From a virus, in IMG/VR virus record IMGVR_UViG_3300046000_006629, positions 1 through 32,324 of that record: a stretch of 32,324 nt of DNA; one strand, given 5' to 3'. The position numbers and the translations under genes are program-made. The number at the start of each line of letters is the position of its first letter. Within the stretch, counting starts at the first letter, position 1. Below the pieces are notes generated by a model. It saw only the letters and a list, made by a program, of their open reading frames with translations, had not been told where the DNA came from and did no database searches. Below, piece after piece: positions 1-32,324 of this stretch.

Positions 1-11
1 CTTTTTTTTTG

Positions 12-19
12 TATCTTTG
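12..19 (+). promoter_or_regulatory. Bacteroidota-type promoter (-7 element TATCTTTG)
   Basis: TATCTTTG matches the Bacteroidota -7 consensus TAnnTTTG and lies 27 bases upstream of the first start codon. It follows a run of nine T at bases 2-10, which looks like the tail of a terminator for a gene outside the window. The -33 element would lie at or beyond the window edge. Confidence 0.8.
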
Positions 20-46
20 CAAAATATAATTTAATTTAATTCAAGT

Positions 47-796
47 ATGGCAAAAACAACTAAGGGTGCTGAATTAGCATCGAAGGATAGAGTTTATATC
101 CTGAAAACAAAAAACGTACCTATTCAATTTTTCTTAAGGAATAGGCACAAAAAACAATCTCCACTACAATATTTTGATGAGGAGAAGAATCAGTTACGTT
201 CATTGTGTTACGCATCTAATCAACTATCGATTTTTGAAGATGAACAGACAGGTGATGTTATCTTAGGTTCTATTGTGATAAGTAATGGTAAGCTAACTGT
301 GCCAAAGACTAATCCACAGTTACAAAGGTTTTTAGAATTAACACCTGATAATGGTGAGGTATTTGAGGAATTTAAACCAGATGAAATTGCGGAGAGAGAG
401 ATTACAGAATTAGAACTTGAAATGGAGGCGATGCAAATTGCTATGGAGTTAAAGACTTCAGATATGGAGAGTCTTGCCTTGACTATTTTTGGTTCAGGTG
501 TATTAAAGAAAAAGACCGCAGAGATAAAGAGGGACTTATTTGTTTATGCAAAGGAGAACCCAGAGCATTTCTTAGAGTTGGCTAAAGATGATATGACTAA
601 ATTAAAGGGATTAGCAGTAAGGGCAGAATCTTTAAACCTATGTCAATATAAATCTAATGCCTTCTACAACAACGAGACCTTGCTATGTAAAGTACCATTT
701 GATGAGACAGATAAGTACAATACAATTGCAAGTTGGATGAACTCAACAGATGAAGGTAAAGCCTTCTTAAAGTTTATTGAGTCAAAGATTAAGTAA
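47..796 (+). CDS. conserved phage late protein, unknown function
   Basis: A 249-aa protein that I do not recognise by name. The middle (about residues 110-170) is acidic and probably helical. The C-terminal half has a pattern seen in Bacteroidota phage proteins: a YAKENPEHFLELA stretch, then a segment around LCKVPFDETDKYNTIASW, and an ending in STDEGKAFLKFIESK. There is no signal peptide or membrane segment. It lies directly upstream of the tail ring proteins but is transcribed separately, with its own promoter (12-19) and a terminator (822-850). That suggests it is needed at a different level from the tail genes, as is usual for capsid-associated proteins. A head or head-tail-junction role is inferred from position only; a nucleic-acid-binding role is an alternative. 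Confidence 0.85.
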   Translation: MAKTTKGAELASKDRVYILKTKNVPIQFFLRNRHKKQSPLQYFDEEKNQLRSLCYASNQLSIFEDEQTGDVILGSIVISNGKLTVPKTNPQLQRFLELTPDNGEVFEEFKPDEIAEREITELELEMEAMQIAMELKTSDMESLALTIFGSGVLKKKTAEIKRDLFVYAKENPEHFLELAKDDMTKLKGLAVRAESLNLCQYKSNAFYNNETLLCKVPFDETDKYNTIASWMNSTDEGKAFLKFIESKIK

Positions 797-821
797 AACA
801 GATTGTTTGGACAGTTAATAA

Positions 822-850
822 AGAGGGGTTTAATACCTCTCTTTTTTATT
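822..850 (+). terminator. Rho-independent terminator after the first gene
   Basis: Stem AGAGG (822-826) with CCTCT (836-840) and a 9-base loop, followed directly by a T-rich run (CTTTTTTATT). It ends four bases before the next promoter element, so termination and re-initiation are packed into about 40 bp. Confidence 0.7.
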
Positions 851-853
851 TCG

Positions 854-861
854 TATCTTTG
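854..861 (+). promoter_or_regulatory. Bacteroidota-type promoter for the tail gene block
   Basis: TATCTTTG, 17 bases upstream of the ATG at 879, in the context GTATCTTTGCAAA that is identical to the promoter at 12-19. It probably drives the ring, muzzle and possibly the ejection protein genes. No clear TTG -33 element is visible at the usual spacing. Confidence 0.75.
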
Positions 862-878
862 CAAATAATTTTATATAT

Positions 879-1574
879 ATGATAAATCAGGTTTATACAA
901 CGGTTTTAGCTATTATAAATAAAGACAATAGGGGATATATATCTCCCGTTGAATTTAATCTTTATGCCGAAATGGCTCAATTGTCTATATTTGAAGATTT
1001 ATTCCATAAGTACTCAAAAGCAATTGTAAAGCAAAACGCAAGGATGTACCACTCAGAGTTTGCTGATATTCCAAAACACATTAGGGAGGTTGTTGATATT
1101 TTTACAGATGAATGTAACCTAGTTGCAAATGCTTCATTTTGGAGTCCAACAGCGACTGACTTTTACAGATTAATTAAACTTGATTATAGCCAAAAAGAAC
1201 TAGAGGAGCTTAGTAAGTTAGATGCAAATAGAGTCTTAAATAATGACTTAATTGCACCAACACTTCAATACCCTGCCTATGTAAATTTAGGTGGTAAGTA
1301 TCGTATATACCCATCCACTATGACAGGGTCACAGGTTATAGCTACTTACATCAGGAAACCATCAACTCCAAAATGGACATACATTGTGGTATCTAATAAT
1401 CCAATCTTCAATCCATCTGCATTAGACTATCAAGACATAGAGTTGCCTTATTCCTTCTTTACAGACGTTGTAATCAAGGTTCTTGGTTATGCTGGTGTTG
1501 AGATAAGGGAAGCTGATATAATTCAATTAGCACAAGGCGTAGAGACTTTTAATACAAACAAAGAACAATTATAA
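879..1574 (+). CDS. tail ring/adaptor protein (crAss-like tail hub type)
   Basis: A 231-aa protein with the layout of ring/adaptor proteins at the portal-tail junction of crAss-like and related podoviruses. The N-terminus is helical (VYTTVLAIINKDNRGYISPVEFNLYAEMAQ). The middle has the segment IATYIRKPSTPKWTY, followed by a DYQDIELPYSFFTDVVIKVLGYAGVEIREADIIQ-type helical C-terminus that precedes a short EQL end; in this family the 'RKPxxPxW' strand and the 'IEL..S..tdvv.kiLgyaGv' helix recur. The stop codon overlaps the start of the next gene by one base (1574), which indicates translational coupling. The family assignment rests on remembered motifs, so the exact ring number cannot be given. 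Confidence 0.72.
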   Translation: MINQVYTTVLAIINKDNRGYISPVEFNLYAEMAQLSIFEDLFHKYSKAIVKQNARMYHSEFADIPKHIREVVDIFTDECNLVANASFWSPTATDFYRLIKLDYSQKELEELSKLDANRVLNNDLIAPTLQYPAYVNLGGKYRIYPSTMTGSQVIATYIRKPSTPKWTYIVVSNNPIFNPSALDYQDIELPYSFFTDVVIKVLGYAGVEIREADIIQLAQGVETFNTNKEQL

Positions 1575-2431
1575 TGGCACATCAAATTTTACCACCTATA
1601 GATTATTACGATTCAGAGAGTAATTGGGGAAGTTATCAGTATATACCATTGTCTAAGTTAGTGGATAATTTTATGTTGAATTTTATTGGTGATGATAAGC
1701 TACTCTCGAATGTAAAGAGGTATAATGTATTATCTCACTTAAAGAGAGGGATTCAAGAATTAAACTATGATTCTGCAAAAGAAGTTAAGATATTAGAGTT
1801 GGAGATTAATGATAACCTATTCATAACACTACCACACGATTATGTATCCTATGTTAGGGTATCTATTGTTGGTCAAGATGGTTTACTAAGACCATTATCA
1901 AAAGACAGTCGTTCAGAGATTGGGGTTGCTTATTTACAAGACCACGAATACAACATATTATTTGACGAGTCTGGGTATCCATTGGAGGCAGAGGACACAG
2001 AGATGATTAAGCGGTATAAGTTTGGCAATCCTTATAATGATTCTGATTGTTTTGATGAGACCAATAGTGCTCATTACGGACTTAAACCAGACTTAAATAG
2101 AAATGGTTTTTTTAATATAGACAAGAGAAAGGGTGTTATATCATTTTCATCAAGTGTAAAGGGCAATGTAATTGTGTTAGAGTATGTATCTGATGGTTTA
2201 GAGTATAATGATGGAGAAGATATTGTTATACATAAACTAATGGAGGAGTGTTTATATAGTTACGTTAAGTACTCTATATTAAACAATAAATACGGTGTTC
2301 AAGAATACATTGTTAGGAGAGCTGAAAAAAATTACTTTAGGGACTTACAAAACGCAAAGATTAGGATGTTAGACTTAAGGGGTAGTGAACTTCTTATTTT
2401 GTTGAACGGAAGAAAAAAATGGATTAAATAA
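1574..2431 (+). CDS. tail ring/tubular protein
   Basis: A 285-aa protein in the middle of a chain of one-base overlaps (1574 and 2431). Its features fit podoviral tail-tube ring proteins, functionally like T7 gp11: an N-terminal LSHLKRGIQELNYD helix, a central strand segment LFITLPHDYVSYVRVSI (typical of these proteins), and a C-terminal part with VIVLEYVSDGLEY followed by helices carrying an HKLMEECLYSYVKYSIL motif and a basic end. It should assemble as a ring below the preceding protein and above the muzzle. Confidence in 'tail ring' is fair; the homologous gene in a named phage is not determined. Confidence 0.72.
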   Translation: MAHQILPPIDYYDSESNWGSYQYIPLSKLVDNFMLNFIGDDKLLSNVKRYNVLSHLKRGIQELNYDSAKEVKILELEINDNLFITLPHDYVSYVRVSIVGQDGLLRPLSKDSRSEIGVAYLQDHEYNILFDESGYPLEAEDTEMIKRYKFGNPYNDSDCFDETNSAHYGLKPDLNRNGFFNIDKRKGVISFSSSVKGNVIVLEYVSDGLEYNDGEDIVIHKLMEECLYSYVKYSILNNKYGVQEYIVRRAEKNYFRDLQNAKIRMLDLRGSELLILLNGRKKWIK

Positions 2432-5400
2432 TGAGTAAGATTCAAAATAACTTCTTAAAAGCCACCGTTAATAAAGATTTAGACGAAAGACTAACTCCTA
2501 ATGGTCAGATGATAGATGCCTCTAATGTTATGGTTATATCAGAGGATAGTGGTGGTGTTGGGGTATTAAAGAATGTAAAGGGTAATACGAAGGTTACATC
2601 ATTGAATATAGCTAACGCAGAGACCATTGGTAGTGTATCTGATGACGCAAAGGAGAGATGTTTTTATTTTGTAACGTCTCCTACCTTTGATTATGTAATT
2701 CAATATAACTTATTTGAGAATACTACAGAGGTTGTCTTACAGTCAACTCACGGAACAGGTGTACTTAATTTTGATTCATTATATCGTATATCGCATTCTG
2801 ATATATATGTAAGTGTAGAGGGAGATGATTTACTTTCTTGGACAGATGGTTTAAATCCACCAAGAATAATCAATATAGAGAGGGCTAAGGACTACGCAGT
2901 TGATGGTTTTACGGATACAGAGATTTCTGTGATGAAGCCATCTCCTATATTTCATCCAATAGTTTCAACTGTACAGTCTATTTCAGATGATTTTGCTGGA
3001 TTTATTAGGGATAAGTTTTTAACATTTGCTTATAGGTATAAGTATGAAGATGGTTTTTATTCTTCATTTTCATCTTGGAGTCCTTATATATTTATTCCTG
3101 GTCCTTTTCAAGTAGACTTAGATACATCGACAAATCTTGCGATGCAGAATAGTGCTAGAGCTTATAGTATTTTATTTAATACTGGGAGTAGAGATGTAAT
3201 TGAGGTTGAATTAGCTTTTAGGGTATCAAATAGTAATGTAATTTATTCCATTACAAAGTTAAATAAGGAAGAAGAAGATGGTTGGTCAGATAATTCTAGT
3301 CAAAGTTTTTTATTCAATAACTATAAGGTTTTTAATGTAATCTCTGAAGACCAATACTTTAGAAGTTTTGATAATGTTCCATTAACTGCATTAACTCAAG
3401 CAAAGATAGGTAATAGACTTGTTTATGGTAATTATATAGAGGGAAGGGATATTGATTCTGAAATAGATTTATCCGTGTCTTTTGATGCTATTGAGATTAA
3501 TACAAATGAAGACAATAACCCTGAAAGTGTTGATGGGTATGTTATTGAAGAAATAGTTGATTTTTGGGGTGTTGATGATAGTGTGGATATTATTGGAGGT
3601 GGTGATGGAATAGTAATGGATTTTGCTACTAATGTAGCTACGATAACCAATACAACAGGTAGTGATAGAGTATTAGCCATAAGAATAACAATAGATAAAG
3701 AGCCAGAATATTCTGAAGTTGTTTTTGATATAAAAATCCACAGGGTTTTACCTATTGGTACTTCTATTGAAACACATACAATACCAGCAGGTGCTACATA
3801 CTCATTTTTAGCAACTGAAGTAGCTCCTTTAAATTTAGAGAATGGAGATTCTGTTGATATCTATTTAGAGGCAGAATCTATAGTTCCAATATTATTTAAA
3901 ACAAGCATAACTTTTGGATTATTTTCAGCACCACTTGTTCAAACATCAAGAAAAGCATTTGATACATATAACTATTACCAGTTTGCATACAATGAAAATG
4001 GAGAAGTTCCAAGAAAAAAAATAGAATTAGACTTTTCTGATATTCCATTAAAAGATGGTACTCAAATTGCTTTTAATTTTGATTTTAGAACTGCGTTTTC
4101 ACCTAATGATATATTCCCAGCGTTAGATTCTGCTTATACGTTTTTATATCAAATTACTGAGGATTATGATGACTTTGAAGACTTTTCTGATAACTCTGAT
4201 TTTGTTAGTCAATTAGAAGACTTTATTGAAACAGCATTAACATATGAAGATTCAAATATTCCAGGAGCTTATGTTTTATCATTTACTCCTACAATTATAT
4301 CTCCTAATTTAGTAAGTAGTGTTTTTGAGGTTACGATTCCAAATAGAAACATTGAAGTAGAAGAGACTGGTAATGATGGAGTTTTAATCCCTAAAACTGA
4401 TTATGTATTATGTGATAGTGTTTATTCTACTTACTCATCAAGCAGTTTATTTACCAGTATGCACTCTTCAAGGGATTACGAAATTGGTATTATTTTTTTA
4501 GATAAAGAAGGTAGAAAAACAACTGTATTAGACTCTAAAGATAATGGAACATACATTTCTGCTGAAAACTCTGTAACTCAAAACGTATTAAAGGTAACAA
4601 CATCTGGAACACCTCCAAGTTGGGCTGAGTACTACAAGTTTGCTGTTAAATATAACAAGAATAAATATGAAACAATTTATAGCGGTAGGGTTTATAGTGT
4701 TGGTATTCACTCTTATATAGAATTAGTAGCTGATAATAAAAATAAAGTAAAAGAAGGTGATTACTTAGTTATAAAGGGTGATTTATCTGGACCATTAGAG
4801 TCATTTATTAAAGTCAAGGTATTGGAGGTTAAGTTTTACGATAAAGATGACATAGAAGATGGGTCTACTTCTGGCTTTTATTTTAAGATAAAGGTAGGTG
4901 CTTTTGATTTAGTTGTTTCAGAACAAGATAATTATGAGTTTTTACAAACAGCTAGAGAGGATTATCAAAGACCTTATTATATAGAAGCAGGTAAAGTAGA
5001 AGTTCCATTAGGCACAGATTTACCTATAGAGCCTGGATATGTAGTCAGAATTGTTGCTTATTGCTATAGAATGGGAAGTGAAGCGTTTTCTAATAAAATA
5101 GATGCTTCATATTTATCATCTGAGAGTTACCCTGATTTTAGAGATTTTTTTGAAGATGTTATAGCTCCATCATCAGAATTTTTAAAATATACAGAAGGTG
5201 GAGACACTAAGATTAATTGGAAGTGGACAGGAGTTGGTGAGTCTAGTAGAAGTGAGTTGGCATTTCAAGCAAAAACAGATAAAGATGGTAAAAGAAAAAT
5301 AAGAATTAGAACAGATATTTATGTAACAACATCAAAGATTCCTGTTTTTGAGACAATACCAATTGAAGTTGATAATAATACATATATTGAAACTCCAAAA

Positions 5401-6837
5401 ACCTATACAATAACTGATGGAGAATACCAATTTGAAGAACATATATTAAATGATTTATTTAATTGCTATTGTTTTGGTAATGGTGTTGAAAGTATGTCTG
5501 TTAGAGATGAGATGACTACTAACTTCTTAAATATAGATTATGGGATTAATGCAGTAAGTGAGGATGAATATAGACAAGTAAATAGGTATGCAGATTTAAC
5601 TTATTCTGGAGTGTATCAGGAGGGGACAAATGTAAATAGGTTAAATGAGTTTAACTTGTCATTAGCCAACTATAAAGATGACTTAGAGAAGAGTTATGGT
5701 CCTATCATTAGACTTGATTCTGATGATACAGATATTTTGGTTATACAAGAGGATAGATGGAGTAAGGTTTTATATGGTAAGGATTTACTATACAACACAG
5801 ATGCAACAACTAACCTATCAAGAATTGAGTCTGTATTAGGGCAACAGGTTATGTATTCTGGGGAATACGGAATTTCTTTCCATCCTGAATCGTATGATGA
5901 CTACGGTACAAACTCTTTCTGCACAGACACAAAGAAAGGAATAGTATTAGGGTACAATCAAAGCAATGGTCTTACTGAGATAAGTAGCTATGGAATGAGG
6001 GATTACTTTAAGACTTTATTTAGGGATAATAAGATAGTAAACATTATAGGTAAATACGATTCATTCTTTGATAACTATATTGTGAATATTAAGTATATGA
6101 TTCCTGGTAAAAATTATACAGGGATACCATACGATTATGTAACTTGGTTATACTCTCCAGAGGCAAATGGATTTATTGGTAGACACACCTTTAACCCTGA
6201 TGATATGCTAAGAGTCAATAATGACTTCTTGTCATTCAAGGGCTCTGATGTCTATAAGCATAATATAGGGGCGTACAATACATTTTATGGTGGATTAAAT
6301 CCTTGTAGTTTTGAGTTTAACTTTAATGAAGAACCATCTACTAGAAAGATATTTAAGAATGTATCAATAGAGGGTAACTCTGCACTTAATTTAACATTAA
6401 AGACTGACTTGCAAAATGGTATTATAAGTAGTAACGACTTCAAGAATAAAGAGGGAGTTTATTACGGGTATATTAGGGGTAATGATGCTTTAGATTTATC
6501 AACCTTAGCAGTTTGTGGTATTGGAACAGTATCATCTATAGTTGGCAATAATGTATTTATAAATGGAGATATGTCATCAAATATAAGTATTGGTGATTCT
6601 GTATTTAATAATAGTTTAGTATTTATTGGTACAATTACAAATATAGGGAGTAACTTTATTACATTATCAAGTGCTCTATTAGCATCTACTAATATGTTCT
6701 TGCTTTCGTCAAAACCAAGTAGTGTAGAGACTTCTGGTATTAGAGGGTACTATATGAATGTAAAGGGAGAAGTAACCACCAACTCATACGTAGAGGTGTA
6801 TGCCTTAAATTCAGAGGTAATTAAATCATTTGAGTAA
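2431..6837 (+). CDS. tail muzzle/nozzle (stabilisation) protein
   Basis: A 1468-aa protein. The N-terminus follows the pattern seen in podoviral nozzle/muzzle and tail-stabilisation proteins: FLKATVNKDLDERLTPNGQ, then DASNVMV, then GVGVLKNVKGNTKV. This start of a large beta-propeller-like domain also occurs in crAss-like muzzle proteins. The rest is strand-rich with many SYxSS, YKF and WAEYYKF-type segments and no membrane span. Residues about 1020-1300 resemble the first part again (LNEFNLSLANYKDDLEKSYG, RWSKVLYGKDLLY), as expected for a split propeller. The size and its place after two ring genes and before the ejection proteins support the role. The protein probably closes the tail end and may contact the host receptor. 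Confidence 0.75.
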   Translation: MSKIQNNFLKATVNKDLDERLTPNGQMIDASNVMVISEDSGGVGVLKNVKGNTKVTSLNIANAETIGSVSDDAKERCFYFVTSPTFDYVIQYNLFENTTEVVLQSTHGTGVLNFDSLYRISHSDIYVSVEGDDLLSWTDGLNPPRIINIERAKDYAVDGFTDTEISVMKPSPIFHPIVSTVQSISDDFAGFIRDKFLTFAYRYKYEDGFYSSFSSWSPYIFIPGPFQVDLDTSTNLAMQNSARAYSILFNTGSRDVIEVELAFRVSNSNVIYSITKLNKEEEDGWSDNSSQSFLFNNYKVFNVISEDQYFRSFDNVPLTALTQAKIGNRLVYGNYIEGRDIDSEIDLSVSFDAIEINTNEDNNPESVDGYVIEEIVDFWGVDDSVDIIGGGDGIVMDFATNVATITNTTGSDRVLAIRITIDKEPEYSEVVFDIKIHRVLPIGTSIETHTIPAGATYSFLATEVAPLNLENGDSVDIYLEAESIVPILFKTSITFGLFSAPLVQTSRKAFDTYNYYQFAYNENGEVPRKKIELDFSDIPLKDGTQIAFNFDFRTAFSPNDIFPALDSAYTFLYQITEDYDDFEDFSDNSDFVSQLEDFIETALTYEDSNIPGAYVLSFTPTIISPNLVSSVFEVTIPNRNIEVEETGNDGVLIPKTDYVLCDSVYSTYSSSSLFTSMHSSRDYEIGIIFLDKEGRKTTVLDSKDNGTYISAENSVTQNVLKVTTSGTPPSWAEYYKFAVKYNKNKYETIYSGRVYSVGIHSYIELVADNKNKVKEGDYLVIKGDLSGPLESFIKVKVLEVKFYDKDDIEDGSTSGFYFKIKVGAFDLVVSEQDNYEFLQTAREDYQRPYYIEAGKVEVPLGTDLPIEPGYVVRIVAYCYRMGSEAFSNKIDASYLSSESYPDFRDFFEDVIAPSSEFLKYTEGGDTKINWKWTGVGESSRSELAFQAKTDKDGKRKIRIRTDIYVTTSKIPVFETIPIEVDNNTYIETPKTYTITDGEYQFEEHILNDLFNCYCFGNGVESMSVRDEMTTNFLNIDYGINAVSEDEYRQVNRYADLTYSGVYQEGTNVNRLNEFNLSLANYKDDLEKSYGPIIRLDSDDTDILVIQEDRWSKVLYGKDLLYNTDATTNLSRIESVLGQQVMYSGEYGISFHPESYDDYGTNSFCTDTKKGIVLGYNQSNGLTEISSYGMRDYFKTLFRDNKIVNIIGKYDSFFDNYIVNIKYMIPGKNYTGIPYDYVTWLYSPEANGFIGRHTFNPDDMLRVNNDFLSFKGSDVYKHNIGAYNTFYGGLNPCSFEFNFNEEPSTRKIFKNVSIEGNSALNLTLKTDLQNGIISSNDFKNKEGVYYGYIRGNDALDLSTLAVCGIGTVSSIVGNNVFINGDMSSNISIGDSVFNNSLVFIGTITNIGSNFITLSSALLASTNMFLLSSKPSSVETSGIRGYYMNVKGEVTTNSYVEVYALNSEVIKSFE

Positions 6838-6843
6838 AAAGGG

Positions 6844-6851
6844 TATATTTG
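6844..6851 (+). promoter_or_regulatory. Bacteroidota-type promoter for the GNAT gene, possibly leaderless
   Basis: TATATTTG fits TAnnTTTG and ends only four bases before the ATG at 6856. Transcription normally starts a few bases after this element, so the mRNA would start at or very near the start codon. Confidence 0.6.
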
Positions 6852-6855
6852 CATT

Positions 6856-7263
6856 ATGGAATTAAGACCTGTAAAGTATAGTGATTACGAACAATTAAAG
6901 GGGTGGTGGGAGTTTTGGAAGTTTCCATCACCGCCAATTGATGCGTTACCAAAGTATGACGAAGAACTTACCACAGGATTAATGGTGTCTATTAACGACG
7001 TTAATGTGTGTGCTGGATTTTTATATGAGACAAATTCCACAATCTGTTGGTTAGAGTTTATTGTTGCAAATCCAAATGTAAGTAAAGAGGATAGGGGTAA
7101 TTGCCTTGATAGATTAATAGAGGAATTTACAATAGAGGCTAAAAAGTACGGTTTTAATACCATATTCTCATCAATAAAGAATGAATCACTTTTAAATAGA
7201 TATATAAAGGCTGGTTATAAAATAGGTACAAAAAATACAAACGAACTTACAAAAATATTATAA
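6856..7263 (+). CDS. GNAT-family N-acetyltransferase
   Basis: A 135-aa protein of the usual size for a single GNAT domain, which transfers an acetyl group from acetyl-CoA to an amine. The start ELRPVKYSDYEQLKGWW is the family's first strand and helix. The segment ICWLEFIVANPNVSKEDRGNCLDRLIEEF holds the beta4 strand and a degenerate acetyl-CoA loop region. KKYGFNTIFSSIKNESLLNRYIKAGYKI is the typical end of the fold (N..l..ry.kaGy). The usual Q/RxxGxG/A signature is not intact (KEDRGN), so activity is uncertain. It lies between muzzle and ejection protein genes and has its own promoter. The substrate is unknown; modification of a virion or host protein is a guess. Confidence 0.8.
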   Translation: MELRPVKYSDYEQLKGWWEFWKFPSPPIDALPKYDEELTTGLMVSINDVNVCAGFLYETNSTICWLEFIVANPNVSKEDRGNCLDRLIEEFTIEAKKYGFNTIFSSIKNESLLNRYIKAGYKIGTKNTNELTKIL

Positions 7264-7266
7264 GAT

Positions 7267-7863
7267 ATGGGTGCAATGACAGCTATAGCAGGAGTAGGGG
7301 CATTAGCAAGTGGTATTCAAGCAATATCAGGGGCTAAGCAAAAGAGAGATGCTCAACAAGCATTAGAGAATTACCAAAGACAAGACTTAGAGAATGTAGC
7401 GGAAGGTTTACAAGTTTCTACATTAGGTGCTGACTTACAGAGAGAGGAGCAAGCTAGATTAGCAAGTACACAGGTTGATGCTTTGCAAGGTGCTGGGGCT
7501 AGGGGTTTAATTGGTGGTCTTGGTAGAGTTGAGGCTGGTAGTCAAATGGTAAATAGACAGATTGGTGCAGACTTAGATGCACAGCAAAAACAGATAGACC
7601 AAATGAGGGCTCAAGATGAGGCAAATATTAGGGATATACAAGAAAAAAGAGAGATTGCTGATATAGCTGGTTTATCATCTCAATATAACGCAGGTAACGC
7701 TATGGTGTGGGAAGGTATAGGTGGTATTACTAAAGGTGCGTCTTCTGCTTTAGGAGGAGCTGCTGGAGAGGGTGAAGAAGGTTTAACTTCTGAGCAAAAG
7801 TTTGAGTTAAAGAAACAAAAGCAATCTGATAGACAAGCTAGAAAAATGGCTAGGATAGGATAA
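7267..7863 (+). CDS. internal virion (ejection) protein, T7 gp14-like
   Basis: A 198-aa protein. Residues 1-22 form a glycine/alanine-rich hydrophobic helix (AIAGVGALASGIQAISGAKQK), close in style to T7 gp14, which opens with a similar ISGAQAISG stretch. A long helix rich in Q, A, R and E follows (about 25-135). A short Gly/Ala-rich hydrophobic stretch lies around 150-168, and the tail is lysine-rich (KKQKQSDRQARKMARIG). T7 gp14 is ejected first and inserts in the outer membrane to begin the DNA channel. The gene lies three bases after the GNAT stop and before two larger ejection-type proteins, matching the gp14-gp15-gp16 order. Confidence 0.75.
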   Translation: MGAMTAIAGVGALASGIQAISGAKQKRDAQQALENYQRQDLENVAEGLQVSTLGADLQREEQARLASTQVDALQGAGARGLIGGLGRVEAGSQMVNRQIGADLDAQQKQIDQMRAQDEANIRDIQEKREIADIAGLSSQYNAGNAMVWEGIGGITKGASSALGGAAGEGEEGLTSEQKFELKKQKQSDRQARKMARIG

Positions 7864-7884
7864 AATAAAATAAGCTAAATAATT

Positions 7885-9354
7885 ATGGCAATAGGTAAAG
7901 TAGGTAGTTTTGCAACAGTAGAGCCAGCGTTAGTTGACTTTGGCTCAATGGTTGAAAGAAATATAGATAAGATTAAGGCTGAGGAACAGGCTAAGGCTGC
8001 TGCTAAGGCTGCAAAGGATAAAGCAGACAGAGAGGCATTAAAAGACCTTGGCAATGTAGATTCTTTTAAATTAAGTGGGTTTTCTGGATGGGATGATTCT
8101 CTTGGAACTTATGTCTCAAAATTGTATGAGTTAAGCATAACTAATAAAGAGCTTTACAGAGAAACTGGAGACAGAAAGTATTTAGACAATTATGACAGAA
8201 TTAAAAATGAGGTAAGTACAATAAATAATGAATCAACAGCTATATCTACTGAGCTAGCACGATTAGCTGAGTTATATAAAGATGGAAAAATAAATAAAAC
8301 AGTATATGAAGAAAAAATAAAAGAGTTTCAATCTCTTAATGAAGGTAAGGCTAAGTATGCTTATAGAGACGGGAAGACAGTAATCGGTTTTCCTGATGAA
8401 GAAGGAAATGTCACAAATGAAACTCCTGCTTTTGGGTTTGTTACAAATTTAGCTAATGATATGCCAGAACCTTTTGATATTAATGACAATATTAATACTA
8501 TTGTAGAAAAAGTCAAGGCTTCTGAAATTGAAACAGGCGGTGCTTTATATAGTAAGACCACAACAGACATAAATAGTCCAGAGTCTGAACCACAAAGAAG
8601 AAGATTAGACGCTGCTGCTAATTTATTTTCAAATCAAAATGGCTCAATGACTGAGTGGAATTTATTAAAGAGAAATGAAGAAAAATCTAAAGGAAATATA
8701 ATTCCTCTTAAAACAAATAATTGGACAGAAGCTGAGAGAAAAGAAGCTAAAGAGTTCTTTTACAATCAACTTATTGATTCTTACCAAAAGAAAGTTTCTA
8801 TACAGGCTAAAGAACCTAGTGGTGCTTCAGGTGGAGGTAGTGGAGATAAGAAGACATTTGCTCCAACAGTATTTGATGCATCTAAAAAATACACTGCACA
8901 AGGTGCTACAGGTAGAGGATTAGCCTGGAGTGGTGATATAAAGGAGTCTCCTGTTTTAGGTTCTTTTAATGTTCAAAGAACTTCAGATGGCAAAAAAACA
9001 AATCTACAAATCACCAATGCCACGCTTAAAAATCTATTTGTAAACAAAGATGGTAATGTGATAATGTCTTATGACGAGCAAATTGGTAATTTAAGTGAGA
9101 GAGAGGTTCAAGATAAATTAAGTGCAATAGACAAGTTAATTTCACAAGGCAATATTGAAGAAGCTAATAAGGAGAGAGAAACCCTTAAAACACAAACTTC
9201 AAAGGTCAAGGGTACAAATATATTAACCATTAGACGTTCAGATGAAGACCTTTTAGGTATGATAGCAAACTCTATGGGGTTAGGTAGTACGTCTGAGCTT
9301 TTAGGTCAACTAGACAAATTAGCTGGTAAAGAAATAAATACATCTGGATATTAA
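7885..9354 (+). CDS. internal virion protein, T7 gp15-like by position
   Basis: A 489-aa, mostly helical protein with no signal peptide. Residues about 25-55 are a charged, alanine-rich coil (KAEEQAKAAAKAAKDKADRE). A flexible linker (SGASGGGSGDKK) lies around residues 310-320 and separates two regions. The C-terminal part again has a helical, charged stretch (GNLSEREVQDKLSAIDKLIS). Sequence similarity to known gp15 is not obvious to me; the assignment rests on size, helix content and position between a gp14-like protein and a giant gp16-like protein. In T7, gp15 forms the periplasmic tunnel during DNA ejection. Confidence 0.6.
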   Translation: MAIGKVGSFATVEPALVDFGSMVERNIDKIKAEEQAKAAAKAAKDKADREALKDLGNVDSFKLSGFSGWDDSLGTYVSKLYELSITNKELYRETGDRKYLDNYDRIKNEVSTINNESTAISTELARLAELYKDGKINKTVYEEKIKEFQSLNEGKAKYAYRDGKTVIGFPDEEGNVTNETPAFGFVTNLANDMPEPFDINDNINTIVEKVKASEIETGGALYSKTTTDINSPESEPQRRRLDAAANLFSNQNGSMTEWNLLKRNEEKSKGNIIPLKTNNWTEAERKEAKEFFYNQLIDSYQKKVSIQAKEPSGASGGGSGDKKTFAPTVFDASKKYTAQGATGRGLAWSGDIKESPVLGSFNVQRTSDGKKTNLQITNATLKNLFVNKDGNVIMSYDEQIGNLSEREVQDKLSAIDKLISQGNIEEANKERETLKTQTSKVKGTNILTIRRSDEDLLGMIANSMGLGSTSELLGQLDKLAGKEINTSGY

Positions 9355-9372
9355 ATTAAATAAAAGACAAAA

Positions 9373-12300
9373 ATGAATCAAAAAGCAATACAAGACGCAT
9401 ATAATTTATTCACTGAAAGTGGGTATAAAAAATCTATAGATGACTTTAAATCTTTAATTAAAACAAATCCAAATGCATTAAATGATTCTTATGAGTTATT
9501 TAAAGGTAAAGGTTACAATAAAGACATAGAGTCTTACAAGAGTCTTGTTGGTGTATCTGAAAAAAAAAGTTCAGTTTCTACTGGAACTACACCTCAAGAG
9601 GTATCAAGTACACCGCTACAGGGGCAATCTACTACATTGGGTGGAGAAGACAAGGAAAAACCGAAGCCTTTGGTTACTTCAGGTGGAGCAAAACCTAAAG
9701 CTACAACACCAAAAATAACATCTAAAGAAAAAGCTGAGTTTGATGAGGCTTTTAAATCTAAAACTACTACTCCTCCGATGGGTGTTATTGGTACTGATTT
9801 TGCTAATGACCCTTATAAAGGACAAAGAGATAAAAGCGGTAATATAATTCCAGGAAGACAAATAGATAAGTCTATTTTAAAATTAGTAGAAGATAAAAAG
9901 TCTGCTATAAGTGGAGTAGAGTCTGATGTAGCTATAAAACAATCTGAAGGCATACTTCCTCCTAATTCTTTATTAATTGAGACAGGAGATAAAATTTTAC
10001 CAATATATGATGAACAACCTGAATTTTTAAAGGTAAAGAGTTTTGATGAAACATTGCAAGAACAGATAAATCCACTTAAGACTTCCGTTAAGAAACCAAA
10101 AGTAAATTACGAAAATTTAAAAAAATCAAGAGACTTAGAACTACAAAATCCTTATTTATATTTTTCAAAATCTAAAGAGGGAGATACAGATGTAGACAAC
10201 TTTTATACAAATAAAATAAATAATTTACCAATAAATAAAGACGATTTTGATGGATTCTTAAGGAAGAATGGGTATTTATCTGATGTAAAAAAAGATGTAG
10301 AGTCTGGGTTATACGATAAAGATAGGGGTGTTTTTTCTGAAAACTACAATGAAGAGTTAATTAAGGAAAAAAGATTGGTTGACTATTTATCTTTATATAT
10401 TGATGACAAAAATCAAAGAGACTATGATTTAAGAGTTATAAATTATAAGCAAGAAAATCCTAATGCCACTGAAAAAGATATAGAGAAAAATGTAAGTAAA
10501 TATACATTTGTAAGTGATAATGACTTAGAAAAATATATAGAAGAAACTTTTCCTATATATACTAAAAACCTGAAAGAGAGAAAAAATAAAGAAAAAGAAG
10601 AGTGGGAAGAGACAAAGGAAAATAAAGGAAACTTCTTTAGTTGGCAAACAGTAAAAAAAATAGGTGCTGGTTTTCAAGAAACAATAGGTAATAGAGTAAG
10701 TCAACTAACATCAACCATCTACGAAACAATAGGGATGGAAGATATTTCAAAACAAATTAGATTTTCCGCAGAAGAAGACGCATTTAATAGACCAGAAAAC
10801 AGAGATATAAGTTATGTTAGTGGTAAGAAAGTTTCTTATAATGGTAGTGATTACCTTATTGATTCTGAAGGTCAGGTATATGATTACGACTTAAAGAAAA
10901 GAGTAACAGACTTGTTTACTAAAAATGAATATGATAGCATAGTAGAGTCATCTAAAAAAGGCGAAGACGATAATTTGTTCTCTTGGGTTGGTGCGACAGT
11001 TCAAACTACAAATGTAATTGCTGATTTAGGACTTCAAATAGCACTAACAAGAGGATTTTCAGGAGCTTCTGGTTTAGCTGTAAGGGGTTTGTCTAAAGAG
11101 GGATTGGATGTTTTATCAAAAATGCCTGTTTCTAATGCTATGGCTTCTTCTGCTGCTGCACAAACTTTTTTAGGTTATTCACAAGGATTAGAGGACACTT
11201 TAGTAGCTGCTAAAAATGCAGGGATACCTGATTCAGAAGCTAAAGCAATAGCTAATGATGCCGCTATAAAAACAGCTGCTTTATATTTGTTTACGTCAGG
11301 TATATCTCCTCAGACAAAGGCATCCTTTATGGCTGGAAAAGATAAGCTAATAAAAGAAGCAATAGATGTATATGCTAAAAAAGGGAAATCTTCGTATATA
11401 AAATTCTTGAATAATGGTATTAATAACTTAACTACATTTTTAAAAGAAGGAGGTAAAGAAACAGGTCAAGAGGTTGTTCAAACCGCAGGAACTGTTTATG
11501 GAATTAATCCTTCAATAAATGAAGCTGCTGGAAAAGACATAGTTCAAAGAGAAATGACTGCTGACCAAGTTATAAGTATGATACCTTCTACTTTTGTGGC
11601 AGGTTTTAGTCCTATAATGCTTAGAAACGTAGGAGGAATATTTACTAGAAAAGACTATTTATCTAATTTAGATGTGGCCTCAAATAATGTAGATTTAAGC
11701 AACAAAAGACTTGATGAGTTATTATCTCAAGAAGTTATAACGAAAGGTGAGTATTCGCAGTCTAAAGAAGATTTAAGAGTGTATTCTCAAAACAAAAGTA
11801 AAATACCAAAAGACACTTCTTCAGATATAGTTTTAGATGTTGCTAAGAAATTAGATGAAATATCTAAATTGGAGTCTGAAAAAAAGAATTTAGACCAAGC
11901 TTTTCACGAAAAAATTGACCAAGACATAAACAATAAAAGAACTGAAATAAAAGATTTATATGAAAAACAACGCAAAGAAACTACAGCCAAAGAACCCGTT
12001 GAAGAAAGACCTACAGGGGAGCAAAAAGTGGAGGCAACTACCACAGCAGAAGGACAACAAGATAAAGTCTTACAAGAAGCAAAAGACAACGTAGAGGAAT
12101 TAAGACAGCAAGAGCTTGTTGAGTTTAGAGAGCAAGTTGAAAATGCCGAAGACTTTATTACAGATGGTAAAGTAGATGCCAATAAGGTAGATGAATCTGA
12201 CAATGCAAAGGCTAAGGAGATTTACGCTAAGTATGACGCACAAATTAAACCATTATTAGATAACATTAAAACACAAGAAGATGCCATTCAAAAGCAAAGC

Positions 12301-15300
12301 ACAGATGAAGGCGTGTTACGCCCAGAACAACCCGAAGTGGGATTGCAAGAAGTGGTCGAAGGAGACCAAAAACCTGAAGACGTTACCGAAGAAGGTAAAA
12401 AAGAAATAGTACCTGGTTCAAAAACGGTAGTATCTGGAATTGAAATAACATATCCTACAGCAGAACAAGAAACAGAAAGAAAAGAAGCTAGGTCAAAGAC
12501 TGAGTATGTTGAGGAGGCTTCTAAGGACTTAGATGTAGAGGACACAACAGTAATGTCAAAAGAACTTGAAGGTGATTTTGGTCTACTTACTGCTGAGAAT
12601 CCTATGGCTAAACCACTCACTGAAGCTGAGAATGTGGCTTTAAATAAGAAGGCTAAGCAATGGTTAGAGAGTAGAGGATATAAACCAAGAAGATTAACAG
12701 GTAAGTATGCACAAGCAGAGAACTCTTTCTTTGTCCCTAATTTATCTAAGGCCGATGCTATTGCTTTTGCTAAAGAATTTAATCAAGACTCTGTAGCTCA
12801 TTCTGAAGGATTGATATATCAGGATGGCTCTATGAATCCAAGAGTTGAGAGTGATGATGACTTTACTTTTTCTAAGTCTTATGATGCCAACTCTGATAAT
12901 GTTTCAGTTGTAAGGACTAAAGATGGTTTAAAAACCTTTTCTGTTGGCTATAATTTTAACGAGAGAGTACAGCCTAAAAAAGCAGAGAGTAAAGGCAGGG
13001 AAGTATCTAAAAACACAGACCAAGCAAAGACACAACTATCTAATGTAGCTGACAAAAGAATAGCTAAGGCTGTATTTAATGGTGTAAAGGCAATAGCTAA
13101 AATACTCCCTAATGTAAAGGTTATCATTCACGATACAGACGAGTCATTTAGAAGTGTTAGTGGTGAGGGCAAGAATCAAGAATCCTCTGGTCTTTATCAA
13201 AATGGAGAGATACATATAAATCTACCAAAAGCTAATGCAAGAACCGTAGCTCACGAGATATTCCACGCAATACTATTAGATAAGGTTAAGACAGATGCTA
13301 ACGCTCAAGCTGTAACTAAGAAGATGATACAAGCTCTTGCTTCTAAGATAGAGGGTAATCCTGCTTTAAAGGCTAAATTAGAGGACTTTGCATCAATGTA
13401 TGATGAGAACATCCAAAACGAAGAGAAGTTGGCTGAATTGGTAGGTATTATGGCTGAGAACTACAACTCATTATCTGAAAGAGCTAAAGAAATAATCAAG
13501 AATTGGTTAAACAACTTAGCGAAGGCTTTTGGTGTTGAATTATTTGAAAGCAATGAGGTATTTGATGTGTTGAATACAATTGCTAAAAAGGTTGCTACTG
13601 GAAGCAAGGTTACAGTAGAAGATGTGTCTATATTGGACAATGGAACTAATCCTATTGGCAATCCAACTGAAATCAGAATGCCTAAAAAACGTGAATCTAA
13701 AATTGATTTTAAAGATTCGTATGAAAACTCATTAGTTACTCCAGATAAAAAAGTTGACATCTATTCTTTATTGGAAGATATTGTTGATAAAAAACAAAAA
13801 GTATGGTTTTGGGTGGCTGACCAACTTGGTATAAATAAAGAATTAGGTATAGATGGAGGTCCTAGTTTTGCACACCAAAAAGAAGGAGATATTTGGGCAA
13901 GCGGTGTATCTGCTAAAGATATACAAAAAAAGATTAATGAATCTGAATATATATTTATTATTAGTGGTTCTCCTCAGTTAAGTAAATTATTTAATAAAAA
14001 GGTATTTGATTTAATGACTTCAAAATTTGGAGATTATAAAACATTTAAAGAAGCTATTCTTTCATTAAAACCTACTAAAGATATCAAAGAGGTATTGGAG
14101 GCTCATTCAAGTTGGGATTCATTAAAAAAAGATGCTTCTGTAGACAGTACCATTACTAATAAAAAGGCTCAAGAAGACCTTGTTAAAAGTGGAATAGAAA
14201 ATCCTACCGAACAACAAATAAAAGAATATAAAACGCAAAAAACAAAAATAGGAATAGGTAGAAAAAAATTCCTTAACTCATTGGTTAATATTCAACAAAA
14301 ACCAAACACAGCGGTATACAAATATATTTCATCTATCAATGGTCATACAGATGTAAATGATTTACGTGATGGTTTTTATAAAGACAATGGTTTTGAACTA
14401 AACGACATTATGTTGGTATTAAAGCCTACGGGTGTGCGTTCAGGTTCTGAACATTCTACATATGAAAATACAGTAGAAGGTGAAGTTATTGGAGTACCAG
14501 ACGCAAAAATAAATGCGTTAGAGGTTATGCCTAAAGAAATGGCTGATAAATATGCTGGGAGACCAAGTCAAGCATCACAAGCTATAGCTCCATATGGTTC
14601 AGGAGTAAAAGAAATTTTTGCTATTTCTTCAAAAAGACAACAAAAAATCTTACCTGAGAAAGTATCTGAAAAGCTAACTGAAGATGGTGATGGTAACTTT
14701 GTATTCAAACACTACTCAGACGAAAGAAGGAGTGTAATCAAGAAGGGGCAAGGTCAAAATAGAATTACATCTACAGAGGAATCATCTGCCTTAAGTTCTG
14801 TTGGTGGTCTTGCTATGTTCTACACTATGGCTAACCAAGCAGAGGCTGGCGTTGGTAATGTTGAGCACACGGTATTGATTCCTAAAGATAAGGTTTATGA
14901 TATAGACTCAGACCCACTTAATTTTGAGGCAGAGGCTAGAAAGAGGTTTAATGAGGTTAGACCTGGTCAAGCCTTTACAAACAACTATAGAGGGGCTTTC
15001 ATAACTAAGATAGCTAACGAGAATGGTTTTGATATTGCTATATCTCAATGGAGGGGTGCTGAACTTAGAGCACAAACAACTATTGAATTAAAACCAGAAA
15101 CAACTAATACTGAATTTAAAGAGAGACCACTTGACACATTTAAAGATGGTGATTATGCTATTATAGATGGTAGGGAGTCTATCATCACTAATGTAGATGG
15201 TGACAGACTTAGATATGAAAGTATAGATGGTGTTGCTAAGGGGACTACTGTAAATAACGAAAAAAATAGAAGACGTATTATTAAGATTGATAATCCTTCT

Positions 15301-18300
15301 GTTAGAATGCAAAAGCCTAAGAAACTATCTGCTCAAATAGAAAAAAATAAAGAACTTAAGTCTGAGATTTCAGATTTAAAAAAACAGTTTAATGATGTTA
15401 TATCTGCAATAAAAACAGAGAGAGATATTACTAAGAAAGAAGCATTGCAAAAACAAGCTGATAGACTTAATAAAAAAATATCTGATTTAAGAGAGAAGTC
15501 AAAGGCAGAGATTTCAGCTTTAAAAGAGCAAATGGATGATTTGTTTTCTTCCGCAAAGGAGGCTATCAAGATACAGACAGATAAAGCAAAAACAATTAAA
15601 GGCATTAAGAAACAAATATCTGATTTTATCAAGGACAATTTATCTAATGTAGACCCTAAAGACATTAATAAAACACAACAAAAATCATTATTAAATGCTT
15701 TGGTTTCTGTAAATGATGAGAATTTTGAAGAGGTATTAGGTGATGTATTAAATGTTTTTGATGCTATAGATTCTAAAAAAGAAAATGCTACAAAAAAGGC
15801 TTACGATAGTATTATTAATAAAATAATAAAACCATCTTTCTATACTAGTGGCAAAGAAGGTAAGGTAACTAAAACAAAAATAACTGATAGATACAAGGTT
15901 AAAATTAAAGAAGCTGTAGATAAATTCTCTAAAATTAAAAACCCTACAATCAAGCAGAAGGAGGAGTTTATTAATGAGATGTCTCAACTAAAAGCTAGTG
16001 GCATTCAAGATAGAAAATCTATTGACGATAGTATAAAGGATGATAGAGAAAGAAAAGCATCAAGAGCAGCTATAGATTTACTTAAAAAAAACAAATCTGT
16101 ACTTCCTGAAACAAAAATAGACACTACTAATGATTTAGAAGTAGATGATGCTTTTGCTTTAGGCGGTGTTATACTTGATGGAATAGTATATCCGAATACA
16201 AAGGTTGGTATTAGTAAATTTAAAGAAGCTGCTGGGAAAGGAATGGTAAGAATTACGCCATACAAAGCCTTTAAAGCTGTAAGAACAGGCAAACAACTAT
16301 CAATAAAGCAGAGGGTTAAAAGGTTCTTTAGAACGTCTGCCTTAAAAAACTTTGGATTAGCTAGTTTTTACGTATCATTAAAATCAGATAAAGAAAGCGA
16401 TGACTTTATAGAGAAAAATTTTGATGGACCAATAAGACAGTTAAGTACAAATAGACTTAAGGTTAGTGCTATGTTTACAGCCAATAGAAATAAATTTTTA
16501 CTTGGAGTAGGTGTAAACCTAAAGAAATCAAAGTCTCAATTAGTTCAGTACTTTAGAGGTAAGTGGGATATTGATATAAAAAATAGGTTTTCTGGCAGAA
16601 AAGTCGGTGGCTTATTTTCATTCACCAATCACCATAATATGTTTGAACTAAATGGAGAGAAAGTTGGCTATGCAGATGTAATAAGTGACTTTAATAGCAG
16701 AATATCTAACGAAACCAATCAGTTGTTAGCAGAGAAAATAATTATAGAAAAGGAGAAGTTTGAAGCAAAATACAAAGCATTTGAGGGATTGAGAGACCAG
16801 CATATAGTGGACTTATTTAATATGATAAGACAACCTGATGGTTTGGCTAAATTCTTAAACAACTATTCTGAAGATGTTGCACTGATGGTTGCTAATTATA
16901 TAAATTCTAATCCTGAACTAAGAAAAATGGCTGATAAGGCTATAGATTTATACAAGCCAGTAGCTTTACAGATGAATCCTGTTCTTGATAAGTTAGGTTA
17001 CGATACATTTAATGATAAAAAGTATTCTAAAAAACAAGATGAAATAGCTGTTATTAATAATAGTAATCTAAGTCAAGAAGAAAAGAGTAATAGAATAGAA
17101 AAAATAGAGAAGGAGTTTAGGATATTAAATGCAATATACCCAGAAGGATTACCTGAATTAGTGCCATACTATCCTATAAGTGCCGAAACAGAAGTGTCTA
17201 CTTCAGATGAAGCTAAGTTCTTTGAGGATGGTGCTACAAATGATTATTCATTGGTCTTCCCTAACCTTATAACAAGAAAATCAGGAGGTAGTTTAGTATT
17301 TGGAAAGATGGGACTTTTAGATAGATACGAGAGAATAACAGAAGATGCTGTTAGTTTTATAGCTGGACACGAAATTATGGGGCTGTCTCAAGAATTATTT
17401 ACAGGAACAAATGGTTCTATTTTAAAAGATAATTTAGGCGAAAACTTTGTAAGTCAAGCCAAGTCAGAAGTATTAAATGTTGTTAAGAATAAATCTACTG
17501 GTGAGTCTGTTTTTGATGTTGTCAAGACATATCCACTTTTAAAGTATGTGTATAGGGTTTCTGGTCTTCAAACAGCAGGGGAGCTTTTAATAAACTTTAA
17601 GAGTGCTTCTTTTCAGATTGCAGGTGTATTAGTTACTTATGCTAAGACTCCAAGTGCCCTTAAGCTAATACCTAATTTGCTAACAACAAAAAATGGAAGG
17701 GAAACTTTAAGAAAGGCTTATGATATTTTAAACACATCTATAGAGTTACAAGATAGGATTAACCATAAAAAAGATAATGCTGAGGTTAAGATTTTGGAGA
17801 GTATAGACAAGAATAATAACACAAATCTATCATTTGCTACAGCATTGGTATCTGATTCTATGGTATTAACAACACTATCTGACTACTTATCAATAGTGTT
17901 AGCGACACCAATTTATATTAAGAAAGCTAATGAATATATGAAGGATAATGCAGGAGTAAGTGAATCAGAAGCATTATTAACAGTATTACCATCATTCTTC
18001 GCAGATGAAGTTAATACAACCCTACAATCAAATGACTCATACTATATGGGTTCAAATTTTAAGAGTGGGATAGCATTGTTATTAGGTTTAGGTAAGTTTG
18101 TTCAAGCCCCAAGACAAATAGCATTGTTGTCTGTAAAAGAAATAGCTGATGCTTATAACAGAAGGAAAAGTGTGGCTGATGCATCTGGTAAGGTATTAGT
18201 GTATTCTATTGGTGGTATTGTAATGTTTAAGCTACTAGCAGACAGAATGTTTGGAGATGATGATGATGAAGAGAAATTATCTGAAGCAGACAAAGAAACA

Positions 18301-19410
18301 AAAATGCTAAAGGAAACAAACGAAGCTATAAACTCATTGCTTGTTGCATCTGGCTTGTATGGAGAGGTTTTAGTTTCCGTAAAGGATGCTTATTTAACTA
18401 ACGAAAGACCTGAAATTTTAGGTTTTACAAAACCAAAAGCAGATTTGGCAGGGTTAGATTATTTCAATATAGTTACAAAGAATAGTCTTAAAAATATATC
18501 AATACCATTAAGGAATTTAGATGCTGTGTTAGATAATAGAGAGGTTTACTCTACAACAGACCAAGCCTTAGCTGCCTTACAATTTGGAACAGGTACTCCT
18601 TTGTTTAAGTTGAAGAAACAATCTGATTACTTTACCGCACTAGCCAAGCAAGAATTAACCTTTAGAGAGTATTGGATGTTCTTGTCTAACCAATACAAGA
18701 TAACGGATTTCAAGAAGATTGAGAAAGAAATGGAGAGACATAGTAAGATACTAGAGTTGTCTTACAGAAGGTATTCAGACCCTAAGAATAAAATCTTAAA
18801 TGACAACTTCTTGAATGATGAGGAGAGAAAAGCTATGAGTGGTATGTCAAATGAGGAAAAGGTTTTTTTCTTAGAGAATGTTAGGATGAACAAGATAGCA
18901 GAAGACTTTACATTAAAATACCAAGAGCAAATGAATATGCTTAAAGAAAACAAAAATGTATCTAAGTATTACGATGTTAGGAAGGCTAGGTTTGAGGAGA
19001 ATATGACCGAAGAGGTTTACAGGCTTATTGAGAATAAAGTAAAGTATTTATCTGGTGGTCTAAGTGAAAAAGATGCACTATTGATTAATAAAGAAGTAAG
19101 GGATAACGTACTGAAAAGTAAAGATGAATTTAAGCAGAAAGAAGATTTATCAGAGGCAGAGATTGAATCTGTATTAGAGAGTATAGCTAAGAAAGTAGAC
19201 AAGAGAGTTGAGAGTGATTACTTAGATACCTCTGCTAAAATGCTACAAGAGTTTACTTCTGGTAAGAAAAAAGCAAGAGCTATATATAATCTTTATAAGT
19301 TTGCTAAGGAGAAGAATGTGGAGAATAGATATTTAGAGATTATATCTGAAGAATTAGATGACAAGACTTTAGGTGAGCTTGATAGAATTATTAAAGAGGA
19401 GGGGCTATAA
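9373..19410 (+). CDS. giant internal/ejection protein (3345 aa) with HExxH metalloprotease motif
   Basis: The largest gene here, in the position of T7 gp16. Residues 1-60 hold two copies of a Y.LF...GY.K.I...KSL repeat. Residues 66-130 are a Thr/Pro/Lys linker. About 535-646 is Gly/Ala-rich and hydrophobic. About 855-1010 is predicted coiled coil. Residues 1231-1360 look like a zinc metalloprotease: VKVIIHDTDESF, then HEIFH at 1294-1298, and EEKLAE from 1350 as possible third ligand. Basic linkers sit at 1434-1440 (IRMPKKR), about 1754-1758 (KRQQK) and 1977-1983 (VRMQKPK). An HYS-type domain of unknown function occupies about 1770-1930. A coiled coil spans about 1985-2090. The last 1000 residues are mostly helical with membrane-like stretches near 2746 and 2940, then an acidic DDDDEE run. 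Being modular and very large, it probably enters the cell with the DNA; no lytic transglycosylase motif was recognised. Confidence 0.8.
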   Translation: MNQKAIQDAYNLFTESGYKKSIDDFKSLIKTNPNALNDSYELFKGKGYNKDIESYKSLVGVSEKKSSVSTGTTPQEVSSTPLQGQSTTLGGEDKEKPKPLVTSGGAKPKATTPKITSKEKAEFDEAFKSKTTTPPMGVIGTDFANDPYKGQRDKSGNIIPGRQIDKSILKLVEDKKSAISGVESDVAIKQSEGILPPNSLLIETGDKILPIYDEQPEFLKVKSFDETLQEQINPLKTSVKKPKVNYENLKKSRDLELQNPYLYFSKSKEGDTDVDNFYTNKINNLPINKDDFDGFLRKNGYLSDVKKDVESGLYDKDRGVFSENYNEELIKEKRLVDYLSLYIDDKNQRDYDLRVINYKQENPNATEKDIEKNVSKYTFVSDNDLEKYIEETFPIYTKNLKERKNKEKEEWEETKENKGNFFSWQTVKKIGAGFQETIGNRVSQLTSTIYETIGMEDISKQIRFSAEEDAFNRPENRDISYVSGKKVSYNGSDYLIDSEGQVYDYDLKKRVTDLFTKNEYDSIVESSKKGEDDNLFSWVGATVQTTNVIADLGLQIALTRGFSGASGLAVRGLSKEGLDVLSKMPVSNAMASSAAAQTFLGYSQGLEDTLVAAKNAGIPDSEAKAIANDAAIKTAALYLFTSGISPQTKASFMAGKDKLIKEAIDVYAKKGKSSYIKFLNNGINNLTTFLKEGGKETGQEVVQTAGTVYGINPSINEAAGKDIVQREMTADQVISMIPSTFVAGFSPIMLRNVGGIFTRKDYLSNLDVASNNVDLSNKRLDELLSQEVITKGEYSQSKEDLRVYSQNKSKIPKDTSSDIVLDVAKKLDEISKLESEKKNLDQAFHEKIDQDINNKRTEIKDLYEKQRKETTAKEPVEERPTGEQKVEATTTAEGQQDKVLQEAKDNVEELRQQELVEFREQVENAEDFITDGKVDANKVDESDNAKAKEIYAKYDAQIKPLLDNIKTQEDAIQKQSTDEGVLRPEQPEVGLQEVVEGDQKPEDVTEEGKKEIVPGSKTVVSGIEITYPTAEQETERKEARSKTEYVEEASKDLDVEDTTVMSKELEGDFGLLTAENPMAKPLTEAENVALNKKAKQWLESRGYKPRRLTGKYAQAENSFFVPNLSKADAIAFAKEFNQDSVAHSEGLIYQDGSMNPRVESDDDFTFSKSYDANSDNVSVVRTKDGLKTFSVGYNFNERVQPKKAESKGREVSKNTDQAKTQLSNVADKRIAKAVFNGVKAIAKILPNVKVIIHDTDESFRSVSGEGKNQESSGLYQNGEIHINLPKANARTVAHEIFHAILLDKVKTDANAQAVTKKMIQALASKIEGNPALKAKLEDFASMYDENIQNEEKLAELVGIMAENYNSLSERAKEIIKNWLNNLAKAFGVELFESNEVFDVLNTIAKKVATGSKVTVEDVSILDNGTNPIGNPTEIRMPKKRESKIDFKDSYENSLVTPDKKVDIYSLLEDIVDKKQKVWFWVADQLGINKELGIDGGPSFAHQKEGDIWASGVSAKDIQKKINESEYIFIISGSPQLSKLFNKKVFDLMTSKFGDYKTFKEAILSLKPTKDIKEVLEAHSSWDSLKKDASVDSTITNKKAQEDLVKSGIENPTEQQIKEYKTQKTKIGIGRKKFLNSLVNIQQKPNTAVYKYISSINGHTDVNDLRDGFYKDNGFELNDIMLVLKPTGVRSGSEHSTYENTVEGEVIGVPDAKINALEVMPKEMADKYAGRPSQASQAIAPYGSGVKEIFAISSKRQQKILPEKVSEKLTEDGDGNFVFKHYSDERRSVIKKGQGQNRITSTEESSALSSVGGLAMFYTMANQAEAGVGNVEHTVLIPKDKVYDIDSDPLNFEAEARKRFNEVRPGQAFTNNYRGAFITKIANENGFDIAISQWRGAELRAQTTIELKPETTNTEFKERPLDTFKDGDYAIIDGRESIITNVDGDRLRYESIDGVAKGTTVNNEKNRRRIIKIDNPSVRMQKPKKLSAQIEKNKELKSEISDLKKQFNDVISAIKTERDITKKEALQKQADRLNKKISDLREKSKAEISALKEQMDDLFSSAKEAIKIQTDKAKTIKGIKKQISDFIKDNLSNVDPKDINKTQQKSLLNALVSVNDENFEEVLGDVLNVFDAIDSKKENATKKAYDSIINKIIKPSFYTSGKEGKVTKTKITDRYKVKIKEAVDKFSKIKNPTIKQKEEFINEMSQLKASGIQDRKSIDDSIKDDRERKASRAAIDLLKKNKSVLPETKIDTTNDLEVDDAFALGGVILDGIVYPNTKVGISKFKEAAGKGMVRITPYKAFKAVRTGKQLSIKQRVKRFFRTSALKNFGLASFYVSLKSDKESDDFIEKNFDGPIRQLSTNRLKVSAMFTANRNKFLLGVGVNLKKSKSQLVQYFRGKWDIDIKNRFSGRKVGGLFSFTNHHNMFELNGEKVGYADVISDFNSRISNETNQLLAEKIIIEKEKFEAKYKAFEGLRDQHIVDLFNMIRQPDGLAKFLNNYSEDVALMVANYINSNPELRKMADKAIDLYKPVALQMNPVLDKLGYDTFNDKKYSKKQDEIAVINNSNLSQEEKSNRIEKIEKEFRILNAIYPEGLPELVPYYPISAETEVSTSDEAKFFEDGATNDYSLVFPNLITRKSGGSLVFGKMGLLDRYERITEDAVSFIAGHEIMGLSQELFTGTNGSILKDNLGENFVSQAKSEVLNVVKNKSTGESVFDVVKTYPLLKYVYRVSGLQTAGELLINFKSASFQIAGVLVTYAKTPSALKLIPNLLTTKNGRETLRKAYDILNTSIELQDRINHKKDNAEVKILESIDKNNNTNLSFATALVSDSMVLTTLSDYLSIVLATPIYIKKANEYMKDNAGVSESEALLTVLPSFFADEVNTTLQSNDSYYMGSNFKSGIALLLGLGKFVQAPRQIALLSVKEIADAYNRRKSVADASGKVLVYSIGGIVMFKLLADRMFGDDDDEEKLSEADKETKMLKETNEAINSLLVASGLYGEVLVSVKDAYLTNERPEILGFTKPKADLAGLDYFNIVTKNSLKNISIPLRNLDAVLDNREVYSTTDQALAALQFGTGTPLFKLKKQSDYFTALAKQELTFREYWMFLSNQYKITDFKKIEKEMERHSKILELSYRRYSDPKNKILNDNFLNDEERKAMSGMSNEEKVFFLENVRMNKIAEDFTLKYQEQMNMLKENKNVSKYYDVRKARFEENMTEEVYRLIENKVKYLSGGLSEKDALLINKEVRDNVLKSKDEFKQKEDLSEAEIESVLESIAKKVDKRVESDYLDTSAKMLQEFTSGKKKARAIYNLYKFAKEKNVENRYLEIISEELDDKTLGELDRIIKEEGL

Positions 19411-19426
19411 ACCCCTCTTCTTTCTT
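19399..19426 (+). terminator. terminator between convergent gene blocks
   Basis: Stem GAGGGG (19399-19404) with CCCCTC (19412-19417), overlapping the stop of the giant gene, followed by TTCTTTCTTT. Read on the minus strand it is followed by a weaker T-rich stretch (CTCTTTAATAA), so it may also stop leftward transcripts leaving the NTP-PPase gene that ends at 19426. Confidence 0.75.
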
Positions 19427-19809
19427 TATAACAATGCCTTTAAATTAACTGGCGTGTACCCCATAGGTTTTAAAATCTTACCATCAGGATTCTTTAGTAC
19501 CTTGCCATCTCCTTGAACCTTAGTCATATTGTTCTGGTGGACCAATGTAAAGCCATTAATGAAGGGCTCTGTCATTCCGTGAGATGCAACTGTACCAAAC
19601 AATACATATGCCATATCTACCAATGCATCAAGAACCTCTACGTTATTATCGTTTAAACAAGCCACAAGGTATTCTCTATTTTCTTCAGACATAAGGTTGT
19701 ACCTAAGTGATGCTACTTTATCTATAACATTAGATGGTTTACTCTTAACTTCTTGTTCGCAAGCTATCATAAATTGCGACACCATTTCAATTGCTTCTTT
19801 TATTTCCAT
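19426..19809 (-). CDS. MazG/PRA-PH-like NTP pyrophosphohydrolase
   Basis: A 127-aa all-helical protein of the size of all-alpha NTP pyrophosphatases. Helix motifs visible are EQEVKSKPSNVIDKVASLRYNLMSEENREY and VEVLDALVDMAYVLFGTVASHG, which supply the acidic residues (EE..E and ExxD) that bind Mg2+ in MazG-type enzymes. The C-terminal stretch (NMTKVQGDGKVLKNPDGKI, then a KPMGY turn) matches the phage subgroup that resembles phosphoribosyl-ATP pyrophosphohydrolase. Such enzymes hydrolyse (d)NTPs to monophosphates, presumably to adjust the nucleotide pool. It is the last gene of the leftward block, three bases after the phosphoesterase stop codon. Confidence 0.72.
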   Translation of the reverse strand: MEIKEAIEMVSQFMIACEQEVKSKPSNVIDKVASLRYNLMSEENREYLVACLNDNNVEVLDALVDMAYVLFGTVASHGMTEPFINGFTLVHQNNMTKVQGDGKVLKNPDGKILKPMGYTPVNLKALL

Positions 19810-19812
19810 TTT

Positions 19813-21099
19813 TTAAAACCAATAAGGGATTGATATTTTTATATTACTTTCTTTACTTATATTGAAGAAATTAAAACCAGACTTGCTATTTTTAAAATTT
19901 GTCTTAACCCAATTACTAGGTGGCGAGAACGCAGGATAGTTGTAGTAACTAAAGTCATTACTTGTGGTATCATCGTATATAGCCTGGTGTGAATCACCCT
20001 TACTAAACTCTATAGAATTACCATTGTATAACCTATGCTCCTTACAGTATTGGTCTATCTTTTCAGCCTGAATAGCATCTAACTTTGGTTTAAATCCAAA
20101 CTTCTGCTCACCAATATCTTTACCGTGAGATATTACAAATGTGTGACTACCAACAGAATAATGCTGAATAAATTTCTTTATAGAGTTAACTTGAACTCGA
20201 CCTGGATACTTAGCCTCTAAAATCTTCTTAGATGCTTGAGATACAAAGTAGGAGAATACCCCTGAGTGGTTGTCATTGGTTATATTGTTGCAGATTATTG
20301 TGTTATAATTTGACATCAATGAATCCACAAGGTGAATCTTAAACTCTAATGCTAAGTCAAAAGCTTCCTTATCATTCATATTCTGAGGTAGTTCGTGCCC
20401 CTTTCTAGTGGTATTCCCACCAAGTCCATCAAGGAAATCACCTAAGTCATCTATAATCAATACGTTAGATGAGCAGTACTCGAATACGTGCTTAACCATC
20501 TTGTCAAGCCTAATTAAGACCTCTTCCTTATCCCACTTACCATCGTACAATGAGTCACCATCTTTACCATTAACATCCATAGCTATGTGTGTATCGGTAT
20601 AAACTAACCTATCAAACCACTCATCCTTCTCGAATAGTGTTTCCTTAACCTCACAAACAACAGGTTTTATGTGCTTCTTCACAATTTCATCAAAGCTATC
20701 CTCAAGGTTAAAGAGAACTTGTTCCTCTGAAGAGTAGAACACAATGTTATAGAATGGTATTCCAGAGTGAGATATTAACTTATAACTCCTAATCTTACTA
20801 CAATCTAAACCGTAAAAGTCACAGTAAGCCTCAATAGGCATTAGATAACCATCATCCCCTATCGCTGTAAATCCTTTAGGTTTCTTCTCCTTGTCGTTTT
20901 GATAGTTATTACTATCTGTGCTAGACTCATTGGTTAATCCAAGCTCCTTCAACTTAGAGGAGAATGTCCTCCTTATGTTGTCACTATACTCCACATCTAA
21001 TTCCTTACAAGCATTAATGCAAGACTTAGTTATGTTACCGTTCTTCAAGTACTCTTTACGAACAATACTTAAAAGTTTTTCATTTATATTACTCTGCAT
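19813..21099 (-). CDS. calcineurin-like metallophosphoesterase with N-terminal HTH-like region
   Basis: A 428-aa protein counted from the ATG at 21099. A longer reading starts with TTG at 21117 and is less likely. The ATG overlaps the upstream stop by 11 bases. The metallophosphoesterase motifs are DTH at 169-171, GDFLDG at 220-225, NDNH at 275-278 (a variant of GNHD/E), SHGKD at 324-328 and GDSHQ at 368-372 (a variant of GHxH). These bind two metal ions in SbcD/Mre11-type nucleases and phosphatases. Residues about 1-55 look like a helix-turn-helix segment (IVRKEYLKNGNITKSCINAC), which would suit a DNA-acting enzyme. It sits next to a PD-(D/E)XK nuclease gene, so DNA processing is the likely role; the substrate is not shown. 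Confidence 0.78.
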   Translation of the reverse strand: MQSNINEKLLSIVRKEYLKNGNITKSCINACKELDVEYSDNIRRTFSSKLKELGLTNESSTDSNNYQNDKEKKPKGFTAIGDDGYLMPIEAYCDFYGLDCSKIRSYKLISHSGIPFYNIVFYSSEEQVLFNLEDSFDEIVKKHIKPVVCEVKETLFEKDEWFDRLVYTDTHIAMDVNGKDGDSLYDGKWDKEEVLIRLDKMVKHVFEYCSSNVLIIDDLGDFLDGLGGNTTRKGHELPQNMNDKEAFDLALEFKIHLVDSLMSNYNTIICNNITNDNHSGVFSYFVSQASKKILEAKYPGRVQVNSIKKFIQHYSVGSHTFVISHGKDIGEQKFGFKPKLDAIQAEKIDQYCKEHRLYNGNSIEFSKGDSHQAIYDDTTSNDFSYYNYPAFSPPSNWVKTNFKNSKSGFNFFNISKESNIKISIPYWF

Positions 21100-21316
21100 C
21101 CTTTGTATATTTTTCAAGGTTACTCTTAATATCTTCAGATAACTCTATTAGTTTGTTACAGGCTGAGATTGTGTATGCCTTTTCCTTGTCGATTATAGAT
21201 TCGTACAAGAAGTCAGAAGCTTGATTTATCTTCTTCATCACACGATTAATACTTAATACCCTCTCGCTATCTAATAGGGCATTATTGATTTGTCTGTTCG
21301 GGTGTTTAAATTCCAT
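21089..21316 (-). CDS. small helical protein, unknown function
   Basis: A 75-aa soluble protein, rich in Lys, Glu and Ser, with predicted helices (LSINRVMKKINQASDFLYES; KAYTISACNKLIELSEDIK). I recognise no domain. It overlaps the nuclease gene upstream by 11 bases and the phosphoesterase gene downstream by 11 bases, so all three are probably made together. A partner or accessory subunit of either enzyme is a guess from position. Confidence 0.65.
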   Translation of the reverse strand: MEFKHPNRQINNALLDSERVLSINRVMKKINQASDFLYESIIDKEKAYTISACNKLIELSEDIKSNLEKYTKDAE

Positions 21317-21776
21317 TTTTCTTAATTTTATTTAGTATTATTTCCATCGTTTTAACGCATTCAGATTGTGTCTGTGGTACGAAGATATCACATTGTATAT
21401 TTCTTCCCTCTATGAGCCTCTTAAATAGCTTCATTCGCATATTGAATGGCTCTGTTGGTAATCCCTTTGTCTCTATTATAGCATAATAAGTTTTTTGCTT
21501 GATGACAAAGTCTGGTTTATAGGACATATTGTGTATGTTTTTATGCCCACGATTTATAAAATCACCCTTACCAGAAGATAGTCTTGCGAAGTAGTCGTTG
21601 TTAAAAACAAATGAAGGGGATAGTTCAAAGCTTTCCCCTTCGTATTCAAAGTTTATATCATTTTGCTTTAAGAGACCGTACATAAATCCCTCCAACCTTG
21701 ACTTAAAATTGATGCCATCAATCTTTATTGTCTGAGATTTTATGAGCCTTCTGTCCTGTTTTTTTCTAAATGCCAT
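21306..21776 (-). CDS. PD-(D/E)XK endonuclease (Holliday-resolvase/DUF1064-like)
   Basis: A 156-aa protein. The N-terminus is basic (FRKKQDRRLIKS). The nuclease core shows S26-R-L-E29 in the first helix, PDF with D89, then the strand AIIETKG with E102 and K104, which is the arrangement E...D...ExK of PD-(D/E)XK nucleases such as T7 endonuclease I and DUF1064-type phage enzymes. It likely cuts branched or recombination DNA to ready it for packaging. A promoter lies directly upstream, so this is the first gene of a three- or four-gene unit with the helical protein, phosphoesterase and NTP-PPase. The length is typical. Branched-DNA specificity is inferred, not shown. Confidence 0.75.
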   Translation of the reverse strand: MAFRKKQDRRLIKSQTIKIDGINFKSRLEGFMYGLLKQNDINFEYEGESFELSPSFVFNNDYFARLSSGKGDFINRGHKNIHNMSYKPDFVIKQKTYYAIIETKGLPTEPFNMRMKLFKRLIEGRNIQCDIFVPQTQSECVKTMEIILNKIKKNGI

Positions 21777-21798
21777 ATCTATTTTATAAGTATGGAAT

Positions 21799-21806
21799 CA
21801 AATATA
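21799..21806 (-). promoter_or_regulatory. Bacteroidota-type promoter for the nuclease-phosphoesterase unit
   Basis: On the minus strand TATATTTG fits TAnnTTTG, with the ATG of the nuclease gene at 21776 about 22 bases downstream. It is in the 76-base gap (21777-21852), one of the few gaps in this block. Confidence 0.6.
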
Positions 21807-21852
21807 GAAAATAAATTACATTAAGGTATTAAAAGTTATTAACACCAAATGT

Positions 21853-22236
21853 TTACTTTATGACTTTATACAAAACAAAACCACTTAATGCACCAATACC
21901 AAAGTAAAGATATTTATTTGCGTTCTTCTTTCTCCTCTCCACTAATAATTCCCTCTCCTTTTTTCTTAGGATATCCTTTATCGTTTTGTTTTCATCAGTA
22001 ACAGCCTCTAAGCTATTGGCAAATAAGACAGCCTCCTTGTTTTGCAAATCTACTATTAGCTTTAGGTGTGTTGTTATTTCTGTTTGCTTATCCACTAGTG
22101 TGCGTGTATCAAATAAATCCTTCTTCATAAACTCACATTCGATATAGTTCTGTCTAAATGCCTTAGATACTAAAGAGTCCATTGATACATATTGTGCTGA
22201 CACAAAGATTGGTAGTAGTAAAAATATCTGCTTCAT
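21853..22236 (-). CDS. exported coiled-coil protein with C-terminal membrane anchor (spanin-like topology)
   Basis: A 127-aa protein. Residues 1-14 look like a signal peptide (KQIFLLLPIFVSA, cut before Q15). No lipobox cysteine is present; the only Cys is far downstream. Residues about 60-105 form a charged coiled coil ending in a KKERELLVERRKK run, and residues about 108-124 are a membrane span (LYFGIGALSGFVLYKVI). This topology, outer-facing start and inner-membrane end, recalls unimolecular spanins, but without a lipid anchor. The gene lies two bases after a second membrane coiled-coil gene, so a lysis role as a pair is plausible. Other cell-envelope functions remain possible. Confidence 0.65.
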   Translation of the reverse strand: MKQIFLLLPIFVSAQYVSMDSLVSKAFRQNYIECEFMKKDLFDTRTLVDKQTEITTHLKLIVDLQNKEAVLFANSLEAVTDENKTIKDILRKKERELLVERRKKNANKYLYFGIGALSGFVLYKVIK

Positions 22237-22238
22237 AA

Positions 22239-22607
22239 TTAATTATTTTTCTTGATTAAGTCTCTCCCAACAGAGTCATACCACTTTTGGTCTTCTGTCT
22301 TTGTTGCACTCTTTGCCTTTGATAGTTCCTTCTTAAGTCTTGGGGTTCTATCATTCATCCGACTATTTATCTCCTCAATTTCAAAGTTAAGGTTTAGGAT
22401 TACGTCTTCAGAATCTCTTTTTTGTTTGTCCAGGCTATCAATTAATTCTTTGTTTTGTTTTATAAGCATATCGTTTGCCTTAAACATATCTGAATAATCA
22501 GTTGAGTCATCAAAATAGAAATAACCGATTAGTAACCCTAACACAAATGAAGATGCAATATGTGTTGCTGGGTGTTTTGCTAAGTAATAAAGATTAATTT
22601 TTTTCAT
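22239..22607 (-). CDS. inner-membrane coiled-coil protein (i-spanin/Rz-like topology)
   Basis: A 122-aa protein with one N-terminal membrane segment (about residues 15-32, HIASSFVLGLLIGYFYF), then an acidic stretch and a long coiled coil (about 45-105: KANDMLIKQNKELIDSLDKQ onward). This is the layout of Rz-type inner-membrane spanins, which fuse inner and outer membranes at lysis. Sequence similarity to known Rz is not evident; the call rests on topology and the neighbouring exported protein. The gene overlaps a 45-residue ORF upstream by 14 bases. No endolysin or classical holin is seen in the window. Confidence 0.6.
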   Translation of the reverse strand: MKKINLYYLAKHPATHIASSFVLGLLIGYFYFDDSTDYSDMFKANDMLIKQNKELIDSLDKQKRDSEDVILNLNFEIEEINSRMNDRTPRLKKELSKAKSATKTEDQKWYDSVGRDLIKKNN

Positions 22608-22731
22608 TCTTTTTGTTTTTTAAAATTTTAAAATATATTTCATTTATAGATTCCTTATTGCAACCCCTATTATAATAGAAGTTCATAACTCTTTTAATCC
22701 TCTGTAGCGGAGATTGTTTTGCTGTAGTCAT
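22594..22731 (-). CDS. small basic ORF (45 aa) overlapping both neighbours
   Basis: ATG at 22731, stop TAA at 22594-22596. The product begins TTAKQSPLQRIKRVMNFYY, continues NRGCNKESINEIYFKILK and ends in a very basic tail (KNKKNEKN). It fills the only gap between the 208-aa gene (38-base overlap) and the membrane coiled-coil gene (14-base overlap), which is the spacing of translationally coupled genes. No function is recognised. The amphipathic, lysine-rich character and position suggest either a small regulator or part of the lysis group. The alternative is that it is a chance reading frame. Confidence 0.5.
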   Translation of the reverse strand: MTTAKQSPLQRIKRVMNFYYNRGCNKESINEIYFKILKNKKNEKN

Positions 22732-23320
22732 AATATTTATCTTTTAGTATTAAATCCCAATAATTTGTTTTTATATCTACACCATCTTTTGTTGATGACC
22801 ATACACAACAATACTCTTCCTTTGCCTCTTTAATTCTTTCCTCTGTTGATTTGGTTTTATTTGTTTCTCTTGTATAGTATAACCAACATTCCCAATAGTG
22901 CATATCGTGTTCAGGGGTAAAAATTAATGCTATTTGCCATTTAAAGAATACAAAACTCCATATAGGATTCCATTCGTGTCTATAGCTATCGTATTTAGTC
23001 TTCCATCCCAATGGTACAAAATTAAATCCTATTTTCTTAGGAACAGGATAGCTTCCATTCATCTTATCTTCAAAAATCTCATTGTATGGTTTTATCTTTC
23101 TAGCATACTTAGGATTTAATTTGTTATATGATTCTTCCCTCTCAATGTGCTTTTTAGTAGCTTCGTGTGCTAATTTAGGAGTTGCCTTTACCCACACTCT
23201 TGGAAAGAAGTAAGGAGTTCCTATTGCAACCTTACCAATGTATAGTTTTGGTATGATTGGCTTGAATGGGGAGTTATACATCCTCATCCAATCGAATGTG
23301 TATTTAAACCAGTATTTCAT
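22694..23320 (-). CDS. conserved phage protein, unknown function (Trp/Tyr-rich)
   Basis: A 208-aa soluble protein, unusually rich in Trp, Tyr, Phe and Lys. The central part (about 95-155: KIGFNFVPLGWKTKYDS, then WNPIWSFVFFKWQIALIF, then YWECWLYYTRE) has a repeated beta-strand look and recurs, as I recall, in uncharacterised proteins of Bacteroidota phages. Hydrophobic stretches such as WSFVFFKWQIALIF are interrupted by charges and are more likely buried strands than membrane spans. It ends three bases before the small Cys-rich gene's neighbour region and begins just after that gene's stop, in a run of early accessory genes. Confidence 0.65.
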   Translation of the reverse strand: MKYWFKYTFDWMRMYNSPFKPIIPKLYIGKVAIGTPYFFPRVWVKATPKLAHEATKKHIEREESYNKLNPKYARKIKPYNEIFEDKMNGSYPVPKKIGFNFVPLGWKTKYDSYRHEWNPIWSFVFFKWQIALIFTPEHDMHYWECWLYYTRETNKTKSTEERIKEAKEEYCCVWSSTKDGVDIKTNYWDLILKDKYYDYSKTISATED

Positions 23321-23322
23321 AA

Positions 23323-23547
23323 TTATTCTTTTATTTCATTATCAAATTCAACCTCGTGCCCCAACTCTTTTAATACTGCGTGCAATGCTGTTTGAACGTC
23401 ATCTCCTAAGTATCCATTGTCGTGTATTTCAGGGTCTGGGTGTTCTAATTTTTTATCGTTTAGATATAGATATGTTCCGTAAGTATCACAACACATATCT
23501 CCACATTGATAATGCCATTCTTCAAATGTTATTTTTAATTTACTCAT
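23323..23547 (-). CDS. small Cys-containing phage protein, unknown function
   Basis: A 74-aa acidic protein. The N-terminal segment WHYQCGDMCCDTYGTYLYLNDKKL contains three cysteines, two adjacent, as in small phage proteins that may bind a metal. The C-terminal part (TALHAVLKELGHEVEF) is a helix plus strand. It begins in a 4-base overlap with the stop of the upstream 66-aa gene (ATGA-type coupling). I do not recognise a characterised family. Confidence 0.6.
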   Translation of the reverse strand: MSKLKITFEEWHYQCGDMCCDTYGTYLYLNDKKLEHPDPEIHDNGYLGDDVQTALHAVLKELGHEVEFDNEIKE

Positions 23548-23744
23548 AATTCTGTTTCTGTTTTATAGATTTCTAAAAATTCTTCGTGTGTGTACCATTT
23601 ACCATCAAAATAAAAGGCATCTTCTCCGTGATGATGTGAATCAGTCTCATTTATAAATTTAACGAACCCAATAGCAAATTCATCCTTTTCTTTTTGTATT
23701 TGCTTTTCTCTATATCCGCTGTCTTCGTACTGTAGTGTTGTCAT
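23544..23744 (-). CDS. small acidic protein, unknown function
   Basis: A 66-aa protein with a helix rich in Lys/Glu (REKQIQKEKDEFAIGFVKFIN), a His cluster (DSHHHGED) and a terminal WYTHEEFLEIYK motif. It overlaps genes on both sides by four bases. The FAxGFVxFIN stretch followed by a short W-Y-T-x-E-E tail is a style common to small early proteins of Bacteroidota phages. No function is assigned. Confidence 0.6.
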   Translation of the reverse strand: MTTLQYEDSGYREKQIQKEKDEFAIGFVKFINETDSHHHGEDAFYFDGKWYTHEEFLEIYKTETEL

Positions 23745-24118
23745 CTCTTACCTTCTTCAATATTAATTGCTATCTGTCGTAAAAATAATATACTTAAATC
23801 TCTTGCTGATATACCACTATATCCTATTGGTCCACTTATCCAACTTCCCATTTGTTCTACAGCATTTTTATATTCACTTGAATTACTATCTGTAAGTTTC
23901 ATTAAGTAGTTTGTTAAGTCATCTTCATAAGATTGTAATGCAACGTGTGTGGTTACATCTGCAATTCTCTTTAAGTCACCAACCTTCCACAATAAACAAG
24001 ACATACTTCTACTTGATGGTTTTGTTTGAACTAACCAAATACCATCTGATAATGTATCTGTGTAACCAATTACTTCTTGGTATCTACCATTTGATTTCTT
24101 TCTATATAGTTTTTCCAT
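23741..24118 (-). CDS. conserved phage early protein, unknown function
   Basis: A 125-aa protein beginning EKLYRKKSNGRYQEVIGYTD, then DGIWLVQTKPSSRSMSCLLWKVGDLK, a strand-rich N-terminal half. The C-terminal half is helical (LTNYLMKLTDSNS; ISARDLSILFLRQIAINIEEGK). The segment with PSSRS and WKVGDL looks family-defining and recurs in phage hypotheticals, but I cannot name it. The start overlaps the upstream stop by one base (24118), and the stop overlaps the next start by four. Confidence 0.6.
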   Translation of the reverse strand: MEKLYRKKSNGRYQEVIGYTDTLSDGIWLVQTKPSSRSMSCLLWKVGDLKRIADVTTHVALQSYEDDLTNYLMKLTDSNSSEYKNAVEQMGSWISGPIGYSGISARDLSILFLRQIAINIEEGKR

Positions 24119-24534
24119 TATTTTTTTGTTATAATTAAATACCCATCCTTATGAACTTTGAAATCTTCTATAATCATTCCTTTAAATGCTTCATCAAAAC
24201 TTCCCATATCCATCCCTGTAGATATGTAGGGTCCACCTGAAGGGTCAATCATACTTATTTTATCCCTTAAACAATCAACCATTCTAACATACTTGTCATA
24301 AAAATACTGATGTGTTTCATCATCATATTCGTGTACAGCACTTTTAAATTGTGTTAGTGGCATTAAGCTTTGTGAGTGTGAATAGTCTTTACAGTACTCT
24401 TCATAGGCTCTTGTGTAGTCATTCGGCATACCAAATCTACAATATCCAAAGTTACCACTCCAAAGAATGTTTCCATCTTCTTGAAGTTCAAAGGTGAAAA
24501 TATCACCATACCTGTTTTTATAAGTTGTTTTCAT
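24118..24534 (-). CDS. unknown early protein
   Basis: A 138-aa soluble protein. Residues 1-35 are beta-like (YKNRYGDIFTFELQEDGNILW), and the middle is helical with many Tyr and Asp (YTRAYEEYCKDYSHSQ; HQYFYDKYVRMVDCLRDKI). The end is again strand-like. Short aromatic motifs occur throughout. No domain recognised. It is in the same coupled run as its neighbours, with a 3-base gap to the 81-aa gene upstream. Confidence 0.55.
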   Translation of the reverse strand: MKTTYKNRYGDIFTFELQEDGNILWSGNFGYCRFGMPNDYTRAYEEYCKDYSHSQSLMPLTQFKSAVHEYDDETHQYFYDKYVRMVDCLRDKISMIDPSGGPYISTGMDMGSFDEAFKGMIIEDFKVHKDGYLIITKK

Positions 24535-24537
24535 ATT

Positions 24538-24783
24538 TTATTCGTTATCAATTACAAATTTATTTCCGTTTATATTTACTATATTTTTATTAAAATTTTT
24601 TACACCCCTATATGTTTTTCCATACATTTTAGCGAACTTATTTATGGTCTTCAATCCCAATAAATCAAAACAAAGTATAATTAATTGGACTAAATCTAAA
24701 TCTTTTAAATCATCTGACTCATATTTTTCTTGAACAAAGTATAATAACTTATTGCAATTGCTCGTATTTATTGGTGTTTCCAT
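24538..24783 (-). CDS. small helical protein, unknown function (possible HTH)
   Basis: An 81-aa protein. The N-terminal two thirds are helical (CNKLLYFVQEKYESDD; DLVQLIILCFDLLG), followed by INKFAKMYGKTYRGVKNFNKNI, which has the length and polarity of a helix-turn-helix recognition region, and a short terminal strand (VNINGNKFVIDN). DNA binding is a guess. Its start codon follows the predicted left end of the inserted cassette; before that insertion it would have followed the 110-aa gene after about 34 bases. Confidence 0.55.
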   Translation of the reverse strand: METPINTSNCNKLLYFVQEKYESDDLKDLDLVQLIILCFDLLGLKTINKFAKMYGKTYRGVKNFNKNIVNINGNKFVIDNE

Positions 24784-24823
24784 TGGTATAATAAATTATA
24801 TTGATGTTATATACAAGTTATCT

Positions 24824-25057
24824 TCAATTGCTACTATTTTCTTCTAAATAACGTTTTTTAAACTCTGAGTAATGTTTTTTTACTGTCTTGCTTTCTAATT
24901 TGTTATTTGGCATATTTAAAATATGTTTAGTAAAATGACAAGCCAAAAAATCACTTTCTCTAATTTGCTTGTCAAACAATTTTTGTATTTCGTAATTTGC
25001 TTTTTCACTCGTTCCGTACTGATGATGGATTTTTTGTAATTTGTCTTGAATATTCAT
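24824..25057 (-). CDS. cassette-borne small protein, unknown function
   Basis: A 77-aa protein from the ATG at 25057; a TTG at 25081 would add eight residues. Its TGA stop lies almost at the left junction of the predicted cassette. The product starts NIQDKLQKIHHQYGTSEKAN, is mostly helical and charged, and holds a C-H pair (FLACHFTKHILNM) and a lysine-rich end (KTVKKHYSEFKKRYLEEN). No known domain is recognised. It is the only ORF of note in the cassette. A near-consensus promoter (TATCTTTC) overlaps the attC R'' box about 27 bases upstream, so it could be expressed on its own. Cassette genes are often adaptive, including phage-defence types, but nothing in the sequence shows that here. Confidence 0.6.
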   Translation of the reverse strand: MNIQDKLQKIHHQYGTSEKANYEIQKLFDKQIRESDFLACHFTKHILNMPNNKLESKTVKKHYSEFKKRYLEENSSN

Positions 25058-25083
25058 AATATTTAGTTTTAAAACCCACAACT

Positions 25084-25091
25084 GAAAGATA
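25084..25091 (-). promoter_or_regulatory. weak promoter candidate for the cassette ORF
   Basis: On the minus strand TATCTTTC differs from TAnnTTTG only at the last base. It overlaps the attC-like R'' box and lies 27 bases upstream of the ATG at 25057. Confidence 0.3.
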
Positions 25092-25220
25092 ACAAGTGTT
25101 TGCCGTCAGTGGCAGGCTTGGGTTATATCCGAGATATTTCGGCTTATTTAATGTTTTTTACTATTTTGTTGTTTTCGTTCTTTAATTTTGCCACCGAACG
25201 GCAAGCACTCGAACGTTAGC
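25086..25220 (+). repeat. attC-like imperfect inverted repeat
   Basis: Outer boxes GATAAC (25088-25093) and GTTAGC (25215-25220) pair at five of six bases. After an asymmetric unpaired spacer (1 against 5 bases), AGTGTTTGCCGT (from 25095) pairs with ACGGCAAGCACT (ending 25210), with one G-T pair. Then a one-base bulge is followed by CAGTGGC/GCCACCG with one mismatch. The terminal loop is about 75 bases and holds a small CCGA...TCGG hairpin. R box, spacer, L stem, extrahelical base and variable terminal structure are the architecture of integron attC sites, and the invariant AAC and GTT triplets are present. The R boxes do not fully fit RYYYAAC/GTTRRRY. Confidence 0.55.
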
Positions 25221-25548
25221 AATACAATTCATATACACTATTCTCTGTTCTAAACTTTACATATCCTTCCTTCTCTTCAAGTATCTCTGTTACAGGTGTT
25301 GTTTGCCAAGTGTACCAACCGTTAAATGGTGACATAATTAAACTCCTCCCAACAGAAATCTCTTGATGGTCTGTTTTGTATTTACCTTCTTCATTAAACT
25401 CAATCCATCTAATATCTCTTGATGTCTTGGTTAGTCCATCTCTTTCCCTAATCACCTTGTATTTATTCCCTAATTCTTCCTCATAAATACTATTATAAGC
25501 CTCATCTAGGTTAATTGGTATCTTAATTATATCTACTTTATTCTTCAT
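25216..25548 (-). CDS. conserved phage protein, unknown function
   Basis: A 110-aa, mostly beta protein. The characteristic core is RDIRWIEFNEEGKYKTD, then a HQEISVGRSLIMSPFNGWYTWQ stretch interrupted by no gaps, and VTEILEEKEGYVKFRTENSVYEL. I recall this GRSLIMSPFN...TWQTT pattern from uncharacterised proteins of Bacteroidota phages. It overlaps the upstream gene by 11 bases. The last codons (TGC TAA) lie exactly in the R' box of the attC-like repeat, so the predicted cassette sits right behind its stop codon without damaging the gene. Confidence 0.65.
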   Translation of the reverse strand: MKNKVDIIKIPINLDEAYNSIYEEELGNKYKVIRERDGLTKTSRDIRWIEFNEEGKYKTDHQEISVGRSLIMSPFNGWYTWQTTPVTEILEEKEGYVKFRTENSVYELYC

Positions 25549-25801
25549 ATAGTCCTAATTTTTCATCTTGTTCCATCATTTCAATTAAATTACTCCTTTG
25601 ATTATCCTTGAAAGACCTAAGTTCCTCAAGCTCTCTGCCTAAATCTATGATAAAGTCATCTATCATATCTTCTCTCCACTCCAATGTTACAAGCATACCC
25701 TTCAACGCTGAGAAGTACTGCTCTAAGCTAACATCCATATTTGGATACCTAACAGACACCTCTGCAAAATCTTTCTTAATTATTAATAGTGTATCTGCCA
25801 T
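25538..25801 (-). CDS. small helical protein, unknown function
   Basis: An 87-aa acidic, predicted all-helical protein (LEQYFSALKGMLVTLEW; DMIDDFIIDLGRELEEL; QRSNLIEMMEQDEKLG). No recognised domain, signal or membrane segment. It lies three bases after its upstream neighbour and overlaps the next gene by 11 bases, so it is co-translated with the 110-aa protein. A role is not evident. Confidence 0.6.
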   Translation of the reverse strand: MADTLLIIKKDFAEVSVRYPNMDVSLEQYFSALKGMLVTLEWREDMIDDFIIDLGRELEELRSFKDNQRSNLIEMMEQDEKLGLYEE

Positions 25802-25804
25802 AAC

Positions 25805-26095
25805 TTATAGAGGTTTTTTTTCTCCACAAACTTCAATTGTGTGGTCGTTAAATGATATTTTCTTTAGTAGTATGCTTAAAACAAGTGCATCGTGATAGTT
25901 AATTTCTTTTTTAGGTCTACTATGATTAAATACAAAACCATTACCATCATCCATTATTGATAATAATTCAGTACCTCTAAAGTGTTCTGACCAATGCTCA
26001 TCATTACTTGCGAATATGGAGTGAATTACCCCATCATTAGTTACCTCTGTATAGTAGTCATAATCGTGTAGTCCATTTACAAATATTGCTTCCAT
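25805..26095 (-). CDS. unknown early protein
   Basis: A 96-aa protein with an N-terminal strand-rich part (EAIFVNGLHDYDYYTEVTND) and Tyr/Asp/His-rich loops, a DGNGFVFNH turn, and a C-terminal helix-strand end (HDALVLSILLKKISFNDHTIEV). Not recognised. A -7 promoter element lies directly upstream (26111-26118), so this gene may begin the transcription unit of small early genes running left to about 22.2 kb. Confidence 0.6.
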   Translation of the reverse strand: MEAIFVNGLHDYDYYTEVTNDGVIHSIFASNDEHWSEHFRGTELLSIMDDGNGFVFNHSRPKKEINYHDALVLSILLKKISFNDHTIEVCGEKKPL

Positions 26096-26110
26096 AATGT
26101 TATTTTTTTA

Positions 26111-26118
26111 CAAATATA
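26111..26118 (-). promoter_or_regulatory. Bacteroidota-type promoter for the small early genes
   Basis: Minus-strand TATATTTG fits TAnnTTTG and is 15 bases before the ATG at 26095. The surrounding 26096-26140 stretch is almost pure A/T (TATATATATAATTAATTAATAA), which may also ease local DNA melting beside the DnaA-like gene. Confidence 0.55.
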
Positions 26119-26129
26119 TATATAATTAA

Positions 26130-26513
26130 TTAATAATCAGACTTTGTTGAGTGCAATAAATAACCCTTGAGGTGCTCTATTTGTTTTTCGTGGTACATTA
26201 TCTTCTCTGCTATTGTCTCTTGGCTTTCCTTACCAACATCATCCATCACGTTTATCTCTAACTCACAAAGGTCTTTTGATGCTCTCTTAACGTAGACGTA
26301 GTTTTTGCAATGATACAACACTGTTGCGTGGTCTAGTCCTATACAATCCCCTATGTATTGGTAGGTGTATCCCTCATCCCTCATTAATTTAGAGAATAAT
26401 AACTTAGCCTCCACAACATTTCTTTTTCTTGACCTGTTGTTTTCAATATCAATTCCTGAGAATTTTTCGATAGCCTTTATTATCTTGTAGCTTTCAATTG
26501 TTTTTGATTTCAT
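26130..26513 (-). CDS. DnaA domain IV-like DNA-binding protein
   Basis: A 127-aa protein whose middle matches the DNA-binding domain of the replication initiator DnaA: SRKRNVVEAKLLFSKLM (28-44), the turn YTYQYIGDCIGL (49-60) and the signature DHATVLYHCKNY (61-72), where DHATV contacts DnaA boxes. The AAA+ ATPase part of DnaA is missing, so this is a stand-alone domain with a short helical C-terminus (QETIAEKIMYHEKQIEHLKGYL). It directly follows the primase-helicase gene in transcription order. Binding to the phage origin, or to host DnaA boxes so as to alter host initiation, are both possible; neither is shown by the sequence. Confidence 0.82.
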   Translation of the reverse strand: MKSKTIESYKIIKAIEKFSGIDIENNRSRKRNVVEAKLLFSKLMRDEGYTYQYIGDCIGLDHATVLYHCKNYVYVKRASKDLCELEINVMDDVGKESQETIAEKIMYHEKQIEHLKGYLLHSTKSDY

Positions 26514-26527
26514 AACTTCTATTTGTT

Positions 26528-28300
26528 TTAAAATGGTACTGCATCGTCAAATGCATCTAATGGGTTAATAAATGGTAATTCTTTTTTTTCTTCTATAAAT
26601 TCTTTAACTTTATAATCTAATGAGTTGTCATCTATTATAAAAGGCAGACCTGTTTCTTTTTGTACATCATAAGTAAAACTCTCTATTGGAAAACCCCTAG
26701 TGTGTGTAAATGTAGCAGTAACAAAATCATCTGTATTGACTACTGAGCATACTGTCTCTGCCTTTTTTAGCATACTACTTCCAATATGACCTACAGCTTT
26801 AGCACTTCCATAGTTTGAGTGAAGGATTGTAGTTAAGTGAAATTGTTTGTCATCAGTCCACTTCATTACTTTTTGTATAGCCTTTTGACTTTCCTTCAAA
26901 TCATTAAAGTCATCTACTAAATCAGCAAGACCATCTATACCTACAAGACCAATGTTATCACGCATCTCACTTTCATATATCAACCACTCGATAAACTCTA
27001 GTCTTTGTTTAGGGTCATACGGTCTCAATGCAAAAGGTTTGTAGAACTCGTAGTCTTCGCATCCAACCATCTTCATTGTTCGTTTAAACACATTTTGTGC
27101 GTGCCAGGAAGACTGTTCTGTATCCAAGTCTATGATAAACATCTCTCTCTCTCTGTGACTTTTAATTCTACCAGCGTAATGACTGGTATTCCCTCCAATA
27201 TAAGAAGCAACTACAAGGCTCTTTAAGAAAGTTTTTTTAGATTTTGAAGCACCAACTATACAAGAGAAGTTGCCATACGTTCCAAAAGGAACAGGAAATT
27301 GTTTTCCATTATAGCTGTGGTATCCCATACTAATTGCTACTGGAGGATGTTCAATTTTTTTCTTTACATCTACAAATGCACTCTCGTAAATGTTATGGAA
27401 GTTTACTCTTATCTTCTCTTCTTTCTCTACAGATACAGGAGTATAGTTATCAAACCTATCGTCATCAGTGAATGATTTGGTATTAAATAAGTGCGACTTT
27501 CTATAAGCACTCTCTACACAAGCCTTGATTTCTTCTTCGTCAAATCCTTGATGTGCGAACTGCATACATACGCTCTTGGCTTCCATCTCAGGAATACCAA
27601 ACTCATTAAGTGCCATAGATAAAATAAAAACATTTCTGTTTCTCTCGCCCTCTACCATTCCGTACTTCTCTTCCCACCACTTTAAAAGCCCTTTGATAAC
27701 TCTATCGTCATCTTGAACTACAACTGAAGATGTATTTATCTTTACAGCTACTTCCCTTGTTTTTGCTTTAGTAGAGAACTCTTCGCTATCCTTGTTAATG
27801 AATATTATAAAATCAGAACTCATATAACAAATCCTACTCTCGTTCACACAACTATCGTCGAAGTATTTTGAGTTGTAGTATTCCTTAAGACCATTGAAAT
27901 ACAATCTATGATTTTCAGATTCTGATGGTATCTTTACTATAACCTTTAGGCCATCACCACTTGGAGATATAAATACAGAGTACGTATACTTATCTGATAT
28001 AATGAATTGTCTATAAATATCTAATGCTTCATCATCTTCAAATCCATCAAAGTCTAAGCATATAAAACCACTGTGTTGTACTAATGCATTATCTGCTCTA
28101 CTACTAAACTCTCCAGAGAATAATACACAAGGCAATTTCTTTTTAAGAATATTTCTACTGCTCTTGTCTTTCTCTTGTCTAATACTAGAAACTAAATCCT
28201 TACATACCTCCTCTTGTATCCTTTGTAGAACGTAATCCACCTCTACGTACTTTGGATTGTTTAAGGAGTATAGGTCTTTAAATACTGTTACTTTACTCAT
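26528..28300 (-). CDS. primase-helicase fusion (BT4734/VirE-type primase plus RecA-fold ATPase)
   Basis: A 590-aa protein. Residues about 50-165 are a BT4734/VirE-N-type, archaeo-eukaryotic primase-like domain: FSGEFSSRADN, then LDFDG (82-86, metal-binding acids), SPSGDGLKV (112-120) and SRICYMSSD (155-163). Residues 222-268 look like a primase-associated helical domain. A RecA-fold ATPase follows, with Walker A GASKSKKT (350-357), a strand FIIDLDTEQS (388-397), Walker B-like GLVGIDGLADL (451-461) and a sensor strand TTILHSNYG. This combination would prime and unwind DNA at the phage fork, the DnaB/RepA-like function. It overlaps the initiator gene by four bases, and the DnaA-like gene follows after 14 bases. 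Confidence 0.85.
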   Translation of the reverse strand: MSKVTVFKDLYSLNNPKYVEVDYVLQRIQEEVCKDLVSSIRQEKDKSSRNILKKKLPCVLFSGEFSSRADNALVQHSGFICLDFDGFEDDEALDIYRQFIISDKYTYSVFISPSGDGLKVIVKIPSESENHRLYFNGLKEYYNSKYFDDSCVNESRICYMSSDFIIFINKDSEEFSTKAKTREVAVKINTSSVVVQDDDRVIKGLLKWWEEKYGMVEGERNRNVFILSMALNEFGIPEMEAKSVCMQFAHQGFDEEEIKACVESAYRKSHLFNTKSFTDDDRFDNYTPVSVEKEEKIRVNFHNIYESAFVDVKKKIEHPPVAISMGYHSYNGKQFPVPFGTYGNFSCIVGASKSKKTFLKSLVVASYIGGNTSHYAGRIKSHREREMFIIDLDTEQSSWHAQNVFKRTMKMVGCEDYEFYKPFALRPYDPKQRLEFIEWLIYESEMRDNIGLVGIDGLADLVDDFNDLKESQKAIQKVMKWTDDKQFHLTTILHSNYGSAKAVGHIGSSMLKKAETVCSVVNTDDFVTATFTHTRGFPIESFTYDVQKETGLPFIIDDNSLDYKVKEFIEEKKELPFINPLDAFDDAVPF

Positions 28301-29097
28301 CTTTCTATTGGTTTTAAATATCCTCCCTCGATTGCTATAACACTTTTGTTATGCTCCCAAGATTTCTTTTGCTTATCTGTTAATAAACTTATTTGTTCTT
28401 TTGTTAACTCTCTTGAGAACCAATCAGTAGGTATGGTAGTTGGTTTATTTGTTGCATTAGCATACTTCTCTATTTTATCAGCCCTTGATATAAACTCAGG
28501 GGTTAGGTATTTAGGATTCTCTATATGATATTTATCTACACTGCAATTTATAATAGCCTTCATAATATCTTCTTTGGTATATCCTTCTTTTAATCTAGTT
28601 AAAAACTGAGCCTTAGTCTTAGGGTTTATTAGTCTTAGATTCTTACCTGTGGTTTTATTAAAGAATACCAATAATGCATCAAAGTCAATCACATTGGTTT
28701 TATTATTTAAGTCATTTATTATATTAGTACTTAATTGTGGTCGATTCACCGTAAGCGGCTCAACCGTTTCCCGTAAATCGGTATGCGGTTCAATCTCTTT
28801 GTTTATAGGGGTTTCAAAAAATGTATACTCAACTGACGATAATTTTCCATCAAAGTTTCTTATTTGCTTTTTTGTTAAATAACCTTTAGATTCAAGTTCA
28901 TCTATAAAAGAATATACAGACGATTTACCCTCAAGAAGTATTTCTTTAATTCCATTTACTGAAAAATCCCAATCATCAGGAAGACTCATTATTGTAGCAA
29001 AAAAACCCTTTGTTTTACAACTTATGGTTTTATCCTTAAATATTGTATTGTTGATGGTTGTGTAATTCTTGTCTTTTGTTACTCTAAATATTTTCAT
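28297..29097 (-). CDS. replication initiator/helicase-loader protein (winged helix plus DnaD-like C-terminus)
   Basis: A 266-aa protein. Residues about 1-105 are a winged-helix domain seen in phage replication organisers: NYTTINNTIFKDKTISCKTKG, LPDDWDFSVNGIKEILLEGKS (here shown in two parts), and SSVYSFIDELESKGYLTKKQ with the wing behind it. Residues about 145-215 match the conserved phage C-terminal domain: FFNKTTGKNLRLI, then IMKAIINCSVDKYHIENPKY, then LTPEFISRADKIEKY. By analogy with lambda O and DnaD-type proteins it binds the origin and helps load the helicase, which is encoded directly downstream with a four-base overlap. Confidence 0.8.
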   Translation of the reverse strand: MKIFRVTKDKNYTTINNTIFKDKTISCKTKGFFATIMSLPDDWDFSVNGIKEILLEGKSSVYSFIDELESKGYLTKKQIRNFDGKLSSVEYTFFETPINKEIEPHTDLRETVEPLTVNRPQLSTNIINDLNNKTNVIDFDALLVFFNKTTGKNLRLINPKTKAQFLTRLKEGYTKEDIMKAIINCSVDKYHIENPKYLTPEFISRADKIEKYANATNKPTTIPTDWFSRELTKEQISLLTDKQKKSWEHNKSVIAIEGGYLKPIER

Positions 29098-29281
29098 TGT
29101 CTAATCTTTTAAAAATTATAGGATATTCGCTTAAATAAGGCAAGACATTTTCTAATTTAGCAAACTTAATGTATTTACCATTTTCATCTAAAACTTTTAC
29201 CATTGATATAACAATCTTTGGCTCTCCATCAACTAACATAAAGTAATACTTAATTACTTCAAAACTTCCAATTTTTTTCAT
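29084..29281 (-). CDS. small beta-rich protein, unknown function
   Basis: A 65-aa protein, strand-rich (SFEVIKYYFMLVDGEPKIV; ISMVKVLDENGKYI), with no recognised domain. It is the first gene after the structured leader and overlaps the initiator gene by 14 bases, so translation of the initiator may depend on it. A regulatory or leader-gene role for the replication genes is a guess. Confidence 0.6.
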   Translation of the reverse strand: MKKIGSFEVIKYYFMLVDGEPKIVISMVKVLDENGKYIKFAKLENVLPYLSEYPIIFKRLDNENI

Positions 29282-29413
29282 TTTACTTAATTATTTAAAA
29301 CAAAAAATCCCAACAAGAATGGCAGAACAATGTGTGAGATGTGCCAATCCAGTTAGGATTATTTATTAATTTTTCAGTATGTAGTTATACGCATCTCACC
29401 TCGAATAACTTTG
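29282..29413 (-). promoter_or_regulatory. structured 5' leader of the replication operon
   Basis: About 125 bases separate the promoter from the first ATG. On the minus strand, GTGAGATG (29399-29392) can pair with CATCTCAC (29341-29334), eight bases with no mismatch. A nested hairpin lies inside (AATCC/GGATT, 29346-29360). A six-residue leader ORF (ATG at 29394, TGA at 29374, product MRITTY) is preceded by AGGTGAG, and its start codon lies in the long stem. A T-run (GGGATTTTTTG) follows. The arrangement would allow attenuation or translational control. Confidence 0.45.
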
Positions 29414-29421
29414 CAAAGATA
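29414..29421 (-). promoter_or_regulatory. Bacteroidota-type promoter for the replication operon
   Basis: Minus-strand TATCTTTG in the context GTATCTTTGCAAA, the same 13 bases as the promoters at 12-19 and 854-861. It is the strongest-looking promoter of the leftward block, and it feeds the unknown 65-aa ORF, initiator, primase-helicase and DnaA-like genes. Confidence 0.8.
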
Positions 29422-29481
29422 CAAAATATTTATTTATATACTAAAGATAAACTTATTAACAGAAAATGTTGAGTGCGATAA

Positions 29482-29499
29482 AGGCTCAATTAAGAGCCT
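29482..29499 (-). terminator. possible terminator of the RNA locus
   Basis: Perfect six-base stem AGGCTC/GAGCCT with loop TTAATT, followed on the minus strand by TTTAT. The T-tract is short, so termination may be incomplete. It lies about 60 bases before the next leftward promoter. Confidence 0.5.
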
Positions 29500-29667
29500 A
29501 TACCTACACCTATCTTCGTCTCTCCGAAGCGTCAAGCCTACTACGATTTACAGCCTTATTATGAGTTATAGGTTTCGTTAAGCTGTAATTGAAACGACCA
29601 TCGCAGTGTCCGACACTATGGCTTCTGTAGGGATTTCTTTAAAACAAAACCCTTTGTACTTTATTAG
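29500..29667 (-). ncRNA. possible structured noncoding RNA downstream of the tRNAs
   Basis: No convincing ORF is seen. On the minus strand several stems can form in order: GGGTTT/AAA(T)CCC after the tRNA; CCAT + AGTG/CACT + ATGG (paired around 29598-29621); TTACAGC/GCTGTAA (29588-29582 with 29554-29548, seven bases perfect); and CTTCG/CGAAG (29529-29514). It is transcribed in line with the tRNAs and ends at the hairpin at 29482-29499. I do not recognise the family. Large phage RNAs such as GOLLD and ROOL also sit next to tRNA genes, but no homology is claimed. Confidence 0.4.
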
Positions 29668-29742
29668 TGTCCGCAGTAAGGCTCGAACTTACGACTTACG
29701 GTTTATTAAACCAGTTACTCTGACCAACTGAGTTATGCGGAC
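29668..29742 (-). tRNA. tRNA, apparent anticodon AAU, bulged anticodon stem
   Basis: Full cloverleaf on the minus strand: acceptor GTCCGCA/TGCGGAC (seven pairs), D arm ACTC/GAGT with loop AGTTGGTCA, T arm GTAAG-TTCGAGC-CTTAC, discriminator A, no encoded CCA. The anticodon arm pairs fully only if one U is bulged (AC-U-GGT with ACCGT), giving the loop TTAATAA with U33 and A37, so the anticodon is AAU (29705-29707), formally Ile. The D and T arms and the surrounding string AACTG...GTCGT resemble tRNA-Asn. Read without the bulge, one pair is lost. Identity is therefore uncertain. Confidence 0.75.
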
Positions 29743-29877
29743 TTTTGATGAGGTTGTAGGAGTTCAAAAACTACAATCATAAGTACTCATCCCCTATTCT
29801 GCCCGATAGGACTTACATTCGTGGTATGCAAACTACCCAATGTTTGTTACTGTACTATTTGCGTCAAGTAACTGCTG
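29743..29877 (-). other. spacer between the two tRNAs with inverted repeats
   Basis: No gene found. On the minus strand it can form GTTACT/AGTAAC, CCTAT/ATAGG (loop of eight), and a nested pair GATGAG/CTCATC around TTGTAG/CTACAA. The nested hairpin has a tRNA-like look (loop containing TTTGAAC), but no cloverleaf could be drawn. It may be a processed spacer, a decayed tRNA or part of a larger RNA. Confidence 0.35.
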
Positions 29878-30007
29878 TAGTCAGGAAAGGATTCGAACCT
29901 TTATGATAACTTATGAGTTGGACTTTCACCGTGTTTTTCGGGGTTACTCTATGTTATCTTTACTATTAACCCTTATTCATACGTCTAACCAATTCCGCCA
30001 CCTGACT
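29878..30007 (-). tRNA. tRNA-Leu-like gene with a long insertion between D and T arms
   Basis: On the minus strand: acceptor AGTCAGG/CCTGACT (seven pairs), then the Leu-type start TGGCGGAATTGGTTAGACG with its D arm, and a T arm AAAGG-TTCGAAT-CCTTT, discriminator A. Total length is about 130, against about 85 for tRNA-Leu. The excess lies between D and T arms. TATGA (29981-29977) can pair with TCATA (29916-29912) as an anticodon stem, leaving 60 bases where seven are expected; this would mean an insertion of about 53 bases in the loop. Alternatively GATAAC/GTTATC forms a huge variable arm. The anticodon cannot be read. Confidence 0.6.
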
Positions 30008-30011
30008 TTTG

Positions 30012-30019
30012 CAAATGTA
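30012..30019 (-). promoter_or_regulatory. Bacteroidota-type promoter for the tRNA/RNA locus
   Basis: Minus-strand TACATTTG fits TAnnTTTG and ends only four bases before the 5' end of the tRNA-Leu-like gene, so the transcript would start at or next to the mature tRNA end. Confidence 0.65.
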
Positions 30020-30058
30020 TAATAAATTTTACATATTATACTTCTTTTACTTTACATA

Positions 30059-30184
30059 TTATAAAGGATAATCCTCATCTTCATCATCATCTACAAACTC
30101 ACAATGTTCTTTACAGTCTGGACATATATCTATATCCCCTGCGTACTCGCTATAAGCACCACAGCATTCACTAACTTTTGCCAT
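30059..30184 (-). CDS. 41-aa zinc-ribbon microprotein
   Basis: ATG at 30184, TAA at 30059. The product starts AKVSECCGAYSEYAGDIDI, then CPDCKEHCEFV, and ends in an acidic run (DDDEDEDYPL). Two cysteine clusters (CC near residue 7-8 and C-x2-C-x3-C at about 21-28) are typical of the very small zinc-ribbon proteins in Bacteroidota and their phages. It follows the NTP-PPase gene by two bases and precedes the RNA locus promoter. Function unknown; binding of one zinc ion is the likely reason for the cysteines. Confidence 0.75.
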   Translation of the reverse strand: MAKVSECCGAYSEYAGDIDICPDCKEHCEFVDDDEDEDYPL

Positions 30185-30186
30185 AT

Positions 30187-30687
30187 CTATTTTTCTTTAA
30201 GTTTTTCAATGTATAAAATTGAATCCATTAATTCTTCCTGAAGATGGGTTAAAAAATCATCAGTATTGTTATCAGCAAGGGTTGTTCCATATTTCTTAAT
30301 ACCAATACTACTCCTTTGCTTTAGTCTCTCCCTTACTGCCTCTACTATTGGGTCAACTACTTCAGGTTCGTTTACAGTAATAGACATCACCTCATCTAAG
30401 AAGAATGGTTTACTTGAAGAACACCAATCCATAACATAGTTTATATGGTCATTAAGTCTTCCTTGTAATTCCTTTTTATCTTCCTCAAAGTTATTAGTCC
30501 TTAATTCTTCTGCCTCCAAAAATTCACCTGAATCAACAAGTCCCCAATACCTACACCCTTCTTCTGTTTCTAACCAATCAAATGAATTAATAAGCTTACT
30601 CGGTCTACGTTTCTTATCTGGGTAGTTTTCCCTAACATAAACCATTGCTCTATCCTTAATCTCTCTTGGTAAATTCTTAATCTTCAT
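30187..30687 (-). CDS. phage protein with C-terminal MazG-like NTP-PPase segment
   Basis: A 166-aa protein. Residues about 1-60 are a basic region (PREIKDRAMVYVRENYPDKK). The last 55 residues carry a well-marked phage motif: IVEAVRERLKQRSSIGIKKYG, TTLADNNTDDFLTHLQEELMD (each 20 or so), then ILYIEKLK. The HLQEELMDSILY helix supplies the E..ED-type acids of all-alpha NTP pyrophosphatases (DUF550-like). It probably hydrolyses a nucleotide or lacks activity as a fused regulator. A second protein with this fold is encoded at the far end of the same block (19426-19809). Confidence 0.65.
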   Translation of the reverse strand: MKIKNLPREIKDRAMVYVRENYPDKKRRPSKLINSFDWLETEEGCRYWGLVDSGEFLEAEELRTNNFEEDKKELQGRLNDHINYVMDWCSSSKPFFLDEVMSITVNEPEVVDPIVEAVRERLKQRSSIGIKKYGTTLADNNTDDFLTHLQEELMDSILYIEKLKEK

Positions 30688-30694
30688 AATTTAT

Positions 30695-30994
30695 TTATTT
30701 ATTTAATCCGTAATACTCGGAGGTTAATTTGTATAGCTTGAACATCTCTTGCTCTGCATCTACTTGACTGCTGTAAAGTTCTCTATTGGATGGAGTATCC
30801 TTCTTCTTGGTATCCTTCCTCTTGTAACTTATCGTGTCCTTTAAGCAAGAGCCACCCTTATCTACATTATACTTCACTATGTGGTATCCACCAGCACATT
30901 TCTCTAAACTAAATGCAACATTCACAACATAAATACATTCGTGAACATTAACAATATCTCCCTCGCTTGGGAAGTAACTACTTGCCTTCTTCAT
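30695..30994 (-). CDS. small basic protein, unknown function
   Basis: A 99-aa lysine-rich protein. The first half is strand-like with two cysteines (VHECIYVVNVAFSLEKCAGG), the middle has a basic run (SYKRKDTKKKDTPSNREL), and the end is helical (DAEQEMFKLYKLTSEYYG). No domain recognised. It overlaps the exonuclease gene by 17 bases, indicating coupled translation. Confidence 0.6.
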   Translation of the reverse strand: MKKASSYFPSEGDIVNVHECIYVVNVAFSLEKCAGGYHIVKYNVDKGGSCLKDTISYKRKDTKKKDTPSNRELYSSQVDAEQEMFKLYKLTSEYYGLNK

Positions 30995-31700
30995 AAAGTG
31001 CCTCCTCTAATTTTAATTTAACATTTAGGTTATCTAACAACCTCACTTGAACGTAATTCTTTATAAGGTTTTTTTGCCACCTACTACCGTAGTTCTTTCT
31101 ATATGCCCTACAAGTGGTCATAAAGTGATTCTTAGAGTCCTTTAAGACACTTTCTGCATACTTTGAGCCTTTACCATTAATACCACTAATTGAGTCCGTA
31201 GAATCACCCATAATGACTTGAGTCCATAGGTTGTAGTTTGCCTCATCTTCACTAATGATATACACCTGACCAAATCTTTGGTAGTAGGTATCAAACATTG
31301 TGATAGGGTATTGCTTCAAGTCCTTATCCATTGATGCAATTACCACATCTGTGAATGGGTACTCATCTTTGCACTTCTTATAGTAAGAGATTAATACATC
31401 ATCACTTTCATATCCTCCAAGACCATATGCATTCCAACTGCCAATTAAGTATTCCTTTATCTCATTGTAGAACTTAGGTAGTTCCTTATTAACTCTACCA
31501 ATCTTGTAAGACTTCACAATCTTCTTACGGAAGTTATTGTTGTATGGTTTCTCTACAAATATAGTGTAGTGACTTGCTCCAGAGGTAGATATTATATTCA
31601 CTAATGAATCATCAACCTTATCGTATGCTTGTTCAACCTCCTCACAAGAGCCACCAATGTAGCACATACTGTCGGCATCTATTAAACAAATTGTTTTCAT
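30978..31700 (-). CDS. 5'-3' exonuclease (FEN/T5 D15-like)
   Basis: A 240-aa protein with the acidic metal-binding motifs of the 5' nuclease family in order: LIDAD (6-10), YESDD (97-101), ASMDKDLKQ (122-130) and MGDSTDSISGINGKG (164-178), the last being the helix-hairpin-helix DNA-binding region. These enzymes remove RNA primers and resect 5' ends. It lies downstream of the ERF annealing protein, so resection and annealing would work together in phage recombination. The length suits the stand-alone phage form. It acts in the cytoplasm; no export signal. Confidence 0.85.
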   Translation of the reverse strand: MKTICLIDADSMCYIGGSCEEVEQAYDKVDDSLVNIISTSGASHYTIFVEKPYNNNFRKKIVKSYKIGRVNKELPKFYNEIKEYLIGSWNAYGLGGYESDDVLISYYKKCKDEYPFTDVVIASMDKDLKQYPITMFDTYYQRFGQVYIISEDEANYNLWTQVIMGDSTDSISGINGKGSKYAESVLKDSKNHFMTTCRAYRKNYGSRWQKNLIKNYVQVRLLDNLNVKLKLEEALYEEGK

Positions 31701-31725
31701 ATTTTATCTTGTTTTAAGAGTCAGG

Positions 31726-32316
31726 CTATAAGCCCAACTCTTGTTTCTGTTGCTCTGTTACATCATACTTACTGAGCATAGCAATTGTTGCCTCTCTGTC
31801 TTTCTTTAATGCCTCCTTAACCTTAGACAAATCACTTATGGTTGGTTTCTTAGGGGTAGGTGCTTCTGCTTTACTAGGCTTTGTAACCTCCGTAGGCTTA
31901 CGGTTAGGGTTGTCAATATCATCCTCATCTGTAGATATATGGAAGTACTTAAGCAAGAAGTATCTCTCTGCGTATGTTAGTGCTGAACCAAGCCCCTTCT
32001 CAAATTCGTTGAACCCATTTGCTCCAAACATATTTTCATCTCTTTCTCCAGTCTCTGAATCAATCCAGGTAAACTTCATCATTACCTTTGACAACACTTC
32101 TGTTTTACTAGCACCCTTAGAATTTAGGTAGTCTATCCTATCATTGTCAATACTTAATACTTCTTGTTTAAGGATAAGACCGTACTCGTTCATTATTGGC
32201 TTTATGTGTTCCAATACCTTGCTACCAGTTACATACTTATAATTAAAAGAAGATTTATCTTTTCCAAGACCATTTACTTGTTTTTGAATTTCTAATAGTT
32301 TTTGAAAGATGTTCAT
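31726..32316 (-). CDS. erf: ERF-family single-strand annealing protein
   Basis: A 196-aa protein. The N-terminal 130 residues fit the ERF superfamily: FQKLLEIQKQV, then FNYKYVTGSKVLEHIKPIMNEYG, then LSKVMMKFTWIDSETGE, and the signature GLGSALTYAERYFLLKYF followed by DEDDID. A Pro/Lys-rich linker (KPTEVTKPSKAEAPTPKKP) leads to a small helical C-terminal domain. ERF proteins anneal complementary single strands in phage recombination. It is the most upstream gene of the leftward block in this window. Its start lies eight bases from the window edge, so its promoter is not seen. Confidence 0.85.
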   Translation of the reverse strand: MNIFQKLLEIQKQVNGLGKDKSSFNYKYVTGSKVLEHIKPIMNEYGLILKQEVLSIDNDRIDYLNSKGASKTEVLSKVMMKFTWIDSETGERDENMFGANGFNEFEKGLGSALTYAERYFLLKYFHISTDEDDIDNPNRKPTEVTKPSKAEAPTPKKPTISDLSKVKEALKKDREATIAMLSKYDVTEQQKQELGL

Positions 32317-32324
32317 TTTACTGT

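Follow-up and report, generated by a model that had tools for sequence, protein, structure and literature searches.

An integron-type gene cassette at an attI-like site in a phage genome and related cassette arrays in Flavobacterium

The question raised by this locus is how a segment with the anatomy of an integron gene cassette came to lie in the early operon of a phage that has no integrase of its own. The window, which is the whole stretch of 32,324 nucleotides analyzed here, is a 32-kb IMG/VR metagenomic contig (IMGVR_UViG_3300046000_006629) from a phage, apparently of the Bacteroidota group, that encodes virion proteins together with a primase/helicase and an Erf-like annealing protein. 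The original prediction described a single inserted cassette with an attC site and held that such a cassette in a lytic-type phage, with no integrase in view, would be unusual. The reading that we favor, with a probability of about 0.8, is that the segment is one Bacteroidota integron cassette, site-specifically inserted at an attI-like site of the phage between two early genes.

The 398-bp unit at 24818–25215 is one complete integron-type cassette lying between phage genes for 81- and 110-residue proteins. It has G^TT edges and complementary ends and reads, on the plus strand, TTATCTT-(inverted gene)-AAGATAAC-hairpin-G. The R boxes, asymmetric spacer, L stem, and loop of the attC site are all where the prediction had placed them within 25086–25220. 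The R'' box, AAGATAAC (25086–25093, plus strand), is followed on that strand by a 1-nt spacer (A) and by the hairpin (25095–25209, plus strand), which was defined by a covariance model and compensatory changes and consists of a 19-nt left arm (25095–25113), a large loop, and a 20-nt right arm (25190–25209), with one bulge and mismatches. A 5-nt spacer, CGAAC (25210–25214), precedes the R' box, G^TTAGC (25215–25220, plus strand), which forms the right edge of the unit and whose TTA doubles as the stop codon for the phage gene upstream. The R' half shifted to the left end by the insertion, GTTATCTT, lies in the left junction G^TTATCTT (24817–24824, plus strand), and this junction is, as predicted, the exact complement of the R'' box. 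Removal of 24818–25215 in silico leaves ATATACAAG|TTAGC, with the stop codon of the 110-residue gene kept and the operon restored. All defining elements of an attC site are present: the R'' and R' boxes, an AAC...GTT core, and an inner stem that is imperfect and has unpaired features.

The cassette gene (24824–25057, minus strand) encodes a 77-residue protein from an ATG at 25057. Both its start and its orientation differ from the earlier description, the gene being on the strand opposite to that usual in cassettes; a gene that reads toward its attC is the usual arrangement and not a strictly defining one. The reading frame is real, as 17 synonymous and only 2 nonsynonymous changes separate it from the copy in phage L008. 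That copy lies in an array, with the same ends as the window cassette, and a cassette in a chromosomal array of F. gelidilacus (L013) carries a homologue. Pfam and PHROG searches gave no match to the protein, and a plasmid search with the cassette gave chance matches only. The upstream phage gene (25216–25548, minus strand; 110 residues, phrog_38150) is 49.5% identical to gp6 of Polaribacter phage P12002L, and the downstream gene (24538–24783, minus strand) encodes an 81-residue protein of phrog_18952.

In a BLAST search with the region, the hairpin alone was recovered: it matches over its whole length, at 88% identity, in 34 records of "Moomin" phages of Flavobacterium, and the flanks in these records are unrelated. 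The Moomin genomes contain long head-to-tail series of such hairpins with single genes between them. A scan for the architecture AAC-5 nt-stem-loop-stem-1 nt-GTT identified 8–14 sites per Moomin phage, one in the 32-kb window, and none in shuffled sequence. Among the 21 pairs in an alignment of 35 sites, 14 show compensatory change. A covariance model trained on these 35 sites, including that of the window, has a single match in the window (25089–25218, minus strand) at 83.8 bits (E 1.7e-13), far above background. The folding energy of the window hairpin does not by itself stand out (z −1.3 and −1.9), which is what one would expect of a site whose large loop is unpaired. When the hairpin is folded in circular form, the minus strand has −21.1 kcal/mol versus −16.0 kcal/mol and, with DNA parameters, in 32 of the 35 sites the modeled strand gives the more stable fold of the two, as expected if that strand is the bottom strand. 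We infer that the minus strand of the window, which is the phage coding strand, corresponds to the attC bottom strand. The hairpin family is absent from Rfam, and in the window Rfam reported tRNA matches only. One of these (29878–30007, minus strand; RF00005, 34.1 bits) is spread over 130 nt and was not called by ARAGORN; it lies close to a normal tRNA-Ile (aat) at 29667–29742 and is possibly a tRNA carrying an insertion of ~55 nt.

The units of the family also obey a rule at their ends. The first bases after a hairpin complement the last bases before the next one, usually over 9–10 bases that are followed by a fixed mismatch. Complementarity between R' and R'' across the gene extends over 8 bases in the window, and 9–10 are typical of phage and host arrays. 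In a set of 58 distinct cassettes, the ends are identical over at least 7 bases in 84%, and in 10% of mismatched pairs. The linkage between gene and hairpin is loose. The 77-residue gene is paired with a different hairpin at each of three places, and phages with another gene share the window hairpin (window 25095–25209; L018 8475–8602; L008 2854–2980; L013 4829–4953). Exchange of cassettes at one end does not account for these inconstant pairs. In some hairpins the beginning of the next gene is encoded within the loop and distal arm (L009 2948–3135 and 4714–4901; L018 8188–8314); the N termini encoded in this way belong to a protein resembling the 77-residue protein and to DNA methyltransferases, and recombination could therefore swap N termini.

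A hairpin that lies just upstream of a gene in the transcript, and that folds better on the phage coding strand, might serve the small gene as a transcription terminator or regulatory RNA instead of being a site of recombination. We regard this as very improbable because there is no compact G+C stem with a T-run, the same hairpin is mostly on the other side of the gene in host arrays, and the complementary ends, the whole-unit indels, and the linked recombinase described below would all be left unexplained.

Movement of whole units can be seen among near-identical isolated Flavobacterium phages. In six comparisons, indels of entire units are cut at the same point, an AAC|GTT edge: mumin6-1/6-3 (506 bp), sniff9-1/9-2 (439 bp), snork6-1/6-2, mumin6-1/filifjonk9-1, snusmum6-1/9-1, and hemulen6-1/snork6-1. 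In all six pairs the unit boundary coincides with the AAC junction at a gene's 3' end, which identifies the mobile unit as a hairpin plus the gene after it and means that the genes are inverted in the canonical attC reading. The alternative of taking the phage coding strand as the cassette top strand was ruled out, because the array edges are at the AAC end and the window gene would lack a following attC. The Moomin arrays terminate at a constant, hairpin-free sequence, and several of the gains and losses are at that end. With the unit edges, the complementary ends, and the presence of the same unit in the arrays of L008 and L013, these indels bear out the prediction of a single inserted cassette. 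Exchange at G^TT is seen in phages that share the hairpin family; for the window phage itself, no true empty-site relative was found, and relatives of the neighboring 110-, 81-, 87-, and 138-residue genes gave no syntenic pair. Relatives of the flanking 110-residue gene do occur without the segment, which is therefore not an unvarying core gene.

The same distribution might have arisen through phage mosaicism, by homologous or single-strand-annealing transfer with no site-specific enzyme acting on phage DNA. The window phage does encode an Erf-like single-strand annealing protein (31726–32316, minus strand), which is a possible alternative route of cassette exchange among phages; it lacks an integrase, and within the family hairpins and genes are partly unlinked. 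Against this, six phage pairs have their units cut at one and the same base, with hairpins that are unrelated in sequence beyond the common R box, and no homology to any array seen flanks the single insertion in the window. Mosaicism is accordingly an improbable account, though not as remote as that of a terminator.

The arrays of the Moomin phages are rich in DNA methyltransferases, and a methyltransferase query identified six more viral contigs that have inverted hairpin arrays, in none of which was an attI-like terminal junction confirmed. No tyrosine recombinase was found in the window phage or in related phage records, in agreement with the prediction. A short tyrosine recombinase is encoded near family hairpins in some viral contigs (L174, L178, and L204), and a few phages or prophages may thus carry an enzyme of their own.

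Bacterial chromosomes contain the same type of cassette. With the covariance model, sites were detected in 50 of 61 Flavobacterium genomes and, in a sample drawn from the whole phylum, in 69 of 198; arrays on Flavobacterium chromosomes comprise up to ~40 cassettes of the same units. In genome G049 the array has 35 detected sites over ~46 kb, and at its end, as at the end of the array in G055, is a gene for a tyrosine recombinase of 347–350 residues. In further neighborhoods of this recombinase family, hairpins were present in 18 of 24, versus 0 of 11 control windows (Fisher p 3e-5); in the other 6 the contig is broken near the recombinase gene or no site was detected. Many draft Flavobacterium genomes have a contig that stops within a few kilobases of the recombinase on the array side (L127, L129, L137, L138, and L141–L146), which probably leaves arrays incompletely assembled and cassette counts too low. 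A Chryseobacterium plasmid, NZ_CP041688 (L179, 8001–16697), encodes the same recombinase with hairpins behind it and is possibly a mobile form of this type of integron. Genes in host cassettes are mostly in the canonical orientation (78 canonical, 8 inverted), versus annotated genes in the Moomin arrays, which are all on the hairpin strand, i.e. inverted.

The array-linked recombinase resembles the integron integrases of NF040815 and TIGR02249, with scores of 203–231 and 184–211 bits, respectively, and retains an IntI-like C-terminal SPLD or SPFD motif, but it falls below the curated TIGR02249 cut-off of 265 bits. Its catalytic patches are separated by 58–59 residues as compared with 100 in IntI1; the ~41 missing residues include the I2 helix. 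This gap of 41 residues is found in every array-linked recombinase examined, and profile alignments skip the same region. The enzyme also has an extra N-terminal region that has no match in Pfam and through which the G051 subfamily reaches 584 residues; a subfamily of ~550–585 residues has a long, apparently repetitive N-terminal region (L148 8610–10364, L147, and L149). A quick tree did not group the array-linked enzymes in a single well supported clade. Among 150 Flavobacterium genomes none had an IntI above the thresholds used (1e-45 and the TIGR02249 cut-off), and the control genomes gave none either. The I2 helix is seen as the acquisition that defines integron integrases and enables recombination of single-stranded attC (PMC7790495).

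The complement of the first R'' box served to locate host attI sites. Their distances after the recombinase stop codon define three groups of loci (102–106 bp, ~150–160 bp, and ~80 bp), and they share the end TATATACAA|GTT or a variant of it; a few loci have no clear site at these distances. The left edge of the window cassette coincides with a site of this kind, TTGATGTTATATACAAG^TT (24801–24819, plus strand), with strand exchange placed between G24817 and T24818. Its 19 bases, TTGATGTTATATACAAGTT, are identical to those of the attI of Flavobacterium genome G051 (L148). In a profile built from 17 host attI sites, which themselves score 8.8–24.9 bits when left out in turn, the left edge (24816|24817) ranks first among ~64,600 positions with 17.7 bits. 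By chance, 1 of 20 simulated windows reached a higher maximum somewhere, so the weight of the argument lies in the top rank falling at the insertion position. The exact attI 17-mer has four matches in other viral contigs, with no hairpin at any of them, and is therefore not diagnostic by itself.

Scattered GTT sites are also known substrates of integrases. The cassette could therefore have entered by integron recombination at a secondary, attG-like GTT, its likeness to attI being accidental, and the fixed anchor at the end of the Moomin arrays, which does not fit the host attI profile (rank 1433), would favor such a site. However, the window junction is the best scoring position of the whole window and shares 19 bases with a host attI, and the terminal array junctions of two other phage contigs score at the very top, with ranks of 1 (G002) and 5 (G001) among 264,000 positions. 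We consider a secondary site unlikely, if marginally less so than mosaicism. The insertion point looks like a real integron attI and not like just any GTT, and the window phage apparently has an attI landing pad of its own and depends on an integrase of the host. Of the components of an integron platform, it has an attI, as judged by sequence, and no integrase gene; the integrase is present in Flavobacterium chromosomes.

At the level of sequence, insertion of an integron cassette at a phage attI draws together the cassette anatomy, a cassette type common to phage and host, whole-unit indels in relatives, a recombinase and an attI at the head of host arrays, and the match between the phage site and attI. 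In the mechanism that we propose, the recombinase would act on the single-stranded hairpin, with the phage coding strand as the bottom strand. It would be supplied in trans by the infected host, since the window and related phage records encode no tyrosine recombinase. Circular cassettes released from host or phage arrays would enter the phage attI during infection. The polarity of insertion would be fixed, with the phage attI facing against the phage operon, and only cassettes with genes inverted relative to attC would then be read by the phage promoter. This would explain why phage arrays hold inverted cassettes only, and inverted genes would presumably be of advantage to the phage.

Clusters of attC sites without an integrase (CALIN) have been reported in virulent phages including Polaribacter phage P12002L, and one P12002L attC was recombined by IntI1 (Qi et al. 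2023, PMC9892861). The occurrence of cassettes in virulent phages had therefore been published before, which amends the expectation that it would be unusual. The P12002L hairpins are of the same type, with the same spacing and end-complementarity rule, so that the IntI1 result is the one experimental, if indirect, line of evidence for such sites; this phage also encodes a relative of the window 110-residue gene. Like the window, the phage CALIN in that report have attC cassettes and no integrase, and their genes are often DNA methyltransferases. The window differs in its single cassette, a CALIN having at least two attC sites as the Moomin phages and L008 and L009 do, and in an insertion point that resembles a host attI. 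Neither Flavobacteri- nor Bacteroid- occurs in the text of that report, and the passages considered here describe no host integron for these sites.

The Flavobacterium arrays share with the sedentary chromosomal integrons of Vibrio and Xanthomonas long series of one-gene cassettes, attC hairpins, an attI beside a tyrosine recombinase, and an exchange point at G^TT. They differ in a recombinase that lacks the IntI-specific insertion, has an extra N-terminal region, and has its 3' end toward the array in most loci, in asymmetric attC spacers of 1 and 5 nt, and in an end complementarity of 9–10 bases followed by a fixed mismatch. Within the same broad group, the sections of the IntegronFinder 2.0 survey that we drew on name one complete integron in Bacteroidetes proper, that of Salinibacter ruber M1, and do not mention arrays of the Flavobacterium type (PMC9024848), although our model finds sites in about one-third of the genomes sampled from the phylum. 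The open-licence literature yielded no report of integrons in Flavobacterium, and earlier reports in subscription journals are possible; within that literature, the phage attI, the integrase without the insertion, and the inverted orientation look new.

Knowledge of integrons is built on Proteobacteria. We think it probable, with less confidence than for the window insertion, that Bacteroidota have a widespread second integron lineage with an integrase that lacks the I2 helix, and that their phages, equipped with attI pads and lacking an integrase, use the host enzyme in trans and collect a separate pool of inverted cassettes, comprising DNA methyltransferases and small genes, that serves the phage. 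With an array-linked recombinase that has no I2 helix, the requirement for this helix becomes directly testable. An attI-bearing phage would be a gene-collecting platform that borrows host machinery, and the match between phage and host sites suggests that such phages gain new genes through the gene-capture enzyme of the host. In Moomin phages, the lack of one methyltransferase accompanies poor plating on one host (PMC7077304), and a phage attI would offer a route to shuffle anti-restriction genes.
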